Part shown: positions 1 to 64,000 of the stretch, in pieces
How the letters are laid out: the number at the start of each line of letters is the position of its first letter
Position numbering within the stretch: the first letter of the stretch is position 1
NCBI GenBank assembly: GCA_903916735.1
Contig: CAIWXX010000094.1
Coordinates: 1-64,000 of the forward strand
DNA length: 64,000 bases
Reading direction: 5' to 3'
Source: an uncultured Acidobacteriota bacterium
Lineage (GTDB): Bacteria > Acidobacteriota > CAIWXX01
Position numbers and translations under genes: made by a program
The notes under the pieces: model-generated
What the model was told of the DNA's origin: nothing
Database searches by the model: none
The model's input: the letters and a program-made list of their open reading frames with translations, nothing else

Positions 1-245
1 GCGTTACGCTGGGTGCTGCTGACGACCGTCCCGATTCTATCTCGCACAAGATGGCCTTGCGTTGTCTGCAATGGTACACGCTGCGTTGGCGCATTGAAGA
101 GTGGCATCGCATTCTGAAAACCGGATGCCGGATCGAATCACATCAGCACAGGAGTGCCGACAAACTGGCTCGCGCAATAGCAATCGACGCGGTCATTGCA
201 TGGCGGGTGATGCTCTTGACACCCATCCGGAACAGATTGCATTAA
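1..245 (+). pseudogene. IS4-family transposase remnant (C-terminal part, frameshifted)
   Basis: The frame starting at base 3 encodes the C-terminal DDE region of an IS4/Tn5-type transposase. It shows the YREK signature (Y-x2-R-x3-E-x6-K) in YTLRWRIEEWHRILK, followed by TGCRIE and a run ending in AWRVMLLT. The preceding block LRWVLLTT is read in frame 1, so a frameshift lies at about bases 25-36. The downstream frame stops at 243-245, well before the usual end of this family. The 5' part lies outside the window. No terminal inverted repeat is visible in 246-426, which otherwise holds no gene. Almost certainly inactive. Confidence 0.8.
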
Positions 246-401
246 TACGACAATCGATGCGGTGCTGCTGCGCCCTTCGGGCCTGGTCCCTGGCCTCCAA
301 TTTTTATTGATGGCCGATGCCGCATGCCATCCTCAGCTCGACAAAGGATCTCATTCTCCGGTGTGCCTGCGAATTGAATCATGAGATTCGTCGCGCCCCT
401 G

Positions 402-421
402 CGGTGCCTTCAGAAGCACCG
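402..421 (-). terminator. Hairpin just past the aspS stop
   Basis: CGGTGC (402-407) and GCACCG (416-421) form a perfect 6-bp stem with an 8-base loop, beginning 5 bases beyond the aspS stop on the minus strand. No clear U tract follows, so this may be only a transcript-end hairpin. Confidence 0.35.
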
Positions 422-426
422 GGAGT

Positions 427-2199
427 CTACTCCGTCGTCGTGATGTGCAACTCGGCGAGCTGGTGAGTATCCACTGTCGAGGGGCTGTCCGTCATCAAAC
501 AAATGGCGGACGTCGTCTTGGGGAACGCGATGACATCACGAATGGAGCTTTCTCCAGCGAGGATCATACAGAGGCGGTCGAGCCCGAGAGCGATTCCGCC
601 GTGCGGCGGCGTCCCGAATTCCAAGGCATCGAGGAAAAATCCAAAGCGCCGACGCGCTTCTTCGGCGGTCATGCCGAGGGCACTGAACATTCTCCGCTGG
701 ACATCCGAACGGTGGATACGAATGCTTCCTCCGCCGATCTCGATTCCGTTCAGGACAAGATCATAGGCCTGAGCGCGGACGTCGCCCGGCTTTTCCTCCA
801 GTTTCTCAAGATCCTCTTCTCGCGGAGATGTAAAAGGATGATGGCACGCGACCCAGCGATTTTCACCTGCGTCCCATTCGAGAAGAGGAAAGTCATAGAC
901 CCAGACGAATCGGAATTCGCCGGCTGGAATCAGGTTTTCCCGGCGGGCGAGCGAGAGACGAAGGGCTCCAAGCACCTTGAGAACATCCGAGACCGGCCCG
1001 ATCTGCAGAAAAGCGCAGTCGCCGTTTGACAGTGCGAGTTTTTCGGAAAAAGCGGCGCAATCCGCCTCGCTCAGATGCTTCAAAATCGGCGATAGATACT
1101 TGCCTTCAACTCGCTTGATCCACAGGAGTCCCTTGGCCCCGATCTGCCGCGCTTCATCTTCGATGTTCTGCAGGTCTTTACGCGAAAAGTGAGCGCCGCC
1201 TGGAACGTTCAGAGCGCGTGTCGTCCAGCCCTGTTCAACGGCCTGACGGAAAAGGGGGGCGTCAATTTTTTCTACAACTGTAGAACAATCGATGATCGTC
1301 ATCTCGAAACGGAGATCAGGCTTGTCAGAGCCATAATGTGAGATCGCTTCGGCGTACGGCATCCTCCCGAAAGGGGCCGATACGGAAACTCCCGCCGCGG
1401 CAAAGGTCCTCTGCATCAACGGTTCGATGAGTTGGAAGATGTCCTCCTGGCGAGCGAAGCTCATTTCAATGTCGATCTGCGTGAACTCGGGCTGCCGGTC
1501 GGATCGCAGATCTTCGTCGCGGAAGCACCGCACGATCTGGAAATAGCGATCGTATCCGGCGACCATGAGGAGTTGCTTGAAGAGCTGCGGTGATTGAGGC
1601 AGCGCATAGAAGCGGCCGGGGTTCACGCGGCTCGGCACGAGGTAATCTCGAGCGCCTTCGGGAGTCGACTTGGTCAGGTACGGTGTTTCGATCTCCAGAA
1701 ATCCCGCTTCGGAGAGGTGGTTTCGCGCCAGTAGAGTCGTCTCATGACGCTGCCTTAAATTCCGCTGCATCCGCGGCCGGCGCAGGTCCAGGTAACGGAA
1801 CTTGAGTCGCGTTTCTTCCGAGGCTTCCGGCGGATCATCGAATCCGAAAGGCGGAGTCTTGGCCTGGTTGAGGATTTGCAATTCGGTGACTCGTACTTCG
1901 ATATCGCCGGTGGGCATGTCGGGATTCTCCATGCCGGCCTGCCGCCTCTTGACAGAGCCGGCGACCCCTATGACAAACTCGCCTCGTATCTCCTTGGCTG
2001 CCAGATGCAGCTCGGAATCGCTTTCGGCGTCGAAAATAATCTGACAGATTCCTGTCCGATCGCGAAGCGTGATGAAGGTGAGCTTTCCGAGATCCCGTCG
2101 ACGATGGACCCATCCGTACAGGCGGACGACTTCTCCACTATGCTCGGCTCTCAATGTTCCGCAATAATGCGTTCGATGATGTTCCATAGTGATCCTCAT
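427..2199 (-). CDS. aspS: Aspartyl-tRNA synthetase
   Basis: Class II synthetase that charges tRNA-Asp with aspartate in the cytoplasm; 590 residues, normal for the bacterial type with its inserted GAD domain. The N-terminal OB-fold anticodon-binding domain carries [10 protein letters not shown]. Motif 1 ([20 protein letters not shown]), motif 2 ([16 protein letters not shown]) and motif 3 ([11 protein letters not shown]) are all visible. The first ATG (2197-2199) overlaps the hisS stop as ATGA, so translation is probably coupled. A second ATG five codons in ([10 protein letters not shown]) matches the usual family start and could be used instead. Leu in RRRDLG resembles discriminating AspRS; this point is weak. 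Confidence 0.97.
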
Positions 2200-3437
2200 G
2201 CTCTTTCGGTGATGTCGGCCATGACCTCGCTCTCGGGCACTGAACGCTGTTCGCCGGTTTTCATATCCTTGATCGTCACAACACCCTGCTTCGCCTCGTC
2301 CGGCCCGATCACAAAGACCGTGGTCGCGCCCATCTTGTCGGCTTCTTTGAATTGAGCCTTTATGGCCTTGAGAGGATTGCCGACGGCGACGGCAACCCCA
2401 TGGTCACGAAGCCGTTCGGCCAGAGTGAGAGCCCGGGCGAAGCCTTCATTTTCAATGTGAGCGACGTAGTAGCAGAGAGGCGCCTCCTGGAGAACGTCTG
2501 GGAGAGCCATGATGAGGCGTTCGACCCCGAGTGCGAAGCCGATTCCGCAGAGCACCGGCCCGTCTAATACCTGAACAAGGCCGTCATAGCGTCCACCGCC
2601 GAGCAGTGAATTCTGGGAGCCGAGAGCGTCGGAGGTTGACACAAATTCAAAAGTCGTGCGCGTGTAATAATCGAGTCCCCGAACAAGACTCGGATAGACG
2701 ATGGACGGGATGGCCATCTTTTTCAGAGACGACAGAAAGCCGTCGAAATGTTCCTGACACGCGGCGCAGAGGTTATCGGTGATCACTGGAAACGACGCAA
2801 GCTGTTCCTGGTCGGTCTTGCAGTCGAAGACGCGCAAGGGGTTTTTATCACGCCGGCGCTGACAATCTTCGCAGAGCGTGGCAGAAGCAGCGTCCATGGC
2901 GGCTCTGAGTTTTTCGATGTACAGCGGACGGCAGGATCGGCATCCGAGTGAATTGATGCGCACTTCGTAAGCGTCGATCCCCAACCGGCGGAAGAAGCGA
3001 GCCAGCATCTGGATGATTTCGGCGTCAACATACGGTCCGGCATCGCCAAAGGCCTCGACCCCGATCTGATGAAACTGGCGAAAGCGCCCCTTTTGAGGGC
3101 GTTCGCGGCGGAACATCGGGCCGATGTAGTAGTAGCGTTGCGACCCGCGCAGGTCCTGCAACCGGTTTTCGATCAGAGCGCGCACAACACCGGCGGTGTT
3201 CTCAGGACGCATGCTGAGCTGCTGATGCGAGTCCTCGAATGTGTACATCTCTTTCTCTACGATATCCGTCGCTTCGCCGATCGATCTCGAAAAAAGCTCG
3301 GTCGGCTCCAGAATCGGCGTCCGTATTTCGTGGTAAAGATAGGTTTCAAAAACATCTCGGGCGGTTTCTTCAACCTTCTGCCAGAGAGGAATCTCCTCCG
3401 GCAGGATATCCTTCATTCCTCGGACGGCTTTGATCAT
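2196..3437 (-). CDS. hisS: Histidyl-tRNA synthetase
   Basis: Class II synthetase that charges tRNA-His; 413 residues, typical length. The N-terminus ([14 protein letters not shown]), motif 2 region ([16 protein letters not shown]) and the histidine-specific [15 protein letters not shown] block are present. The C-terminal anticodon domain ([23 protein letters not shown] onward) is complete. A GGAG-type ribosome site lies just upstream of the ATG. First gene of a two-gene operon with aspS, which starts inside its stop codon. hisS-aspS pairing is common in bacteria. Confidence 0.97.
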
Positions 3438-3464
3438 TGTCCGATCTCCATTCTGAAAACAGAA

Positions 3465-3473
3465 ATCATAGCA
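3465..3473 (-). promoter_or_regulatory. Candidate hisS-aspS promoter (extended -10)
   Basis: On the minus strand TGC-TATGAT reads as an extended -10 element about 28 bases before the hisS ATG, with no good -35. A TTCTG-AAAA-CAGAA inverted repeat (3451-3464) lies between it and the start. Confidence 0.35.
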
Positions 3474-3547
3474 GGAAACGGCAGCGAACGCGATGCAGTG
3501 CCGCTATCGGCTTTTTCTCTTTCGCAGTATCGAAATTTTGGATTCAA

Positions 3548-3553
3548 TATACT
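3548..3553 (+). promoter_or_regulatory. Candidate -10 (TATACT) next to the start of the zinc-ribbon gene
   Basis: TATACT is a good -10 hexamer ending 11 bases before the ATG at 3565. A start site about 7 bases downstream would give an almost leaderless mRNA, and no Shine-Dalgarno sequence is visible. No convincing -35 is seen. Confidence 0.35.
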
Positions 3554-3564
3554 AAAATAGGGTT

Positions 3565-3951
3565 ATGTCGTATTGCCCTATATGCCGAGCCGAGTACGTT
3601 GAAGGGGTTGCCATGTGCCAGGAATGCACGGTCGCGCTGGTTGACTCGCTGCCGGATGAAGAAGGCTCGGCCGCCGGCCGGATGAGCGTGGATCTTGTGG
3701 AAATATTCACGGGGCCGTTTTTCCAAGTGGCCCTCTTTCGTGGATATTTGGAAGAACAAGGGATACCGTCGGTGATCTACGAGGCTGATCCCTATTCAAT
3801 GATGGTCGGCGCGGATGCCCAACCACCATTTCAGCGCTTGCAGGTTTCGCGGGAAGATTACGAGAAGCACCGTGAAATGATTGATGATTGGAAGAAGCTC
3901 GTGAATTCCGCCGCAGAGGATTCTGCTCTCGGCAATTCAGAAGAGCAGTAG
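3565..3951 (+). CDS. Zinc-ribbon plus DUF2007-like small protein
   Basis: 128 residues, cytoplasmic. An N-terminal zinc ribbon is made of CPIC (Cys4, Cys7) and CQEC (about residues 18-21). It is followed by a DUF2007-like domain of the 'putative signal-transducing protein' type: EIFTGPFFQVALFRGYLEEQGIP, then a VSREDYEKHREMIDDW helix. In this family the fold is ACT/ferredoxin-like and the biochemical role is unknown. It is divergent from hisS and alone, with 263 featureless bases after it before the PilB-like genes. Function is not assigned beyond the domain match. Confidence 0.85.
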   Translation: MSYCPICRAEYVEGVAMCQECTVALVDSLPDEEGSAAGRMSVDLVEIFTGPFFQVALFRGYLEEQGIPSVIYEADPYSMMVGADAQPPFQRLQVSREDYEKHREMIDDWKKLVNSAAEDSALGNSEEQ

Positions 3952-4144
3952 CCGAGCGGCTTCACGCCATCCACCTCCCCTCCTGGGGCGGCCTTGAGTC
4001 TGCAGAGGAACACCGCGGATTCGGAAAATCCGGTCATGAAGCCGTCTCGGTTCCACGCGCCTTCCACATCATTTCTGCAATCATGCCGCAGTATGCCTCC
4101 TTCTGCCCTGATGACATCGGCTGATCGGGTCTGGGCGAAAGTAC

Positions 4145-4172
4145 TTGACCTGTAAGCCTTTGGAGCGATAAT
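4145..4172 (+). promoter_or_regulatory. Candidate sigma-70-type promoter for the two PilB-like genes
   Basis: TTGACC (4145-4150), 16-base spacer, GATAAT (4167-4172). It lies about 40 bases before the ATG at 4215 and matches consensus well at both boxes. Confidence 0.5.
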
Positions 4173-4214
4173 GGCCGGAGAGGAGGAATCGCGGGGCGGT
4201 TCTCTTCAAAAATA

Positions 4215-5930
4215 ATGGATGAGTATCTCATCGACTGCTGGAACTGTACTGGCCAGTATGACGCGCGGGCCGCTGTCTGGTGTAATTGTGATCCGCGCAA
4301 TCCGACTAAACTCTGCCCGTATTGTCTGCAGTGCTTCTGTGCCGCCAACCGGGAATATCTGATCAAATTCTGGAAGAATGCGCCGCTTCAACTCCAGCAG
4401 GAAAAATTCCAGCTGAACAGTACTCAAGGCCAACTTGGTCACATCCTCGTTTCAACGGGTCTTGTATCTGTACAACAGCTCATCGATGGCCTGGCGCACT
4501 CGAAGGCGAACGGGAAGAAGCTCGGAGAATCAATGGTCGAGCTTGGCTTTATCCTTGAATCTCAGATGAACCAGGCGCTTGAAAGACAGTGCGAGTTGAC
4601 AGGGGCAGTCCCACGACCGGCGGCGCAGACGATCGCTCCGAAAGAAGGCGCAGCACATGCGGGAGTTGCTCCTCCAACCACGTCTCCGGAGGCCTCGCGC
4701 ATCACTCCTTCTCCGACACCTCTGTCGAGCTCATCGCCGGACCTTCTCAAGGATGCCCTTAACAATCTCCTTGTCGCAGCGCTTAAAAAACATGCATCGG
4801 CTCTTTACCTGGAGCCCACCGGCGGCGAGGTCACCGTTCGTGCGAGAATCGATGGAATCCTGGTCCGCTTGAAATCACTTCCGGCCGACTGGTTGCCGGG
4901 CCTTATGCAACGGATCAAACGCATGGCTCATCTTGATCCGGAGGAACTCAAGATTCCGCAGTCCGGGCGATTCAGCTTGCGGATGGGCGAAAGATCCTAT
5001 GACATCATGTTACAGACTCTCCCTAGTTCCGTCGGCGAGGGAGCGGGAATACGGATTATTGATCGTAGCCGCCTTAAGCAGGAGCTTCCCTCGCTCGGAT
5101 TTGAACCCGCCGACTACGCGAAGTTCATCCACGCCGTTGATAGCGATCGCGGACTCATCATCCTGACTGGGCCGCACTTCAACTCGGTGACAGAAACGGC
5201 CTATTCCATCCTTAACCATCAAGCGATGAGAAATCGCAAAGTTGTTTCGCTGGAATCGCCGATTGCTTCGGCCCTCACCGGCGTCAACCAGTTGGAAGTG
5301 CAGGAGGGTGATAGAGCTGCATTTGTTCGTGCATTGAAAACCCTTTTAAATATGAGTCCTGATGTGGTATTTTTGAGTGATTTGCCAGATGGAGAGATTT
5401 TGAAAACTGTGTCTCGAATTGCTTCGGCTGTGCAGGTCTTTGCATCGATTGACTGTCCGACAACGTTCCAGACTTTGGAACGGCTGCGGGCTTTCGATGT
5501 GAGCGTGGTGCAGCCGCTGGCGGCGCTGCAGCTCATCGTGAGCCAACGTGTGATCCGCCGCAATTGCTCTCACTGCCTCGAACGGACTCCGATCACTCCT
5601 TCGCTTGCGGCCGAAATGGGCCTTGACCGCGATGAAATGCATCTGACCCCCGAAGTGGCCATGTGCCGGGGATGTTCCCATTGCAATGATCTTGGGTACA
5701 CGGGGACCAAGATGTTGTACGAAACCATGGCGATTGATGATGAGATTCGCGAGATTGCACGTTCCAACGGCACACAGGAGGATCTGGAACGCGCTCTCAC
5801 GAAGCAGGGGTTTATATCGCTTCGGATGCTCCATCTCCGGGAGGTCGCGAAGTTGTCGAGCAGCCCAGAGGAATACATCCGGGGTGCGTATCCGCGTCCT
5901 GTCCTCAAACGTATCTTCAGAGTAAAGTAG
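4215..5930 (+). CDS. PilB/GspE-like pseudo-ATPase with N-terminal eight-Cys module (first of pair)
   Basis: 571 residues. Residues 1-45 hold Cys at 8, 11, 23, 25, 34, 37, 40 and 42, likely metal binding. Residues about 70-130 resemble half an MshEN domain with two LGxxLVxxG-type repeats, and a Pro/Ala/Ser-rich linker follows. From about residue 185 the sequence follows the type II secretion/type IV pilus ATPase fold. The Walker A position reads G319-P-H-F-N-S-V-T, where the catalytic Lys is Val325. The Walker B GEIRD block reads S-D-L-P-D (388-392). The His-box histidine is Asp (FASIDCP). The C-terminal zinc finger (CSHC, CRGC) is kept. ATP hydrolysis is therefore unlikely; a regulatory or scaffold role in a pilus/secretion machine is inference. 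Six bases separate it from its paralogue. Confidence 0.85.
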   Translation: MDEYLIDCWNCTGQYDARAAVWCNCDPRNPTKLCPYCLQCFCAANREYLIKFWKNAPLQLQQEKFQLNSTQGQLGHILVSTGLVSVQQLIDGLAHSKANGKKLGESMVELGFILESQMNQALERQCELTGAVPRPAAQTIAPKEGAAHAGVAPPTTSPEASRITPSPTPLSSSSPDLLKDALNNLLVAALKKHASALYLEPTGGEVTVRARIDGILVRLKSLPADWLPGLMQRIKRMAHLDPEELKIPQSGRFSLRMGERSYDIMLQTLPSSVGEGAGIRIIDRSRLKQELPSLGFEPADYAKFIHAVDSDRGLIILTGPHFNSVTETAYSILNHQAMRNRKVVSLESPIASALTGVNQLEVQEGDRAAFVRALKTLLNMSPDVVFLSDLPDGEILKTVSRIASAVQVFASIDCPTTFQTLERLRAFDVSVVQPLAALQLIVSQRVIRRNCSHCLERTPITPSLAAEMGLDRDEMHLTPEVAMCRGCSHCNDLGYTGTKMLYETMAIDDEIREIARSNGTQEDLERALTKQGFISLRMLHLREVAKLSSSPEEYIRGAYPRPVLKRIFRVK

Positions 5931-5936
5931 AGAATT

Positions 5937-7790
5937 ATGGTCGACTATGTTATCCAATGCTGGAACTGCCTGGGTGAGTTTGACGTCTTCTCCGCGGTTT
6001 GGTGCGGCTGCGATCCCAAGAACCCGACGAAGCTGTGTCCATTCTGTCTGAACTGTTTCTGCAGCGCTTCGGCCGAGTATAAAGGACAATTCTGGAAGAA
6101 TGCGCCGCGGCAGCTGGTTGAGGAGAGGGCGACACTCACCAAATCCAAGGACCTTCTCGGCGATCTGCTCGTCCGGACTAAAAAGATCACCACGGATCAG
6201 CTTCTGATCGCACTCAAGCAGCAGAAACTGACAGGCGAGAAACTTGGCGAAGTACTCGTCCGAAACTGTTTCATCTCCCGCGACGATCTCGAAACCATCC
6301 TGGCGCAGCAGCAGCGCGTTCTGACGATCGACCTCAAGAACAAAGCAGTCGACGCGTCCCTCGTGCAAACCCTCGGTCTCGATTTCTGTTTCCAGCACAA
6401 GGTGATCCCAGTCGAGCGGGAATCGCTCCCTAATAAAAACCTGACAACGATGGCGATGGCGAACCCCTCCGATGTCGCCGCCATCGAATGGGCTCAGAAA
6501 CGACTGAGCTCGCAGATCCTCCCGATGCGCGCTCTCGAAGAGGAAATTATCGAGCATCTGAATTCCTTCAGAGCTCATGGTATTTCCGACTCCGGGGCGC
6601 CGATTGAAGGAGCGGCCTCATCTGATGCCGTCCTCCTCGAACAGAAAACCAAGACCGCCCTCAATAATCTGCTTGCGACAGCACTGCAGACAGGTGCCTC
6701 TGATCTTCATATCGAGCTCGGACCGGCGGAAATACTCGTGCGAGCACGCATCGACGGCGTTCTCTTCAAAATGCAGCCTATTTCAAAGGAGCTTGAAGCG
6801 CCGCTCTTTGCCCGGCTTAAGTCTCTGGCCAAGTTGAACGCCGAAGAACGAACGCTGCCTCAAGCGGGGAAAATCCCGTTCAAATCCTCGTCCACCGAAT
6901 ATGAATTGCAGGTCCAGACTTTCCCGACGCCGAGCGGAGAAAGCATCAATCTCAAGGTCATCGACAAGAGCCAGCTCGTGAAGAAACTGGAGGATGTGGG
7001 GCTCAATTCAGTTGAACTAACCTACCTTATCACTGCCGCCGCCGAGCCTCATGGCATCATAATCGCCAGCGGCCCGCTCTTCAACGGCACGCCTACGACA
7101 CTCTATTCACTCATGCAGCATCTGGCGGCCGAGGGGCGAAGGATCGTCTCGATTGAAACAACCATCCAGACGAACCTGGCCGGTGTGACACAGCTTGAAG
7201 TGCGCCCGATCGGCGGATTCACGTTTGACAAAGCTCTCGCCGCGGCTCGGAACCTCGAGCCACAGATGATTTGTATCTTCGATTTCAATGATTCCGAGAT
7301 GGTGCGAGCCGCACAAAAACTCGTCAATTCCGTCCTTCTGGTTGTGGAAGTGGATGCGCGGACGGCGACTCTTGCAATCCCTGCCATGATGAGCCTCGGC
7401 TATCCAGCCCCCGACCTCTCCCGCAATCTGCGGCTGATCCTGAATCAGCGGCTTGTGCGGAAGTTGTGCCAGCAATGCCGCGAGCGACTGGAGCCGTTGC
7501 CGGAGATACTTCAAAAACTCGGTCTTTCAGAAGAAGCCCAGAAGCTGCCGCTGTACAAGGCCAAGGGCTGCCCTCGCTGCCACAACATCGGATATGGTGG
7601 ACGCATCCCGATGTATGAAGTCATTTTTCCGGTGGATGCCATCCGTGAGCTGATTCTGGAGGGTGCCTCACCGGAGGAATTGGAACGGGTCGCGACCCGA
7701 ATGGGCCTGCTCACTCTCGGCCAGAATTGCCTGAACAAAGTGAGTGAAGGATTGACAACGCCCGAGGAGTATTTGAAGGCCGGATTATAA
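5937..7790 (+). CDS. PilB/GspE-like pseudo-ATPase with N-terminal eight-Cys module (second of pair)
   Basis: 617 residues, paralogue of the preceding gene, with the same eight cysteines at residues 8, 11, 23, 25, 34, 37, 40 and 42. It carries a fuller MshEN-like domain (about 65-215), including LGDLLVRTKKITTDQL and the later ALEEEIIEHL part. MshEN domains in active homologues can bind cyclic di-GMP. The ATPase domain again has a ruined Walker A (G379-P-L-F-N-G-T-P, Lys to Thr385) and Walker B (F-D-F-N-D at 448-452 for GEIRD), and Asp in place of the His-box histidine (VVEVDART). The C-terminal CQQC...CPRC finger is intact. The two proteins probably act together, possibly as a heteromeric ring; no partner pilus genes are in the window. 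Confidence 0.85.
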   Translation: MVDYVIQCWNCLGEFDVFSAVWCGCDPKNPTKLCPFCLNCFCSASAEYKGQFWKNAPRQLVEERATLTKSKDLLGDLLVRTKKITTDQLLIALKQQKLTGEKLGEVLVRNCFISRDDLETILAQQQRVLTIDLKNKAVDASLVQTLGLDFCFQHKVIPVERESLPNKNLTTMAMANPSDVAAIEWAQKRLSSQILPMRALEEEIIEHLNSFRAHGISDSGAPIEGAASSDAVLLEQKTKTALNNLLATALQTGASDLHIELGPAEILVRARIDGVLFKMQPISKELEAPLFARLKSLAKLNAEERTLPQAGKIPFKSSSTEYELQVQTFPTPSGESINLKVIDKSQLVKKLEDVGLNSVELTYLITAAAEPHGIIIASGPLFNGTPTTLYSLMQHLAAEGRRIVSIETTIQTNLAGVTQLEVRPIGGFTFDKALAAARNLEPQMICIFDFNDSEMVRAAQKLVNSVLLVVEVDARTATLAIPAMMSLGYPAPDLSRNLRLILNQRLVRKLCQQCRERLEPLPEILQKLGLSEEAQKLPLYKAKGCPRCHNIGYGGRIPMYEVIFPVDAIRELILEGASPEELERVATRMGLLTLGQNCLNKVSEGLTTPEEYLKAGL

Positions 7791-7824
7791 TTTCGTGCCC
7801 GCTTGAGCCTTTCTGCTGTCAACA

Positions 7825-8289
7825 TTACTTCCACATTCTTGAGTTGAACGAAAAAGGCCGTTGCGCCGCGAGCTTGATTCTGTCGAAATCAATATGAGCG
7901 GGATTCAGTACGTAATTGAATTCTGATGGAACGATGACCGACGGAACTTTCAGAATCGCGCTCGAGCCGCGGCCGATCCATGCGTTGCCGAGCTCCTGGG
8001 TGGATAGAGGTGGAGGTTCATGCCGCCAATCCCGCGGCACGTCTCCGATCCGCAGAATATCGATTGTGACCCCATCGGGTATCTCCAACCATAATGATAC
8101 TAACTGAAGTCGCCTTGCTGCCTTGTCCAAATGGACAAACTGCTCAAGGGCGGACAAAGCAAGGCTGTCGGAGGCATAGACGACCCTGGTACCGGCGCGG
8201 TTCCACCGTGCGCCAAAAAGGAATGCACCTTCCCCGGTCAATGCAGAAGATATTCGGCGTGCCTTCGTGAGCTTCCACGCCTTGATCAC
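7825..8289 (-). CDS. RES-domain toxin
   Basis: 154 residues. RES-domain toxins degrade NAD+ and stop growth until held by a cognate Xre-type antitoxin. The family pattern is clear: GARWNRAGTRVVYAS near residue 27, then LALSALEQFVH with the conserved Glu, an IPDGV strand, and a late IGRGSSAILKVPSVIVP block. It begins with GTG (8287-8289), which overlaps the antitoxin stop as GTGA, so the toxin is made only after antitoxin translation. Convergent with the PilB-like operon, 34 bases from its end. Confidence 0.93.
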   Translation of the reverse strand: MIKAWKLTKARRISSALTGEGAFLFGARWNRAGTRVVYASDSLALSALEQFVHLDKAARRLQLVSLWLEIPDGVTIDILRIGDVPRDWRHEPPPLSTQELGNAWIGRGSSAILKVPSVIVPSEFNYVLNPAHIDFDRIKLAAQRPFSFNSRMWK

Positions 8290-8729
8290 AATGGTTCACC
8301 ATAATCGATTCGCCCAAGAAGCCGTTCGACCTCTTTCGCACCGATCTCCGTCGTGAGAAGGTTCAGTGGGATACGCATCCCGAGCCCGATCTGAGGGGCT
8401 TGCATCCACTCCTTGGCGGCGACGTCATCTTCGAAGACTTCACGAGCATGAGCATACGCGGATGCAATCCGATAAAGACGGTCGCTGATCACTGGATCGA
8501 GCAACCCACGATGCGATGCCCGATACCGACTGATACTCTTCTGACTGATGCCCAGCGTCGTGGCCATCTGTCGATCCGTCAGACCCGTCACGTCCTTGAT
8601 TTTCCACAAAGATTTCTGCGGGAACCCTTCTGTGATGGCATCGGCCAGGCTCAAACTGGCGGATTTATTCTTGTGCCTCCCAAAAATAGAACTGCCTCCA
8701 AGAAGCTCCACGACATGCTGAGTGCTCAT
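8286..8729 (-). CDS. Xre/MbcA/ParS-type antitoxin
   Basis: 147 residues from the ATG at 8727-8729, chosen because GGAGGG lies just upstream; an in-frame GTG at 8753 is less likely. The N-terminal half is an Xre-like helix-turn-helix (LTDRQMATTLGISQKSISRYR). The C-terminal half is the toxin-binding domain (AKEWMQAPQIGLG, then LLTTEIGAKEVERLLGRIDYG). The family neutralises the RES toxin and represses its own operon, consistent with the inverted repeat upstream. First gene of the two-gene toxin-antitoxin operon. Confidence 0.92.
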   Translation of the reverse strand: MSTQHVVELLGGSSIFGRHKNKSASLSLADAITEGFPQKSLWKIKDVTGLTDRQMATTLGISQKSISRYRASHRGLLDPVISDRLYRIASAYAHAREVFEDDVAAKEWMQAPQIGLGMRIPLNLLTTEIGAKEVERLLGRIDYGEPL

Positions 8730-8747
8730 GATCCCTCCACGACTATT

Positions 8748-8779
8748 GTCCACATCATAGTGGACTCATGACCATTATA
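8748..8779 (-). promoter_or_regulatory. Toxin-antitoxin promoter and candidate operator
   Basis: On the minus strand a perfect TATAAT lies at 8774-8779. Between it and the antitoxin start is a perfect inverted repeat GTCCAC-ATCATA-GTGGAC (8748-8765). The position fits an operator for autorepression. The -35 box is weak. The rest of 8780-8963 shows nothing. Confidence 0.55.
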
Positions 8780-8963
8780 TCACGATCGAGACTCATTTCC
8801 GACCGATGAGAAGCGGTGTCAAATTGTCAACGCCTGCGACCGCCACTGCCAACCACACGAGCAAGCTCGAACTGATCGCCGACCGGATGACTTAGCCTCA
8901 TGACTCAGCCACAGATCACCACGGCTGGAGATCTGCGTCAGTTGACTGGAAAAGGGGATGAAA

Positions 8964-9821
8964 TCAGAGCGGCTGCGTCACCAGATGAACACGAATCGTC
9001 AATCGTTTTCTTTTGGCGGCAACCGTGCCGAATTTGCCTTCATAGTCTTTGAAGACAAGGCCATATTTTTTCGAAGCACTCGGCTTCAGATAAGAATCCA
9101 GATGCTCCTGGATGTAATAAAAAGCCTTCTGTGCCGAGGCGGGATTCGGGTAGTCGGTGATGATCAACGTACAGGCTTCCTTCCCGGCATAGGCTCCCGA
9201 TACGGCGATGAGATCCCCCCCGAGCTGAAGCATGTCTCCTTCGCCGAGAGAGTAAACGGACTGCAACGCGACGGGGCCGCGGATCAGCCGAGCCGTATTC
9301 TTGATGAGCCCTTGCGGAGGCAACCAATCCAGAATCCGAACGGGTTCATCCGGCGGCAGTTTCGAAGCCACGAAGATCCCTGTCGCGACGAGATCGGGCG
9401 CCCATTTTTCATTGCCGGTGGAGTTATTGATCGTGATGTAGTAGCGATTCCTCTGAAAAATGAGCTGATAACGGTTGGCTGTGTGCCGCTCACGAAATCC
9501 CGGTTGTGGCGATTCATTGCCGCATCGCATCAGGTAGATGCCACGTGCTGCGATGGGGTCGCGCATGCGATAGATTTCGATCGTCAATTCGTCGGATCCA
9601 TTCACATATCTCTGGATTGTCAGCTGCTCGAATCCGAATTCAAGGAAAAGCTCGGCGCCGCCGTCGATATACCCGTAGAGGTCCGCTTGCGTGAAGACTC
9701 GCGGCTTCTCAATTTTTTTCCAAGCGCCGATCGTGCCAGCAGGCGGCATGAAACTTATGTCATCGCCCGCGGAGGCCATCGTGGCCAACAGAAGAGTTGT
9801 CATGACGAAGAGAGGTCGCAT
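8964..9821 (-). CDS. DUF6599-like exported protein (long form)
   Basis: 285 residues with an N-terminal signal peptide (about residues 1-18, ending ATMASAGDD). The hallmark is LYGYIDGGAELFLEFGF near residue 50, followed by beta-rich sequence (MRDPIAARGIYLM, RYYITINN). The same LY-x-YIDG-x-AE motif occurs in the protein at 46511-47071. Function is unknown. It lies 19 bases downstream of a DUF362 gene and is probably in its operon, so the two products likely act together outside the cytoplasmic membrane. Confidence 0.8.
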   Translation of the reverse strand: MRPLFVMTTLLLATMASAGDDISFMPPAGTIGAWKKIEKPRVFTQADLYGYIDGGAELFLEFGFEQLTIQRYVNGSDELTIEIYRMRDPIAARGIYLMRCGNESPQPGFRERHTANRYQLIFQRNRYYITINNSTGNEKWAPDLVATGIFVASKLPPDEPVRILDWLPPQGLIKNTARLIRGPVALQSVYSLGEGDMLQLGGDLIAVSGAYAGKEACTLIITDYPNPASAQKAFYYIQEHLDSYLKPSASKKYGLVFKDYEGKFGTVAAKRKRLTIRVHLVTQPL

Positions 9822-9840
9822 AGTGCCATCCCGTGACGGG

Positions 9841-11052
9841 TCACGCTAGGACGTAAGAAATTTTCTCCGGGGTTGCGACGCCCAGCCCGAGCTTTTCGGC
9901 ATAGTAAAGATATTCAGTAAACCGCGGGCTCTCGTTGACTGCTACGCCTTTTTCCTTGCGTTTCGCAACAATTTGCCTGTGGCAAATCATGTCGAGTGCG
10001 AACGGATCGGTTGCGAAATAGAGCGATTGATTGGGGTAGACGAATTGGGCGTCCTTGTCGGGGCCGCCCTCGTATTGGCCTCGCAAGCCGTCCGTGATGT
10101 TCAGCACCAGCTTGTCACGGATCACGGGCGCCGCCAGCACTTCGGTATTCACCCTGAAAAAGAGCGGAGCGTGCAGGCGCCCTGTGTTGCAGATGGAGCC
10201 ATACGCGATATTTTTCGTCGCCATGGAAATGCCGTTGCCGGTGTTCTTGTATGCGGCAATGTTGATGATCTTTGTCAGCGATCGGGTGAGGAGTTTCCCA
10301 AAATAGGAGTGTTCTCCATTGAAGACATGCTGGTTCAAATAAAACTCGTCGTCAGGATAGCCTTTGACCCCTTTTCCTACGATGCCTTTGGCGAAGTAAA
10401 ACACGTCTTTGTCAAAATTGTTGAGGCTGACATGATTGCCGTCCTTGCCGCGCCACGTGTTGCCGTTTTCGTCCATGGTCTGCAGGCCTTCGATTCTGAT
10501 TCCCGGAAAACGAGTCGCCGTGAATCCGGCATCGGGAAGCATATAATCGAAACGATCCCAGATGACGATATTGCCTTTCGGCAGGCCGCTCTCGACCAGC
10601 CAGTGGATGACGGCTTCGACGACTTCCGGCCTCGTGTTGATCAAAGGCACACCGACGGGATTGACCTTGAGCCCGACGACATCGGTTGGCTCGAAGAAAA
10701 GGCGGAAGCTCTCCTTCAAGTCGCGTCCCGTGAGATTCGTGATCCCTTTCTCGACCATGCCGTTGATCACCGTCGCGTCAAAAGTGTCCCCGGTGAGTGA
10801 TCGCTGATTAGTGATCTGGATAACTCGGCCGGGGAAAGGACCTGGAAGCGAACGGCTGTTTTTTGGAATTTTTAAAAAGTCGGCAATGTTTGTTTCGACT
10901 TCGCCGGACTGATCCTTCTGTTGACCGAATGCAGGAACCCCCAGCACCAATCCTCCAGCTGCCACCGAACAGGCTCCAACCGTCTTCATGAAGTCCCTTC
11001 GGTTGAGGCCGGAATTCACAATCATTGATGCATACTTCTTTCTTGCCATCAT
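9841..11052 (-). CDS. DUF362 family protein with Tat signal
   Basis: 403 residues. A twin-arginine signal (NRRDFMKTVGACSVAAGG) at residues 18-36 indicates folded export. The body is a DUF362 domain (VVGLKVNPVGVPLINTRPEVVEAVIHWLVE, then GNIVIWDR and DKLVLNITDGLRGQYEGGP). DUF362 proteins are often found with ferredoxin domains, but no CxxCxxC cluster is visible here and no reaction can be assigned. The start is not fixed: ATGs at codons 1, 2 and 10 are all possible. Precedes the DUF6599 gene; a second such pair lies at 45543-47071. Confidence 0.85.
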   Translation of the reverse strand: MMARKKYASMIVNSGLNRRDFMKTVGACSVAAGGLVLGVPAFGQQKDQSGEVETNIADFLKIPKNSRSLPGPFPGRVIQITNQRSLTGDTFDATVINGMVEKGITNLTGRDLKESFRLFFEPTDVVGLKVNPVGVPLINTRPEVVEAVIHWLVESGLPKGNIVIWDRFDYMLPDAGFTATRFPGIRIEGLQTMDENGNTWRGKDGNHVSLNNFDKDVFYFAKGIVGKGVKGYPDDEFYLNQHVFNGEHSYFGKLLTRSLTKIINIAAYKNTGNGISMATKNIAYGSICNTGRLHAPLFFRVNTEVLAAPVIRDKLVLNITDGLRGQYEGGPDKDAQFVYPNQSLYFATDPFALDMICHRQIVAKRKEKGVAVNESPRFTEYLYYAEKLGLGVATPEKISYVLA

Positions 11053-11402
11053 TTGTTCATCCTGATTTGTTTCATGTGAGTTGCTCTGTGCGCCGCGATC
11101 TCCCTGGTTTCCCTCAAGAAGCAGTCTAGGTCTCCCCCGTGCGGCATGTCAAACCAAATGGACCGCGCGCGAGAGCCACTGAGAAGCATCGCGCTCACTG
11201 AGCTCAGTGGGACTTCCTCCTTCGTGGATCGATTCTGCGTTTGCCTTTTTACTTTTCACTCCCTCATTCGCGAGTCCGACTCGTGGATTTGGGGTTCGCT
11301 GCTTGATCTTTCCAGTGCATCGCCCTATATTGCCAGCGTGAGACACAGTTCATCGGCGCCTATCGGACAGGGCGCTCGATCCTCAATAAAAGAGATATAA
11401 GC
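11053..11402. other. Divergent intergenic region between the DUF362 gene and corA
   Basis: 350 bases without a gene. It includes one short A-rich tract of the family seen elsewhere (11243-11260; on the minus strand GTGAAAAGTAAAAAGG). No convincing promoter boxes and no magnesium-sensing leader were recognised. Confidence 0.5.
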
Positions 11403-12536
11403 GTGCTCAGATCAGATACGCACGTAGGCACTCGACGCCGCTCAATTCGTATCCCGCGGCTCGTCAAGAAACCAAAGCCCGGCTCAGATGCCGGTATCGA
11501 ATTGGATGATCTGGCGCGGATGCCGAGCGCAACCGAGCCTGTCTCCATCACATGCATCGATTACTGCACTCGGAATGTTCAGATGCAGGACGTGCATGAC
11601 ATCGATGATTTTATCGCTCATCACCGCCCTGAATGGTCCGCGGTGAGATGGATCAACGTCGACGGTCTGACCGACATGAACGTCATTCGAGCTCTTGCGG
11701 AGAAATACACTTTGCATCCGCTGGCAATCGAAGACCTACTGCATGTGACCCATCGGCCAAAAGTCGAGGCCTACGGGGGTGATGAAAAATATCAGGCGCG
11801 GCTTTTCCTGATTGTCCGCATGCTGGAAATGCAGAATGGACACCTTCGAAGCGAACAGATCAGTATCTTCCTCGGACACAAAACCGTCCTGACTTTCCAG
11901 GAACGTCCCGGCGATGTCTGGGATGGGATCCGCCAGCGAATCGGCGTCTCAGGCTCACGGCTGCGTGCCTATGATGCGAGCTTTCTGGTTTACTCGATGA
12001 TCGATGCAATTGTGGACCATTGCTTTCCCATACTTGAAGACTACGGCGATCGGCTCGAGGATCTCGACGAGCATCTACTGAAAGACCCTGCCAGGGACAC
12101 GATTCAGCAGATACACGGCCTCAAGCGCGAACTGCTGCTCTTGCGTCGAGCCGTCTGGCCCATGCGTGAGGTTGTTCACTTTCTGCAGAGGGAATCGCAC
12201 GAGTGCTTTAGCGATGATACACGCACCTATATGAGGGATGTCTACGATCATGCCGTGCAGATCATCGATATCATCGAGACCTACCGCGAGGTTGCGATGG
12301 GGCTCACCGAAACCTATATGACGGCCATCAGCAACCGCATGAACGAAATCATGAAAGTGCTGACCATCATCGGCACGATCTTCATTCCGCTGACCTTCTT
12401 GGCCGGGGTGTATGGGATGAACTTTCATTTCTTCCCCGAGCTGTACTGGCGATGGGGATATGGAATGTTTTGGGGCATCAGCATTTTTGCTGCGATCAGC
12501 ATGGTTTTGTGGTTCAAGCGTCGCGGATGGCTGTGA
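11403..12536 (+). CDS. corA: CorA-type magnesium/divalent cation channel
   Basis: 377 residues. CorA proteins are pentameric inner-membrane Mg2+ (Co2+/Ni2+) channels. The long cytoplasmic domain (about 1-310) includes WINVDGLTDMNVIRALAEKYTLHPLAIEDLL and the stalk-helix region. Two C-terminal membrane helices follow, and the first ends in the selectivity motif GMNFHF. The extreme C-terminus is basic (KRRGWL), as usual. The start codon is GTG with no strong ribosome site, so a later start is possible; the first 40 residues are variable in this family. Monocistronic. Confidence 0.95.
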   Translation: MLRSDTHVGTRRRSIRIPRLVKKPKPGSDAGIELDDLARMPSATEPVSITCIDYCTRNVQMQDVHDIDDFIAHHRPEWSAVRWINVDGLTDMNVIRALAEKYTLHPLAIEDLLHVTHRPKVEAYGGDEKYQARLFLIVRMLEMQNGHLRSEQISIFLGHKTVLTFQERPGDVWDGIRQRIGVSGSRLRAYDASFLVYSMIDAIVDHCFPILEDYGDRLEDLDEHLLKDPARDTIQQIHGLKRELLLLRRAVWPMREVVHFLQRESHECFSDDTRTYMRDVYDHAVQIIDIIETYREVAMGLTETYMTAISNRMNEIMKVLTIIGTIFIPLTFLAGVYGMNFHFFPELYWRWGYGMFWGISIFAAISMVLWFKRRGWL

Positions 12537-12703
12537 ATATCGCCTGCTCCTCGCTTGTTGTAAAGTCTCTGCAAAAGACGGATTCACAATAGTCCCGGGC
12601 TGAAGTTTGCTGTCAATACGCCAAGAGACTAGAATGATGGCGTGTGCATAAAGACACATCGCCGACTTGCTTTGCTTCGTTTTCGATCGTGCAAAGGAGC
12701 GTC

Positions 12704-14305
12704 ATGATATTGTCAAAGATCGCGTCTGCTATTCGTCGCCTTTATTTGGAGATGCCTCGACCGTCATCACGTTCCTGTCAGGTGCCCCGCGCCATTTTGA
12801 TGGCATGCAGTATTGTTGCAGCGATGGCCACCATTCATGCCGCGGCCGCGGATATTTCCGAATACGCTGTCAGAACATATGGAGGTGCGACTGTCAAGAC
12901 GCTGGCTGATCTGATCTCTTTCCCCAGCGTCGCCGATGAGTCGATGCCCAATAAGAACAACCCGCATTTCAAGGCGATGACAGAGTACCTTCAACAAACG
13001 GCTGGGGAGTTGGGGTTTGAGTTTGTGGACTATGGCGATGTCGTCGTCATCGGCCTCGGCCGATCTGAGAAACGACTCGGACTGATTGTGCATGCCGACG
13101 TTCAGCCGGCCGACTCATCAAAATGGGCCAAGAGTCCTTTCACTCTGGATACTCAAACAGAGCCCGGTCTCTTGATCGGTCGCGGCACGGAAGATGATAA
13201 GGGGCCCATCGCAGCTGCGCTTTACGCCATGAAAGCGCTGAAAGACCGGCATGTACCTCTCACCCGCCGGATCGAGCTGATCATTTCTTATTCTGAAGAA
13301 TCAGATTGGAATCCTTTCATCTCGTTTCTGGCGCAGAACCCGCCACCCGATCTCAATGTCGTACTCGATGCCGAGTTCCCAGTGGTTGTCGCTGAAAAAG
13401 GATGGTGCTCGTTCACAATTGCTCTGAAACCACCTGCTGGTAGGCCGAGTGAAATCGATGCGCCGACATTGACCAACTTTGAAGGAGGCGCCTTCCTGAG
13501 CCAGGTTCCTGAAGACGCGTCGGCGGTCATCACACATGCGGACAGCCGACTGCCGGCGAGACTCAAGAGTGGCGCCGACGCCGATAAAGAGGCGACATTC
13601 ACCTTCCAGAGTCACGGGGACAGGCTCATTGTGCGTGCCCGAGGAGTCTCAGCACACTCAGGGTCGCCGCAGGACGGCGTCAATGCAATCACACATCTGG
13701 CGGAACTTCTCGCGAGAGAAACATGGCCGCCCAGCATGGCCGCGAACATGGCCCGTTTCATCCATGATATGGTCGGTCCGGGATATTTTGCCGAACGCTT
13801 CGGACATCTGGCATACGGCGATCCATTCATGGGGCCATTGACATTGTCGCTGGGAGTTTTGAAGGAGAGGAATGGAGCCTTGGAGGCGGAGATTAATTTA
13901 CGGCGGCCTTTGGGGAAGACGTCGCAGGAAGTGGAGAAAGAGATACGCGATGCGATATCTGCATGGCAACAGAAGTCCGGCATTGAACTCGCCGTCAATG
14001 ACCTGTTCGTCTCAGACCCTTACGATGCGCGAACGGCGCCCCACGTTCCGATCCTGATGGAAATTTTCAAACATGAGACAGGAATAAGTGATGCGAAGCC
14101 CATCAGCATCGGTGGAGGGAGTCACGCGAGGCTTGTCCCGAATGGTGTTTGTTACGGGCCCGTGATGCCCGGTGAACCGTACACCGGACACTCCGAACAC
14201 GAATCTATCAGCCGTGATCGTCTGATGCTCGCATTGAAAATCTACACAGCCATGGCGGAAAGGCTTGCCGGTCCGGATGCCGTCGCTGGAAGCACTCATC
14301 GATAG
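12704..14305 (+). CDS. Exported M20-family dipeptidase (PepV/Sapep type)
   Basis: 533 residues from the ATG at 12704, chosen for the AAAGGAG ribosome site at 12693-12699; an in-frame GTG at 12644 would add 20 residues. A hydrophobic signal (ILMACSIVAAMATIHAAAA) follows a basic N-terminus, so the enzyme is probably exported. Metal and catalytic sites of the dinuclear-zinc M20 family are visible: HADVQPA, GRGTEDDKGP, SYSEES, VLDAEFPV and a late GGGSHARL. It probably cleaves dipeptides. Three bases separate it from the nearest possible start of the nitroreductase gene. Confidence 0.92.
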   Translation: MILSKIASAIRRLYLEMPRPSSRSCQVPRAILMACSIVAAMATIHAAAADISEYAVRTYGGATVKTLADLISFPSVADESMPNKNNPHFKAMTEYLQQTAGELGFEFVDYGDVVVIGLGRSEKRLGLIVHADVQPADSSKWAKSPFTLDTQTEPGLLIGRGTEDDKGPIAAALYAMKALKDRHVPLTRRIELIISYSEESDWNPFISFLAQNPPPDLNVVLDAEFPVVVAEKGWCSFTIALKPPAGRPSEIDAPTLTNFEGGAFLSQVPEDASAVITHADSRLPARLKSGADADKEATFTFQSHGDRLIVRARGVSAHSGSPQDGVNAITHLAELLARETWPPSMAANMARFIHDMVGPGYFAERFGHLAYGDPFMGPLTLSLGVLKERNGALEAEINLRRPLGKTSQEVEKEIRDAISAWQQKSGIELAVNDLFVSDPYDARTAPHVPILMEIFKHETGISDAKPISIGGGSHARLVPNGVCYGPVMPGEPYTGHSEHESISRDRLMLALKIYTAMAERLAGPDAVAGSTHR

Positions 14306-14325
14306 ACATGCTGCGGGATGCACCT

Positions 14326-14847
14326 ATGGACTTCTTCACACTCATGCAGAACAGGCGCTCAGTTCGCGCCTATCTTCCAAAAGCGGTTGATCAACAGAGG
14401 CTTGATGCAATTCTGGAAGCTGCCAATCGAGCGCCCTCAGCGGGCAACCTCCAATCCTATGAGATTTGCGTAGTCACGCGGCGCTCAGCACTCAGGGATC
14501 TTGCCCGCGCATCGTTGGATCAGGCTTTCATTGCCGAGGCTCCTCTGGCGCTTATTTTCATCGCCAACCCGACTCGCGCCGCTGCGAAATACGGCCGGCG
14601 TGGGTCATCTCTCTTCAGCATTCAAGATGCGACAATCGCCTGCACATACGCGCAGCTTGCAGCAACGGCGCTCGGGCTCGCCACCGTCTGGATCGGCGCT
14701 TTTGATGAATCTACGGTCAGGAAAATAATTGGTGTGACTCGTGATAGCGTGCCCGTGGCGATTCTCCCGATCGGATATGCAGGCGAGGAACCTGAAGCGA
14801 CATCCCGACGTTCGCTGGCCGCGCTCGTGAACTATATGATGGATTGA
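14326..14847 (+). CDS. Nitroreductase-family flavoprotein
   Basis: 173 residues from MDFFTLM (14326); an ATG at 14308 adds six. The FMN-binding N-terminus (QNRRSVRAYLPK) and the PSAGNLQSYE block are typical, as is the C-terminal GYAGEEPE. Family members reduce nitro groups, quinones or other substrates with NAD(P)H as dimers; the substrate here cannot be told. Follows the dipeptidase closely and is probably cotranscribed. A strong hairpin lies right after its stop. Confidence 0.93.
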   Translation: MDFFTLMQNRRSVRAYLPKAVDQQRLDAILEAANRAPSAGNLQSYEICVVTRRSALRDLARASLDQAFIAEAPLALIFIANPTRAAAKYGRRGSSLFSIQDATIACTYAQLAATALGLATVWIGAFDESTVRKIIGVTRDSVPVAILPIGYAGEEPEATSRRSLAALVNYMMD

Positions 14848-14848
14848 G

Positions 14849-14883
14849 CCGGCGATCGAAACGCTGAACGGCCCGATCGCCGG
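14849..14883 (+). terminator. Hairpin after the nitroreductase gene
   Basis: CCGGCGATCG (14849-14858) and CGATCGCCGG (14874-14883) form a perfect 10-bp stem with a 15-base loop, starting 2 bases after the stop. There is no U tract, so factor-assisted termination or mRNA protection is more likely than classic intrinsic termination. Confidence 0.45.
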
Positions 14884-15027
14884 GGCGCGAAAAGAGGATG
14901 CATGCAAAGGTCCTTGAGAAAATTTTTCCAATTCAGTGCTCATCCGTCAATAGAGATCGATTCTCCTCACGTCGCGAATCCCGGAATCATCCCCGGTGGG
15001 CCGCGCGCGGTTTGGTGTTTTACATTA

Positions 15028-15056
15028 TTGACGCACGAATGGCCTCGTGTTAGGCT
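15028..15056 (+). promoter_or_regulatory. Candidate promoter for the STAS-GPP34 operon
   Basis: TTGACG (15028-15033), 17-base spacer, TAGGCT (15051-15056), 26 bases before the STAS start. The spacer holds a small CACGA-ATGGCC-TCGTG inverted repeat. Confidence 0.4.
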
Positions 15057-15081
15057 CTCCCTAAATTCCTGGGAAGGCAAA

Positions 15082-15426
15082 ATGAATATTACAGAAACCA
15101 AACAAGGCAACGTGACCGTCATCAAACCTCAGGGCCGATTGGATTCGATTAGCGCGCCGGAGTTCGAATCGCGGATGGGCGCTCTCATCGACGGCGGCAA
15201 CCGTCTCATTGCAGTGGATTGTACGGAGCTTCCATATGTCAGCAGCGCCGGCTTGCGGGCATTTCTCAGCATCGCCAAAAAACTCAAACAGATTCACGGT
15301 AAGTTGGTTCTCGGAGCATTGACGTCGCAAGTGAAAGAGATATTCGATCTCGCGGGATTTTCGAGTATCCTGCCGATCAGTTCAACCGTTGACGACGCCG
15401 TCTCGTCCTGTTCCCGAGAGGGCTAA
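15082..15426 (+). CDS. STAS-domain anti-sigma-factor antagonist
   Basis: 114 residues. The start at 15082 is chosen for the GGGAAGG ribosome site at 15071-15077; upstream in-frame sequence is not protein-like. It is a single STAS domain of the SpoIIAA type: TVIKPQGRLDSISAPEFE, LIAVDCTELPYVSSAGLRAFL and a C-terminal helix. The serine pair in YVSSAGLR is where anti-sigma kinases phosphorylate homologues. It probably takes part in a partner-switching regulatory cascade, but no kinase or phosphatase is encoded nearby. It lies seven bases before the GPP34 gene. Confidence 0.92.
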   Translation: MNITETKQGNVTVIKPQGRLDSISAPEFESRMGALIDGGNRLIAVDCTELPYVSSAGLRAFLSIAKKLKQIHGKLVLGALTSQVKEIFDLAGFSSILPISSTVDDAVSSCSREG

Positions 15427-15433
15427 CTCCGCC

Positions 15434-16078
15434 ATGTTGAGTTTTGCAGAAGAGATCTTTCTGCTTGCTCTTGATGATGAGGCCGGAACACTCCGGCCTA
15501 TCTCCGGGCTGGCGCTCGGTGAAGCTCTCGTCGGCGCCGTTCTGATGGATCTGGCGCTGATGAACAGGATCGACACCGATCCCAAAATCCTGCGCGTGGT
15601 CGACGGCGCGCCCACGGGAGATGCTTTTCTGGATGCCTTCCTGCACAAAATGCAGCAAGCCGCCGGCCCTCACCCCATCTCGCATTGGCTGGCCGTGCTC
15701 TCAGGACAAGCCGGCCGGATCCAGGAAAGCGTTCTTTCACACCTCATCGGGAAAGGTATTCTCAAGCAGGAAAACCGGAAAATCCTCTGGGTCTTTGAAG
15801 TCCGGCGGTATCCGATGATCAACAACCGCGAGTACAAAGAGGTCAAGAGTCGATTACGCGAGTTGATCCTGAGTGATGATTTGCCGGATCCGCGCGACGC
15901 CGTTCTGATCAGCCTCGTCAATGCCTGCCGCCTCTTCGATGTCATCTTCACGGCACAGGAGCTCGAAAAAGTCCGCCCTCGCATCAATCAACTCTCGAAG
16001 CTGGATCTCATCGGCCAGGAAGTCGCACGTGCCGTCCGGGAGATCGAACGAGCCATGGTCCTCCCGATGATGCTCTGA
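15434..16078 (+). CDS. GPP34 (GOLPH3-like) domain protein
   Basis: 214 residues from the ATG at 15434, which matches the usual family start (MLSFAEEIFLLALDDE). The whole length fits the GPP34 fold: GLALGEALVGAVLMDLALMNRI, then LSHLIGKGILKQENRK and VLISLVNACRLFDVIF. Eukaryotic GOLPH3 binds phosphatidylinositol-4-phosphate on Golgi membranes; bacterial members are of unknown role but probably associate with anionic lipids. Coupled to the STAS gene, suggesting a link to stress or partner-switching control. Convergent with the efflux operon. Confidence 0.88.
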   Translation: MLSFAEEIFLLALDDEAGTLRPISGLALGEALVGAVLMDLALMNRIDTDPKILRVVDGAPTGDAFLDAFLHKMQQAAGPHPISHWLAVLSGQAGRIQESVLSHLIGKGILKQENRKILWVFEVRRYPMINNREYKEVKSRLRELILSDDLPDPRDAVLISLVNACRLFDVIFTAQELEKVRPRINQLSKLDLIGQEVARAVREIERAMVLPMML

Positions 16079-16259
16079 AGAGGTTGTACCAGAAGCATCG
16101 ATCGAGATCGTCAAATCGAGCGGTCGACGAGCCAATCGTGATGCGTTTGAAACTCGGCAAAGTTTGTCAAGCAGGCTTTTCACCCGGCTCAGGCCGGCCT
16201 GTATGCATTGCAAAGGCTTGGAGTCGGCAATAATGCAAACTTCCATTTCCGGCTGATGT

Positions 16260-17402
16260 TCAATCAAGTCTTTTTCGGAACCGCGCTGCGGCGAGACTGA
16301 TGAGGGCGATGCCGAATGCCGTGAGTGACAGAGCTTCGGGCCAGAGCACATCCATGCCGGCGCCTTTGAGAAAAATCCCGCGAATGATGGTGGCATAGTA
16401 GCGGAGCGGGATCGCGTAGGTGACATATTGAATCGCCTTCGGCATGTTTTCGATCGGGAAAATCAGTCCCGACAAATAGACCATCGGGATCATGACGAGG
16501 AAGGCCGAACTGAGCATGGCTTGTTGTTGAGTCGAAACAATTGTCGAAACAAGCAGGCCCATGCCGAGAGTCGTCAGCAGGAAAAGAGTCGTCAAAAAAA
16601 TGAGCAGCATCAGTGAGCCTCGGAGGGGAACACCGAAGTGCAACACCGTGACGCCGACGATTACAAGGAGATCCACGATGCCGATGATCGCGAAGGGGAG
16701 AAGTTTGCCGATGATCAGCTGCCATGAGCCAATCGGCGTCACAATGAGCTGTTCCATCGTGCCGATTTCCTTCTCTCGCACGATCCCCATGGCTGACAGC
16801 ATCATCGTCACAATCATGAGCACCATGGCCAGGACTGCGGGCACATAGAACCAACGGCTTTTGAGATCGGGGTTGTACCAGATTCGCGGGACCAATTCGA
16901 CGCGGTCTCCGGCTGTCATGGTGGATTTGGTGGCCTGGAGAAACCGTTGCAAACGCGCCCGAATGAAATCTTTATTTCGTGCCATGATGATGCGAGACGC
17001 ATAACCAAGCCCCACGACGGCCGAGCTGGAATCGCTGCCGTCTGCGATCATCTGGACGGAAGGAGGATGCCCGGCTGCGACAGCTCGGCCAAAGCCGGCT
17101 CCAATGACGAGCGCGACCTGGGCGTGTCCATCAAGAAGCCACTCATCGATCTTATCGACGCTGTCCTCCGAGCCGACAAGATCGAAATACCCTGAGCCTA
17201 CGAACCGGTCGACCAGCGTGCGACTTTCTGAACTGCGGTCCTGGTCAACAAGCAACATGGGTATTTCGTTGACATCCGTGTTGGCAGCGTATCCGAAAGC
17301 TAGAAGTTGGAGGACGGGCGCGATGAACAGGATCGGGATCATGCTCTTGTCCCGCCGGAGTTGGAGGAATTCCTTGATGATGACCCTGAGCAAAATGTCC
17401 AT
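16260..17402 (-). CDS. ABC-2 type permease (YbhR-like)
   Basis: 380 residues. Start at 17402, chosen for AAGGAGG seven bases upstream; the in-frame extension overlaps the previous gene. One N-terminal membrane helix (MIPILFIAPVLQLLAFGYA), a large periplasmic domain, then five C-terminal helices including MVLMIVTMMLSAMGIVREKEIGTMEQL. The EKEIGTMEQ coupling helix is typical of ABC-2 exporters. Last gene of the seven-gene exporter operon; two bases separate it from the other permease. It probably forms a heterodimer with that paralogue. The downstream gap contains a CAGGCCGGCCTG palindrome (16190-16201) but no clear terminator. Confidence 0.94.
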   Translation of the reverse strand: MDILLRVIIKEFLQLRRDKSMIPILFIAPVLQLLAFGYAANTDVNEIPMLLVDQDRSSESRTLVDRFVGSGYFDLVGSEDSVDKIDEWLLDGHAQVALVIGAGFGRAVAAGHPPSVQMIADGSDSSSAVVGLGYASRIIMARNKDFIRARLQRFLQATKSTMTAGDRVELVPRIWYNPDLKSRWFYVPAVLAMVLMIVTMMLSAMGIVREKEIGTMEQLIVTPIGSWQLIIGKLLPFAIIGIVDLLVIVGVTVLHFGVPLRGSLMLLIFLTTLFLLTTLGMGLLVSTIVSTQQQAMLSSAFLVMIPMVYLSGLIFPIENMPKAIQYVTYAIPLRYYATIIRGIFLKGAGMDVLWPEALSLTAFGIALISLAAARFRKRLD

Positions 17403-17404
17403 GA

Positions 17405-18529
17405 TCAGGCCTCCTTGCGCCTCAGCCTGAGAATAGCAATCCCGAGCACGGTGATCGAATAGAGGGTCAGAAACCACACCTGATTGCGATAGGGCGCGAG
17501 TCCCGCCCCCTTCAAGATGACGCCTCGAAGAATGACCAGATAGTATCTGGCCGGCACGGCGTATGTAATGATCTGAAGAGCTTTCGGCATCGATCGTATC
17601 GGGAAGATGAATCCTGAAAGAATGAGCGCCGGCAGCATGGAGGCGACAAATCCGGTTTGAAAGGCTTCCGACTGAGTCTCGGCGAAGCTTGACACCAGGA
17701 GCCCGAATCCCAGGGCGCCGATGAGGTATAAGAGGGTTGCGATGAATAGGTCGAGATAAGGGCCCTGAATGACGACGCCGAACAGAAATCGCGCCGCGAC
17801 CAGAATAATGGCTGTTGCCAGCAGAGAAATGCCCAGGTAAGGAAGCGTCTTGCCGGTGATGAGCTGTATCGCACTGATCGGCGCGACTCGGATCTGTTCG
17901 AGCGTACCGCGCTCTTTTTCGCGAACGACCGAAAGCGCCGTCGAAAGCACCGCCGTCAGCATAATGATAAAGCCGATTAGACCCGGTACCAGGAAATGTG
18001 TGGAAAGAAGCTCGGGGTTATACCAGACCCGCGGTTCATACGAAATCGCAGGCAGATTTTTTTGTCCAAGAGAGGCAAGGGTCCCCCTCATGATCTCAAC
18101 GTTAGCATCGGAAACGATCGCCGATGCATATCCCAAGAGTGTCACCGCCGTGTTCGCATCACTGCCGTCGATGATGATCTGCACCCGAGCTTTCTCTCCA
18201 GCCGCCACCTTGCGCGAATAATCTTCCGGAATGACGAGTATCGCCCGCGCCTGCCGGCGTTCTGTTATTTTTCCGAAATCAGCTCCTGCTGGAAGTGCCG
18301 CCACAAGATCGAAATATGTCGAGTTGACAAACGAAGCCGTCAGATCGCGACTCGCGGTGCTCTTATCCAGATCCTGCACAGCGAGCGCAATATGCTTCAC
18401 ATCGAAATTCAGGGCATAGCCGTACAGCAGAAGCATGAAAGTGGGTAACCCCAGAAGCATCACGAGGCTTATTGGGTCTCTGAAAGCTTGCAGCAATTCC
18501 TTTAGTGCAACCGCCCAGATCTTTTTCAT
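17405..18529 (-). CDS. ABC-2 type permease (YbhS-like)
   Basis: 374 residues from MKKIWAVALKE (18529); a start nine codons earlier is possible. Same architecture as its partner: first helix (ISLVMLLGLPTFMLLLYGYALN), periplasmic domain with DLDKSTASRDL, and five C-terminal helices with the VVREKERGTLEQIRVAP coupling motif. Membrane half of a drug/solute exporter spanning to TolC via the fusion protein. Separated from the upstream ATPase by 144 bases that carry an A-rich repeat. Confidence 0.94.
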   Translation of the reverse strand: MKKIWAVALKELLQAFRDPISLVMLLGLPTFMLLLYGYALNFDVKHIALAVQDLDKSTASRDLTASFVNSTYFDLVAALPAGADFGKITERRQARAILVIPEDYSRKVAAGEKARVQIIIDGSDANTAVTLLGYASAIVSDANVEIMRGTLASLGQKNLPAISYEPRVWYNPELLSTHFLVPGLIGFIIMLTAVLSTALSVVREKERGTLEQIRVAPISAIQLITGKTLPYLGISLLATAIILVAARFLFGVVIQGPYLDLFIATLLYLIGALGFGLLVSSFAETQSEAFQTGFVASMLPALILSGFIFPIRSMPKALQIITYAVPARYYLVILRGVILKGAGLAPYRNQVWFLTLYSITVLGIAILRLRRKEA

Positions 18530-18570
18530 AAAAAATGACCCCCGCCGCGGAACCATGAAATTAAAAAGGC

Positions 18571-18637
18571 AGAAGTAAAAAGTAAAAAGTTCAGCGACGA
18601 TTTGCCGATTCGTTTTACTTTTGAATTTTGACTTTTG
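18571..18637. repeat. A-rich GTAAAAAG repeat with facing T-rich arm
   Basis: AGTAAAAAGTAAAAAG near 18574-18589 faces TTTTACTTTTGAATTTTG near 18613-18630, giving an imperfect inverted repeat inside the efflux operon. It is related to tracts at 11243, 29446, 33951 and 39871. Confidence 0.5.
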
Positions 18638-18673
18638 ATTTCAAGCATCCTCGATCAAATCTCCTGGAACAGA

Positions 18674-19645
18674 TCACTTGGCGAGTCTGGTGCTTTGTGC
18701 CGATCTTGCGGCTTCCCGCTCTTCTTCCTCTTCGATGTGATGAATAAAAACATCCTCGAGTGAAGGCACAATGTGCTCAATGGCAGCCGGGACGTTTTTC
18801 TCACGCTCAAGCAGCTCGCTAGTGCGGCGCCGGCCTTCTTCGGCATCGCGGACGATCAGGTGGATGCGGGTTCCGAAGATTGAAGTTTCGAGGACCCAGT
18901 CCTGCCGGCCAAGGCTGTCCAGGGCGTCGACGATACGCGGGCAGCTCACTTCCAATACGGCACGCCCGGCGAAAATTTCCTTGAGGTGGCCGATCGATCC
19001 GAGCGCCACAAGCCGCCCTGCGTGCATCAAAGCGATTCGATTGCAGTGCTCGGCTTCATCCAGATAATGGGTTGTGACAAACACGGTCACCCCATCACTT
19101 GACATCCCGTCGATCAAATTCCAAAACCGCCGCCGGGAAATCGGATCGACGCTGCCGGTAGGTTCATCGAGAAATACCACACGGGGTCGATGGAGCACAG
19201 CGCATGCCAGAGCGAGCCTCTGTTTCCAACCACCCGGGAGGTCCTTCGTCAGAAGGCTCTCCTTGCCGGTCAGCCCCGACATTTCAATGGCCCAGTCCTT
19301 GCGTTCTCGTAGTATTCCCCCCTTCAATCCGTAGACTCCACCGAAGAAATTCAGGTTTTGCATCACAGTCAGATCTTCGTAAAGGCTGAACCGTTGACTC
19401 ATATACCCGATCCTGCGTTTGACCTCATCGGGCGACCGGGCCACATCGAGACCGAGTACGCGACAGGAACCTGATGTCGGCGCCAGGAGGCCGCAGAGCA
19501 TTCGAATTGCGGTCGATTTTCCGGCACCATTACTCCCGAGAAACCCGAATATTTCCCCCTCTTCAACCGACAATGTGACATCGTCGACGGCCGTGAATGC
19601 GTCGAACCGCTTCGTCAAATGAGTGAGCTCAACAGTGATTGCCAT
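18674..19645 (-). CDS. ABC transporter ATPase (second half of a YbhF-like pair)
   Basis: 323 residues. All nucleotide-binding motifs are present: Walker A GSNGAGKST, Q-loop MSQRFSLYEDL, signature LPGGWKQRLALA (Pro for the usual Ser), Walker B VVFLDEPTGSVDP and H-loop TTHYLDEAEH. The C-terminal extension (ALDSLGRQDWVLETSIFG, then PSLEDVFIHHIEEEE) is typical of exporters of this group. It energises the two downstream permeases. The catalytic His is kept here, whereas it is missing in the other ATPase at 21076-22050. Confidence 0.95.
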   Translation of the reverse strand: MAITVELTHLTKRFDAFTAVDDVTLSVEEGEIFGFLGSNGAGKSTAIRMLCGLLAPTSGSCRVLGLDVARSPDEVKRRIGYMSQRFSLYEDLTVMQNLNFFGGVYGLKGGILRERKDWAIEMSGLTGKESLLTKDLPGGWKQRLALACAVLHRPRVVFLDEPTGSVDPISRRRFWNLIDGMSSDGVTVFVTTHYLDEAEHCNRIALMHAGRLVALGSIGHLKEIFAGRAVLEVSCPRIVDALDSLGRQDWVLETSIFGTRIHLIVRDAEEGRRRTSELLEREKNVPAAIEHIVPSLEDVFIHHIEEEEEREAARSAQSTRLAK

Positions 19646-19750
19646 GGCTCTATTTCCAACGTGCCCTCAGCTCCCGATTGGCTGACAACCGACAACCAGG
19701 ACCCGGGAACATCATTCCAGATCTCCTCTGCCGCTTCTTCTCAGCTGCAT

Positions 19751-21079
19751 CTATCTTCCAACTGCTCTCTGCAAGCTGGCCCAGGCGAAGCGCTCGCGAG
19801 CGAGTGTCTCGGTGAGGTCAAGACCGGCATGCAAGAGAGCGGCTTCGGCATCCAGAAGGTCAGAGGACGGGCTGACTCCTTCTCGATACCGATCCCCCGT
19901 CACTTTCTGATTTTCCTTCGCTGCCTGCAAATTTCTGTTGGAAACCCGGAGTGCTGCTGAAGCCGTTCGCAGGTCGAGCACGCGGCTCGTAACCTGCATG
20001 CGAATCTGGTCATCCAACTCCTGGAGTTGCCGGCGAGCGGCTTCACGCTGAGCCTGAGCTTGAGCCACTGCTCCCGATATGCGGCCGCCGTCGAAGAGAT
20101 TCAGTGCGAGGTTGAAGGAGACACCCCAGGATCCTTTCCAGGCATCGGTCGGGGGCAGGATCCGCTGATTGGGATTCGCATAGTCGTATCCGGCGACAGC
20201 ATTGATTTGCGGAAAACGAGATGATTGTTCGACCCTCACTGATGACTCTGCGGCTCCGATGCGCGCTTGCAGCGCCGCGCGTTCGGGACGTTTTGCGAGA
20301 GCTTCGCTGACGAGCGCCTCGATTGCGAGATTCGGGAGTGAGAGAGGTTCGAGCAATTCAGCCGGCTCAATGATCGATCCGGGCGCCACGCCAAGAAGCC
20401 TCACCATATTGGCGCTGCTGACATCGACTTGATTCGTGGCTTGAATACGCGCCAATTCGGCTCTGTCACGTTCCACCTGTACCGCGAGGACTTCGTTGCG
20501 AGCCGCCATGCCGAATTTTTCCCGGTTGCCTGCATCCGTCAGATGCGATTCATAGGCCTTCAGTGCCTCTGCAAAAACACGCTCGCGTTCGCGTGCCGTC
20601 ACGAGATCCCAGTACGCAGAGCTGGTTTCGAGCGCAATATCTGCAGTGCCGGTTCCAATATCATCCCCGGCGGCCGTCAGATTATCGGTCGCCGCTCTGA
20701 TGGAAGCAGCTGTCCGGCCACCGGTGTAAAGAGGAATAGTGACTGCCAAACGCGCCCGGTAGTTGTCTGGAATGTTCGGAAAAATCGTCCGTGGCGGCGC
20801 TCCCGGGAGAGCCAGTACGAATTCCGGCACGTTGGAATAGCGCGCATATCCTGCTGTCACATCGAGTGACGGCATATACCCGGCCTTGGCCATTTGAAGG
20901 CGCGCCTCACCGGCATTCTGGAAAGCTCGCAGCGAGCTCAATCGCGGCGAATAGGCTTGAGCCATGTCCATGGCCTCGGCGAGTGTCAGGCGATATGTCG
21001 GCACTTCCGCCATGGCAGCGGTGCATAGGAAGAGGGCGTTGATGAACCCGGCCAGCGCCAGGCAACGATGTGGCTTCAT
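19751..21079 (-). CDS. TolC-family outer-membrane efflux protein
   Basis: 442 residues with a signal peptide (about 1-24, ending TAAMA). The outer membrane efflux protein repeat occurs twice: LTLAEAMDMAQAYSPRLSSLRAF early and LVSEALAKRPERAALQARIGAAE in the middle. Long alpha-helical stretches match the trimeric periplasmic tunnel. The start overlaps the upstream ATPase stop as ATGA, with GGAGGAG ahead. It sits between two ATPase genes, an unusual place, so this exporter has its own dedicated channel. Confidence 0.95.
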   Translation of the reverse strand: MKPHRCLALAGFINALFLCTAAMAEVPTYRLTLAEAMDMAQAYSPRLSSLRAFQNAGEARLQMAKAGYMPSLDVTAGYARYSNVPEFVLALPGAPPRTIFPNIPDNYRARLAVTIPLYTGGRTAASIRAATDNLTAAGDDIGTGTADIALETSSAYWDLVTARERERVFAEALKAYESHLTDAGNREKFGMAARNEVLAVQVERDRAELARIQATNQVDVSSANMVRLLGVAPGSIIEPAELLEPLSLPNLAIEALVSEALAKRPERAALQARIGAAESSVRVEQSSRFPQINAVAGYDYANPNQRILPPTDAWKGSWGVSFNLALNLFDGGRISGAVAQAQAQREAARRQLQELDDQIRMQVTSRVLDLRTASAALRVSNRNLQAAKENQKVTGDRYREGVSPSSDLLDAEAALLHAGLDLTETLARERFAWASLQRAVGR

Positions 21080-22050
21080 TGGCTGATCTCCTCCGGCGCG
21101 CCTTCTGCGGCTTCGGCCGTGCGAATACGCGCGATGAAGATGTCCTCAAGAGAAGGCGTCGCAAGGCGGACAGATTCGACATCGATGCCGGCAGCCCGCA
21201 TGGCCATGCTTAAGCGATCAGCGGCATCGACCGCCTCCCCTTCGTCGACATTGGAAAGCGTGATATGGAGACGTTCACCGAAAGTCTGGATGTCTGTGAT
21301 CTCCACGATTTTTTTCAGAAGTGCGATGGCCGCCGGCCTTGGGCTGGCCATGACCTCAAGCATACTGCCCTGCCGCTGCCGGCGGAGCTCGTCGGGTGTG
21401 TCCAGAGCGAGCAAGCGCCCGTGATCCATCAACGCGACACGCTGGCAGCGCTCGGCTTCATCCAGATACGGTGTCGTCATGATGATTGTCAAGCCTTCGC
21501 GCTGCAGCCGTGCCAGCAGCTTCCAGAAATCGCGGCGCGAGACCGGATCGACACCGGTTGTGGGCTCATCCAGCACAAGTAACTCAGGTGTGTGAATCAG
21601 AGTGCATGCCAGCGCCAGCTTCTGTTTCATGCCGCCGGAGAGTCGTTGAGCCAGCCGCTTTCGGAAAGGCGCCAACCGAACCATTTCCAGAAGCTCGTCG
21701 CGCCGGACTTTCCACCCGCTCACTCCATGAATGTCGGCAAAAAACGCGATGTTCTCATCGACTGAAAGATCTCCGTAAAGAGAGAACCGTTGAGAAAGGT
21801 AGCCGACTTTCCGTGACAATGCGTGTGCCCGGCGCCGAGGGTCGAGTCCACAGGTTTCAACGACCCCTTCACTCGCCGGGATCAACCCGAGTGCCACGCG
21901 CAAGATTGTCGTCTTTCCAGCGCCGTCCGGCCCGATCAAACCGAACATCTCGCCCCGCCGTACTTCCAAATTGAGCGATGTCACGGCTGTCGAATGACCA
22001 TAGCGCCGCGTCATGCGCTCCATGCGAAGCATCGGGGCGGTGTCACTCAC
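21076..22050 (-). CDS. ABC transporter ATPase with altered H-loop (first half of a YbhF-like pair)
   Basis: 324 residues. Walker A GPDGAGKTT, Q-loop LSQRFSLYGDL, signature LSGGMKQKLALA and Walker B LLVLDEPTTGVDP are intact, but the H-loop reads TTPYLDEAE, with Pro where the switch His is expected. It could pair with the ATPase at 18674-19645 to form a heterodimer with one weak site, as in fused double ATPases. GTG start, overlapping the fusion-protein stop as GTGA and preceded by GAGGAG. The C-terminus (PSLEDIFIARIR) matches its partner. Confidence 0.95.
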   Translation of the reverse strand: MSDTAPMLRMERMTRRYGHSTAVTSLNLEVRRGEMFGLIGPDGAGKTTILRVALGLIPASEGVVETCGLDPRRRAHALSRKVGYLSQRFSLYGDLSVDENIAFFADIHGVSGWKVRRDELLEMVRLAPFRKRLAQRLSGGMKQKLALACTLIHTPELLVLDEPTTGVDPVSRRDFWKLLARLQREGLTIIMTTPYLDEAERCQRVALMDHGRLLALDTPDELRRQRQGSMLEVMASPRPAAIALLKKIVEITDIQTFGERLHITLSNVDEGEAVDAADRLSMAMRAAGIDVESVRLATPSLEDIFIARIRTAEAAEGAPEEISQ

Positions 22051-23027
22051 CGTGGCTCCTCTCTCGCGGGCCGGATCCTCGCTTCAGCTGGCATCCCGGG
22101 CTTGAAGAGTCCATCGCCATTATCGAGTCCCACCTTGACGCGATAGACCAGCTTCACGCGTTCATCGCGCGTCTGGACATTTTTCGGCGTGAATTCAGCT
22201 TCCGTCGAAATAAATGTGATCTTTCCCTTGCGAGCCTGGCCGTCATCGGTCGTCACATCGGCTTCCTGCCCAATCCGGATGCGGCCGAGATCGGTTTCGC
22301 CGATGTAAATGGTCAACCAGGCATGATCAATATCCGTGACCACGACGAGTGTCGCACCGGCTTGGAGGAGCTCGCCCTGCTGGACCAGCTTTTCCGTCAG
22401 GATTCCTGATGCCGGGGCCTTGATCACGGCATCCCGGAGTTGCTGCTTGAGTTGAGCGATTCTCGCATCGGCCGAGGCGACGCGCGCAAGAGCGGCATCG
22501 ATCTCTTCCTGCCGGCTGCCGGCCCTCAGCTTGTGATATCGTTCCCGGGCTGCATCCAGCATCGATGCCGCAACATCGCGCCGTGTTTCTGCATCATCTC
22601 GCGCCTTGGTGGTTCCGGAGCCTGCGTCAAGAAGACCCTGCATGCGAGCCAGATCCTTCTGGGCGCCCGTCAGATCGGCATCGGCACGCGCCACCTGTGC
22701 TTCGGCTTCCGCGATGTCCTCCTGCCGCGATCCAGCCACCCGCAGGCGCAAATCGGCATCGACCTGGTCGCGGTCGGCTTGTATTGTTTTCAGCGCCAGC
22801 TCGATGTCAGTCGTATCGATATGAGCCAGCTCCTGCCCCTCGGATGCCCGTATTCCCTCTTCAACTGGAAACCATTGAAGGATGCCACCGACCTTGGTTG
22901 AAACGCGAACCGTGTCGGCCTCGACGTGGCCTGATGCGACGATGAGCCCTTTGTCCCTGTTAGTGTCGCAAGCGATGAAAAAGGAGAGCAGCACGGCTCC
23001 CGCCACGAATGTAACCAGATGCCTCAT
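22047..23027 (-). CDS. HlyD/YbhG-type periplasmic membrane fusion lipoprotein
   Basis: 326 residues. The N-terminus carries a lipoprotein signal with a lipobox-like FIAC (Cys about 20), so it is likely anchored in the inner membrane. A biotinyl-lipoyl half motif (GHVEADTVRVSTKVGGILQWF) precedes a long coiled coil (about 75-190) with duplicated AGSRQEDIAEAEAQVARADA / AGSRQEEIDAALARVASADA repeats. The second lipoyl half (APASGILTEKLVQQGELL) and a beta-barrel domain follow. It bridges the permeases and TolC. Starts 12 bases after the TetR stop, with AGGAGGT. Confidence 0.95.
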   Translation of the reverse strand: MRHLVTFVAGAVLLSFFIACDTNRDKGLIVASGHVEADTVRVSTKVGGILQWFPVEEGIRASEGQELAHIDTTDIELALKTIQADRDQVDADLRLRVAGSRQEDIAEAEAQVARADADLTGAQKDLARMQGLLDAGSGTTKARDDAETRRDVAASMLDAARERYHKLRAGSRQEEIDAALARVASADARIAQLKQQLRDAVIKAPASGILTEKLVQQGELLQAGATLVVVTDIDHAWLTIYIGETDLGRIRIGQEADVTTDDGQARKGKITFISTEAEFTPKNVQTRDERVKLVYRVKVGLDNGDGLFKPGMPAEARIRPAREEPR

Positions 23028-23039
23028 ACGACCTCCTGC

Positions 23040-23699
23040 TTATCGGTTCCCGGCGTGCCGAGCGGCGATGCCGTGGATCATCATTTCCTGAATATGCCCC
23101 ACAAATTCTTCAGTTGATGGTGCCGGTCCGCAGACCTTCTTTTGACTGAACATCTTTTCGCGGAATGGGGCGGTCGCGAAAAAAAAGGCGAGACTCCCCA
23201 TGAGGGAAATATGCGTCATGAGAGGGTTCACCGGGCGGAACCGGCCGTCCTTCACCCCTTGCTCGATGACTTCCTTTACGAACCCGAGAATGGACAGGAA
23301 GTAGGGGAAAACCCGGTCATCAATGAGCCGTCCGCCTGAGACAAGCTCGCGCACTATCATTGCCGGCAGAGCCGGCCTGCGGGCCATAAAGCCGGACCAG
23401 GCTTCGACAAATTGCTTAAAACGATTCTCGGCGGAAAGAGGAGTCGAGCGGAGAATCCTGAGTCTCTCCTGGGCGAGTGAAAAAGAATCCGTCAGAATGG
23501 CGTGATAGAGCCCCTTTTTCCCGCCGAAGTAGTAACTGATCATGGCGGTGTTGGCCTTGGCCAGGCGAGCAATCCGGCCGATGGTCGCCCCGTCGAATCC
23601 GCGCTGGGCGAAGAGATCGGCGCCGGCCGAGAGTAGTGCTTCACGCGTTGCCGCGGCATCCCGCCTCCGCCTGGGGGCTATTTTCCTCTTGGTTTTCAT
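23040..23699 (-). CDS. TetR-family regulator of the efflux operon (CecR-like)
   Basis: 219 residues. The N-terminal helix-turn-helix is canonical (TREALLSAGADLFAQRGFDGATIGRIARLAKANTAMISYYFGGKKGLY). The C-terminal ligand domain (GFVKEVIEQGVKDGRFRPVNP) resembles the CecR/CerR group. As first gene of the exporter operon it probably represses it from a site between the -10 box and its own ATG, and is released by an exported compound. E. coli cecR occupies the same position ahead of ybhG-F-S-R. Confidence 0.93.
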   Translation of the reverse strand: MKTKRKIAPRRRRDAAATREALLSAGADLFAQRGFDGATIGRIARLAKANTAMISYYFGGKKGLYHAILTDSFSLAQERLRILRSTPLSAENRFKQFVEAWSGFMARRPALPAMIVRELVSGGRLIDDRVFPYFLSILGFVKEVIEQGVKDGRFRPVNPLMTHISLMGSLAFFFATAPFREKMFSQKKVCGPAPSTEEFVGHIQEMMIHGIAARHAGNR

Positions 23700-23726
23700 T
23701 TTATTATCAACTAAACGATTAATTAA

Positions 23727-23755
23727 ATACTAATACGAAAAAAAACGGCTGTCAA
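23727..23755 (-). promoter_or_regulatory. Promoter of the TetR-efflux operon
   Basis: On the minus strand TTGACA (23750-23755), 17-base spacer, TAGTAT (23727-23732). The 27 bases between it and the TetR ATG are AT-rich, contain TTAATTAA and are the likely operator. The remaining gap (23756-24039) shows nothing else. Confidence 0.5.
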
Positions 23756-24039
23756 GTCATTGTTGTCAACAGGGTGCATGACCTTCATTTCGTGACTCCG
23801 AACGTCTCAGGAGTGATTGTCGAAGAGGCCGGGATTTTTGACCCTTATACCACGATACCAAAATCGCACCTGACACTCGTTTCTTCCTGGAGCGGCTGCG
23901 GTGCGCAAGAGCCCGTTCGCCTCGGTGCCTCTGCCCCTCAGCGGCGATTGACTTCTCACGAGACCGTCTTCGTTCGGCTCAGGAATTCCGGCGAAGCGGG
24001 ATCGGGGAGTCGGCGTCATTCGCGCACGCTTCGAATGAG

Positions 24040-24068
24040 CCGGGGCGGATGTATCGGATCCGCCCCGG
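24040..24068 (-). terminator. GC-rich hairpin at the end of the M16 operon
   Basis: CCGGGGCGGAT (24040-24050) pairs perfectly with ATCCGCCCCGG (24058-24068): an 11-bp stem with a 7-base loop, 10 bases past the M16 stop on the minus strand. There is no U run after it on that strand. Confidence 0.55.
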
Positions 24069-24078
24069 TCGGGAGCTT

Positions 24079-25578
24079 TTATTTTTCGAAAACGTCTTTC
24101 AATTGGATGATATGCACGTTTTCCGGTTTGATATCCAGCTTGTAATCCTGGATGATCTTGTCTTCCGCGAGAATCGCCTCGGGTGTCGGTGAATCATATT
24201 TGATAGGGCTCGTGAGATTTTCGACGAGCGCCTTCTTCAGCGATTCGGCATCCTGAGTGATGAACACGATGTCCATGTTTGCGGGATCAATGTTCTTCTT
24301 CAAGGCGGCATTCACCTGGTCGAGTGTCGTCGCTTTGACGCGCTTCTGAATGCGGTCCAGATGGCTTTCAGGGAGCTTGTAGAAAACGTCATCCAATTGA
24401 TACCCCAGTCGGTAGTCTTCGGTGGGCGCATAGTTGAGGCTGTAGTTAAGCAGGAAGTTGCGCGTGAGATCGAGGTTCTCCTTGGTCATGCCGTTGGTGA
24501 TGAGCATGGAGACTTCCCGCAAAGCTTCTCGGAGAACGAACTGCCGGTTGGCATTGACAACGGGTCGTATCCAGACTTCGAACATTTGCTGGTGGCGGCC
24601 GACATTGGGATAGGGCTCCGAGTAACGACCGCCGTGCGGGAACCACTCGATGTAACTGTAGTCGCCATAGTTCATTCCGCGAGCTTCGCGTATGACCTGG
24701 TAAAGGTGCGAGGCTGAGCTGCGGTGCTGACCAAGCCAGGAGTTGGCGATCATGAGAGGATAGACGTCATCGCCGGCGCGGGTGAAAGTCACCGGATGCC
24801 CGAAGGAGATGGCCGTTGCACGGGTTTCCTTCTCGACGATATAGACGCGGAATTCCCGCTTTGTTTTCGACGGAGCCGGCGGCGTGATGGCCGGTGGCGC
24901 CCCGACCGGCAGCACGGCAAAATCCGTGCGGATCTGCGCCACCAGATCATCGGTGAAGTGACCAGCGATCCCAACGACAATATTACTACTTGTGTAGTAT
25001 TTTTGATAAAACGCTTTGACATCGTCGATCGTCAACGCCTTGACCGACTGAACAAGGCCTTCCTCGGGATGGGCATAGCTCGTCCCGGCATAGGCCACCG
25101 AATGAAGAAGCGCCTTACCAAGCTCCTCGTCGCTTCCGTACCGGAGACTCGTTTCAAGGTAATTCGCCTGATCGGTTTTCAGCCGGTTGAAATCTTGGGG
25201 GCTGAAAGCGGGCGTCAGGAGGGCGTCCTTCAAGAGAGCATAATAGCCGGCGAGATGATCCTTGTGGATGGTGCCGATGAGCACCGTCATTTCGCGGTCC
25301 ACCTGCACGTTGTAGGAGGCGGCCATCGGGAACAGTTTCCGGAGGATGTCCTCATATTTGGTGAGCTTGGTATCGCCCTCCCCGATAAGGCTGCCCGTCA
25401 GAGTCGCGAGGCCCTCTTTTCCGACGGGGTCATTGGCCGATCCGGTCTTGATCCAGATCCGGAATGTCACAAATGGGGAGTTCACGTTAGGCATCAGCAC
25501 GAACTGCGGGTTCGTCGCAGCGCCGGCGATTGTTGGAATCATTGAAAGTGCGACGAGCATGATGAGCATTTTTTGCAT
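24079..25578 (-). CDS. M16-family peptidase homologue, non-catalytic subunit
   Basis: 499 residues with a signal peptide (about 1-20, ending IAGAA). The fold is that of the M16 (insulinase/processing peptidase) family, including VKAFYQKYYTSSNIVVGIAG and the YGDYSYIEWFPHGG block. The zinc-binding HxxEH is absent: the expected site reads LATLTGSLIGEG. In M16B systems an inactive subunit pairs with an active one and supplies the substrate-binding Arg/Tyr region. The active partner is the gene immediately upstream, two bases away. Probably a periplasmic heterodimeric protease. Confidence 0.92.
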   Translation of the reverse strand: MQKMLIMLVALSMIPTIAGAATNPQFVLMPNVNSPFVTFRIWIKTGSANDPVGKEGLATLTGSLIGEGDTKLTKYEDILRKLFPMAASYNVQVDREMTVLIGTIHKDHLAGYYALLKDALLTPAFSPQDFNRLKTDQANYLETSLRYGSDEELGKALLHSVAYAGTSYAHPEEGLVQSVKALTIDDVKAFYQKYYTSSNIVVGIAGHFTDDLVAQIRTDFAVLPVGAPPAITPPAPSKTKREFRVYIVEKETRATAISFGHPVTFTRAGDDVYPLMIANSWLGQHRSSASHLYQVIREARGMNYGDYSYIEWFPHGGRYSEPYPNVGRHQQMFEVWIRPVVNANRQFVLREALREVSMLITNGMTKENLDLTRNFLLNYSLNYAPTEDYRLGYQLDDVFYKLPESHLDRIQKRVKATTLDQVNAALKKNIDPANMDIVFITQDAESLKKALVENLTSPIKYDSPTPEAILAEDKIIQDYKLDIKPENVHIIQLKDVFEK

Positions 25579-25580
25579 GA

Positions 25581-26906
25581 CTACTTTGCTCCTGTCGAAA
25601 GAGTGGCCACGGTCAGCCGGTCTGTGATGAGGTATTTTTGAGCTGCCTGCTGGATATCGGCCGGCGTGATGCTATCCATGGTGTTGTAATAGGTCTCGAT
25701 CGTTGAGATGCCGCCTGTCAATTCAATACTCTCAATCAGACTCATGGCCGTGCCTTTGGTGCTGTCGAGGCCCATGAGGAAGCTGTATTTCATATTGGAC
25801 TTCAGATCAGCCAGGGATTGCACATCGACGGACTTGGTTTTGGCTTCTTCGATGGTTTCTTCGATCCGTGCTTGGACCGTCGCCATGTCGGCGAGCTTCT
25901 TCACACGGGTATTGACAAAGAAAATTTGAGGGTCTCGATGTGGATCGAGAGACCCGCCGATGAAGTCGACCGTCTGTTCCTTCAGGACGAGGTCCTGGAA
26001 GATTTTAGAAGTTTCGCCGAAGCTGAGGCGGGCGAGGAGCATGAGTGAGGCGAAATCCTTGCCGGCCGGATCGAAGGCAGGTGCCTTGTATCCCATGAAG
26101 AGGAGCGGGAGGCTCTCGCCCTTGTAATCGATATGGCAGGTCCGCATGCCCTTTTGTTCAGGCTCTTGTGGATAGGCCGGCTTATAAGTGCCCGGCTTCC
26201 AGTCCGAGTAATATTTCGTGATCAGCGCCAGAGTCGTATCCGGATTGATGTCACCGACGATGAGAATGACGCAGTTGCCGGGCCGGTAAAATCGGTCGAA
26301 GAACTGCAGGCTGTAGTCATGCTGGTTGGGCATGTCTTCGATATCTTTGATGAATCCCATTGTCGTATGTTTGTAGGTGTGGACGTCGTAGGCTGTATCA
26401 AAAAACTTCTCATCCATCTGAAAGAAGGGGTTCGCGTAGCTTTTATTGTATTCGCCGAGAACCGCCCGCGATTCTTTCTGGAATTCCGGCTTGCCGTACT
26501 TCAGATTCATAAACCGATCCGCTTCGGTTTCAGCGATCTTATCGAGATACTGTTTCGAAAAGACCTGGAAAAAGCATGTCAGGTCATCACTTGTGAATGC
26601 GTTGCCGTCAGCTCCCATTTCAATGTGAATTTTATTAAAGAGATCGGCCGGGTATTTTTCAGTCCCACGGAACATCATGTGTTCGAAAAAGTGGGCAAAT
26701 CCGGTATGTCCGGGTTCCACTTCATCTCGGCTCCCGGTCCGGACAATGGTCAGGTAGGCAACGAGTCCGGGATTGTCGAGAGGCACCATAATGCACTTGA
26801 GGCCGTTCGGAAGGACCTCCTCGCGATATTTGTACGGAAACACGCCTCCGTGCGCCATGACGCACGAGAGCAGGAAAAGCGGGATCATGAACGCGCTAGC
26901 TCGCAT
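25581..26906 (-). CDS. M16-family zinc peptidase, catalytic subunit
   Basis: 441 residues from MRASAFM (26906). This start is chosen because the AAGGAGGT ribosome site lies inside the in-frame extension. The N-terminal signal ends with FLLSC, a possible lipobox. Zinc site HFFEH is followed by MMFRGT, and the third ligand region ETEADRFMNL lies about 75 residues on. The C-terminal domain has LLFMGYKAPAFDPAGKD. Cleaves peptides or protein tails in the periplasm, probably with the inactive partner encoded downstream. Confidence 0.94.
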   Translation of the reverse strand: MRASAFMIPLFLLSCVMAHGGVFPYKYREEVLPNGLKCIMVPLDNPGLVAYLTIVRTGSRDEVEPGHTGFAHFFEHMMFRGTEKYPADLFNKIHIEMGADGNAFTSDDLTCFFQVFSKQYLDKIAETEADRFMNLKYGKPEFQKESRAVLGEYNKSYANPFFQMDEKFFDTAYDVHTYKHTTMGFIKDIEDMPNQHDYSLQFFDRFYRPGNCVILIVGDINPDTTLALITKYYSDWKPGTYKPAYPQEPEQKGMRTCHIDYKGESLPLLFMGYKAPAFDPAGKDFASLMLLARLSFGETSKIFQDLVLKEQTVDFIGGSLDPHRDPQIFFVNTRVKKLADMATVQARIEETIEEAKTKSVDVQSLADLKSNMKYSFLMGLDSTKGTAMSLIESIELTGGISTIETYYNTMDSITPADIQQAAQKYLITDRLTVATLSTGAK

Positions 26907-26960
26907 CAGGAAACAGACCTCCTTCATGTTTTTTTATCTTCTTCAATCATACTGGCACTA

Positions 26961-27176
26961 TAGTATCTGATCGGTGAAATCTGTGCACAAAATGGCGGAA
27001 GTTGTGATCAGGCAGAATCGTGAATTCCTCTCAGGAAGCCAGGAAGAAAGGAATGGTTTATGAAACCACCGCTGGTCGAAATAAAAATCCGTTCCTGCTT
27101 TCATTTCTTGCTGCATTCCTGAGAGGTTCAGGTGCGATGGTTGTCGAAGCCATCTTGTTTGGTTGCGGCAATGCCG
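26961..27176. repeat. Dispersed palindromic repeat, copy A
   Basis: 216 bases that match 60953-61176 nearly along their whole length. Outer marker: ATCTGATCGGTG at the left; CATCTTGTTTGGTTGCGGC at the right. Inside are perfect inverted arms CCTCTCAGGAA (27027-27037) and TTCCTGAGAGG (27116-27126). It lies in the gap 26907-27452 between the M16 operon and the dnaJ-like gene, which has no convincing gene. A weak open frame across it is not protein-like. Confidence 0.85.
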
Positions 27177-27197
27177 CGTTAGGGTAAATGCCAAGGT

Positions 27198-27286
27198 GGC
27201 ACGGGAATTCAAATGGGACATAAGGTTCCTCAGATCTGCGAATAAGAATCTTATCTCTCGCACATTCATATCAAGAAACCCGTGCC
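27198..27286. other. Imperfect hairpin next to repeat copy A
   Basis: GGCACGGG (27198-27205) and CCCGTGCC (27279-27286) enclose a smaller stem ATAAG-AAT-CTTAT with nearby GCGA/TCGC pairing. The 89 bases could fold as a long imperfect hairpin. No sequence match to copies B or C was seen here. Confidence 0.35.
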
Positions 27287-27452
27287 AGTCGGACGGGCCT
27301 ACAAGGTGCCAACCAAGCCGGGCTGTATCAGCCGTCGGTGCCATCGCGCAAGGCGCCACGGCACTATCGAGGAGAACATCCGGCGAAAAAGACAAAAGGC
27401 AGGTTGAGCGTCAGTGAGGGGGGTGCAATAGCTGCGGTCGGGCTCGATCGGA

Positions 27453-28985
27453 TCACTTCCCGGTCATACGACTCCAGAAACTCTTCTTCTCTCCCTGCTG
27501 TCCTGGAAGTGAAGACATTTCCTTCTGAGCCTCCTCGTGTTCGTCATCAATCGCGAGGGCTCGCTGGAAGAGCGCGAGTGCTTTCTCGAAGTCTTTTATT
27601 TCCTTGTAGTATTTCCCCATCTGGACATAGGGCTCGGGATTCAATTTGTCGAGATTCACGGCCCGGAGGAAACTCTTCTCGGCTTCTTTCCGAGAGGGTG
27701 GATTCTTGGCCTGGGCTTTGGCCAGCGTCAGCAGATAGTCGAGGTTCCTGGGCGCAGCCTTGACGGCCAGGGAGAGCGGTTCGATGGCTTCTGTATATTT
27801 TCGGGAGTTGAAGAGGTCCAACCCCTTTTCATAACTCTCCTGCGCACCCTTTTCAGTCGATTCCTTCTCAGCCATCTTTTCCTCTCTCCTTTCTTCGGGA
27901 GGCTTTACAAAATCCCTCTTCTCTCCCGGTCCGGTACGATCATATGCCAGTCGAGCCTTGCCGTCTACCAGGACCTCGTAGGCTTCGGTCATCTTTGAAA
28001 AAACAAATGCGGCTTTCTTCTGAGTTTCACTGCCGCCACTGGCTCGGAATCGATCGGGGTGATAGACCTTGGCCATGCGGTAATACATCTTTTTAATGTC
28101 AGCGGTGGATGCGTTGGAGGGGACTCCCAAGAGTTGGTAATAATCGACTTCACCAATGCGGGAATACACGGTTGCCAATTCGGCCGGCTGATCTTCTTCA
28201 TGCAGATTCGCGCCGACGCCCGGCTGTGCATTCTGGCCGCTCCCTTGGCTCTTTGTCTCTCGGACGGCGTCGGCAGCGGTTTGGTGTTGAGCGCTGCCGA
28301 TGAGGAGGCCAAGGACGCGGAGGCCGTAAACCATTTTGTAGGTTTCGACCTCCTCGGTCGGAACCAGCGGGGCTATCTCGGCGAGCGATGCAATACCATC
28401 GATGCGGGACAGGACAAAAGCCTCGGTCGGCTTCAACGTCACCTGTTCGGAAATTTGATAAGAGGCTGCCGTTAATTTCAACGGTCTCGCTGGATTCCCG
28501 ATGCTTGCCTTCATTTCGTCACGGTAGGGCATGCTTCGGATCCCTTCCATGATGATGTCGGACGTGGAAAGATTGTGAAGTTGGATCTCCTGCGGAGCCT
28601 TGACGCCATCGCTGAAGTAGTAGTGCCCATCTTGCAGAAGAAAAACCGATGTGGCGATTGTGGCAGCTTGTTTGCTGAGGGCCTTCTTCAAATCATCGGG
28701 CAGGAGTTTCCCCATCTCGACAAGCGTGTCGCCAAACTTCTTTCCGGGCATCCGATAATTCTGAGCCATATCTTTATCGTGCGTGGAAATGGTGCCATCG
28801 CGAACCAGAATTTCTCCGATGCGTTCGTTCGGCTGATTACTTGTTGCAAAGGTAATCCTGCCGTTCGTGAAGAAGAGGCTTTTTTCAAGCGGGCCAGATG
28901 AGATTCGAAGCTTTCCGCTCATCCGTTCCGCCAGGATCCTTTTGAAGATCTCCGGCAGGAGACTATCCTTGATCTGCCCTTGCAC
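27453..28985 (-). CDS. DUF4388 - DnaJ domain - TPR fusion protein
   Basis: 510 residues, cytoplasmic. Residues about 1-110 are DUF4388-like (ILAERMSGKLRISSG, then KSLFFTNGRITFATSN, GEILVRDG and FGDTLVEMGKL). A second such segment runs to about 240. A J domain starts at residue 281 (DYYQLLGVPSNAS) and holds the essential HPD in KVYHPDRF. An acidic/charged linker leads to C-terminal TPR repeats (about 383-490). J domains recruit and stimulate Hsp70; DUF4388 occurs in signalling proteins of Myxococcota and related groups. Likely role: a co-chaperone tied to a signalling or motility complex. No dnaK is nearby. Confidence 0.88.
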   Translation of the reverse strand: MQGQIKDSLLPEIFKRILAERMSGKLRISSGPLEKSLFFTNGRITFATSNQPNERIGEILVRDGTISTHDKDMAQNYRMPGKKFGDTLVEMGKLLPDDLKKALSKQAATIATSVFLLQDGHYYFSDGVKAPQEIQLHNLSTSDIIMEGIRSMPYRDEMKASIGNPARPLKLTAASYQISEQVTLKPTEAFVLSRIDGIASLAEIAPLVPTEEVETYKMVYGLRVLGLLIGSAQHQTAADAVRETKSQGSGQNAQPGVGANLHEEDQPAELATVYSRIGEVDYYQLLGVPSNASTADIKKMYYRMAKVYHPDRFRASGGSETQKKAAFVFSKMTEAYEVLVDGKARLAYDRTGPGEKRDFVKPPEERREEKMAEKESTEKGAQESYEKGLDLFNSRKYTEAIEPLSLAVKAAPRNLDYLLTLAKAQAKNPPSRKEAEKSFLRAVNLDKLNPEPYVQMGKYYKEIKDFEKALALFQRALAIDDEHEEAQKEMSSLPGQQGEKKSFWSRMTGK

Positions 28986-29080
28986 GACCTCTACCCGTCC
29001 TTGTTACTCCGAGGAGAAAATGTGGCTCGCAGGTCCCGACGCAGCTGCGATGCATGGAGTCTACCCGGAGCAGGGGCGAA

Positions 29081-29314
29081 TTACGGTACAAAAACGACGA
29101 TTTCACCCGGCTTATCAACCCTGGCTGTCATGCCGCGTTCGATGATGTCATAGGCCAGAGATTTACATTTGAGCTTAGTTTGGTCACGCTCTTCCTTGGA
29201 ATCGATGACAAGTACAACGTGGAATCCGTAGGACTCCTTCTTCACGTGGGCGTCGTCGTAGTACTTTTTCGCGTGGTAGAGAAGCATTTCTTCAGTCGTA
29301 TTGAACTCTGCCAC
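29081..29314 (-). CDS. Small conserved-looking hypothetical protein
   Basis: 77 residues with a GTG start preceded by AAAGGAG at good spacing, so this is a credible gene despite its size. No known domain was recognised. It reads as two helices (TTEEMLLYHAKKYYDD; KLKCKSLAYDIIERG) and three beta strands (GFHVVLVIDS, MTARVDK, EIVVFVP), soluble and charged. It is divergent from the MglA-like GTPase gene. Function unknown. Confidence 0.7.
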   Translation of the reverse strand: MAEFNTTEEMLLYHAKKYYDDAHVKKESYGFHVVLVIDSKEERDQTKLKCKSLAYDIIERGMTARVDKPGEIVVFVP

Positions 29315-29445
29315 TCTTTTTTCTCCTTTGTGAGTGATGCCCGATTATAGATGAGCGAGGGGGCGCTTGTCCAATCATAGGACTCGGCGGGGGATGTCAC
29401 GCTCAAGACCTTGTCAAAGTCGCCAATGAGGCACTGATTTTCCGA

Positions 29446-29475
29446 AGCAAAAAAGCGCAAAGTAAAAATCAAAAT
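29446..29475 (+). repeat. A-rich GTAAAA tract
   Basis: GCGCAAAGTAAAAATCAAAA and adjoining bases belong to the GTAAAAAG-type family. They lie in the 445-base gap 29315-29759, which otherwise holds only the promoter at 29708. Confidence 0.4.
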
Positions 29476-29707
29476 TTCTGGAAGCGTTTTGATTAAGGTT
29501 TTCCTTTAAACTTCATACGTGGACTTCACCAATTCAAAATTTCCTGATGAAACACCGGCTTGACATAAAGACAAAAAGTTAAGACGAAATTCAATGAGAT
29601 CGCTGCTGGAAATTCCAGGTTGTACGTGGCGTCGGGACAGAGGCACTTTTCTCCATCATGTGCCGTGATCGATTTCGCCGCCGTCTTGAATGGACTGAGA
29701 GAATTCC

Positions 29708-29735
29708 TTGACAGGCTCAAAGGCCATGCGATAAG
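29708..29735 (+). promoter_or_regulatory. Candidate promoter of the MglA-like gene
   Basis: TTGACA (29708-29713), 16-base spacer, GATAAG (29730-29735), 24 bases before the ATG at 29760. It has the same spacer length and GATAA- box as the promoter of the PilB-like pair. Confidence 0.45.
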
Positions 29736-29759
29736 GTTTCGTCTAAGGCGGTGAATCCA

Positions 29760-31088
29760 ATGGCTTTGATTAATAATGCAACTCGGGAAATAACCGCCAA
29801 GATTGTCTATTACGGCCCTGGGTTGGGGGGCAAGACCACGAACCTCAAGTACATCTATGACACGCTTCCTCAGGAACGAAAAGGGAAAATGATTTCCCTT
29901 GCCACTGAAACGGATCGGACTCTCTTCTTCGATTTTCTCCCTATCGAGCTCGGTCGCATCAAGGATTTCAAAACACGCGTCCAACTCTACACCGTGCCCG
30001 GCCAGGTCTTCTACGACGCCACAAGGAAGCTCGTTCTCCAGGGTGTCGATGGTGTCGTCTTCGTCGCCGATTCTCAGATTGAGATGCTTCAGTCCAACGA
30101 AGAGAGCATGGAAAACCTCAAGACAAATCTCGCCGAGAAGAAAATTGAGATCGAGGAGATTCCTCTCTCCATCCAATACAACAAGCGGGATCTTCCGAAT
30201 ATCCTTCCTGTCGATGAGCTAAACCGCCGGCTCAATCACTGGGACTGCCCTTATTACGAAGCATCCGCAGTTCGGGGAGATGGAGTTCACGAAACGTTCC
30301 GAGGGATCTGTCGGCAAGTCCTCCAAAGTCTCTCGAACAAGTTTGTGTCCATGGAGCGTGAAGCGGCTGGAGCGACATTTCGCAGGTTTGAAGCGGACAT
30401 TGAAAAGGCACAGGACGCGCTTCTTCCGGAGACAATACCGCCGGATTCAATCATGGCTGAGGATCTGGAGCTGGTGGAGCCTGACGTTGCACGCGCCGCC
30501 ACAGAACAGGCTCTCGCTCAGGGACTCGATGAAGCAGTGCAGTCATTTCCTCTCGAACCCGAACCTTCCGAAAGCACGCTCACATCACTGCAACGGGCTC
30601 AGATCGAAGAGGATTTCATTGCGCTTACCGATCTGGAAGAAATTGCGGATCTCCACGAAATCGTCAGCGAAGCGGATCGCATGGAAGCTCCAGAACCGGC
30701 GCTTGCTCCGGCCGCACCTGTTATCCAGATGCGGGCTCCTGAACCCTCGCCCGCTATTGGATCGATTCCAGTCGAGACTGTCGAAGCCGAGCCTGAGCCA
30801 GAGGAGATTCTGAGACCGATCATGCCGGCGCCGGCGCATTTGTTCGAAGAGGCGCCCTTTCCTGAAAGATCCGCCCTGGATGCGGCTCCTCCACCAGTCG
30901 TGAAAAATGCGGCCCTGTCTCAGGATATTGTTCCATCAGCGATCCCAGCGGCATCCCCCGTCGCTGTTCCCTCTCAGATCGCCTCGACCGAGCTCGTGGT
31001 GCCAATCGACCTCAGCTCGCTCGGGATTGAACAAATGCCCGAAGGGCTGGAACTCAAATTCACAATCAAGCTAATTTTCAAGAAATAG
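29760..31088 (+). CDS. MglA-like small GTPase with long C-terminal extension
   Basis: 442 residues from the ATG at 29760 (AAGGCGG upstream); a GTG at 29751 adds three residues. Residues 1-195 are an MglA-type Ras-like GTPase: P-loop GPGLGGKTT, VPGQVFYDATRKLVLQG at switch II, NKRD for guanine recognition, and a GDGVHETFRGI helix. MglA sets polarity and switches motility machinery in Myxococcus. The remaining 245 residues are acidic and Pro-rich, ending with an ordered segment (VVPIDLSSLG...LELKFTIKLIFKK). Ordinary MglA stops near residue 195, so the tail is unusual. No MglB gene is in the window. Confidence 0.92.
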   Translation: MALINNATREITAKIVYYGPGLGGKTTNLKYIYDTLPQERKGKMISLATETDRTLFFDFLPIELGRIKDFKTRVQLYTVPGQVFYDATRKLVLQGVDGVVFVADSQIEMLQSNEESMENLKTNLAEKKIEIEEIPLSIQYNKRDLPNILPVDELNRRLNHWDCPYYEASAVRGDGVHETFRGICRQVLQSLSNKFVSMEREAAGATFRRFEADIEKAQDALLPETIPPDSIMAEDLELVEPDVARAATEQALAQGLDEAVQSFPLEPEPSESTLTSLQRAQIEEDFIALTDLEEIADLHEIVSEADRMEAPEPALAPAAPVIQMRAPEPSPAIGSIPVETVEAEPEPEEILRPIMPAPAHLFEEAPFPERSALDAAPPPVVKNAALSQDIVPSAIPAASPVAVPSQIASTELVVPIDLSSLGIEQMPEGLELKFTIKLIFKK

Positions 31089-31178
31089 CTTCTGTTTGTC
31101 CCGGCCTTTTAAGGGATTGAAATTCCTACGGACGGATCGCGGCCCGATATCGGTGCTGTAAAAGATCTCTTGACCTTC

Positions 31179-32858
31179 TTACAGGCGGTTTTTCACCTTC
31201 TGCAAAAATTCCCGGAGGATTCGGACGCCTTCAAATTCAGCCTTTCCGGCGCCGTGTGCGTACAAGCAGAAGGCGATTCGTGGCATGTCGGCCGGCGCGA
31301 ATCCGATGATGACAGAATCGAGGCCTGATTCGCGGTCCCCCGATGTTCCGGTTTTGAGCGCGATAGAAAGGCCTTCAATAGTGACTCGACGGCCTGTGCC
31401 TGTCTCACTTTCAACGACACCTTTCATCGCTCGGACAATCATCTTCCGGCTTTCTTCGGCGAGCCCTGTTGAAAAAAACTGTGTTGCCTGAGTGTGAAAA
31501 TAGGGCTCCTGCAGAATTGTCCGTTTTTCGCGGATGAGGCGCGGTGTCATCACCGTGCCGTCACCGGCCAGCGCTGCCGCCAGATAGGCGCCCTGGAGAG
31601 TCGTGATCGCAATATCTTCCAGGCCGACCGCAAGTCGTGCCGTATGAATGCTCTCAGATGTCTGTTCAATGAAAGTGCTGAAAGAAACGGGAGGCACTTC
31701 ATTATTTAGCTGTCGGCCGAATCCGTAGTATTCCAGTTCACGTTTGAGAGCGTCTCGGCCGATGGCTCGCCCGATCCTCGCAAAAGCGATGTTGCAGGAT
31801 TCCGCCGTTGCCTGCTCGATGTCCTTCATGTCGCCATGAATGGCCCAATCGTAGAAAGGCCGGCCGTCACAATCAAGCATTCCCGTGCAGCGAAAAGGAA
31901 AGATCTGCTTGAAATTGAAGCCGGCGCGAAGAGCCGCTGACAACGTGATGAGCTTGATGATGGAACCGGGTTCGAAATGACCTTCCAGTGCGAAATTGGT
32001 CGAGTGATCACCCGGGGGCGGATTAGAGACGGCGGCCAGGATTTCACCGGTGGCCGGCTGGATGACAACGAATCCACCAGGGTACCCCAGCGATGCGGCG
32101 GCGGCCTGCTGATATTCGCGATCGATCGTGAGAAGCGTGTGGTTGAAGATATCGCCTGCTGTGACAGCTCCTCCAAGCCTCAGCCCGCCGGGGATCTCAA
32201 TATTTTCCAGAGATGGCGGCGTCCCGCACGGATAACTCACGAGCGGCTGATTGGCGCGGTCGCTGATGAAATCAAACTGGCCGCTTTTTTCTTCTGATGC
32301 CAGGACCTTGGCGATGGCATCGCGACGCGATGCAAGAGAGGCCGGCGGAGCCAGCTTGGCGAGAATCTTGTCGGCTTCGGCGAGCTTTTGAATTCCGATG
32401 AGCGCCACGGCCTGTTCCAGTTTGACGGCTGGCCTGCTATCCCACCCCACCGCATATTCACCGTATTGGGCTGCCTGCAAATATTGGCCTCGTGCCGTGA
32501 AAAAGGCGATCACTGCCGGCGGATCGAAAGCCGAGCTTCCGCCACGCAGGAGGTGATCCCGTGCAGCAGTCATGTTGTTGCACATCAATTCGACGACCCC
32601 GAGCCCGTCTTCCGCCTCGTGGTTACGAAGATAAAACTTCCGCGCCAGCAGGAACCGCGCTCGGGCTTCTTCAGCTTTGTCCTGCATCGCATAGTGCCAC
32701 CCCTGAGCCAGCTGCCGACCGACCCACAGATAGAGCCCGCCAAAGACGAGACCGATTATCAGGAAGGGGAGAATGTACCTCCCCCAGTGCCGTTCTCTGT
32801 GCCTCAGCTTGTACCCTTTGGAGTAGTTTTTGTAATCGATCACCATCTGTTTATTCAA
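31179..32858 (-). CDS. Penicillin-binding transpeptidase with TPR-like N-terminal region
   Basis: 559 residues. One membrane helix (YILPFLIIGLVFGGLYLWV, about 28-46) anchors it in the inner membrane. Residues about 55-180 are helical and TPR-like (AEEARARFLLARKFYLRN; LQAAQYGEYAVGW) in place of the usual PBP dimerisation domain. The transpeptidase domain has S299-I-I-K, S354-C-N and K502-T-G, all three catalytic motifs. It crosslinks peptidoglycan in the periplasm and is a beta-lactam target. No glycosyltransferase domain is seen, so it is closest to class B PBPs. It lies downstream of the SAM hydrolase gene but 192 bases away. Confidence 0.9.
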   Translation of the reverse strand: MNKQMVIDYKNYSKGYKLRHRERHWGRYILPFLIIGLVFGGLYLWVGRQLAQGWHYAMQDKAEEARARFLLARKFYLRNHEAEDGLGVVELMCNNMTAARDHLLRGGSSAFDPPAVIAFFTARGQYLQAAQYGEYAVGWDSRPAVKLEQAVALIGIQKLAEADKILAKLAPPASLASRRDAIAKVLASEEKSGQFDFISDRANQPLVSYPCGTPPSLENIEIPGGLRLGGAVTAGDIFNHTLLTIDREYQQAAAASLGYPGGFVVIQPATGEILAAVSNPPPGDHSTNFALEGHFEPGSIIKLITLSAALRAGFNFKQIFPFRCTGMLDCDGRPFYDWAIHGDMKDIEQATAESCNIAFARIGRAIGRDALKRELEYYGFGRQLNNEVPPVSFSTFIEQTSESIHTARLAVGLEDIAITTLQGAYLAAALAGDGTVMTPRLIREKRTILQEPYFHTQATQFFSTGLAEESRKMIVRAMKGVVESETGTGRRVTIEGLSIALKTGTSGDRESGLDSVIIGFAPADMPRIAFCLYAHGAGKAEFEGVRILREFLQKVKNRL

Positions 32859-33050
32859 CCTGTTTAGGATGCTTCGTCAATGCGTCATTCCGATTTGCGC
32901 TGACTCGATAGCATCGAGGCACACGCGTCCGTATCACTGAAATCGGGCCGATCACGAAGGCTGTTTCCGAATCATGATTGAGAGAGCGCTTGAGTTCCCC
33001 CTCAGCCTTCTCCTTCTTCGCCACAGGGCAGGCATTTTGCGAAAATGGGA

Positions 33051-33866
33051 TCACTCGAAGACCAGCCCGACTTCTGCGCCGACCTCGGCAGCGAGGATCT
33101 GTCTCGCGGAGGCCCGATTGCAGGCAACTTCGATGTATCCCAAACTGCCGACCACGCACGCCGGTTCGGGCCCTTCGGGTATCTGCGCGTAATAATCGCA
33201 GCACCTCTGGACCTCACGGCCGTTGGCCAGAGCCCGTATGAACTTTTTGCCGTTAGTCTTGAGGACCTCGATTTGCTGTCTCGAAATGTTCGTGATGCAG
33301 TTACCGAAGTGATCGATATGCATGATCTGGCCCTGCAGGATGCTGCCGGCGACAAGTTTGGACTTCGGGAGTTCGAGCCGAATATAGGTGTCGATACACT
33401 CTCCCATGTTCGCCACCTCGATACCTTTTGTGATCCAGGCGGCCAGAGGAGCCATGATGTCTCTTCCATGAAAAGTCTTCGATGGAGAAGGGAGGAAGAA
33501 ATGGTCGGCGGTCGCCTGATAGACATGCATGAATTCCGGATCAGAAAAAACCGGAGTCAGGATCCCATTGTCGGGAGCAATGAAGAAATTGCGGCCTGCC
33601 GTTGCGATAATGATGGGCCGCCCGGATCCAACCCCGGGATCGACGACACAGACGAAGATCGTTTTCTCGGGGAAGTCGTTATATATCGCCCCCAAAATGA
33701 AGGCGGCTGACGTGATGTTGTATGGCGGGAGAGCGTGACAGACGTCGATCACAGGCGCTATCGGATTGATCTTGGTGATCGCTCCCTTGAGGCAACCCAC
33801 ATAAGGATCTTCCGTGCCAAAATCGCTGAGAAGCGCGATCACATGTGGGCGTATTGTTCCTGCCAT
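33051..33866 (-). CDS. S-adenosyl-L-methionine hydrolase (SAM hydroxide adenosyltransferase family)
   Basis: 271 residues. The family converts SAM and water to adenosine and methionine, and is related to fluorinase/chlorinase. Key features: ALLSDFGTEDPYVGCLKGAI at the N-terminus, VVDPGVGSGR with the conserved Asp and Arg, and the FHGRDIMAP block with the catalytic His. The C-terminal domain includes GQIMHIDHFGNCITNI. The loop specific to fluorinase is not obvious. The physiological role in bacteria is unclear. Ribosome site weak. Confidence 0.94.
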   Translation of the reverse strand: MAGTIRPHVIALLSDFGTEDPYVGCLKGAITKINPIAPVIDVCHALPPYNITSAAFILGAIYNDFPEKTIFVCVVDPGVGSGRPIIIATAGRNFFIAPDNGILTPVFSDPEFMHVYQATADHFFLPSPSKTFHGRDIMAPLAAWITKGIEVANMGECIDTYIRLELPKSKLVAGSILQGQIMHIDHFGNCITNISRQQIEVLKTNGKKFIRALANGREVQRCCDYYAQIPEGPEPACVVGSLGYIEVACNRASARQILAAEVGAEVGLVFE

Positions 33867-34134
33867 TTTCTTTATCGACTATAGTCAAAGAGGTTCCATT
33901 GCGTCAAGTTGGGCCGTCATCGCGAAATCCGCGGCTCAGCCGCGAGATGGCAAAAGGTAAAAGTAATAAGTCAAAGACCGAAACGTGCACATTGAGAGGG
34001 GCTGGGCGCGCATCCGCACCATCTGTAAGCGAAAGCGCAGGCAGTTCATCGCCCTCGCCACTTGAATGGGATTTGTACGGCACAGCGGCAATGTGTTACG
34101 ATTTTGTCTTATGCAAAGGAGCGGAGGAACGATA
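33867..34134. other. Gap between the SAM hydrolase and M16 genes with short repeats
   Basis: No gene. It holds a GACTATAGTC palindrome (33877-33886), a tight CGCGGCT-C-AGCCGCG hairpin (33930-33944) and an A-rich tract of the GTAAAA family (33951-33975). A ribosome-site-like GGAGG (34123-34127) lies at the right end. Confidence 0.45.
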
Positions 34135-34269
34135 GTGAGGGAATCGACGTCGGTCCAAGGCGGGAGGAGAAACGGTTTTCCCCGAGCCGGAATTCTTCGC
34201 GGTGGACGGGGAAGTGCCAGAGTCAGAACCGCTGTCAGGCGTCCAGCCGCGACTTCTCTCATCCGGTGA
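34135..34269 (+). CDS. Possible 44-residue leader ORF
   Basis: A GTG at 34135, seven bases after GGAGG, opens a 44-codon Arg/Gly-rich frame. Its TGA (34267-34269) overlaps the M16 ATG as TGATG. The peptide looks like no known family. It may be a coupling leader or an accident; the strong ribosome site is its only support. Confidence 0.3.
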   Translation: MRESTSVQGGRRNGFPRAGILRGGRGSARVRTAVRRPAATSLIR

Positions 34270-35615
34270 TGGCTTCACGGCGCCCGTTGAAAACCAATCG
34301 CCGGCGCAGCGTTCTGCCGGGAGGCCTGACGCTCCTCACTGAACGGATGGACCATCTTCGTTCGGCGACGGTCGGGATTTGGCTCAAAAAAGGCTCACGT
34401 CACGAAGAGGAGGATGAAAGCGGAATTTCGCATTTCATCGAACATCTGGTTTTTAAGGGCACGCACAGTCGCTCCTGCCGCGATATCGCACGGACGATCG
34501 ATCGGACCGGCGGTCTCACCGGTGCGTCGACATCGAAAGAGTTTGCCACTTTTTCCGTCAAGGTGATGGATGAACATTTGCCGGTGGCGCTTGACCTCCT
34601 CACCGATATCCTGACCAACCCTGCGTTCGATCCGGCCGAAATCGAAAACGAACGGAGGGTGATTTACGAAGAGATCAAGTTGACGCAAGACAATCCTGAG
34701 GATCTTATCGGCGAAGCCTATTACCAATCCTATTTCAAAAACCACCCGCTCGGCCGGTCGATCCTCGGCACAAATGAGACGGTCGCGCAGTTCGGCCGTG
34801 ACCGAATTGTTGAATTTTTTCAGTCCAGCTACATTCCGTCGAATATCATCGTCTCGGCCGCCGGCAGAGTGGATCACGATGCGCTCGTCGACTATTTCAC
34901 GAAGAAATTCCCTGGAGAAGGATCGTCGGCGTCGAGGCGACACCTCACCCAAGAAGGCCCCTCGCCGACACCCAACATCGAGCGCCTTTATGTCAGCAAG
35001 AGCAATCTTGAACAGATGCACATCAACATCGGATTCCCGGGCCTTCATCGATCTCACGGAGATCGATTTCCGCTTTTCCTCCTCAACGATATCCTCGGCG
35101 GGAGCATGAGCAGCCGGCTTTTCCAGAACATCCGGGAAAAGTGGGGCCTCGCTTATTCCATCTTTTCGTTTGCCACAAGCTTCTGTGATACAGGAACCGT
35201 CACTATCTACACCGGAGTCGACCCGATGGAAGCGCGGCGGACCATCGACCTCATCATCCAAGAATTGTCATCTGTCTGCCGCAGCGACGTCGATGCACAG
35301 GAACTGGAGGACTCGAAAACGCATCTCAAAGGGAGCCTCATGCTGGGGCTCGAAAGCTCTTCCGCCCGGATGGCCAATCTGGCTATCAATGAAATGTATT
35401 TCGGACGGCAGTTTACGCCCGACGATATTCTGGAATCGATCAACGGCGTCGCACTGGATGATGTCATCAGCATGGCTCGTCGAATTTTCGATACCGATAA
35501 AATCTCTTTGGTTGTTCTTGGAGGAGCACCGACATTCGATGTCGATTCGCTTGACTTGCGGATGATGAGATCAACTCCCGTCAATCAGGATCGGACAGAC
35601 AGCTCCGTATCATGA
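34269..35615 (+). CDS. M16B processing-peptidase-like zinc protease
   Basis: 448 residues from the ATG at 34269; the in-frame upstream extension is not protein-like. Typical YmxG/mitochondrial-processing-peptidase type: VLPGGLTLLTERMDHLRSATVGIWLKKGSR, zinc site HFIEH with LVFKGT, ENERRVIYEEI carrying the third ligand Glu, and the GLAYSIFSFATSF region in the C-terminal half. No signal peptide, so probably cytoplasmic. It stands 60 bases before purB. There is no good ribosome site for this ATG; coupling to the leader ORF is possible. Confidence 0.94.
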   Translation: MASRRPLKTNRRRSVLPGGLTLLTERMDHLRSATVGIWLKKGSRHEEEDESGISHFIEHLVFKGTHSRSCRDIARTIDRTGGLTGASTSKEFATFSVKVMDEHLPVALDLLTDILTNPAFDPAEIENERRVIYEEIKLTQDNPEDLIGEAYYQSYFKNHPLGRSILGTNETVAQFGRDRIVEFFQSSYIPSNIIVSAAGRVDHDALVDYFTKKFPGEGSSASRRHLTQEGPSPTPNIERLYVSKSNLEQMHINIGFPGLHRSHGDRFPLFLLNDILGGSMSSRLFQNIREKWGLAYSIFSFATSFCDTGTVTIYTGVDPMEARRTIDLIIQELSSVCRSDVDAQELEDSKTHLKGSLMLGLESSSARMANLAINEMYFGRQFTPDDILESINGVALDDVISMARRIFDTDKISLVVLGGAPTFDVDSLDLRMMRSTPVNQDRTDSSVS

Positions 35616-35675
35616 ATCCTGCCACAATAAATCAGATGCGGGAACTGAGAATTATTATCGAAAGCTGAGGCGATT

Positions 35676-37088
35676 ATGATCCCTCGATACACATTACCCG
35701 AGATGGGCGAGAGGTGGACCGAACAAGCCAGGTTCGACCTCTGGCTCCAGGTTGAATTGGCCGCATGCGATGCCTGGGCCCGGATGGGCAAGATCCCGAA
35801 GAAAGCTCTTGATGTGATTCACCAGAAGGCGTCTTTCTCCATCGATCGAATCGCCGAGATCGAATCGGTGACGCGCCACGATGTCATTGCATTTCTCACC
35901 GCCGTCGCGGAGAAGGTCGGCCCTGAATCGCGGTTTATTCACCTGGGACTCACAAGCTCCGATGTGATCGACACGGCTCTCGCACTTCAAATCCGCGACT
36001 CGATTGATGTGCTGGCGATACAACTCAACCGTCTTCGCGACGTCATCAAGCGGCGTGCCCTGGAATTCCGGCGAACTCCGATGATGGGCCGGACTCATGG
36101 AATTCACGCTGAGCCGATCACTTTTGGGCTGAAACTGGCTCTCTGGTGGGCCGAACTGGGACGGCATAAAAAGCGCCTGGAGCAGGCGCGGGAAATAATC
36201 AGCTGTGGAAAAATGTCGGGCGCCGTCGGCACTTTCGCTCACATGCCTCCTGAGATTGAGGAGCATGTGTGCGAGACACTCGGGCTGATCCCGGCGCTGG
36301 TGTCAACCCAGATCTTGCAGCGAGATCGCCACGCCGAAGTCCTCGCGGCCCTCGCCCTCCTGGGTTCATCCCTCGACAAGTTCGCCACCGAAATCCGCCA
36401 CCTTCAAAAAACTGAGGTGCGTGAGGCCGAAGAATATTTCCACCCGGGGCAAAAGGGCTCTTCGTCGATGCCTCATAAGCGCAACCCGATCCAGTGCGAA
36501 CAGGTTTCCGGATTGGCGCGACTCCTGCGCTCGAACCTCCAGGCCGCCCTCGAAAACATCCCCCTCTGGCACGAACGTGATATTTCCCATTCGAGTGTGG
36601 AGCGAGTGATCCTTCCCGACTCCTTCATCCTGGCCCATTATCTCACCGTCAAATTTACTACGCTTGTAGATAAATTACTCGTTCACCCCGAGGCCATGCG
36701 CCGCAATCTCGATATCACCGGCGGGTTGATCTTCTCGCAACAGGTTCTTCTCGCTCTCACCCGCGGCGGTATGACACGCGAGGAAGCCTACCGGCTCGTC
36801 CAGGCTCATGCCATGGAGGCATGGAACGGGGGAGATCCGAAGCATGGGAGGAGCTTCCGTGAAAGGATCTTGCAGGATCGCCGCATTGCCGAATTCGTCG
36901 GGCGGAAACGGCTGGAATCCTCCTTCAATATCGCCGCTCATCTGAAAAACATCGATGTCATCTTTCAGCGTGTTTTCAAAATATCACTCTCCGATATGAA
37001 GGCTTCAGAACAAGGCCAGCCGCCTCAAGCTCAGGTTGCAAAACCCGGGCCGCGGAACTCACCAAAAAAGGTAGGGCGCGGCCGGTGA
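35676..37088 (+). CDS. purB: Adenylosuccinate lyase
   Basis: 470 residues. Catalyses two fumarate-releasing steps: SAICAR to AICAR, and adenylosuccinate to AMP. The superfamily signature [10 protein letters not shown] lies near residue 265, the first conserved region is [14 protein letters not shown], and the second is [14 protein letters not shown] with its catalytic His. The C-terminal 35 residues are low-complexity and basic ([13 protein letters not shown]) and exceed the usual length. GAGG lies five bases upstream of the ATG. First gene of the purine block purB-purF-purM-purN. Confidence 0.97.
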
Positions 37089-37148
37089 AAAAGCGCTAGA
37101 ATTGAAGCGGTGGGATGGCAGTCTGATGGGAGTGAGAATGGGGAAAGT

Positions 37149-37208
37149 CCGAGGGGACCGATTCCACGCCCTCGGTGAACAGTGCTCCTGATGAACGAAC
37201 ACATCAGG
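37149..37208 (+). promoter_or_regulatory. Two tandem hairpins in the purB-purF gap
   Basis: CCGAGGG (37149-37155) pairs with CCCTCGG (37169-37175), and CCTGATG (37187-37193) pairs with CATCAGG (37202-37208). Both stems are perfect 7-mers. They end 16 bases before the purF ribosome site region and could form a structured leader or attenuator. They match no purine or PRPP riboswitch pattern I know. Confidence 0.35.
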
Positions 37209-37230
37209 TTGCCTCTCAGGGGGAATGCTG

Positions 37231-38691
37231 ATGAAACTCGATAAATTTCGCGATGAGTGCGGTGTCTTCGGGGCATTCGGGCATCCAGAGGCTGCACGAA
37301 TGGTTTTCCTCGGCCTGTATGCGCTCCAGCACCGAGGCCAGGAAAGCGGCGGAATCGTTCACATGAACGGAGGTCGTCTCAAGTCGGTCCGAGGCATGGG
37401 ACACATTGTTGATATTTACCGGGAGCACGAGCTGACGGCGATGGGCGGCCCGAATGCGATCGGCCACGTCCGATATTCGACAGCCGGCGAAAGCCATATC
37501 GGAAACGCTCAACCGATCCTGATTGACTCTCATCGCGGCCAGATCGCCCTGGCTCATAATGGAAATCTCGTGAATGCGCTCCAACTGCGTCGCGATTTGG
37601 AACGTGACGGCGCGATTTTTCAGTCGTCGAGCGACAGCGAAGTCATCCTGCACCTGATCGCGCGTTCGAGAGCGGAATCCATCGAGGATGCGATCACCGA
37701 AGCGCTGATGCAGGTTAAGGGGGCCTTTTCGCTGATTTTTCTCACCCCTGACAAGATGTACGCGGTCCGGGATCCGCACGGATTCCGGCCGCTTTCGATC
37801 GGGCAGCTCGGGCACACGGTGCTCGTCGCATCGGAAACCTGCGCCCTCGATATCGTCGACGCCCAATGGCTGCGCGACGTGGCGCCCGGCGAAATGGTCA
37901 TCATTTCGAATGCCGGCGAACAGTCGCTGATGCCCTTCCCGGAAACGAAAACGACGCAGTGTATTTTCGAACATGTCTACTTCTCGCGACCGGACAGCTA
38001 TGTCTTCGGACGCAGCGTCAGCCTCAGCCGGAATATTCTCGGGCGTGAACTGGCTCGCGAACACCCGGTGGATGCGGACATGGTCATCCCGATCCCCGAT
38101 TCCGGCGTTTTCGCCGCGATCGGATTCGCTCAGGAATCGGGAATTCCTTTCGAGTTCGGGCTGATCAGAAATCATTATGTCGGGAGGACCTTCATCGAAC
38201 CGAAGCAATCGATCCGCAATTTCGGTGTGCGCGTGAAACTGAACCCTGTCCGTGATGTGCTCGAAGGGAAGCGCGTTGTCGTCGTGGATGATTCGATTGT
38301 GCGAGGGACGACGAGTCGTAAGATCGTGCGGATGCTGCGGATGGCAGGCGCGAAGGAGGTGCATTTCCGCGTGAGTTGCCCGCCGACAATCGGTTCCTGC
38401 TACTACGGGATTGATACTCCATACCGACATGATCTCATCGCATCGAGCCACAGCATCGAAGAAATTCGAAAATATCTCGATGCCGACAGCCTCGGCTATC
38501 TGAACATCGATGGGCTGATGAAAGCCGTCGGCAACGAGCCCAAGTTCTGCACGGCTTGCTACACATTGAATTACCCAGTGGAATTCCCGCAGGAACAGCT
38601 CGCGCAGCTTCGTCTCTTCGCCGAAGAGCCGGCATTGGAGCCGGCTGGGCATCGCCTGGTGGAGACGCCCCAGCTTGTTCGTCGGGAATAG
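37231..38691 (+). CDS. purF: Amidophosphoribosyltransferase
   Basis: 486 residues from the ATG at 37231 (AGGGGG at good spacing); an ATG two codons earlier is too close to the ribosome site. First committed step of purine synthesis: PRPP plus glutamine to phosphoribosylamine. The N-terminal Ntn-hydrolase has its nucleophile in DECGVFGAFG, so a nine-residue propeptide is probably removed. The PRPP-binding motif VVVVDDSIVRGTTS is present. Cysteines in CIFEHVYFSRPDS, CYYGIDTP and FCTACY match the [4Fe-4S] ligands of the Bacillus-type, oxygen-sensitive enzyme. Confidence 0.97.
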   Translation: MKLDKFRDECGVFGAFGHPEAARMVFLGLYALQHRGQESGGIVHMNGGRLKSVRGMGHIVDIYREHELTAMGGPNAIGHVRYSTAGESHIGNAQPILIDSHRGQIALAHNGNLVNALQLRRDLERDGAIFQSSSDSEVILHLIARSRAESIEDAITEALMQVKGAFSLIFLTPDKMYAVRDPHGFRPLSIGQLGHTVLVASETCALDIVDAQWLRDVAPGEMVIISNAGEQSLMPFPETKTTQCIFEHVYFSRPDSYVFGRSVSLSRNILGRELAREHPVDADMVIPIPDSGVFAAIGFAQESGIPFEFGLIRNHYVGRTFIEPKQSIRNFGVRVKLNPVRDVLEGKRVVVVDDSIVRGTTSRKIVRMLRMAGAKEVHFRVSCPPTIGSCYYGIDTPYRHDLIASSHSIEEIRKYLDADSLGYLNIDGLMKAVGNEPKFCTACYTLNYPVEFPQEQLAQLRLFAEEPALEPAGHRLVETPQLVRRE

Positions 38692-38713
38692 TCGCCCCAT
38701 CTGATCAGAGGAT

Positions 38714-39814
38714 GTGCTTGTGGATGTGAAAAAAAGCAGGAAGAAGCCTGGGCTCCACCGGCAGAAAATGCCGGTGGAACGCCATTTGAATTACGCAGCT
38801 GCCGGCGTCGACATCGACCGCGGAAATGAAGCGGTCTCGCGGATCAAGTTGCTGGCGCGATCGACATTCAGCTCGAACGTCCTGGCGGATCTCGGGCTTT
38901 TCGGAGGGCTCTATCGGCTGCCCTCCGGTTTGAGGCAGCCGGTACTGGTGAGCAGCTGTGATGGTGTCGGGACGAAGCTGAAGCTCGCCTTCATGACCGG
39001 CATTCACAACACAGTCGGACAGGACCTTGTCAATCATTGTGTGAACGATATTTTCGTGCAGGGGGCTGTGCCGCTCTTTTTTCTGGACTATCTTGCCATG
39101 GGCCGCCTGGAACCGACGGTCGTCGAACAGATCGTCGCAGGAATGGCAACAGCGTGCCGCCAGACAAGCACGGCGCTGATCGGCGGAGAAACGGCCGAGA
39201 TGCCGGATTTCTATACGGCCGGCGAGTACGACCTTGCCGGGTTCATTGTCGGAATCGTGGATCGCCTGCTCATCATCGACGGCAAAAGCATCCGTCCGGG
39301 TGACCAGCTCATCGGTTTGCCGTCAACCGGACTTCACACCAACGGCTTCAGCCTGGCGCGAAAGATCTTCTTCGACGTCATGAAGAAAAGGCCGAATAGC
39401 TACCTCAAGGATCTCGGCTGCACGGTGGCCGAAGCGCTCATGGCGGTGCATCGATGCTATTACCCGATGCTCCTCCCGCTCGTCCGGAAAAGGCTTTTCC
39501 GTGGAATGGCGCATATTACCGGTGGGGGCTTTTTGGACAATATCCCGCGGATTTTGCCGAAAGGGTGCGAAGCCCGGATTCGGCGCGGATCATTCCCGAT
39601 TCTCCCGGTATGTGAGATGTTGCAAAAGGCCGGGCGCCTCGACGACGATGAAGCCTATAGGACGTTCAACATGGGCATCGGCATGGTGCTTGTCGTCGGC
39701 CGTCGCGACATGAATCGTGTCACGACATATCTCACGAAGAAGAAAGAAAAGTTTTATCGGATCGGTGAGATCGTCCGAGGCGAGAAAAGAGTGACGCTGC
39801 AGAGCCCCGCTTGA
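38714..39814 (+). CDS. purM: Phosphoribosylformylglycinamidine cyclo-ligase (AIR synthetase)
   Basis: 366 residues with a GTG start at 38714; an in-frame ATG at 38768 (MPVERHLNYAAAGVDID) would match the usual family N-terminus better. Makes aminoimidazole ribonucleotide from FGAM and ATP. Conserved blocks: GVDIDRGN, LVSSCDGVGTKLKLA, HCVNDIFVQGAVPLFFLDYLA, GGETAEMPDFY, GLPSTGLHTNGFSL and AHITGGGFLDNIPR. It follows purF by 22 bases and is cotranscribed. The order purF-purM-purN is common. Confidence 0.96.
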   Translation: MLVDVKKSRKKPGLHRQKMPVERHLNYAAAGVDIDRGNEAVSRIKLLARSTFSSNVLADLGLFGGLYRLPSGLRQPVLVSSCDGVGTKLKLAFMTGIHNTVGQDLVNHCVNDIFVQGAVPLFFLDYLAMGRLEPTVVEQIVAGMATACRQTSTALIGGETAEMPDFYTAGEYDLAGFIVGIVDRLLIIDGKSIRPGDQLIGLPSTGLHTNGFSLARKIFFDVMKKRPNSYLKDLGCTVAEALMAVHRCYYPMLLPLVRKRLFRGMAHITGGGFLDNIPRILPKGCEARIRRGSFPILPVCEMLQKAGRLDDDEAYRTFNMGIGMVLVVGRRDMNRVTTYLTKKKEKFYRIGEIVRGEKRVTLQSPA

Positions 39815-39870
39815 CGATCTATCGAACCGCATGGCGGTCATGTTTACTGTGAAGAGAGTCACGAGATGAC

Positions 39871-39921
39871 AGTAAAAAGCAAAAGCATCTTGCAATGGTG
39901 AATGGAGTTTTGCTTTTTACT
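39871..39921. repeat. Perfect 14-bp inverted repeat of the GTAAAAAG family
   Basis: AGTAAAAAGCAAAA (39871-39884) and TTTTGCTTTTTACT (39908-39921), loop 23 bases, in the purM-purN gap. This is the best-formed member of the A-rich repeat group. It could act as a weak terminator or mRNA hairpin. Confidence 0.65.
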
Positions 39922-40012
39922 TTTTACGTTTTACTTCATCGCCTGGGATTCCTCATCCGACATCTAACGACGCCCTGTTTCCAAGTACATGCCGTCTGGG
40001 GTTGGTTGAATT

Positions 40013-40627
40013 GTGAGTGCTGACGGACAAAGCATCGGGATTCTGCTCTCAGGGCGTGGATCCAATTTCTGTGCGATCGCTGACCGTATTGCGAAGGGGG
40101 ATTTAAAAGCCCATATCGACGTCGTCGTGAGCGACAAGGCGGATGCTCGTGGCCTGCAGGCGGCGCGTGAACATCATCTGGCTACAGTCTTCGTAGATCC
40201 GAAGGCGCATGCGTCACGGGCGGAATTTGATCATGCAGTCGGGCGAATTTTGCAGGATCATGCTGTCGATTTGGTCTGCCTGGCAGGCTACATGCGGATC
40301 CTGAGTCCTGACTTCATACGGCTTTTCCAGGGGCGCATTCTCAATATTCACCCGGCGCTGCTTCCGGCGTTCCCGGGATTGCATGCCCAGCGGCAGGCGC
40401 TTGAACATGGTGTGAAGGTCTCTGGCTGCACGGTACACTTCGTTGATGATGGAGTCGATACCGGCCCGATCGTTTTGCAGGAAGCCGTGCCGGTCCTGGA
40501 TGATGACACTGAAGAGGCGCTTTCCAAGCGCATACTCGCTCGCGAGCACGATCTCTACTGGCGCGCCATCGATCTTGTGTTATCGAAAAAGATCGCGATT
40601 GAAGGCCATCGCACAACGCATCGGTGA
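40013..40627 (+). CDS. purN: Phosphoribosylglycinamide formyltransferase
   Basis: 204 residues, GTG start. Transfers a formyl group from 10-formyl-tetrahydrofolate to GAR. Family markers: IGILLSGRGSNFCAI at the N-terminus, CLAGYMRILSPDF, NIHPALLPAFPGLHAQRQAL with the catalytic Asn/His, and TVHFVDDGVDTGPI with the catalytic Asp. Last gene of the purine block, 198 bases after purM with the inverted repeat between. Confidence 0.96.
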   Translation: MSADGQSIGILLSGRGSNFCAIADRIAKGDLKAHIDVVVSDKADARGLQAAREHHLATVFVDPKAHASRAEFDHAVGRILQDHAVDLVCLAGYMRILSPDFIRLFQGRILNIHPALLPAFPGLHAQRQALEHGVKVSGCTVHFVDDGVDTGPIVLQEAVPVLDDDTEEALSKRILAREHDLYWRAIDLVLSKKIAIEGHRTTHR

Positions 40628-40770
40628 ACCCCGCTCGGGGCCTTGGCATACGCAGGAATTGAAGCAGCAAAACACTTGCACCAAGGCCGGCTTCACCTGC
40701 TCGGTCGAGCTAAGATTTAAGAATTAGTGTCTAAACGGCGAAATGTCGACACGAAATGGCAAGATTCCAT

Positions 40771-40885
40771 CCGAACCTCTTAGGAATGCAGGAAGTAAGG
40801 AAACCAGGTACGAACCGGCCATTGCCGGCACACTACTACCTTCCGTTCCCGCATTCCTACCTTCCAGGCTTCCTGAGAGGTCCGG
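40771..40885. repeat. Dispersed palindromic repeat, copy C (short, inverted)
   Basis: Arms CCTCTTAGGAA (40776-40786) and TTCCTGAGAGG (40870-40880) repeat those of copies A and B with one mismatch. The left flank CGAACCTCTTAGGAATGCAG resembles the reverse complement of the right arm of copy B. It lies in the 555-base gap 40628-41182 between purN and tyrS; the rest of that gap shows nothing. Confidence 0.65.
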
Positions 40886-41182
40886 TGTCGCCCGGGTGGT
40901 GCGGCCACTGTCTTTGGTTCTGGCTCCGCCAAGTTAGGTCCCTACGGCCAACGCGTTGTTGAGGTACAGATGCAAGACTCTCGTTTCATGCGCCTGAAAT
41001 ATCTGACCATATCTGATGCGCTATTATTGTCCCCCTCTGCGCGATTCTCTTTGTGAATGTGGACGTCACCATCAACGTGGATCTCGACATAGCCGAATTC
41101 CCTATGACGCACGACATGATGTGGCGGTTCGTGAATTGTCGATTGCGCTTCTTTGCAAATATCTGCTAGGGTATCGCCTGCT

Positions 41183-42403
41183 ATGAGCATGATCAAATCA
41201 CCTGAAGAACAACTGAAACTGCTCCAGAAAGGCGCTGTTGAAATCATTCGCGAAGAGGAGCTGCTTCGGAAGCTCCGCACGGGGCGCCCACTCCTGGTGA
41301 AAACTGGCTTCGACCCAACGGCGCCCGACCTGCATCTCGGCCATACTGTGCTCCTGCAGAAGATGAAACAGTTTCAGGACCTGGGCCATAGTGTCGTTTT
41401 TCTCATCGGCGATTTTACCGGACTCATCGGCGATCCGACCGGCCGTAATATCACGCGCAAGCCGATGAGTCGCGATGAGATCCTTCAGAATGCGGAGACT
41501 TACAAAAAGCAGGTTTTCAAAATACTCGATCCGGAAAAAACCATTATCGATTTCAACAGCCGGTGGCTGTCGGCGCTCACGAGTGAGGAATTCATTCGAC
41601 TCTGCGCGAAATACACGGTTGCGCGCGTTCTCGAGCGCGATGACTTCACCAAGCGCCTGAAAGCGGGCCTGCCGATTTCGATCCATGAGATCCTCTATCC
41701 GTTGGCTCAAGGGTACGACTCGGTTGCTCTGCGCGCCGACGTGGAACTCGGTGGGACGGATCAGAAATTCAATTTACTGGTCGGCCGGGACCTTCAGCGC
41801 GAGTACGGGCAGGAGCCACAGGTCATCCTGACGACGCCGCTTCTCGAGGGGTTGGACGGCGTCGACAAAATGAGCAAGTCTCTCGGCAACTACGTCGGCA
41901 TCAATGAACCCGCTCGCGAAATTTATGGCAAGATCCTGTCGATCACCGACGAGCTCATGTTCAAATACTACGAGCTGCTCACGGATTTGACCCTCGACGA
42001 CATCCGCGAGCTCAAGCGCGACATTGCGGATGGACGAAAGCACCCGAAGCGCGTCAAACAGGACCTCGCTTTGGTGCTCGCCGGCCGCTATTGCGGCGCT
42101 GAAGCGGCTCGGCAGGCGGAAGAGGAATTTGAACGCATCTTTGCACAGAAAGGCGCGCCGGATGAAATGATACGCCTCCGGTGGGGCTGCGAAGAGAAGC
42201 CCGTACCGATCATCGATCTGCTCGCGAAATTGAGCATCGCGAAGTCAAAGGCAGAGGCCCGGAGGCTTATCGAAGCGGGCGGAGTGACAATTGACGGTGT
42301 GCGCGTGACTGATCCGCTGGGACGCCTGGATATTTCGTCACCGCGTGACATGCAAATCAAGGTCGGCAAGCGCGGATTCAATCTGGTTGAGCTCTTCAAA
42401 TAA
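41183..42403 (+). CDS. tyrS: Tyrosyl-tRNA synthetase
   Basis: 406 residues from the ATG at 41183; an ATG two codons later is equally possible. Class I synthetase with HLGH (in [10 protein letters not shown]) and KMSKS (in [12 protein letters not shown]). The tyrosine pocket region and GGTDQKFN are present. A C-terminal S4-type RNA-binding domain (about 345-406, [17 protein letters not shown]) is complete. The short KMSKS loop and overall length suit the TyrZ-like branch. No T-box leader was found. It lies 12 bases before the Nudix gene. Confidence 0.96.
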
Positions 42404-42415
42404 GGCCGGACACTG

Positions 42416-43033
42416 ATGACCGAGCCCGACAAACCAGACATCGGTTCATATACTCACGAACGCGAAACCGTCATTTCCAGCGATCGAGTCTATGCGGGGC
42501 GCATCTTCACCGTCGACGTCGACCATGTGAGATTGGGCAACGGCCGGGAATCCATGCGGGATGTCGTGCGACACTGCGGCGCCTCGCTCATCGTGCCGGT
42601 CCTCGAAGACAACCGCCTCATCATGGTGCGGCAATTCCGTTATGCGATCGGGGAGATACTGGTGGAGCTTCCTGCGGGCAAACTGGATGTCGCCGGCGAA
42701 GCCCCTCTGGAATGCGCTCAGAGGGAATTGGCCGAGGAAACCGGATATGCAGCACAATCATGGCATCGCCTGGGGTTCATCTACACATCCCCTGGCTTTT
42801 GTGATGAAAGAATTCATTGCTTCCTGGCCTTGGGCCTTCAGCGGTGTTCTGTGAAAACGAGTGACTCGGAAGAGAACATCGAAATCGTCCACGTCACGTA
42901 CAAGGAAGCGATGGACTTCATCGCATCCGGAGCTATCTGCGATGCGAAAACGATTGCCGGCTTATCGATGGCGCATGTCTTTTATCCTGCTCTCGATCCC
43001 GCCACAGTCAGTAAGGTCAGTGATCCGACCTGA
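42416..43033 (+). CDS. Nudix hydrolase, ADP-ribose pyrophosphatase type
   Basis: 205 residues. The Nudix box is visible as GKLDVAGEAPLECAQRELAEETGY, with one extra residue before the first Glu. The leading LVELPAGKLD and trailing YTSPGFCDERIHCFLA are typical of ADP-ribose diphosphatases (NudF/NudE-like), which turn ADP-ribose into AMP and ribose-5-phosphate. Cotranscribed with tyrS, perhaps only by position. Convergent with the TetR gene. The gap 43034-43171 has no clear terminator. Confidence 0.93.
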   Translation: MTEPDKPDIGSYTHERETVISSDRVYAGRIFTVDVDHVRLGNGRESMRDVVRHCGASLIVPVLEDNRLIMVRQFRYAIGEILVELPAGKLDVAGEAPLECAQRELAEETGYAAQSWHRLGFIYTSPGFCDERIHCFLALGLQRCSVKTSDSEENIEIVHVTYKEAMDFIASGAICDAKTIAGLSMAHVFYPALDPATVSKVSDPT

Positions 43034-43171
43034 TTTTCCGGGGCTTATCTCATGAACATTTTTATTAAATATGGATGGGGTCGTCGACGTGGACGCCCTC
43101 AATTGGATTCGTAGACGATATTACATGCGCAGTATTGCCTCGGCACGAGAGCCTGTGCGCTCTCGACCTGA

Positions 43172-43789
43172 CTAACGCCTTTTCTTCGGAACAGATGAAT
43201 TTCCGAGGCGCATTTCGTCAATGAAGATCCTTTCAAAATGGGCGGCGGCTTTTTTCCATGTGAAAATCTGGCTGAGTGCCACATAGCCGGCCATGCCTTC
43301 CATGGCCGTCAGAAGGGCGACGGCCCGGCTTTCGGGGTCATGCCGGCGAAAATGCCCATCTTTAAAGCCCCGTCGATAGCATCCGGCGATCCAGTCAAGC
43401 ACGTAGCTGATGTAATAATCCCAATCTGTTTCGGATCCTGAGTGAGTCATGGTCTTCGACAGCGATTGGAGCCAGAAGGTGACTTCTCGAGGGTGCGCCG
43501 CATAATGTTTCAGAAGTCGCCGAATATAGAATCGTAATGCCTGAACCGGATTGGAAGTTTTATCCAAATCCTCGATGATCACACAAATTGATTCAAGATA
43601 CTGCTGATGAACCGCCAGCAGGATCTCTTCTTTATTTCTGAAATGGTAGTAAAGCCCTCCTTTGGTGAGTTGCGCACGGCGAGCGATTGCGTCGAGCGAT
43701 GTGCTTTCGTAGCCCCTTTTTAAAAATTCCTGGAGGGCGGCTTCGACGATATCGGGACGCAAAATATCACGCGGAGATTTCCGAGTCAT
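43172..43789 (-). CDS. TetR-family transcriptional regulator
   Basis: 205 residues. N-terminal helix-turn-helix: EAALQEFLKRGYESTSLDAIARRAQLTKGGLYYHFRNKEEIL. The C-terminal ligand-binding half (about 60-200) is variable, so the effector is unknown. Ribosome site GGGGAGG lies ten bases before the ATG. No exporter or enzyme is divergent from it, so it may act elsewhere in the genome. The 278-base gap before the polyferredoxin gene holds only a weak hairpin. Confidence 0.93.
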   Translation of the reverse strand: MTRKSPRDILRPDIVEAALQEFLKRGYESTSLDAIARRAQLTKGGLYYHFRNKEEILLAVHQQYLESICVIIEDLDKTSNPVQALRFYIRRLLKHYAAHPREVTFWLQSLSKTMTHSGSETDWDYYISYVLDWIAGCYRRGFKDGHFRRHDPESRAVALLTAMEGMAGYVALSQIFTWKKAAAHFERIFIDEMRLGNSSVPKKRR

Positions 43790-44005
43790 CAGTACATGAC
43801 CTCCCCGTTGTCATGGCGTCATCTGATAATATCTTACCATAGAGTGATCCTGATGTTGGAACCCTGATTGATGAAAGTCGGCGGGGGGCTCGACTTCGCC
43901 GAAGGATGGAGGAATCCGGGTGACCGGCGGCACGACGGGCTGCACCGACTTCAATCCTGTCCCAGATACCATATTCGGGCACCGTCAATTGTGATGGAGA
44001 ATGCC

Positions 44006-44030
44006 TCTTCTTTCTCCGGGATAAAGAAGA
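44006..44030 (-). terminator. Weak hairpin after the polyferredoxin operon
   Basis: TCTTCTTT (44006-44013) and AAAGAAGA (44023-44030) make an AT-rich 8-bp stem with a 9-base loop, about 38 bases past the stop on the minus strand. Confidence 0.25.
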
Positions 44031-44067
44031 TGCGTGGAATGTGGAACAGAACCCCTGGTCCACTGAT

Positions 44068-45546
44068 CTACGGCGCCAGAATCATTTTGTTGAGTGGATC
44101 GCGGGTTTCTCCGACGGATGTTACTCGGATAGCGGCTTCTTCGCCGACCGGGCATTTATTTTCGCAGATCCCGCATCCGACGCATCGGAGCGGGTCCACT
44201 CTCGGACGCTGGAGGTGCACTGTCCGTCCCTTGCGATCGACCACATCGACTTCTTCGAACCACAAGGCCTTTGGATCGGTGGGGCACACCTCTTCGCAGA
44301 CGATGCACGGTGTATTCATCGCCCATGGCAGACATCGTCCAGGATGGATGAAGGCAGTCCCGATTCGTACAGGCGGTCGCCCGTCGTATCCCGTCTTGCG
44401 AACCGCCGTCAGCTGTGTAATCGCCCCTGTCGGACAGACTTCGCCGCATCTCGTGCATGCGAATTCACAAAATCCGCGGCGCGGGATGATGACCGGGGTC
44501 CAGAATCCTTCGACGCCGGCCTGTGCGATGGCCGGGTGGATTGCCCCTGTCGGGCAGGATTGCTGGCAGAGCGAACATTTGACGCATCGCGTCAGGAAAT
44601 CATTTTCGCCGAGTGATCCCGGTGGACGGATAAGATGGGAATGTGCCGCCGATCGGCCTCCGCCGGCGGCCCGGAGTATCGGAGCAAGCACGATGCCGCC
44701 GATGGCCGTGCCGATCATTCTCCGCCGCGAGATATCCGGAATCGGCGGCTGTGCGGGCAGCGGCGGGAGGAAGCGATAGGAAAGCGCATTCTCGGGGCAT
44801 GCCGGGATGCAATTCAGACAGACATGGCATTCGCCGACGCGGTGATCTCCGAGGGGTTCGTCGCCGCCCTGGCAGGCGAACGTGCATTTCACGCAGCCGG
44901 TGCAGGCGTCCCGACGGCAGTGGATCCGGAATAAGGCGAGTCGGGAGAAGCAGCCCAGGAGCGCTCCGAGCGGGCACAAAGCACGACAGAAGAGGCGGGG
45001 AATGAAGCGGCTGGAAACCAGAATCGCCAGGAAGAACAGCGCCGCCAACCAACCACCCGGCACCGGCCGGCCACCAGGAAGGATGGGCCAGAAGCCGGAG
45101 GCAAGACCTCGCGCCGACAGCGATAGCGGATCCAGGAGGCCGGTCTGAAGCGACCCGGCGAGTGATCCGATGAGCAGCGCCGCCAGCACATAATACTTAA
45201 TGGCATACCACGTCCGGTACCGATTGATGAGCAGGCTCTCGCGGCGCGTGCGAGGCGAGAGGATCCAACTGAAGAACTGCTGCAAGGTGCCGAGTGGGCA
45301 GATCCATCCACAGAAGGCGCGCCCAAAGAGGAAACAGAGAACAATCAGGGCGACGCTCCAGATGAGTGCGCCTGGGAGCGTCCCGCTGCCGAGAACAACC
45401 CCGACAGCGCTTAAAGGGTCCGTGTGGTGAAAAAGTGAATATGGGAAGGCTCGCGTATCACCCGCCGCGAGACGCGACAGCAGCCAGAGAAAGAGAGCGA
45501 GGAAGCTCGTCTGGTACAGTATCCGGATCGACCGGGTCCAGGTCAC
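44068..45546 (-). CDS. Membrane polyferredoxin (NapH-NapG-like fusion)
   Basis: 492 residues. The N-terminal half is a NapH/NosR-like membrane unit: several helices, FCGWICPLGTLQQF and FCRALCPLGALLG (CxxxCP pairs), then two 4Fe-4S ferredoxin motifs (CTGCVKCTFACQ; CHVCLNCIPACP). A twin-arginine-like RRRMIGTAIGGIVLAP follows at mid-protein. The C-terminal half is NapG-like, with four more cluster motifs (CVKCSLCQQSCP, CTRCGEVCP, CIVCEEVCP, CVGCGICENKCP). It probably moves electrons from quinol or inward donors to a periplasmic partner. Overlaps the upstream DUF362 stop as ATGA, so it belongs to that module. Confidence 0.93.
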   Translation of the reverse strand: MTWTRSIRILYQTSFLALFLWLLSRLAAGDTRAFPYSLFHHTDPLSAVGVVLGSGTLPGALIWSVALIVLCFLFGRAFCGWICPLGTLQQFFSWILSPRTRRESLLINRYRTWYAIKYYVLAALLIGSLAGSLQTGLLDPLSLSARGLASGFWPILPGGRPVPGGWLAALFFLAILVSSRFIPRLFCRALCPLGALLGCFSRLALFRIHCRRDACTGCVKCTFACQGGDEPLGDHRVGECHVCLNCIPACPENALSYRFLPPLPAQPPIPDISRRRMIGTAIGGIVLAPILRAAGGGRSAAHSHLIRPPGSLGENDFLTRCVKCSLCQQSCPTGAIHPAIAQAGVEGFWTPVIIPRRGFCEFACTRCGEVCPTGAITQLTAVRKTGYDGRPPVRIGTAFIHPGRCLPWAMNTPCIVCEEVCPTDPKALWFEEVDVVDRKGRTVHLQRPRVDPLRCVGCGICENKCPVGEEAAIRVTSVGETRDPLNKMILAP

Positions 45547-46514
45547 GCAACCCCCAGTTCGGTGATCAACTTCACGTCGCTTCGACCAAGCCCCTTCTGT
45601 TCAGCTTCGCTGATAAACCCGAGTGAATTCGGGTCAAGCCCGAGCTGGGTTGCGCCCCACGCATCGCAGAGGACCGGATCGATGCCGGCGGCAATCGCCC
45701 CCACCTGTTTGACATCGGCCAGGCTTCCCCCCTGCGGCCCGTTCCTCATGAGCACGCGCGTGGCATCGATAACGGTCAGCGTTGGACGGAACATGGCGCC
45801 GAGCTCAGCCATCGCTCTCTGGATGTCCTGGTGAAGGCGGTTGCGTCCCCGTCCCAGGACTCCCATCCAGTTTTTCATCCCGATCGTCACGCGAGAGAGA
45901 CTGTGGTGCTTCACGACCGGCACGTTAATGACACGATTGGCCGTCAGTAACGGGGCGAAGACCTCCATACCCGCCGAGTACCCGGAAAGATCGGCGGCGA
46001 CCATCTTGAGCTGCTGTGCGTAGATGACGTCGGCGCCGGCTGCCTTTGCGGCGTCGAGAATACCGGTGCGGGTAAAACATCGAGTCGGGTCATTCACCGA
46101 GATATCGGCCACGATCACGCGCCCGGCGCCTGCGGCTTTGCAAAGGCGAACGAGCTCTGCGACAACCTTCGGATCCGTATTGGCGCCCTGATCCGGGAGG
46201 CGATCCCAACCTACATTCGGCTTGATGAGAACGCTCTCGCCTTTCTTGACGAACTTGTTCATTCCGCCGAGTGCCGTGATGAGACGGCGGACATTGGCCG
46301 CCGGGTCGTTGCCTCGGGCCACAACCGTTCGAGCTGAGGCGCCGGTTTGAGGCAGCCGCCAGTCCGGTATTGCCGGCGCCGCCGCATGAACGGATCGCCG
46401 ATCATGAAAGAAATACGCTCCAACACCGATTGCGGCGGCTCCGATCGCGGTTGCTGAGAGACGGGCAACGGCTTCGCGGCGTGAAATGTGATGGTCATAG
46501 GGATCGTGAATCAC
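45543..46514 (-). CDS. DUF362 family protein with Tat signal (second copy)
   Basis: 323 residues from a GTG (46512-46514), chosen because AAAGGAG lies eight bases upstream and GTGA overlaps the DUF6599 stop; an in-frame TTG at 46535 is unlikely. Tat-type signal HHISRREAVARLSATAIGAAAIGVGAYFF. DUF362 core: GESVLIKPNVGWDR, VAELVRLCKAAGAGRVIVAD, VPVVKHHSLSRVTIGMKNWMGVLGRGRN. No iron-sulfur motif is seen in this protein, but the next gene supplies many. Paralogue of 9841-11052. Role unknown; probably a periplasmic partner of the polyferredoxin. Confidence 0.9.
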   Translation of the reverse strand: MIHDPYDHHISRREAVARLSATAIGAAAIGVGAYFFHDRRSVHAAAPAIPDWRLPQTGASARTVVARGNDPAANVRRLITALGGMNKFVKKGESVLIKPNVGWDRLPDQGANTDPKVVAELVRLCKAAGAGRVIVADISVNDPTRCFTRTGILDAAKAAGADVIYAQQLKMVAADLSGYSAGMEVFAPLLTANRVINVPVVKHHSLSRVTIGMKNWMGVLGRGRNRLHQDIQRAMAELGAMFRPTLTVIDATRVLMRNGPQGGSLADVKQVGAIAAGIDPVLCDAWGATQLGLDPNSLGFISEAEQKGLGRSDVKLITELGVA

Positions 46515-47071
46515 TGTTGCATCTCCTTTTTCCAAGCAGTGGCCAAAGCCAAAAGAGCCTGTGGTGCAGTGGGATTTGGCGTCAGAACCGTCAGCTTCAG
46601 CAGGTCGCGCCCTTCGATCAACAGGAAGACTGAACCGTCGCTGAAAGCAGATGTCAATCCGGAAACCGGTTGGGCCGATGAAGGGCGTTCGACATCGATC
46701 TGCTGCCGGGCCCCAGCGGCTTGGTTGAAACGATAGGCCTCAGCCGAAATTTCCAATGCCGTCGCGGCCGGTGAGGTCAATGTGTAATTGGACGCGAGGC
46801 ATTCGCTGAATCCGTTTGTGATGAAGGTCTCTGCGGCGCCATCGATGTACTCGTAGAGGGATTCCTTGTCATATCTGACCGGTTCTGTCCGTGACGCGAA
46901 GCCGGCCATATCAGGGGAAGGAAGGACGGGTCCACGCGATGCACGTAAGGCATGCATCACCGATGCTGGATCTTCTCGCGTCGCTCTCCCCTGCCGGGAC
47001 ACCCAGATGAAGAGTGCTGCCAGCGGAAGGAGAAGCAGGACGTGCCATAGTCGCGGTTGCGTCAGTTTCAT
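46511..47071 (-). CDS. DUF6599-like membrane-anchored protein (short form)
   Basis: 186 residues from MKLTQPRLW (47071). An N-terminal helix (WHVLLLLPLAALFIWVS) is a signal anchor. The conserved motif LYEYIDGAAETFITNGF matches LYGYIDGGAELFLEFGF of the longer homologue at 8964-9821. First gene of the triad DUF6599-DUF362-polyferredoxin, with both junctions overlapping by four bases, so the three are translated as a set. Function unknown. Confidence 0.82.
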   Translation of the reverse strand: MKLTQPRLWHVLLLLPLAALFIWVSRQGRATREDPASVMHALRASRGPVLPSPDMAGFASRTEPVRYDKESLYEYIDGAAETFITNGFSECLASNYTLTSPAATALEISAEAYRFNQAAGARQQIDVERPSSAQPVSGLTSAFSDGSVFLLIEGRDLLKLTVLTPNPTAPQALLALATAWKKEMQQ

Positions 47072-47319
47072 CAGTTGGCTCCATTGTGAAAAATACTGCC
47101 GGAACCGCGAGCGGTCAAGGGAATTGGGACAGACGCCCAGGCTTGATTTTGACCTCACCCTGCGCCAGATCGCCCGGTCGCTTGGGTTTTCAGCGGGGGA
47201 AGAGCGACGAATTGAGACATGGAGGTGCGCCGCAGTTCTCGCATTTTGCCTTTTGAATCTTGATAAGCGAAGAGATGTACGTTCCCTAGCCCTTGATCCA
47301 TTTCCCTACTCCCCTCTCC

Positions 47320-47349
47320 TTGACATTCGGCACTGTAACGTCCTATCCT
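47320..47349 (+). promoter_or_regulatory. Candidate promoter of the activase gene
   Basis: TTGACA (47320-47325), 18-base spacer, TATCCT (47344-47349). Downstream leader carries CGGCAC-AGCGGGT-GTGCCG (47377-47395) and a CCCC...GGGG palindrome around TCAATTGA, possible operator sites. The remainder of the gap 47072-47319 shows nothing. Confidence 0.4.
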
Positions 47350-47445
47350 CCGTTGTATCCCCTCAATTGATGGGGTCGGCACAGCGGGTGTGCCGTTGAA
47401 CGATTGAGAGGTGGTTGAAATCCAGCCGCCGATGAGGTTAAGTTA

Positions 47446-50400
47446 ATGATTTATTTGGGATTGGATATTGGATCCGTGAGCGCGAAGCTCGCTGGAGTCG
47501 GTGATCCGGCGGATGTCGATCTTCTTGAGCGAAAGATCGGGCCAGAGATACTTTCCACGATCCGAGGCTTGCCGGCGATCGGAAATCGTGTCATTTTTAC
47601 GACGGGATATAAGCGTATCAGAGGCGAGCCGGCTCAGACGGCCTACACCTTGCTTCAAGAAATTCTCCACATCATTCCGGCGGATCGGATCGCTGCTATT
47701 CGCATGACCGGGACTGGAGGCTCCTCTGTTGGATCGCGAATTGGAGCGGCGTTTGAAAATGATTTTGCCGCAATTGCCCGCGCCGTCGGGACACTCCATC
47801 CAGACGTCCGTACCATCTTCGAGATGGGAGGCGATACATCGAAGTATCTTCTCGTCGAGCCGGATGGGATGGTGACCGGCATTGTGGATTATGAAAAGAA
47901 CGGCGATTGTGCTGCCGGCACCGGCTCGTTCATGGATCAGCAGGCATCGAGGCTGCTCTATGATATCGAGGACGTCGGTGACATTGTCATGACCGCTTCA
48001 ACAGCGGCGATAATTGCCGGACGTTGTTCTGTTTTTGCCAAGTCCGACATGATCCATGCACAGCAAAAGGGCTTCACGCCGGCGCAGATCCTGAAAGGGC
48101 TTTGTGAAGCTGTCGTGCGGAATTTCAAAGGGAGCATCGTCAAGGGCAAAAAGGTCATGCCGGTTGTCGCGTTCATCGGTGGCGTGTCGGCGAACAAGGG
48201 TGTAGTTCAGGCGATGCGCAACTTGTTCAAGCTCAGCGACAGCCAGCTCATTGTCCCGCCGGCCTATGCATGGATAGGGGCGATCGGGGCGGCGTTGCTG
48301 GCTGCCGATGAGAATGATTCGCGGAAGATCGGCGACATCGACGCGCTTGACATCAGCATCCACGAAGCGGCTGAAAACCTGCCGCGCACCGAGTCCCTTT
48401 CGATGGAACATGTGGTGCTTCTCCGAGACCGTGCGAAGCCGTATTCTTTTGCCGGCAAATCGGTCCCGATTAATGCCTTTCTGGGGATCGATATCGGTTC
48501 GGTGAGTACGAATCTCGCGGTCATCGATGAAGACGGTGATCTGGTCAAGGAAATTTACATGCGAACCGAATCACGGCCGATTGAGGTCGTCAGCAAGGGG
48601 CTACGGGAGATCGAAGAGGAAATAGGATCGAAGGTCAAGATCCTCGGGGTCGGCACGACAGGCTCAGGCCGGGAGCTCATCGGCGAGCTCGTTGGGGCCG
48701 ACACGATAAATGACGAGATTACGGCTCACAAGACCGGTGCTGAATACGTCGATCGGCACCTGCTCGGGAGCGGCGTCGATACTATTTTCGAAATCGGCGG
48801 GCAGGATTCCAAGTACATCAGCCTGCAGGACGGAGTTGTTGTCGACTTCGCGATGAATGAAGCCTGCGCGGCCGGCACAGGGTCGTTTTTAGAGGAGCAG
48901 GCTGAGCGGCTTGGGATCAGCATCAAGGGCGAATTTTCAGAATTGGCTCTCTCATCAAAACGTCCCGTGCGGCTCGGAGAACGCTGTACGGTTTTCATGG
49001 AAAAGGAACTGGTGCCGTATCTGCAGAGGGGCGCGACGAAGGAAGACCTCATCGCCGGCCTGGCTTATTCGATTGCCTTTAATTATTTGAATCGGGTTGT
49101 CCGCGGGCGGTATATCGGGAACGCGATTTTTTTTCAGGGTGGCACGGCCTACAACGATTCGGTGGCCGCTGCCTTTGCGACGATTTTAGATAAAGAGATC
49201 ATCGTGCCGCCTTACAACGGCGTCATCGGTGCGATTGGAATGGCCCTGCTTGCAAAGGAAAAGGTCACTCGAACCTCCAAGCCGACAACCTTCCGCGGCT
49301 ATCGGCTCGATGCCGTCAACTACACGATCCGCACCTTCACATGCAAGGCCTGCTCCAATTTCTGCGATATGCAGGAGTTCAAGGTTGAAGGAAACAATAC
49401 CTACTGGGGCGATAAATGTTCGGATCAATACCGGAAACGGGCCAAGGTGGATTGGCAGCCGGTGATACCCGATCTGATTGTAATGCGAGAGCAGCTCCTC
49501 CTGGAAGGTTTCACCGAGGAGCGCACGGGCAAACCATCGATCGGCGTGGCTCGCAGCATGTACTTCTATGAACGGTTCCCGTTTTACCATACCTTTCTCA
49601 AAGAGATTGGTCTCGACGTCGTCATCACGGGGCCTACCAACAAGCAGGTTGTGGCGGCGGGAATCGATGCCGCCGTTTCCGAACCGTGCTTCCCGATCAA
49701 AGTGGCGCATGGGCACACGATGGAGTTGATCAACAAAGGCGTTGACTATCTTTTTGTTCCCAACATGATTGATGCTGAATCGCCCTTCGCTGAAGTCGGT
49801 TCTCACTTCTGCCCTTGGGGGCAGACGCTGCCGTTCGTCATCGGGAGCGCCGCGTCCTTTGCCGACCATCGTGAAAAGATCATGGCGCCGACTCTGCACT
49901 TCCGGGACGGAGATAAAGCTGTGGCCCGGGAGATGTACGATTATTTTGGAAAGAAACTCGGCATCTCCAGAAAAAGCATTGAATCCGCCACTGAATCGGC
50001 CTATGCGGCTCAACGCGCGTTCTGGAGCAAACTGCAAGCGGTCGGCCGAGAGACACTGGCGGTCCTGGACAAGACGGGCGAGCCGGCGATTCTGCTGGTC
50101 GGCCGGGCCTACAATGTCAATGACCGCGGTATCAATCTGAATGTCGCCGGCAAACTGCGCGACTACTACGGTGTCAACGTCATCCCCATGGATTTCCTTG
50201 GCATCGACGATATCGACATCCGGGATGTGAATGGGGGCATGTTCTGGAACTACGGGCGGAAAATCCTGCAGGCCGCCAAGGCGGTTGCGAAACGCTCGAA
50301 CATCCATATCATTTACATCACTAATTTCAAATGTGGTCCGGATTCCTATATCAAGCATTTTGTCGGAGATGCGTGCGGCAAGCCCTACTTGACGCTCCAG

Positions 50401-50502
50401 TTCGATGGGCATGCCAATGACGCCGGGGTCATGACCCGTTGTGAGGCCTACCTGGACAGCAAGGGATTCCTCCGGCGCTGGAATGAATGCCGCGCGTCAT
50501 AG
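47446..50502 (+). CDS. 2-hydroxyacyl-CoA dehydratase activase, double ASKHA domain plus DUF2229
   Basis: 1018 residues, cytoplasmic. Two tandem activase domains of the HgdC/BadF type: the first (1-280) with DIGSVSAK, DCAAGTGSF and RCSVFAKSD; the second (about 340-610) with DIGSVSTNLAV, NEACAAGTGSF and RCTVFMEKE. The Cys in each AAGTG and RC motif would bind the bridging [4Fe-4S] cluster. From about 625 a DUF2229 region has CKACSNFC, GDKCSDQ, SEPCFPIKVAHGH and FKCGPDSYI. Such proteins use ATP to fire single electrons into a dehydratase. Many homologues of about 1400 residues include the part encoded separately at 50840-52102. Ribosome site GAGGT. Confidence 0.9.
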   Translation: MIYLGLDIGSVSAKLAGVGDPADVDLLERKIGPEILSTIRGLPAIGNRVIFTTGYKRIRGEPAQTAYTLLQEILHIIPADRIAAIRMTGTGGSSVGSRIGAAFENDFAAIARAVGTLHPDVRTIFEMGGDTSKYLLVEPDGMVTGIVDYEKNGDCAAGTGSFMDQQASRLLYDIEDVGDIVMTASTAAIIAGRCSVFAKSDMIHAQQKGFTPAQILKGLCEAVVRNFKGSIVKGKKVMPVVAFIGGVSANKGVVQAMRNLFKLSDSQLIVPPAYAWIGAIGAALLAADENDSRKIGDIDALDISIHEAAENLPRTESLSMEHVVLLRDRAKPYSFAGKSVPINAFLGIDIGSVSTNLAVIDEDGDLVKEIYMRTESRPIEVVSKGLREIEEEIGSKVKILGVGTTGSGRELIGELVGADTINDEITAHKTGAEYVDRHLLGSGVDTIFEIGGQDSKYISLQDGVVVDFAMNEACAAGTGSFLEEQAERLGISIKGEFSELALSSKRPVRLGERCTVFMEKELVPYLQRGATKEDLIAGLAYSIAFNYLNRVVRGRYIGNAIFFQGGTAYNDSVAAAFATILDKEIIVPPYNGVIGAIGMALLAKEKVTRTSKPTTFRGYRLDAVNYTIRTFTCKACSNFCDMQEFKVEGNNTYWGDKCSDQYRKRAKVDWQPVIPDLIVMREQLLLEGFTEERTGKPSIGVARSMYFYERFPFYHTFLKEIGLDVVITGPTNKQVVAAGIDAAVSEPCFPIKVAHGHTMELINKGVDYLFVPNMIDAESPFAEVGSHFCPWGQTLPFVIGSAASFADHREKIMAPTLHFRDGDKAVAREMYDYFGKKLGISRKSIESATESAYAAQRAFWSKLQAVGRETLAVLDKTGEPAILLVGRAYNVNDRGINLNVAGKLRDYYGVNVIPMDFLGIDDIDIRDVNGGMFWNYGRKILQAAKAVAKRSNIHIIYITNFKCGPDSYIKHFVGDACGKPYLTLQFDGHANDAGVMTRCEAYLDSKGFLRRWNECRAS

Positions 50503-50839
50503 CGCCGTGCGTCATGCAGACGTGATTTTGTCAATGATCCAAGGAGCCTATTTGAAGGGTTTTGATATTCGTGGAGGTCATTCGTCGACGCCCGGGTCGA
50601 TGTCTGCGTTGACATCCCCTTTTGCAAAGGAAGCGGCGCCTGGCCGGACACTGGGTCTGCATCCGACATGGCTATGTGTTCCCAGCGCATGGAACGAACG
50701 GCCAGCCGTTGACATGGGATGGTATTCAACACCTGTGTCATTTACAATTGATCAACCGCAGATGAGGAAATGAATTGAAGCAGACCGAAAATTGAAGGCT
50801 GATAGAAGCCGGATTTTGGGTCGTGTGAGGCAATAGAGC
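50503..50839. other. 337-base gap between the two activase-system genes
   Basis: No credible gene, hairpin or repeat was recognised. In homologues that are a single protein this junction does not exist, so the gap may be the site of a gene split. Confidence 0.45.
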
Positions 50840-52102
50840 ATGGCTGAGTCAGCGCACAAGAAATCCTATAATTTGGAGGGTCGGACGCTGCTCATCCCCC
50901 GGATGAGTGACGAAGGCCCTGATGCCTTTGCAGCGGCGTTTCGATCGATTGGGATCAAAGCGGCGACAGTGCTTCCATCGAATGAACGCTCGATTAAATT
51001 GGGCGGGCGTTACACATCGGGCGACGAATGCTACCCCGAACAGATCACACTCGGAGACTTCCTCCGCGCCATTGAAGAAATGGGCCACGATAAGGTGGCT
51101 TTCTTCATGCCGACTGCCAATGGACCCTGCCGTTTCGGCCAGTATGCTTATTTTCTGAAAAAGGTGCTCCGCGATATGGGGCACGAGAGCATTCCGGTGG
51201 TCTCGCCGACGAGCTCCGATGGGTATGACGGCCTCGGCAAGCACACCTCGGATCTGATGAGAACCGCCTGGCGTGGGCTTGTCATTGCCGACATCATCCG
51301 TAAGTTGCGGCTCCATTATCGCCCCTATGAGATCAAGCGGGGGGAAACGGATCGCACCTCCGATGAATGCCTCCAGAGTTTCTGCAGCATTCTTGAACGG
51401 ATGGATCTGTCTCATGCTGAACGCCTGAAGCTGCTGGTTGATGAAATGTCCGGGACGCGAGCGCGCTACCAGGACATCGCGCGCAACAACGAACACCGCC
51501 CGCTGGTCGGGGTTGTCGGGGAAATTTTCTGCCGCCTGTCTAATTTCAGCAACGAAGACCTGATACGGAAGATCGAACATCACGGCGGCGAATGCTGGCT
51601 TTCGGATGTCGGCGAGTGGGTCTGGTACACCAATCAGCAGCAACGTATGCGAATCATCCATGCGGGAAAGCGATTCTCGGCAACGATGTTGAAAGCCAAA
51701 ATCAAATCGGTGATTCAGCGACACGACGAACATCGCCTGCTCAAGCCGATTCTCCCTCTCATCAAGGGGCGGGAAGAGCCGGAGGACATCGGGGAGATAC
51801 TCGACCGAAGCCATCCCTATTTGCCATATCGCGGCGCTCTCGGGGAGATGGTTCTCAGCACGGGAAAAGCGATCTGGCTCTATGAAAAAGGCGCCTCGGG
51901 AATCGCCGATATCAGCCCGTTCACATGCATGAATGGAATTGTCTGCGAGGCGGTTTATCCGCGTGTGAGTGGGGATCATCACGGCATCCCGATCCGTGTT
52001 TTTTATTTTGACGGCACACAGAAAACGATCGATCAAGATGTCGGGATCTTCATGCAGCTGGTCAGGAATTTTGAACGGAAGCGGGCCGGCGCCGGCTTCT
52101 AA
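50840..52102 (+). CDS. Activase-associated protein (C-terminal part of giant activase homologues, HgdB-like)
   Basis: 420 residues. The sequence resembles the last third of long CoA-dehydratase activase proteins: RTLLIPRMSDEGPDAFAAAFRSIGIKA, SGDECYPEQITLGDF, FFMPTANGPCRFGQYAYFLKKVL and SPFTCMNGIVCEAVYPRV. Cysteines in DECYPE, GPCRFG, CMNGIVCE and GECW could hold an iron-sulfur centre, as in the HgdB dehydratase subunit. It probably works with the 1018-residue protein upstream. No separate acyl-CoA transferase or beta-oxidation gene is nearby, so the substrate is unknown. Confidence 0.83.
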   Translation: MAESAHKKSYNLEGRTLLIPRMSDEGPDAFAAAFRSIGIKAATVLPSNERSIKLGGRYTSGDECYPEQITLGDFLRAIEEMGHDKVAFFMPTANGPCRFGQYAYFLKKVLRDMGHESIPVVSPTSSDGYDGLGKHTSDLMRTAWRGLVIADIIRKLRLHYRPYEIKRGETDRTSDECLQSFCSILERMDLSHAERLKLLVDEMSGTRARYQDIARNNEHRPLVGVVGEIFCRLSNFSNEDLIRKIEHHGGECWLSDVGEWVWYTNQQQRMRIIHAGKRFSATMLKAKIKSVIQRHDEHRLLKPILPLIKGREEPEDIGEILDRSHPYLPYRGALGEMVLSTGKAIWLYEKGASGIADISPFTCMNGIVCEAVYPRVSGDHHGIPIRVFYFDGTQKTIDQDVGIFMQLVRNFERKRAGAGF

Positions 52103-52116
52103 AAAGCGCGGACGAT

Positions 52117-52143
52117 TTGACATTAAAGACCTTTGGTTATTAT
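52117..52143 (+). promoter_or_regulatory. Candidate promoter of the CBM48-galT operon
   Basis: TTGACA (52117-52122) and TATTAT (52138-52143) with a short 15-base spacer, about 130 bases before the CBM48 gene. Confidence 0.35.
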
Positions 52144-52274
52144 CATCATCGCTCGAAGGATGCCGCATTCGCGGTGGGTGTGTATGCCCAGTCGTCATTC
52201 AACGATGTAGAATGATAGAGGCGTTGATGAGCCGATCCCTGGAGAAAGCCATTATATAATGGGAGGTGAGTAGA

Positions 52275-52589
52275 ATGGTCAGGACTAAATCTGAACCTAA
52301 AGTGCCAAAAGAGACCAAAAAGAAGGTGAAGGCGCCGGCCACGATCTTCAGCCTTGAGATGCCGGAGGCATCTGCCGTTTTCATGGCCGCTGATTTCAAT
52401 CAGTGGGGCGCCGAAGAAATCAAACTGAAAAAGGACAAGCTGGGCATGTGGAAGGTGAAACTGAATCTCGAACCCGGCATCTACCAGTACAAGTTTGTCG
52501 TGGACGGGCGGTGGATCGAGGATCCGGCGAATCCACATATGCAAAATGATCCGTATGGCGGAAGTAACTCGGTGATCGTGATCGAGTAA
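52275..52589 (+). CDS. Small CBM48 / AMPK-type glycogen-binding protein
   Basis: 104 residues from the ATG at 52275, preceded by GGGAGG at eight bases; a GTG at 52266 lies inside that site. A short basic N-terminus leads into one carbohydrate-binding module: ASAVFMAADFNQWG, then LGMWKVKLNLEPGIYQYKFVVDGRWIEDP and NPYGG-type ending (NDPYGGSNSVIVIE). The Trp and Lys residues of the glycogen-binding face are present. Three bases before galT, so the two are coupled; together they point to storage-glucan or galactose metabolism. Confidence 0.93.
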   Translation: MVRTKSEPKVPKETKKKVKAPATIFSLEMPEASAVFMAADFNQWGAEEIKLKKDKLGMWKVKLNLEPGIYQYKFVVDGRWIEDPANPHMQNDPYGGSNSVIVIE

Positions 52590-52592
52590 CGG

Positions 52593-53615
52593 ATGTCGAT
52601 TCTCCGCAAGGATCCGCTGAGTAACGGCTGGGTCATCATTTCGCCGGAGAGAGGTCTGCAGACATCGGACTACGGCCCGGTCGGGACGACCGTCAAGAAA
52701 AGCGGTCTGTGCCCTTTCTGTCCAGGCCATGAATCAAAGACACCACACGAAATTTTCGCCTATCGGAAAGAGGGTACACACGCCGACCAACCCGGCTGGT
52801 GGGTGCGTACGATCCCTAACAAGGCCGCTGCCCTACGGAACGAAGGACATGTGGGCCGGAGGGGCAAAGGAATTTACGATCTGATGAACGCCATCGGAGC
52901 TCACGAGATCGTCATCGAGGGCCCCGATCACGTCTCTAATTTCACGACGATTGATCCGCGCCTCGTCGAGGAGATCATCCGGATGCATTTGGACCGGATG
53001 AAGAACCTGCGGGAGGACAGCCGGTTTCGCTATATCCAGATTTTCAAAAACTATGGGAGTGCAGCCGGCGCCTCTCTGGACCATCCGCACTCGCAGATCA
53101 TCGCCTTACCCATCACGCCACGCTGGGTTAAGGAAGAGCTTGGGTGCACGGCTCAGCATTTTGCTCGAAAGGAGAGATGCCTGTTCTGCGATATTCTCCG
53201 GCAGGAGCTGGCTGATGGCGAGCGGCTCGTTTTTGAAAACGAACATTTCGTTGCCTTCGAGCCTTTCGCATCGAAATTTCCTTTTGAAACATGGATTATT
53301 CCAAAGGAGCACAACGCCAATTTCCACACAATACCGGAAGAACAGATCAGGCCGTTCGCCGATGCCGTCCGGCTGACTCTGTCCATGCTCTTCCACACGC
53401 TCCAGGATCCACCCTACAACTTCATCGTCCATACAGCGCCTCTGTACTATCGAAAAGCAAACTACTGGAAGACGATCGACGATGATTACCACTGGCATAT
53501 GGAGATCATTCCTCGAGTCACAAAAGTCGCTGGCTTCGAGTGGGGAACGGGCTTTTACATCAATCCGACGCCGCCCGAAGAAGCCGCCAAGTATTTACGC
53601 GACGGCGGGAAATAA
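52593..53615 (+). CDS. galT: Galactose-1-phosphate uridylyltransferase-like protein
   Basis: 340 residues. HIT-superfamily enzyme moving UMP between UDP-glucose and galactose-1-phosphate (or a related nucleotidyl transfer). The N-terminal half has zinc-type CPFCPGHE, NKAAAL and the active-site HPHSQ (in SLDHPHSQIIA). The C-terminal half repeats the fold with CLFCDIL and YHWHMEIIPR. The substrate could differ, since some relatives of this GalT group are adenylyltransferases. Translated with the CBM48 protein. Convergent with the HAMP gene. Confidence 0.9.
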   Translation: MSILRKDPLSNGWVIISPERGLQTSDYGPVGTTVKKSGLCPFCPGHESKTPHEIFAYRKEGTHADQPGWWVRTIPNKAAALRNEGHVGRRGKGIYDLMNAIGAHEIVIEGPDHVSNFTTIDPRLVEEIIRMHLDRMKNLREDSRFRYIQIFKNYGSAAGASLDHPHSQIIALPITPRWVKEELGCTAQHFARKERCLFCDILRQELADGERLVFENEHFVAFEPFASKFPFETWIIPKEHNANFHTIPEEQIRPFADAVRLTLSMLFHTLQDPPYNFIVHTAPLYYRKANYWKTIDDDYHWHMEIIPRVTKVAGFEWGTGFYINPTPPEEAAKYLRDGGK

Positions 53616-53672
53616 GGCCACAGCAAGAGATCCCCGCCTTGATGACTGCGACGTTTTGCCTGTTGACTTGGA

Positions 53673-54218
53673 TCAGAGTCTATAGCGGAGCAGTTCCTTC
53701 ACCATCTCATCATTCTGGCGTTTGATTTCCAGCAAATCCGGGCGAATGTTGGTGCGAAGGTAAACGTCCTGTTCGGCTCTCCTCACCGTCGTATTGATTG
53801 TCGCCGTCAGGACGTCCGAATTTTTCTGCAAAGCGGCGATCCTTTCCTTCAAGGCCTCAATCATATCGCCAAGGGAGGATGCCATAGGAGCCAGCTGATC
53901 TCCGCCTCGAAGAGTTGTGTTGACTTCAAGGTTGCCTTCTTTGATGGACGATGCGATGTTCTGGAACCGGCGCATGGGTCCGCCGATTTTGTGTGAGGTA
54001 TTCAGAGTCACCCGAGCCGTTGGGTAGAGGAGTAGGACCAGTGTCACTCCGTTGGCGAGGCAGATTCCGATGATGAGTCCCGGGTTATTGTTGGACATGC
54101 CGGATCCCGCGTTTCGGGAAAGGATGATGTACAACAGTCCACCTGAAAGGATTGTGCCAACAAGCAAGATCCCGATGAAGCTCAGGATGAATCGCAGTTG
54201 GAATTTGCGTTCGATCAT
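53673..54218 (-). CDS. HAMP-domain membrane protein without output domain
   Basis: 181 residues from MIERKFQ (54218); an upstream ATG adds 12. Two membrane helices (FILSFIGILLVGTILSGGLLYIIL; GLIIGICLANGVTLVLLLYP) enclose only a short external loop with GSGMSNNNP. A HAMP domain follows (HKIGGPMRRFQNIASSIKEGN...LGDMIEALKERI) and then a coiled coil ending at residue 181. No kinase, cyclase or methyl-accepting region is present. Similar small HAMP proteins may tune partner receptors; that is inference. Divergent from the cDPGS-like gene. Confidence 0.82.
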   Translation of the reverse strand: MIERKFQLRFILSFIGILLVGTILSGGLLYIILSRNAGSGMSNNNPGLIIGICLANGVTLVLLLYPTARVTLNTSHKIGGPMRRFQNIASSIKEGNLEVNTTLRGGDQLAPMASSLGDMIEALKERIAALQKNSDVLTATINTTVRRAEQDVYLRTNIRPDLLEIKRQNDEMVKELLRYRL

Positions 54219-54324
54219 AAGAGTCCCGCGTTTTTCGATCGTGCCATTTGGCATTTTAAATCAGCTTGTTGCAGTAGCGTACCAGAGCGTGATCAGCCGT
54301 GTCAACGGGCATTTCGGCCTCAAT

Positions 54325-54351
54325 TTGACAAGGACATGGCGTCTTGATAAA
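54325..54351 (+). promoter_or_regulatory. Candidate promoter of the cDPGS-like/arcC/argF cluster
   Basis: TTGACA (54325-54330), 15-base spacer, GATAAA (54346-54351), about 70 bases before the ATG at 54424. A GAGGA ribosome site precedes that start. Confidence 0.35.
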
Positions 54352-54423
54352 AATTGCAGGATTTCGGCGAATTATGAGCAATTTCATAACTGATCGAAAG
54401 ATCGAAAGTGAGGAATAACCCCA

Positions 54424-55740
54424 ATGCCCGAGAAGATTAAAGTCCTGATCATGGGAGCCGCTGGACGCGACTTCCACAATTTCAACTGCTGTTTCCGGGA
54501 TAATCCGGCTTATGACGTCGTGGCATTCACAGCCACTCAGATCCCTGATATTGAAGGGCGAAAGTACCCGGCGGCCCTCGCCGGCAAGCTCTACCCAAAG
54601 GGTATCCCGATCTATGCCGAATCCGACGTGGTTGATCTTATCCATAAGCACTCTGTTGATCAGGTCATCTTTGCCTATTCAGATGTTCCACATCCATACG
54701 TGATGCATAAGGCTTCTATGGTCATGGCGGCCGGCGCCGATTTCCGGCTGATGGGACCCGATGCGACTATGGTGAAATCGTGTGTGCCGGTCGTTTCGAT
54801 CTGTGCCGTGCGAACGGGCTGCGGAAAAAGCCAGACAACGCGCCGCGTGGCTGAGATCCTGCAAACCAAGGGAAAGAAACTGGTGATCGTCCGCCATCCG
54901 ATGCCATATGGCGATCTCGTGAAACAGCGTGTTCAGCGATTTGCGACACTGGCGGATCTGAAAAAACATCAGTGCACGATCGAGGAGATCGAGGAATACG
55001 AGCCGCACATTGTTCGTGGCTCGATCGTCTACGCCGGCGTTGATTATGAAGCCATTCTGCGGGACGCCGAAAAGGAAGCCGATGTCGTGCTCTGGGATGG
55101 CGGCAATAACGATTTCTCGTTCTACAAGGCGGATATCGAAATTGTCGTCGTCGATCCACATCGTGCCGGCCATGAGATGGCATATCATCCGGGCGAGATA
55201 AACCTGCGCCGCGCACACGTGCTTGTCATCAACAAAATCGAAACGGCCAAGCCGGCTGATGTCGAGCTTGTTCGGCAGAATATCCGCGATGTGAATCCTC
55301 GCGCCATGGTCATCGATGCGGCTTCGCCGGTGAGCGTTGAAAACTCCGAAAAAATCCGCGGCAAACGAGTCCTCGTCATCGAAGACGGCCCGACGCTGAC
55401 GCACGGCGAAATGCAGTACGGTGCAGGAGTTGTTGCCGCTCAGAAATTCGGTGCGAAGGAACTCGTCGATCCGCGTCCCTACACCATCGGGACAATCACA
55501 GAAACCTTCAAAAAATATCCGAAGATCGGCACGCTGCTTCCGGCCATGGGCTATGGCGAAAAGCAGGTGAAGGATCTGCAGGCGACGATCAACAAGACAC
55601 CGTGCGATCTCGTGCTGATCGCGACTCCGATCGATTTACGGCGGATTGTCAAGATTCAGAAACCGGCGCTCCGCGTCGGTTACGATCTGCAGGAAATCGG
55701 CCGCCCGACGCTCGAAGATGCTCTCGCGCAGCTGTCATAG
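54424..55740 (+). CDS. Cyclic 2,3-diphosphoglycerate synthetase-like P-loop protein
   Basis: 438 residues. Resembles the archaeal cyclic 2,3-diphosphoglycerate synthetase family, whose bacterial members are often called GTPases. N-terminal Rossmann-like half: KVLIMGAAGRDFHNFNCCFRDNP, then VDQVIFAYSDVPH. A P-loop at RTGCGKSQTTR starts the second half, followed by DVVLWDGGNNDFSFY (Walker-B-like) and NKIETA. Bacteria are not known to depend on cDPG, so the true substrate is open. It leads a cluster with carbamate kinase and ornithine carbamoyltransferase, which hints at carbamoyl-phosphate or amino-acid metabolism. Confidence 0.83.
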   Translation: MPEKIKVLIMGAAGRDFHNFNCCFRDNPAYDVVAFTATQIPDIEGRKYPAALAGKLYPKGIPIYAESDVVDLIHKHSVDQVIFAYSDVPHPYVMHKASMVMAAGADFRLMGPDATMVKSCVPVVSICAVRTGCGKSQTTRRVAEILQTKGKKLVIVRHPMPYGDLVKQRVQRFATLADLKKHQCTIEEIEEYEPHIVRGSIVYAGVDYEAILRDAEKEADVVLWDGGNNDFSFYKADIEIVVVDPHRAGHEMAYHPGEINLRRAHVLVINKIETAKPADVELVRQNIRDVNPRAMVIDAASPVSVENSEKIRGKRVLVIEDGPTLTHGEMQYGAGVVAAQKFGAKELVDPRPYTIGTITETFKKYPKIGTLLPAMGYGEKQVKDLQATINKTPCDLVLIATPIDLRRIVKIQKPALRVGYDLQEIGRPTLEDALAQLS

Positions 55741-55880
55741 GCGTCGAAGAAGGGACGATTCATCGATTCGATGATGACGAGAGAAAGTCGGCCATTGGAT
55801 CATCGAGGCGCAGGATGGGGTTTCCGGCCTGCGCCGTATCTCCTTGATGATCTTTTTGGTCCCTGCCTTTTGGAAAGCAC

Positions 55881-56822
55881 ATGTCAAAGAAGATCGCTCT
55901 GATCGCTTTCGGCGGTAATGCGCTGATCAAATCAAACGAGCGGGGCGTGCAGCGAGAACAGCTTCGAAACGCTGAAGCGGCCGCACGGATCATGTTCCGG
56001 ATCATTCGCAAGGGATATGAGCTGATCCTTGTGCATGGGAACGGACCACAGGTTGGAAATATTCTGATTCAAGTGGAGGAGGCCATCACGAAGGTGCCTC
56101 CGCTCAGCCTCGATATCTGTGTCGCACAGACTGAAGGCAGCATGGGGTACATGTTGGAATTGGCTCTGACGAACCAGCTGCGCAAGGAGGGCGTCGATAA
56201 GGAAGTGATCACGATCCTGACACAGGTTATCGTCGACAAGGACGATCCGGCGTTTGGAAATCCGACAAAGCCGATTGGACCGTTTTTCAGCAAGTATCGA
56301 GCCCACATCTTGATGAAAGAAAAGAAGTGGCAGATGGTTGAAGATGCCGGTCGAGGCTATCGCAAAGTTGTCGCGTCGCCCAGGCCCATCTCGATCGTGC
56401 CCCGGGACTCGATCGCCAAGCTCATCGGAGAAGGCAAGATCGTGATCGCTGCCGGCGGGGGCGGCATCCCGGTGTTTCTGAATTCAAGCGGGTTGCTGCG
56501 AGGTGTGGAAGCCGTTATCGACAAAGACCTGGCCAGCGCGCTTCTTGCCGCAGAGTTAAGAGTGGATCTGTATATTATCCTGACGGAAGTCGAGATGGTG
56601 TACCTGAATTTCGGGAAGAAGAATCAAAAGCCGCTTCACATGCTCAGCATACGCGATGCGAAAAAATATATGGCCCAGGGGCAATTTCCTCCCGGAAGCA
56701 TGGGGCCGAAAATTCAGGCGGCGATCAATTATATCGAAGGCGGCGGCCGGGAGGTGCTTGTCACTTCGGCCGAAAAACTGGGAATGGCCCTCCTGAATCG
56801 GGCCGGAACAAGAATCAGTTAG
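55881..56822 (+). CDS. arcC: Carbamate kinase
   Basis: 313 residues, normal length. Interconverts carbamoyl phosphate plus ADP with carbamate plus ATP. Conserved sequence: ALIAFGGNALIK, LVHGNGPQVGN, CVAQTEGSMGYML, IAAGGGGIPV and FPPGSMGPKIQAAINYIEGGG. It lies between the cDPGS-like gene (140-base gap) and argF (46 bases). In the arginine deiminase pathway this enzyme follows OTC to make ATP; no arginine deiminase is present in the window. Confidence 0.96.
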   Translation: MSKKIALIAFGGNALIKSNERGVQREQLRNAEAAARIMFRIIRKGYELILVHGNGPQVGNILIQVEEAITKVPPLSLDICVAQTEGSMGYMLELALTNQLRKEGVDKEVITILTQVIVDKDDPAFGNPTKPIGPFFSKYRAHILMKEKKWQMVEDAGRGYRKVVASPRPISIVPRDSIAKLIGEGKIVIAAGGGGIPVFLNSSGLLRGVEAVIDKDLASALLAAELRVDLYIILTEVEMVYLNFGKKNQKPLHMLSIRDAKKYMAQGQFPPGSMGPKIQAAINYIEGGGREVLVTSAEKLGMALLNRAGTRIS

Positions 56823-56868
56823 GGGCGGTTATTGGACCGCTGATTGAATCAATGAAAGAGGAGAACCC

Positions 56869-57798
56869 ATGAAGCGACGACATCTTATCTCACTGCATGA
56901 TCTGTCTGCGGATAAGGTTCAGGAAATCCTGACCCTCGCAGCCGAGGTCAAAGCACATCCAAAACAATACAAAGATACTTTGAAGCTGAAGACACTGGCG
57001 ATGCTGTTTGAAAAGCCGTCGCTCAGGACGCGAGTGACATTCGAGACCGGTATGACGCAGCTCGGCGGGCACGCCATCTACCTGGCCCAGGACGTGGGGC
57101 TCGGCAAACGCGAATCCGTCAGCGACATCGCGAAGAACCTCGGGCGATGGGTCGATGGAATCATGGCCAGGACGTTCGCTCACAAGACTGTCACGGATCT
57201 GGCCGAATACGCCGGTGTTCCCGTGATCAACGGGCTGACAGATCTTTCGCATCCCTGCCAGGCACTCGCCGACTATCTGACGATCCAGGAAAAATTCGGT
57301 GATCTAAAGGGCCGGAAAATTGCTTATGTCGGTGATGGGAACAATGTCACTCATTCGCTGATGTTCGGCGCCGCTAAGCTCGGCATGGAAATCCGCGTGG
57401 CCACTCCAGCCGGGTTTGAACCCAAAGCCGAGGTCGTGGCGATGGCCAGGGAAGACGCTCAGGAGACTGGCGCGAAGATCGAGATCATGCAGGACCCGCA
57501 TGAGGCGGTTCGAGGTGTGGACGCCGTCTACACTGATGTCTGGGCCAGCATGGGGCAGGAATCTGAAGCTGGGGATCGGGCCAAGATTTTCCCGCCGTAC
57601 CAGGTTAACAGCAAACTGATGGCCGGCGCAGCTCCACATGCCGTCTTCCTGCATTGCCTCCCGGCTCATCGCAATGACGAAGTGACCGACGAGGTACTCG
57701 ATGGCCCGCAGTCCGTCATTCTGGATGAAGCGGAAAACAGACTGCATGCTCAGAAAGCCGTCATGATCCTGCTGATGGGGAAGAAGAAGAAGAAGTAG
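56869..57798 (+). CDS. argF: Ornithine carbamoyltransferase
   Basis: 309 residues. Transfers the carbamoyl group between carbamoyl phosphate and ornithine/citrulline. Carbamoyl-phosphate loop FEKPSLRTRVTFE, HPCQALADYLT, the ornithine-specific SMG loop (VYTDVWASMGQE) and FLHCLPAHR with the catalytic Cys are all visible, supporting a true OTC rather than acetylornithine or putrescine transferases. GAGGAG ribosome site. With arcC beside it, a catabolic, ATP-yielding role is as likely as arginine synthesis. The C-terminus is a Lys-rich run. Confidence 0.96.
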   Translation: MKRRHLISLHDLSADKVQEILTLAAEVKAHPKQYKDTLKLKTLAMLFEKPSLRTRVTFETGMTQLGGHAIYLAQDVGLGKRESVSDIAKNLGRWVDGIMARTFAHKTVTDLAEYAGVPVINGLTDLSHPCQALADYLTIQEKFGDLKGRKIAYVGDGNNVTHSLMFGAAKLGMEIRVATPAGFEPKAEVVAMAREDAQETGAKIEIMQDPHEAVRGVDAVYTDVWASMGQESEAGDRAKIFPPYQVNSKLMAGAAPHAVFLHCLPAHRNDEVTDEVLDGPQSVILDEAENRLHAQKAVMILLMGKKKKK

Positions 57799-57926
57799 AA
57801 GACGATTTCGCCGATGGAATTGTTGCCACCATGTCGCGGATTGGGGGGGACGTCTTTCCTCTTGTATTTTTGTAAATTCATGGAAAAATAGGGGCGATGA
57901 TATTCCTCCTGGAGGGAGGCATAGTA

Positions 57927-59132
57927 ATGAAAAGATTTCTCTTTGCATTGTTGTTTTCGGTAGCGGCTTCCGGTCTTCTGGCGGCGGCGGATCCCTATCC
58001 TGATCTCGTGCAGATTTTGCCGATGACGGCGAGGGCTGGCCAGACGATCCCAAATTTCAAAGTCATCGGCACTCATTTTGATAACTTCCAGAAGATCGAG
58101 TTCCGGAAGGGGACCGGTGTCGACAAGCTCATCAAAATGACGAAAATCATCAAAAAAGATCCCAGCTACGTTATTGTCGAAATGGAGATCCCGGCCGGGA
58201 TCACCGGCAAGCGAGCTGTGGTTGTGCTGACAAACGCCGGCACGTCAGTGATCACTTTCACACCCGAGAACACGTTTGAGGTTCTCCCATACTCCAAAAA
58301 GAAACCCGATCTCAAGATCAGCAAAATCGCCTGGGGAACGACATCGGACTCAAATGGCAACCTTGCTCGTGTCTCTGTTCAGAATGCCGGCGGCACGCCC
58401 GTAAGAAATTTCAAAGTGGACCTTTATCTGGATGGGACGAAGAAGTTGAGATACACCTATGCGCCGATCCTTCCCGCCGGATCGACGATGGTGATCGAAC
58501 CGCCGGGCTTCCGGATTCCCAACCTCAAAGGTGGGTATACAGTCAGAGCGACCGTGGACCCTGAAAATAAAATTGAGGAAGAATCCGAAAAGAACAACTC
58601 ATTGGCCGTTCCCTTTGCTCAGGCCGCGGATGAGTTTGTGATTCCGGCGGGCGGTTATGCGACTTACGCTCTCACCAAGCTTAAAACGGCGCCAAATTTC
58701 ACTTTAAAAGATTATCGGACAAAGCCCTATACGCTCTATGATTATCGTGGCAAACCGATTTTTGTCGTCTTGGGATCTATGTGGTCGGCGTACAACCAGG
58801 CTGAAACGGCTGCGTTGAACAAGATCCTCACCGATTATCAATCCAAGGGGCTTACAATCATCCAGGTTCTTTACGACGACTTGAACTCCGATGACAACAT
58901 CCTCAAAGCTCCCACGCCGGATCTTCTGAAACTTTGGGTGGATGCCAACAGTTTGAAATTTCCCGTGCTTGCAGATATCGCCGACACTGATCTTGCTCAC
59001 AGCGCGTTCGCCAGGTACCAATCACAATATCAGCCCATGAATTACATCATCAATTCCGATGGGACTGTTCAGGCGCTCCTGGAGGGCTTCTATGAAGCGG
59101 ATGTTCGGACTGCTCTGAACAATTGCAAGTAA
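57927..59132 (+). CDS. Exported TIG - CARDB - thioredoxin-fold protein lacking redox Cys (copy 1)
   Basis: 401 residues from MKRFLFALLF (57927; GGAGGGAGG upstream). Signal peptide about 1-22. Residues about 25-130 form a TIG/IPT-like Ig fold (LPMTARAGQTIPNFKVIGTHF). Residues 135-235 are a CARDB domain (PDLKISKIAWG, then VSVQNAGGTPVRNFKVDLYLDG and EESEKNNSLAVPF). Residues about 255-401 are redoxin-like (APNFTLKDYRTKPYTLYDYRGKPIFVVLG), but the WCxxC site reads W286-S-A-Y-N, so it cannot do disulfide chemistry. Probably a periplasmic or surface binding protein. A close paralogue of equal length is at 61436. Confidence 0.87.
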   Translation: MKRFLFALLFSVAASGLLAAADPYPDLVQILPMTARAGQTIPNFKVIGTHFDNFQKIEFRKGTGVDKLIKMTKIIKKDPSYVIVEMEIPAGITGKRAVVVLTNAGTSVITFTPENTFEVLPYSKKKPDLKISKIAWGTTSDSNGNLARVSVQNAGGTPVRNFKVDLYLDGTKKLRYTYAPILPAGSTMVIEPPGFRIPNLKGGYTVRATVDPENKIEEESEKNNSLAVPFAQAADEFVIPAGGYATYALTKLKTAPNFTLKDYRTKPYTLYDYRGKPIFVVLGSMWSAYNQAETAALNKILTDYQSKGLTIIQVLYDDLNSDDNILKAPTPDLLKLWVDANSLKFPVLADIADTDLAHSAFARYQSQYQPMNYIINSDGTVQALLEGFYEADVRTALNNCK

Positions 59133-59215
59133 AGGGCCTTGGGAAGTAAACCAGCCAACCGGGTCCGGCGGCTATTTGAAAAAGCTGGGGACAGGAACCA
59201 ATTTTGAAAGCGTCT

Positions 59216-59244
59216 GACTTCGAGATCAAGAGCGACTCGAAGTC
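59216..59244 (+). terminator. Hairpin with short T run downstream of the CARDB protein gene
   Basis: GACTTCGAG (59216-59224) and CTCGAAGTC (59236-59244) form a perfect 9-bp stem with an 11-base loop, followed by TTT. It stands 84 bases after the stop, before the next gene. Confidence 0.4.
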
Positions 59245-59296
59245 TTTCGCTCGTTCAAACGGATGCGCGCCGCCTTAGAGGAAAAAAGGCGGCACA

Positions 59297-60829
59297 GTGA
59301 GACGGCGGGAGTTCCTGGCGGCTGCTACCGCCGGGCTTCTGTCATGCTGCCGCCGGACTCGGCGGGGGAGCAGCAGCAGCAGCGGCGGCGGCGGAATTGT
59401 TGAGGTATATCGAAGCGCGCCCGAATCATTCGATCCGACCATTGCATTCTCCGATGTCGCCTACGAACTCTTCGGCCGCATTTACAGCGGGCTGCTTCGA
59501 TATGACGGAGAAGGCCGGCTGGTTGCCGACCTGGCTCTCAATTATGAATCGAGCTCCGATGCGATTCGTCTGATCCTCCGCGAGACCGCAAAGTGGCATG
59601 ACGGCAGGCCTGTCATCGCCGCCGATATCATCGAGACGATGCGTCGGTATTCATCGAAGGACTATCCTTTCTCGGCCCCGTTTGCCTCGATCGGCAAGGT
59701 TGATGTCGCCCGATGGCCGGAGGTCGTTCTCCGTCTGAATCGCCCATCCTTCGCCCTACTGCATGCTCTGACAGCGCGCGTGCTGCCTTCGCATATATCG
59801 GATCTCGGGGCTTCACCAATTGGGTGCGGGTTCTACAAGGTACAGGATCGGTTCACTGAAAGCCTGACGTTGCGTTCACATCCGTCCTACTATGGGCAGC
59901 CCGCGATGATTGATCGTGTGGAGTGTCGCACCGTACCGGATCCCATGAGCCAATATCTGCAGCTTCTCTCGGGAGATGCCGATCTTGCGGAACTCTCGGC
60001 GGATTTCCAGCGAGCCGCTCTTCGTGATCCGAAAATTGTCGACCACATTCGTGTTTTTTCGGTTCCTTCCAAGGCGATCGAGTTCCTTTTCTTCAATGTT
60101 CGCCGGATCGCCGACCCGGCGCTTCGCCAGGCGATCGCACAGAGTATTAACCGTGATGACATCCTACGGTATCTGTATTGGGGGAACGGGCGCGTCGTTT
60201 CCAGCCCTTTTCTGGAAGCGGAATGGAATGATCCGGAAGTCACCGGACCCGCTTACGACCCGCGAATGGCGGCGTCTTTGCTCGATTCCGCCGGCTACGA
60301 TCGGCGGGGTGGAACACTCAGTCGTGCCGGTTCTCGGATCCGTCTGACGATCCTCTTTAATGCCGATAGCACGAAGCGAGGGCAGATCGCTCAGGTCATT
60401 GCTCAAAGCCTGACTGAAAAACTCGGCATCGATGCTCGTGTGCAAGGGATGGAACGCGGGCTGTTTGAGAGACTCTTCTTCCGTGGAGATTATGAATGTG
60501 CCGTCTACGGTTTTTCATTTGCGGCCGACCCGGATGATGTCGGCAATCTGTTTCGTTCTGATAGCGAGTACAACGTGAGTGGCTATGCCGATAAAGATGT
60601 TGATGATCTGTTTGCTCGCGGCCGCGATCTGCAGAAGGGCGAGGAGAAGCGGGAGTGTTACCGTCTGATTCAGCGAATTCTCGCAAAAGACCTGCCGTCG
60701 GTCCCGCTTCTCAGCTACAACATCCCGATCGGAGTCTCCCGTCGAATCGACGTCCGGGCGCCATCGATCATCGGTGACACATACCGGTTTACGCGCGAAG
60801 AGAATCTCTGGCGGCTAGTTTCCGGGTAA
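59297..60829 (+). CDS. Family 5 (peptide/opine type) substrate-binding lipoprotein
   Basis: 510 residues, GTG start with AAAGGCGG upstream. The N-terminus combines RRREF with a lipobox LLSC (Cys about 16-17), suggesting a lipidated, perhaps Tat-exported protein. A Ser5-Gly4 linker is encoded by (AGC)5 followed by GGC/GGA codons (59369-59395), a slippage-prone tract. Extracellular solute-binding domain: GRIYSGLLRYDGEGRLVADLALNYE, WHDGRPVIAADIIETMRRY and FFNVRRIADPALRQAIAQSINRDDIL. These bind peptides, nickel or other solutes for an ABC importer; no permease or ATPase genes accompany it. Confidence 0.92.
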   Translation: MRRREFLAAATAGLLSCCRRTRRGSSSSSGGGGIVEVYRSAPESFDPTIAFSDVAYELFGRIYSGLLRYDGEGRLVADLALNYESSSDAIRLILRETAKWHDGRPVIAADIIETMRRYSSKDYPFSAPFASIGKVDVARWPEVVLRLNRPSFALLHALTARVLPSHISDLGASPIGCGFYKVQDRFTESLTLRSHPSYYGQPAMIDRVECRTVPDPMSQYLQLLSGDADLAELSADFQRAALRDPKIVDHIRVFSVPSKAIEFLFFNVRRIADPALRQAIAQSINRDDILRYLYWGNGRVVSSPFLEAEWNDPEVTGPAYDPRMAASLLDSAGYDRRGGTLSRAGSRIRLTILFNADSTKRGQIAQVIAQSLTEKLGIDARVQGMERGLFERLFFRGDYECAVYGFSFAADPDDVGNLFRSDSEYNVSGYADKDVDDLFARGRDLQKGEEKRECYRLIQRILAKDLPSVPLLSYNIPIGVSRRIDVRAPSIIGDTYRFTREENLWRLVSG

Positions 60830-60952
60830 AGCACATCTCGGTCACGTCGCTTTCGTCGCTACGGTGCTCACGTATAAGGTCGTGCGCTCTTCACACCTGC
60901 GCCCTTTTCGCGGGCCTTGGGCGCTCAATCTGTTGTGACGGCATCGCGGGCG

Positions 60953-61176
60953 TAGCATCTGATCGGTGGAATCTATGCGCAAAATGGAAAAAGTTGTGAT
61001 AGGGCAGGATCGGGAATTCCTCTCAGGAAGCCAGAAAGAAAGGAATGCAGGAATGACTCATGAACCCACCGCTGGTTGAAATAATAATCCGTTCCTGCTT
61101 TCTTCTCTTCCTGCATTCCTGAGAGGTTCGGGTGCGATGGTTGTCGAAGTCATCTTGTTTGGTTGCGGCTATGCCA
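60953..61176. repeat. Dispersed palindromic repeat, copy B
   Basis: 224 bases matching copy A (26961-27176) in the same orientation, with arms CCTCTCAGGAA (61019-61029) and TTCCTGAGAGG (61116-61126). The gap 60830-61435 also has GCGCCC/GGGCGC pairing near 60898-60923 and a GACGACGTCGTC palindrome (61393-61404) just before the next gene, but no gene. Confidence 0.85.
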
Positions 61177-61435
61177 CATGAGAAAGAAGCGTGAACACCA
61201 TAATTCCAGAGTTAGAATTTGTTATCGGTTGTAAGAAAAAACGCTCTCGACTCGTCGTCTGCTAAGTTTATCCTCTTTGATTTGTGTGACTTAAGAGCCT
61301 CTCCAGTTCGACATCCCAAAAACATATATGGCACGAAATCTGCATTTCCTTTTTCTGCGCTATGGAACGAGGAAAGTTGACTCCATCCCTTAGACGACGT
61401 CGTCAAGGGTGTTCGTTCGAAAAAGAGGTGTGGTA

Positions 61436-62641
61436 ATGAGAAAGGTGCTTTGCGCCCCGGTCATTCTGGTTGCACTCTCCTGCATTTTAATGGCAGCCGA
61501 TTCTTATCCGGATCTCCTGCAAATTCTGCCGGTGACGGCAAGGGCGGGCCAGACGATCCCCAATTTCAAGGTCATTGGCACTCATTTTGAGAACTTCCAA
61601 AAAATCGAATTTCGAAAGGGCACCGGCGTCGACAAGCTCATCAAGATGACGAAAATTGTCAAGAAAGATCCCAACTACGTTGTCGTTCAAGTGGAGATCC
61701 CAAGCGGCGTTACAGGCAAACGGGCTGTGGTTGTGCTGACGAGTGCTGGAACGACCGTCATCACTTTCACTCCCGAGAATACGTTTGAAATTCTCCCGCA
61801 TTCCGAAAAGAAGCCCGATCTCAAAATCCGCCAGATCACTTGGGGGACGACTTCGGATTCGAGCGGCAACCTGGCTCGAGTCTCCGTTCAAAATGCCGGC
61901 GGCACTCCCGTCAGAAATTTTAAAATTGACATTTATCTGGATGGGAAGAAAAAGTTGAGATACACCTATGCGCCGATCCTTCCCGCCGGATCAACGATGG
62001 TGATTGAACCACCCGGCTTCCGGATTCCTAATACCAAGGGCTGGTACACGGTCAAAGCGATCGCAGATCCAGAGAACAAAATTGAAGAGGAATCCGAGGA
62101 AAACAATTCTTTGGCCGTGCCTTTTGATCAGCCCGCCGATGAATTCATCATCCCGTCCGGTGAACATGCGACATATGCTCTCACCAAGCTTAAGACGGCT
62201 CCCAATTTCATACTGAAAGACTACCGGTCAAGGCCTTACACCTTCTACGACTATCGTGGCAAACCGGCTCTTCTGGTTTTAGGTGCCATGTGGTCGACAT
62301 ACATGCAGGTCGAAACTGCCGCTTTGAACCAGTTACTCACCGATTATCAATCCAAGGGGTTGCAGATCTTCCAGGTGCTCTATGACGATCTCGACAGCAG
62401 CGATACCACACTCAAGAGTCCCACGCCGGAGCTTCTGAAGGTCTGGGTGGATTCCAACAACCTGGCATTCCCGGTCCTGGCCGATACAGCCGACACCGAC
62501 TTCGCTCACAGCGCCTATTCAAGGTACCAGTCCGAATATCAGCCAATGAATTACATCATCAATTCTGATGGGACGGTCCAGGCCCTGTTGCAAGGCTTCA
62601 ACAGCACGGATCTCAATACTGCCTTGGATAACGCGAAATAA
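61436..62641 (+). CDS. Exported TIG - CARDB - thioredoxin-fold protein lacking redox Cys (copy 2)
   Basis: 401 residues from MRKVLCAPV (61436; AAGAGG upstream), the same length as copy 1 and identical at most positions. Signal peptide about 1-22, TIG-like domain, CARDB domain (KPDLKIRQITWG, then VSVQNAGGTPVRNFKIDIYLDG), and a C-terminal redoxin-like domain where WCxxC is W286-S-T-Y-M. Both copies keep the APNF entry, DYRGKP and the PMNYIINSDGTVQALL ending, so the fold is preserved while the active site is gone. The pair flanks the substrate-binding lipoprotein, a likely tandem duplication with insertion or a functional group. Confidence 0.87.
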   Translation: MRKVLCAPVILVALSCILMAADSYPDLLQILPVTARAGQTIPNFKVIGTHFENFQKIEFRKGTGVDKLIKMTKIVKKDPNYVVVQVEIPSGVTGKRAVVVLTSAGTTVITFTPENTFEILPHSEKKPDLKIRQITWGTTSDSSGNLARVSVQNAGGTPVRNFKIDIYLDGKKKLRYTYAPILPAGSTMVIEPPGFRIPNTKGWYTVKAIADPENKIEEESEENNSLAVPFDQPADEFIIPSGEHATYALTKLKTAPNFILKDYRSRPYTFYDYRGKPALLVLGAMWSTYMQVETAALNQLLTDYQSKGLQIFQVLYDDLDSSDTTLKSPTPELLKVWVDSNNLAFPVLADTADTDFAHSAYSRYQSEYQPMNYIINSDGTVQALLQGFNSTDLNTALDNAK

Positions 62642-62786
62642 GCGACAACACCAAACCAGCAGATGAGAACGAGTGTGAGCATTTGAATCGGCGATGACAT
62701 TCCGAATTCGGATAGCGGCGTCTGACGGCGCCGGATAAATCCAGCAGCCTCTTTCATTTCGCGGCGTCTTGAGAGAAAATCCAGGC

Positions 62787-64000
62787 ATGGGCAAATGGAT
62801 GAGTTTTCTCTTTTTCCTGCAGTTTGTTGCCGCAGCTTCTCTTTGCAGCGGCCAGGATGGGTTTTCATTTACGAGAATCGGTCATTTTGGAGGCGCAGCG
62901 ACTGCCGTTGATGTTCAGCCGCCATATTTCTATTACAACCAGGGTGCGGATCTGATCGTTTACGATTTGAGTGCGCGCCTGGAACTCGTGCGTTTTCCGC
63001 TACCCGATGCCATCCGGAAAATGATCGTCACATCGGACCGGATTTATGCTGCATGCGGCAACAGTGGACTCGTGGTGGTCGACATCGCTCAGAAGAATGC
63101 ACCCAGCGTCATATCCACGTGGCGGCCGGGAGGCTTGGTTGATGGACTGCTGGTTTCCCTGCCTTATGTTTTCGTCGTTGCGGCGAACAATGCCGTTCAT
63201 CTGGTCGATCTGACGGTCCCGACTCAACCGCGCCTGATCCGGACGATTTTGCGTGATTACTACATCGAGAGCGCTGCGATGGACGAAAGCCATCTGTACA
63301 TCTCTGACGGCCTCAATGGAATCTTCATCTATGATCTCTCGTCAATCAACAGCCCACGCCTGGTAGCCAGTATCAGCAATATCCGGTTCAACGGCCGGCT
63401 CACAGCATCCGGCGGATATCTCTACGACTCGCTTCAGAATGGCGGGTTGATCATTTACGATGTAACAAACCCGGTTTCGCCCGTCGAGTTGTCAATGAAG
63501 ACCTTGCCGGGCCGCTCTTATGATCTCGATTTGGATGGAACGACTCTCTATATGTGCAATGGGAGTGGGGGGGTTCGTATCATTGATGTCGCCGATCCGC
63601 AGAATCCCGTAATTATCGGCCAGTACTCCAGCACGGCTCTCAGCGGGAAGCTTTCAGGCACGAAGTATTTTATTGCAGCCGGATTTTCCGGCACGATGGT
63701 TCTGGATGTCGCACGACCGCGCCAACCGGTCCTCACACTCCGATTCCGAACGCTTGGGGTTCCTCGTTCGATTTACATCAAAGGTTCCGAAGCCTTCATC
63801 GCCGACTTCTGGAACGGACTCACGGCACTCGATATCACGCGTCCCGATGAAATCCTCGTCTCCAGAGCATTGGATCTAACAGGGGATGTAACCCTGGGTG
63901 CCGCTGTCGGGCTGACTCATGTCTATGTGGCATGTGGGGTTGCCGGACTACGGATTATCGACATTCGACAGGCGCATCAATTGAAGCCGAGTGCTACAGA
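62787..64000 (+). CDS. LVIVD-repeat beta-propeller protein (truncated by window end)
   Basis: 404 codons up to the window edge with no stop. Signal peptide (MSFLFFLQFVAAASLCSGQ). Repeats of about 42 residues carry the LVIVD-type strand: GLVVVDIAQKNAPSVIS, AVHLVDLTVPTQPRLI, GIFIYDLSSINSPRLV, GLIIYDVTNPVSPVE, GVRIIDVADPQNPVII, TMVLDVARPRQPVL, GLTALDITRP and GLRIIDIRQ. Such proteins fold as beta-propellers on the cell surface or in the periplasm and probably mediate binding. The 145-base gap before it shows nothing. True length unknown. Confidence 0.88.
   Translation, partial: MGKWMSFLFFLQFVAAASLCSGQDGFSFTRIGHFGGAATAVDVQPPYFYYNQGADLIVYDLSARLELVRFPLPDAIRKMIVTSDRIYAACGNSGLVVVDIAQKNAPSVISTWRPGGLVDGLLVSLPYVFVVAANNAVHLVDLTVPTQPRLIRTILRDYYIESAAMDESHLYISDGLNGIFIYDLSSINSPRLVASISNIRFNGRLTASGGYLYDSLQNGGLIIYDVTNPVSPVELSMKTLPGRSYDLDLDGTTLYMCNGSGGVRIIDVADPQNPVIIGQYSSTALSGKLSGTKYFIAAGFSGTMVLDVARPRQPVLTLRFRTLGVPRSIYIKGSEAFIADFWNGLTALDITRPDEILVSRALDLTGDVTLGAAVGLTHVYVACGVAGLRIIDIRQAHQLKPSAT

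Follow-up and report, generated by a model that had tools for sequence, protein, structure and literature searches.

A conserved Acidobacteriota family of PilB/GspE-like proteins predicted to lack ATPase activity

Introduction

What role is left to a secretion ATPase whose nucleotide motifs are altered throughout? The stretch of DNA analysed here (the window, 64,000 nucleotides of contig CAIWXX010000094.1 from an uncultured Acidobacteriota bacterium) raises this question twice, as it encodes two such PilB/GspE-like proteins, P0001 and P0002, in tandem (Table 1). A sequence-only reading had proposed parallel loss in both paralogues and selection for a non-hydrolysing role, e.g. as a regulatory ring or c-di-GMP sensor on a pilus or secretion motor. 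Pseudoenzymes are familiar from kinases and from many other enzyme classes. Literature searches on dead GspE/PilB families, Acidobacteria PilB paralogues and Thermoanaerobaculum pili, however, turned up no published account of dead GspE/PilB motors as a natural, conserved family.

A secretion-ATPase fold with altered catalytic residues

Both proteins lie far above the Pfam T2SSE cut-off of 24.9 bits (P0001 202.7, P0002 207.7), and the earlier description of a secretion-ATPase fold that keeps its four-Cys finger and has altered Walker A, Walker B and His-box motifs was verified in coordinates and residues. The Walker A pattern GxxxxGK[ST] is absent (V325 in P0001, T385 in P0002), the catalytic-Glu position after Walker B aligns with D in each, and Asp occupies the HIS-box position (D413 and D473). 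Further, the Mg-coordinating Glu of the ASP box (E357 in Geobacter PilB, PMC5424180) is replaced by Ala in P0001 and Gln in P0002, and one Arg-finger position by Met and Gln, respectively; the C-terminal CxxC...CxxC is intact in both. The predicted structure of P0002 (mean pLDDT 86) superposes in its ATPase region on PilF (5oiu; TM 0.92, rmsd 2.4, 384 columns) and on AMP-PNP-bound PilB (5tsh; TM 0.91-0.92). Neither protein reaches the equivalog cut-offs for PilB (TIGR02538, 675.65; P0001 232 and P0002 285 bits) or GspE (TIGR02533, 630.25; 213 and 267 bits). The sequences are "otherwise well-kept" within the family, with 75% (P0002) and 61% (P0001) identity to the neighbour species, but not in comparison with canonical PilB, to which identity is only ~30%.

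Table 1. Positions of the two genes in the window and of the features they encode
Feature	Position	Strand	Evidence
P0001, first finger + pseudo-GspE protein, 571 aa	4215..5930	+	ORF; Pfam T2SSE 9.3e-60; 61% identical to G001 counterpart, same order
P0001 N-terminal eight-Cys finger, residues 1-66	4215..4412	+	alignment A3; AF2 model of homologous P0002 finger
P0001 MshE-type c-di-GMP-motif region, residues 73-125	4431..4589	+	NF053729 52.6 bits, cut-off 38; motif test
P0001 T2SSE (RecA-like secretion ATPase) domain, predicted catalytically dead	4746..5879	+	Pfam
P0001 former Walker A, GPHFNSVTET, residues 319-328, K->V325	5169..5198	+	alignment
P0001 former Walker B / catalytic Glu, SDLPD, residues 388-392	5376..5390	+	alignment
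P0001 tetracysteine zinc site C451 C454 C487 C490	5565..5684	+	kept in 49/49 homologues
P0002, second finger + pseudo-GspE protein, 617 aa	5937..7790	+	ORF; Pfam T2SSE 2.7e-61, MshEN 2.5e-9; 75% identical to G001 counterpart
P0002 N-terminal eight-Cys finger, residues 1-66	5937..6134	+	alignment; AF2 model
P0002 MshEN / GspE N-terminal domain, residues 74-214	6156..6578	+	Pfam + NCBIfam models
P0002 T2SSE domain, predicted catalytically dead	6654..7775	+	Pfam; model superposes on PilB/PilF ATPase cores, TM 0.9
P0002 former Walker A, GPLFNGTPTT, residues 379-388, K->T385	7071..7100	+	alignment
P0002 former Walker B / catalytic Glu, FDFND, residues 448-452	7278..7292	+	alignment
P0002 tetracysteine zinc site C511 C514 C545 C548	7467..7580	+	invariant in alignment A2

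Loss of catalytic motifs across the family

The two proteins belong to a family, here named class A, that combines an eight-Cys finger, an MshE/GspE N-domain and a T2SSE domain that is dead as judged from its residues. Class A is conserved and widely spread among Acidobacteriota. The motif survey took in 49 full-length homologues, drawn from Acidobacteriota and from candidate phyla allied to them, with 38 canonical ATPases of the same genomes for comparison. None of the homologues (0/49) has the Walker A Lys, ASP-box Glu (Mg), either HIS-box His or Arg finger R278, whereas each is present in 100% of the canonical proteins; E at the catalytic-Glu position, again universal in the latter, occurs in only six of the 49. 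Besides R278, the near-invariant R388, R392 and R437 of canonical motors are lost or altered in class A. Because 23 canonical PilB/GspE-type ATPases show no variation in the catalytic columns, whereas these rank low in conservation within class A (reference K338 17th percentile, E364 12th, the two HIS-box His 8th and 26th), the motif loss exceeds chance. Relatives with intact GxxGxGKT and GEIRD motifs were looked for and are absent from this set, as the Walker A count indicates. Local gene decay or a sequencing or assembly error, for which nothing was found in favour, is thus rejected as a practically negligible explanation: two ORFs are intact, the same changes recur in G001 at 75% and 61% identity, equivalent losses extend phylum-wide, and dN/dS is low.

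Some catalytic surroundings persist, e.g. the first ASP-box Glu (E in 46/49) and the P-loop Pro with the subsequent T-x-Y, and some Aminicenantes members carry K or R immediately N-terminal to the Walker A Lys position. These features might hint that NTPase activity survives through a displaced catalytic lysine or in an unusual pocket, but the Lys position holds no consistent substitute (T, A, S, V, C, L, M and I, among others), and the Mg ligand, HIS box and Arg finger have disappeared jointly, which makes continued NTPase activity highly improbable. Class A is almost certainly, on its residue pattern, a conserved non-hydrolysing family.

A probable single old loss and a local tandem

In our tree, a single branch with 100/100 support parts class A from the 38 canonical ATPases, and therefore a single old loss fits. 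The tree, with the caveat of its long branches, favours one old loss of the catalytic residues, with duplication afterwards or at the same time, over the "parallel loss in two adjacent paralogues" proposed earlier. Between the genomes G000 and G001, P0002 shows a dN of 0.164 (dS ~2.0) and is slower than the neighbouring hisS (0.211) and aspS (0.228). The window proteins evolve under strong constraint, like these two neighbours, and the low dN/dS together with the family-wide absence of the Walker A Lys supports the proposed selection for a non-hydrolysing role.

Among the genomes surveyed, the tandem pair occurs only in G000 and G001, which belong to one family, while the remaining genomes each carry one finger + pseudo-GspE gene, with most copies unlinked. 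Hence, paired pseudo-enzymes are not a general feature. The gene was duplicated to a tight tandem in the G000/G001 family, so that a hetero-oligomer would be possible there.

The genome also carries a separate, intact PilB-PilT-PilC cluster, and P0001 and P0002 are therefore not its only motors. The presence of canonical PilB leaves room for a further role of class A, namely as non-catalytic subunits in mixed hexamers with canonical PilB/GspE (or of P0001 with P0002) that set the speed or act as a dominant brake. The kept fold, the RIDG Arg (48/49), K or R at the R286/R293 Arg-finger position (48/49) and the four zinc cysteines (49/49), part of a domain required for EpsE function (PMC5061722), would suit such subunits. 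Nevertheless, mixed hexamers seem unlikely given the loss or alteration of the other Arg finger and of several Arg (R278, R388, R392, R437), the single unlinked copy in most genomes and the low identity to PilB.

The N-terminal finger and the MshE-type domain

The eight-Cys finger at the N terminus of both proteins was overlooked in the sequence-only reading, as was an additional conserved basic C-terminal tail in P0001. The finger alignment (A3) has ten invariant columns, including C8, C11, C23, C34, C37, C40 and C42. A Pfam search gave no match to the finger, and its small, confident AF2 model in P0002 (pLDDT 88) found no meaningful Foldseek match among solved structures (best E 3.4). Elsewhere in Acidobacteriota, CheY-like receiver domains carry this finger as a fusion, and 12 of 18 genomes have such finger-REC proteins alongside class A. 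A finger search recovered none in the window's own genome, and therefore they are unlikely partners here.

PATAN-REC proteins of cyanobacteria are response regulators that act on PilB. They resemble the present case in that a docking module is common to a receiver protein and the pilus-motor side; the class A finger is a different, unrelated module, and any such interaction would be putative here.

The c-di-GMP sensing suggested earlier would be a tentative reading. Both proteins pass the NCBIfam model of the c-di-GMP motif (NF053729, cut-off 38; P0001 52.6, P0002 59.4) and in this resemble the MshEN receptor (PMC5013675), whereas the Pfam MshEN model matches P0002 and not P0001. Tested for the two 24-residue half-motifs by the relaxed pattern of the MshEN authors (PMC5013675), P0001 retains the second with the first altered (1/2) and P0002 fits neither (0/2). 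No class A member has two fitting half-motifs; the motif Gly and Gln are nearly invariant across the family.

Neighbourhood and possible role

The sampled loci cover ~6 kb on each flank, as far as the contig reached. No pil or gsp gene was observed next to class A in them, and thus the pilus link rests on homology; the fold suggests that the protein may attach to a pilus or secretion motor. Recognised neighbours are of housekeeping type and clade-specific (hisS-aspS here; Icd, HAD and SelA; Bat/MoxR and PpiC; GcvT), and no gene family other than class A itself was found common to all clades in these loci. The most widespread neighbour clusters are apparently alternative reading frames within the class A gene. 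A small zinc-ribbon protein encoded upstream (3565-3951) was considered as a partner, but no counterpart was recognised at the G001 locus.

With PilB/GspE ATPases (PilT-like, VirB11 superfamily), class A shares the N2D and RecA-like CTD, the tetracysteine zinc domain, the MshE-type N-domain and the C-terminal helical end. Unlike them, it is without the Walker A Lys, catalytic Glu, ASP-box Mg Glu, HIS box and one Arg finger, has an added N-terminal finger, stands outside pil/gsp operons in the sampled loci and remains under NCBIfam cut-offs. A precedent is offered by Myxococcus xanthus PilB, whose Walker A mutant K327A does not hydrolyse ATP yet dominantly signals exopolysaccharide production, and which was proposed to signal in its nucleotide-free form (PMC5544727). 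That case is a PilB without functional Walker A Lys, but one made by engineering a point mutation into a working motor, whereas class A is a natural, separate family that has lost the whole catalytic set and gained a finger.

We tentatively prefer to regard class A as a nucleotide-free, PilB-derived regulatory or scaffold protein, giving this mechanism as a whole slightly less than an even chance. The protein would be fixed in a nucleotide-free conformation, and its action, as a scaffold or as a ring that transmits signals, would depend on binding and not on hydrolysis. The finger might serve as docking module. A finger-REC response regulator, where present, or an N-domain ligand would provide the input at the finger/MshE domain, and the PilB-like body would pass the output to the platform or motor of a type IV pilus/type II secretion system, or to a surface-polysaccharide pathway. 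A scaffold or sensor wholly outside pilus and secretion, such as an adaptor that responds to zinc or c-di-GMP and serves some other envelope or signalling process, is a minority possibility. It would agree with the missing pil/gsp linkage in the sampled loci, the novel finger and its occurrence on response regulators, finger + MshEN proteins without any ATPase domain (L123, L124), and the neighbours of a second family, class B, but a pure adaptor would not obviously need the whole conserved ATPase body and zinc site.

A second pseudo-GspE family

Class B (L157 and relatives) is a finger-less pseudo-GspE family with one copy in this genome, usually found in the same genome as class A. Our analysis brings out an eight-Cys domain without Pfam match and a second family of putatively dead motors, both fit for targeted experiments. 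It seems rather unlikely that class A, finger-receivers and class B, with its SPOR membrane proteins and diguanylate cyclases, form one nucleotide-free signalling system derived from pilus-motor ATPases that couples c-di-GMP or a phosphorelay to envelope or pili in Acidobacteriota and allied phyla. Class B shares with class A the fold, the loss of catalytic residues and the lineages, but forms a separate clade with a neighbourhood of its own, often adjoining SPOR-domain or GGDEF genes, and SPFH/NfeD neighbours are also found.

Loss of catalytic motifs in the tandem proteins

P0001 and P0002, whose reading frames lie 6 bp apart, belong to class A, a pseudoenzyme branch of PilT-like ATPases with an undescribed finger, and by sequence their nearest solved structures are PilB, PilF and GspE. 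The sequence-only reading had reported altered nucleotide motifs and a preserved C-terminal four-Cys finger in both proteins. Alignment with the genome's own PilB bore out the altered motifs at exactly V325 (P0001) and T385 (P0002), and the C-terminal zinc cysteines are intact in both; additionally lost in both are the ASP-box Mg-coordinating Glu (E357 in Geobacter PilB; PMC5424180), the pair of HIS-box histidines and one of the Arg fingers.

Both proteins open with an N-terminal finger of ~66 residues containing eight cysteines (C8, C11, C23, C25, C34, C37, C40 and C42 in P0002), followed by an MshE-type N-domain, shorter in P0001, and then T2SSE. Across 27 aligned fingers, seven of the eight positions are invariantly Cys, while the C25 position is variable (mostly Cys, His or Asp), and the pairing of the cysteines suggests two zinc sites. 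No Pfam model covers the finger, and a Foldseek search with its AF2 model (pLDDT 88) gave no structural match better than E 3.4. P0001 also carries an extra basic C-terminal tail, YPRPVLKRIFRVK, which is kept in the neighbour species and missing from the other aligned members.

Coordinates of the tandem pair, nearby genes and related loci
Feature	Position	Strand	Identification
P0001	4215-5930	+	Pfam T2SSE
P0002	5937-7790	+	Pfam T2SSE + MshEN
Small zinc-ribbon protein	3565-3951	+	weak DUF2007 similarity
RES-domain toxin and Xre/MbcA/ParS antitoxin	7825-8753	-	Pfam
Class B protein, window's genome	G000:C85:55784-57520 (L157:791-2521)	+	own-genome search
Degraded finger protein, Candidatus Fischerbacteria	L126:5965-7632 (L159 identical)	+	
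Class B neighbourhoods	L200, L201, L209, L211, L206		

Conservation and history of class A

None of 49 full-length class A members has a Walker A Lys, an ASP-box Mg Glu or a HIS-box His, and the catalytic Glu position holds E in 6/49 and D in 31/49, whereas the same residues are universal in 38 canonical proteins of the same genome set. All four zinc cysteines are kept in 49/49; in conservation rank they stay at the top, while the catalytic columns drop from invariant to low or ordinary. Between the window's genome (G000) and a neighbour species (G001), P0002 has a dN of 0.164 with dS about 2.0 and P0001 a dN of 0.292 with saturated dS, values at which dS is rough and the dN/dS ratio therefore indicative only; dN is 0.211 for hisS and 0.228 for aspS.

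A 100/100 branch splits all 49 pseudo-enzymes from the canonical ATPases, so that one ancestral loss suffices. P0001 and P0002 do not group with one another on the tree, and each groups with its own G001 counterpart (100/100), which makes the duplication older than the split of the two species; with several long branches coming together, the deeper branching is unreliable. Elsewhere there is one finger-pseudo-ATPase gene per genome, and G063 additionally encodes a distinct and much more degenerate finger protein. The Candidatus Fischerbacteria locus L126 (identical to L159) encodes a finger protein with an ATPase-like region so degraded that only its cysteine pairs can be recognised by eye; that genome also has an ordinary class A member.

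The full-length architecture was found again in several families among 60 related genomes. A scan of one genome per species (84,980 species) returned 46 loci, and as it used two short patterns, absence from other groups is not proven. These loci are named Acidobacteria/Acidobacteriota, Aminicenantes, Thermoanaerobaculum, Fischerbacteria or Vicinamibacteria, except for one Chrysiogenales record (L111), whose protein is very close to that of Acidobacteriota genome G033 and adjoins it on the tree; this MAG is probably mis-binned or mislabelled. Within the phylum, the finger profile matches in 39/297 genomes, 31 of which have the pseudo-ATPase fusion (judged by ORF length and profile score) and the remainder finger-REC (finger fused to a CheY-like receiver) or short forms. 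What gives class A solid interest is that it is conserved, extends across the phylum and can be tested.

Possible role and gene neighbourhood

Class A retains the fold, is under strong constraint and carries a docking-type finger common to other proteins, and catalysis would be impossible by the known mechanism. Class A proteins are inferred to act as binding devices. The best precedent is the M. xanthus PilB variant K327A, which is ATPase-dead and dominant in exopolysaccharide signalling, the nucleotide-free form being proposed as active (PMC5544727). Retention of the zinc site is consistent with the zinc domain being essential in EpsE (PMC5061722). Binding of c-di-GMP is an option: the MshEN-motif Gly and Gln are almost universal in class A, the first half-motif is altered in P0001 and P0002, and no member has two half-motifs under the relaxed pattern of the authors of PMC5013675. 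The observation made in the sequence-only reading is confirmed; its interpretation, that parallel loss points to selection for a non-hydrolysing role, for example as a regulatory ring or c-di-GMP sensor on a pilus or secretion motor, is supported in part.

No pil or gsp genes were seen next to class A genes at the sampled loci, and the window's genome has its intact PilB-PilT-PilC cluster at another site. The tandem adjoins hisS and aspS in its family; in other clades the neighbours include Icd, HAD and SelA, or a Bat/MoxR-type cluster, PpiC and an HD/OB nuclease-like protein, or GcvT (several names were read from sequence by the author, with Pfam confirming SelA and HD/OB). Directly downstream of the tandem is a toxin-antitoxin pair. 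The upstream zinc-ribbon protein scores below the cut-off against NF049953, the model for zinc ribbon-containing (seleno)protein DG, and no counterpart was recognised at the G001 locus.

Finger-REC proteins occur in several Acidobacteriota families (L064, with REC identified by Pfam, L065, L066, L069-L077, L079, L080), and two ~220 aa proteins (L123, L124) combine finger and MshEN-like region without an ATPase domain. By the author's tally, class A is present in 12/18 finger-REC genomes (Fisher p 2e-9 by genome and 6e-4 by family). Finger-REC proteins are a possible signalling partner; none was found in the window's genome.

A second dead-motor family

The window's genome encodes a third dead GspE-like protein, a member of the finger-less class B. 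A profile built from six members picks out 24/297 phylum genomes, 23 above 337 bits and one by a partial match; canonical PilB reaches at most 302 bits. The GxxxxGK[ST] motif is missing in 24/24, and the two members closest to the window's genome keep the Lys at the aligned position and not the rest. Class A is present in 20/24 class B genomes, compared to 31/297 across the phylum (Fisher p 1e-19 by genome and 2e-5 by family, the latter using 80 families with shared ancestry not removed), and the two classes form separate groups on the tree (support 99 for class A, 57 for class B). Class B adjoins a SPOR-domain (membrane) protein in families f1, f21 and f47, and lies close to NfeD and SPFH genes in f1 and to a GAF-GGDEF protein in f17; by BLAST, the f47 and f17 neighbourhoods have the GGDEF cluster in common. 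Lnt-like genes, identified by eye from sequence, are also close to class B in several neighbourhoods.

Follow-up and report, generated by a model that had tools for sequence, protein, structure and literature searches.

What is a thioredoxin fold kept for once both of its redox cysteines have gone? The question is raised by two sister genes with exported-type products in an uncultured Acidobacteriota bacterium, carried on a 64,000-nucleotide stretch of its DNA (the window, to which all positions refer). A sequence-only reading had placed the pair at 57927-62641, correctly, as the first gene starts with an ATG at 57927, the last stop ends at 62641 and both frames encode 401 residues. The two products (P0001 and P0002, hereafter copy 1 and copy 2) are 79% identical, and DNA similarity detected by blastn between the genes covers only ~57983-59090 of copy 1, within its coding part. 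The features of the locus are as follows.

57927..59132, + strand: copy 1 (P0001), with signal peptide, TIG-like domain, CARDB domain and cysteine-free ResA/TlpA-type thioredoxin fold
57927..57992, + strand: signal peptide of copy 1, residues 1-22 (by eye; helix at 2-18 in the model)
57993..58292, + strand: TIG/IPT-like beta-sandwich of copy 1, residues 23-122 (structure match of the model)
58302..58610, + strand: CARDB domain of copy 1, residues 126-228 (PF07705; structure match)
58671..59129, + strand: cysteine-free thioredoxin fold of copy 1, residues 249-401 (PF00578; AF2 model)
58782..58796, + strand: WSAYN replacing WCxxC in copy 1, residues 286-290 (alignment)
59034..59036, + strand: Pro370 (YQPMNY) of copy 1, in the place of the thioredoxin cis-Pro (kept in 3/3 full-length homologues)
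59297..60829, + strand: family 5 substrate-binding lipoprotein (GTG start; SBP_bac_5, 182 bits)
61436..62641, + strand: copy 2 (P0002), architecture as copy 1
61502..61801, + strand: TIG/IPT-like domain of copy 2 (alignment to copy 1; weak PF09099)
61811..62119, + strand: CARDB domain of copy 2 (PF07705)
62180..62638, + strand: cysteine-free thioredoxin fold of copy 2 (PF00578)
62291..62305, + strand: WSTYM replacing WCxxC in copy 2 (alignment)
62769..64000, + strand: LVIVD-repeat beta-propeller protein (TTG at 62769, or ATG at 62787 by eye)

Thioredoxin folds without redox cysteines

Pfam AhpC-TSA (PF00578) matches residues 253-383 of copy 1 at 58.0 bits and copy 2 at 56.7 bits (cut-off 26), and matches at 62 bits a homologue in JACPPM01, the one other genome of the class that was compared (G001). 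An AF2 model of residues 242-401 of copy 1, for which 27 of the 30 alignment rows were CxxC relatives from viral contigs, predicts the fold with a pLDDT of 86.3 and a pTM of 0.86. Comparison of this predicted structure with redoxin folds, the check that the sequence-only reading had proposed, returned a ResA-like domain (1st9: Z 20.8, rmsd 1.6 Å over 135 residues; TlpA 1jfu: Z 16.4), the nearest structures among the matches listed being ResA/TlpA and peroxiredoxins, and a profile search against the PDB likewise matched ResA chains (4nmu, E 7.9e-7). Given the model confidence and the ResA match, the fold is not a chance resemblance, and its absence was rejected on the Pfam scores, the model and the ResA structure matches.

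The replacement of WCxxC by WSAYN and WSTYM was confirmed by alignment; the CxxC positions read SAYN in copy 1, STYM in copy 2 and SRYT in the G001 homologue, so that all three lack the CxxC that characterises ResA/TlpA. Serine occupies the first cysteine position (C1) in 3/3 full-length homologues, the second (C2) being N, M or T. Mature copy 2 contains no cysteine at all, whilst copy 1 and the G001 homologue have one each, Cys400 and Cys391, both near the C-terminus. The Pro370 column is invariant in 30/30 alignment rows, the cis-Pro being assigned by alignment position, not geometry.

Two further modules, TIG and CARDB, had been named ahead of this domain. CARDB (PF07705, about residues 126-228) is supported by profile, with 51.5 bits in copy 1 and 48.6 bits in copy 2 over residues 126-227 (cut-off 22.7), and by fold, as the copy 1 model matches CARDB structures (3idu, Z 8.7; 2kl6, Z 8.8). 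The TIG label found no backing in Pfam, where no TIG model matched either copy or the G001 homologue at E <= 1, and the nearest profile for the region, PF09099, stayed below its cut-off and appeared in copy 2 and the G001 homologue only, not in copy 1. In fold the label is right, since the model of residues 21-122 matches the plexin IPT region 5l5g (Z 10.5, rmsd 1.9 Å over 87 residues) and the Met-receptor fragment 5lsp (Z 9.8), in a three-sequence model with a local pLDDT of 58-84. The top structure match overall, to both domains, was quinohemoprotein amine dehydrogenase 1jmx (Z 11.7, rmsd 6.5 Å). This full-length AF2 model, built from three sequences, has a mean pLDDT of 49.9 and falls below 50 from residue 212, and was used for ~residues 21-226 only.

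Origin of the cysteine loss and of the second copy

Three full-length homologues, from two genomes, were found among the matches listed (the two copies and the single G001 protein), and none has CxxC. The profile search scored up to four candidates per genome, sorted by E-value, and the scan of genome contigs used two short peptide patterns, which distant relatives may escape and which found JACPPM01 alone. No full-length relative was found among viral contigs. Because WCxPC was among the patterns of the viral scan, its rows are biased towards cysteine-bearing proteins; of 80 viral loci, 28 entered the first alignment and 27 the 30-row alignment and tree.

Whether homologues keep the cysteines depends on how widely they are drawn: 0/3 full-length homologues do, but relatives in the wide sense mostly have CxxC. 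In a survey of 50 Acidobacteriota rows, best matches only (the three homologues and 47 others, three G010 rows being pieces of one protein), both cysteines were kept in 44 of the 47. The exceptions were one CxxA (L015), one row with R/T aligned at the two positions and peroxiredoxin-like by eye (L022), and one cut short (L019); all three were left out of the tree, which admitted rows only with C..C or WS.Y.Q close to where the motif should fall. In this midpoint-rooted tree a group of 27 rows, supported at 99/98, divides into four branches; the trio makes up one of these, and the remaining 24 rows of the group are CxxC. As the trio sits within a supported CxxC clade and most surveyed rows keep both cysteines, the loss appears derived, and the tree is most simply read as showing a single loss. 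The window genome's own AhpC-TSA proteins read WCGPC or WCRPC (L004, L005, L008), TPVC (L003) and, in a ninth, WCPPC; the L001 and L002 matches contain a TGA.

Since the G001 homologue also lacks both cysteines, the loss is older than the genus split, and a separate loss in each copy was rejected. An ancient divergence of the two copies was rejected as well: they share 79% identity with each other but 57-59% with the G001 protein, which places the duplication on the window's side. The two diverged copies had been offered as evidence that the fold is conserved, yet they are not independent witnesses, because one loss and one duplication are common to both; that role falls to the G001 protein.

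A neighbourhood was also conserved. The order carbamate kinase, OTC, cysteine-free thioredoxin protein, family 5 substrate-binding lipoprotein (SBP), LVIVD propeller is common to the window genome and G001, with identities of 59% (copy 1), 56% (SBP) and 45% (propeller). The copies had been described as flanking the SBP, which is so in the window, where the gene between them is SBP_bac_5 and copy 2 sits between it and the propeller (whose gene continues beyond the window to contig position 64598). It is not so in G001, with its single homologue, so the flanking is a later product of duplication. The SBP starts with an RRxFL twin-arginine-like motif and a lipobox ending at C17/C18 (by eye). ABC permeases (PF00528) gave 16 matches in the genome and none on the SBP's 73.9 kb contig, and its permease partners may possibly lie elsewhere in the genome.

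What the fold may be kept for

Purifying selection acts on the domain: dN/dS between the copies is 0.08 (TIG), 0.07 (CARDB) and 0.097 (thioredoxin), at a dS of 1.26, and against G001, where computable, it is higher (copy 1 TIG 0.21 and CARDB 0.16; copy 2 thioredoxin 0.20), dS being saturated in several comparisons. With full-length frames and a dN/dS of ~0.1 between copies, a decaying pseudogene domain was rejected. The earlier claim that the fold has been retained for something other than disulfide chemistry is supported, as regards its retention, by this selection, the cysteine-free mature copy 2, the G001 homologue and the ResA-like model; the thioredoxin-type domain probably now serves as a binding module.

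With moderate confidence, we read these proteins as redox-dead thioredoxins kept as binding modules beside an orphan SBP, with a groove that still binds something. The TlpA/ResA-type ancestor would have been an active domain outside the cytoplasm, of the 'SAMWCxPC' kind, which would have lost both cysteines before the class's two known genera split and been retained through ligand binding in the former substrate groove, formed by the Trp286-Ser287-x-Tyr289 loop and the Pro370 (cis-Pro) loop. Held out by two Ig-like domains, it may act as a non-catalytic recognition module, for example as an adaptor in the periplasm or as a docking protein, its putative partners being the SBP lipoprotein and the LVIVD propeller; the gene would then have been duplicated in the window genome, leaving the second copy between those two. 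Judged from the alignment, the dead active-site and cis-Pro loops seem to be among the best-kept parts of the domain: invariant positions number 24/33 in these segments and 56/120 elsewhere (p 0.006), in a sample of three full-length sequences from two genomes, with segments picked after the alignment was seen and 16-residue windows from 249-253 and 271-272 equally dense. The gaps between genes in the window are wide (128, 164, 606 and 145 bp), which leaves co-transcription there hypothetical and counts against this reading; those of G001 from OTC onward are 27, 13 and 80 bp.

It is unlikely that the domain is a structural remnant or spacer, its fold kept for stability and packing and the protein's function carried out by TIG and CARDB or by other surfaces. 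The free C2 position (N, M, T) would fit, as would the identity between copies, lowest in the thioredoxin domain (75%, against 85% for TIG and 87% for CARDB). Across genera, however, the domain is conserved about as well (62% and 57% to G001 for copies 1 and 2) as TIG (63% and 64%) and CARDB (56% and 60%), and few parts of it are better kept than the groove loops.

New chemistry is a rather less likely account, in which the C1 serine, two residues before an invariant tyrosine, would bind or activate a small ligand's thiol, a role that the serine in that position may have in kappa-class glutathione transferases. Ser287, Tyr289, Gln291 and Glu293 are invariant in the three homologues whereas 288, 290 and 292 vary, as this would have it. 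Yet three sequences are too few to tell whether the serine is needed or just inherited, the presence of thiol ligands in this compartment is hypothetical, and the nearest structures listed are not GSTs; no GST fold appeared among the 50 structure matches listed for the domain, nor in the ResA/TlpA comparison. More doubtful again is a class-specific periplasmic sensor or carrier made of the twin-arginine-type SBP, the propeller and these proteins, with WSxYxQxE as a new ligand or thiol site and the two variants that arose by doubling in one genus (Asn or Met at C2) taking different ligands. That thiol chemistry persists through the lone Cys400 of copy 1 or Cys391 of the G001 protein, or in a mixed complex, is very improbable: both lie away from the CxxC place, and mature copy 2, having none, is excluded from it on its own.

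Comparison with known systems

The nearest known relatives are the ResA/TlpA/CcmG-type thioredoxins (PF00578; PDB 1st9, 2f9s, 1jfu), which share the fold, the exported type, the Trp and Pro370, and also a Glu six residues after C1, which we take to be ResA Glu80; a ResA E80Q structure is among the structure matches of the model. The proteins described here differ in lacking both catalytic cysteines and in being fused behind TIG and CARDB, and score 40.5-44 bits on the NCBIfam ResA model (cut-off 170). Kappa-class glutathione transferases are marked by a DsbA-like fold with serine in the first active-site position; the proteins described here have serine at C1, and no GST was among the structure matches listed.

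Two CxxC-bearing architectures carry a thioredoxin domain of the same 27-row group. A TlpA-type protein of G001 (contig C229, 297 residues, WCRPC) comes from the same class and has an N-terminal extension, beta-sandwich-like by eye, but keeps CxxC, has no CARDB match and lies elsewhere in its genome. GSDH-TlpA fusions of other Acidobacteriota (L042, L052, L059) likewise bear a C-terminal thioredoxin domain on a larger protein, but keep CxxC behind a glucose/sorbosone dehydrogenase domain.

Calsequestrin, ERp29 and phosducin are not known to carry the cysteine motif. Thioredoxin folds without the archetypal cysteine pair are established, with 22% of sequences in one figure lacking a cysteine-containing motif, GSTs making up 69% of those, and the same three proteins named as fold members (Fig. 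8 and accompanying text of PMC2757866). A TIG-CARDB-thioredoxin protein was not found described in literature titles and abstract openings, nor was its gene neighbourhood, though cysteine-free thioredoxin folds as such are known. Compared with those folds generally, here it is a bacterial, exported TlpA-type domain preceded by TIG and CARDB, a useful case in that the loss can be placed, CxxC relatives are known and selection acts on a duplicated pair. It bears on what a fold is selected for after catalysis ends: the loops of the groove seem to have persisted after the chemistry was lost, in one small soluble domain that suits testing.

Domains and missing cysteines

The window's genome (5.37 Mb) encodes two paralogous three-domain proteins which end in a predicted thioredoxin fold; this domain (Trx*, also the name of the gene) lacks both redox cysteines in two genera, the copies are under purifying selection and the neighbouring genes are conserved. 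The genes concerned are:

57927-59132, Trx* copy 1 (401 residues)
59297-60829, family 5 substrate-binding lipoprotein (SBP), adjoining Trx* in both genera
61436-62641, Trx* copy 2 (401 residues)

Both copies are probably exported, judging by eye from their signal-peptide-like starts, and share 316 of 401 positions in a gapless alignment (79% identity). Pfam placed CARDB at residues 126-227 and AhpC-TSA at 253-383 in each, well over cut-offs, and the 401-residue length and CARDB module proposed in the sequence-only reading are borne out. Its TIG module stands as a predicted fold but not as a profile match: the first-domain model resembled the plexin IPT region 5l5g (Z 10.5, rmsd 1.9 Å over 87 residues) and, at Z 9.8, the Met-receptor fragment 5lsp, yet none of Pfam's TIG models matched at E ≤ 1 in the first 100 mature residues. 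The second-domain model resembled solved CARDB domains (2kl6, Z 8.8; 3idu, Z 8.7), and the two N-terminal domains together had quinohemoprotein amine dehydrogenase 1jmx as top row (Z 11.7, rmsd 6.5 Å over 159 residues); the full-length model was built from three sequences, with block pLDDT of 55-84 across residues 21-210.

Structure prediction also upheld the proposed thioredoxin fold. The model of copy 1 residues 242-401 (pLDDT 86.3, pTM 0.86) used 30 aligned sequences, namely the three full-length homologues (both copies and the single protein of G001, a genome of another genus in the same class) and 27 viral-contig relatives with CxxC. Its top Foldseek matches were ResA structures (E about 1e-11), and VIA-align superposed the predicted domain on ResA 1st9 with Z 20.8 and rmsd 1.6 Å over 135 residues (23% identity). 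Among PDB sequences, a profile of the three homologues found chains of the ResA type (4nmu, E 7.9e-7) as well as CARDB chains (2kl6, E 1.1e-5).

The WCxxC site reads WSAYN and WSTYM in the two copies, confirming the reported loss of both cysteines, and WSRYT in G001. Mature copy 2 has no cysteine at all. Dithiol chemistry at the former CxxC site is therefore impossible in all three homologues, as is any cysteine chemistry in copy 2 by itself. Retention among homologues is split: none of the three full-length proteins keeps the pair, but 44 of 47 other relatives (loci from Acidobacteriota genomes) keep both, the remainder being one CxxA, one aligning R/T and one incomplete sequence.

Origin of the loss and gene neighbourhood

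In a tree of 74 rows, the three homologues formed one of four unresolved branches within a group of 27 rows that has 99/98 support under midpoint rooting and includes a WCRPC protein from G001 itself; the other 24 rows carry CxxC, many of the 'S-A-M-W-C-x-P-C' kind. Because rows were selected by motif, the tree tells placement and not frequency. The simplest reading of these sequences is one derived event of cysteine loss. Viral contigs (IMG/VR, L072-L151) yielded 136 TlpA-like places, of which 80 were kept; 28 aligned relatives shared 15-25% identity with Trx*, and sixteen with the SAMWCxPC motif share the 27-row group with Acidobacteriota proteins. In other Acidobacteriota genomes, drawn from three families (L042, L052, L059), a Glucose/sorbosone dehydrogenase (PF07995) lies in one open frame with a C-terminal CxxC TlpA-type thioredoxin domain.

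Full-length matches occurred in two of 396 phylum genomes (up to four candidates scored per genome), the window's own and G001, which are also the two genomes searched for the class. The genome_contigs collection gave a match in one record; the window's own record is possibly absent from it. The G001 order is a 439-aa gene (resembling the window gene at 54424-55740), carbamate kinase, ornithine-type carbamoyltransferase, Trx*, SBP and an LVIVD-repeat propeller, the first three named and matched by eye; from the carbamoyltransferase onward, the genes lie 27, 13 and 80 bp apart. The window has this order plus a second Trx* between SBP and propeller, with wider gaps (128, 164, 606 and 145 bp, the last to the ATG at 62787). 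The paralogues do flank the SBP in the window, as first described, but G001 has one Trx* only, and the flanking therefore stems from the gene having been duplicated on the window's side. Between window and G001, Trx* copy 1 is the best conserved of the three proteins (59% identity), ahead of the SBP (56%) and the propeller (45%). This SBP, one of eight SBP_5 matches in its genome, is an orphan; none of the genome's 16 permease (PF00528) matches lies on its 73.9-kb contig.

An interspersed repeat of ~220 bp lies between the SBP and Trx* copy 2 (about 60950-61182), with a second copy at 26961-27175 and at least 39 further places in the genome (83-92% identity; 40 of 149 candidates scored). Within it lies a long, imperfect palindrome whose 35-nt arms (61019-61053 and 61092-61126) are 83% complementary; the palindrome's core (about 115 bp) is repeated in G001 at 69-76% identity, shorter pieces reaching 90%. 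Counting both strands, G001 has 83 match rows (40 of 373 candidates were scored), and at least 10 of these lie no more than 200 bases from the start of a contig. No Rfam family reached its gathering score, and the repeat looks like a REP/MITE-type element common to two genera. Short matches to the core on both strands (35-45 bp, 80-86%) at 40768-40885 are perhaps a third copy, diverged or truncated.

Readings of the function

We consider it probable that Trx* is a non-catalytic binding module. The former substrate groove may still bind a ligand or a protein; in the periplasm, next to the propeller and the SBP lipoprotein, TIG and CARDB could serve as spacers or offer extra binding surfaces. 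A structural remnant is an unlikely alternative. By the Nei-Gojobori method, dN/dS between copies 1 and 2 is 0.10 over the full gene (TIG 0.08, CARDB 0.07, Trx 0.10) at an overall dS of 1.26. In the comparison with G001, where dS is often saturated, the computable values are 0.12 over the full gene and 0.16-0.21 for individual domains. Trx is the least conserved domain between copies (75% vs 85% and 87%; the signal peptide has diverged most, at 45% identity), and between window and G001 it is level with the other two. Within Trx, the segments expected around the active site (282-298 and 366-381) are identical in the three homologues at 24 of 33 positions vs 56 of 120 elsewhere (Fisher one-sided p 0.006, for segments picked after data inspection); equally dense windows start at 249-253 and 271-272.

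A new serine-based site seems less likely still. Ser287 is invariant in the three homologues, as are Tyr289, Gln291, Glu293 and Gln369-Pro370-Met371-Asn372, with 288, 290 and 292 variable; a first-position serine appears critical in GST kappa, according to a passage of PMC2757866. Residual thiol chemistry is scarcely credible; mature copy 1 and the G001 protein have a single cysteine each (Cys400 and Cys391), neither of them at the CxxC site.

Comparison with known systems

Trx* resembles a pseudo-oxidoreductase of the ResA/TlpA kind, with the same predicted fold but without the defining CxxC, and for lack of that motif it is not classed as a thiol-disulfide oxidoreductase. We found no description of the TIG-CARDB-Trx* architecture and its gene cluster in the titles and abstract openings of the open-access papers searched. 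Cysteine-free thioredoxin folds are already known, since PMC2757866 finds no cysteine-containing motif in 22% of the sequences of its Fig. 8, 69% of these being GSTs. The finding is a modest one, real and well supported.
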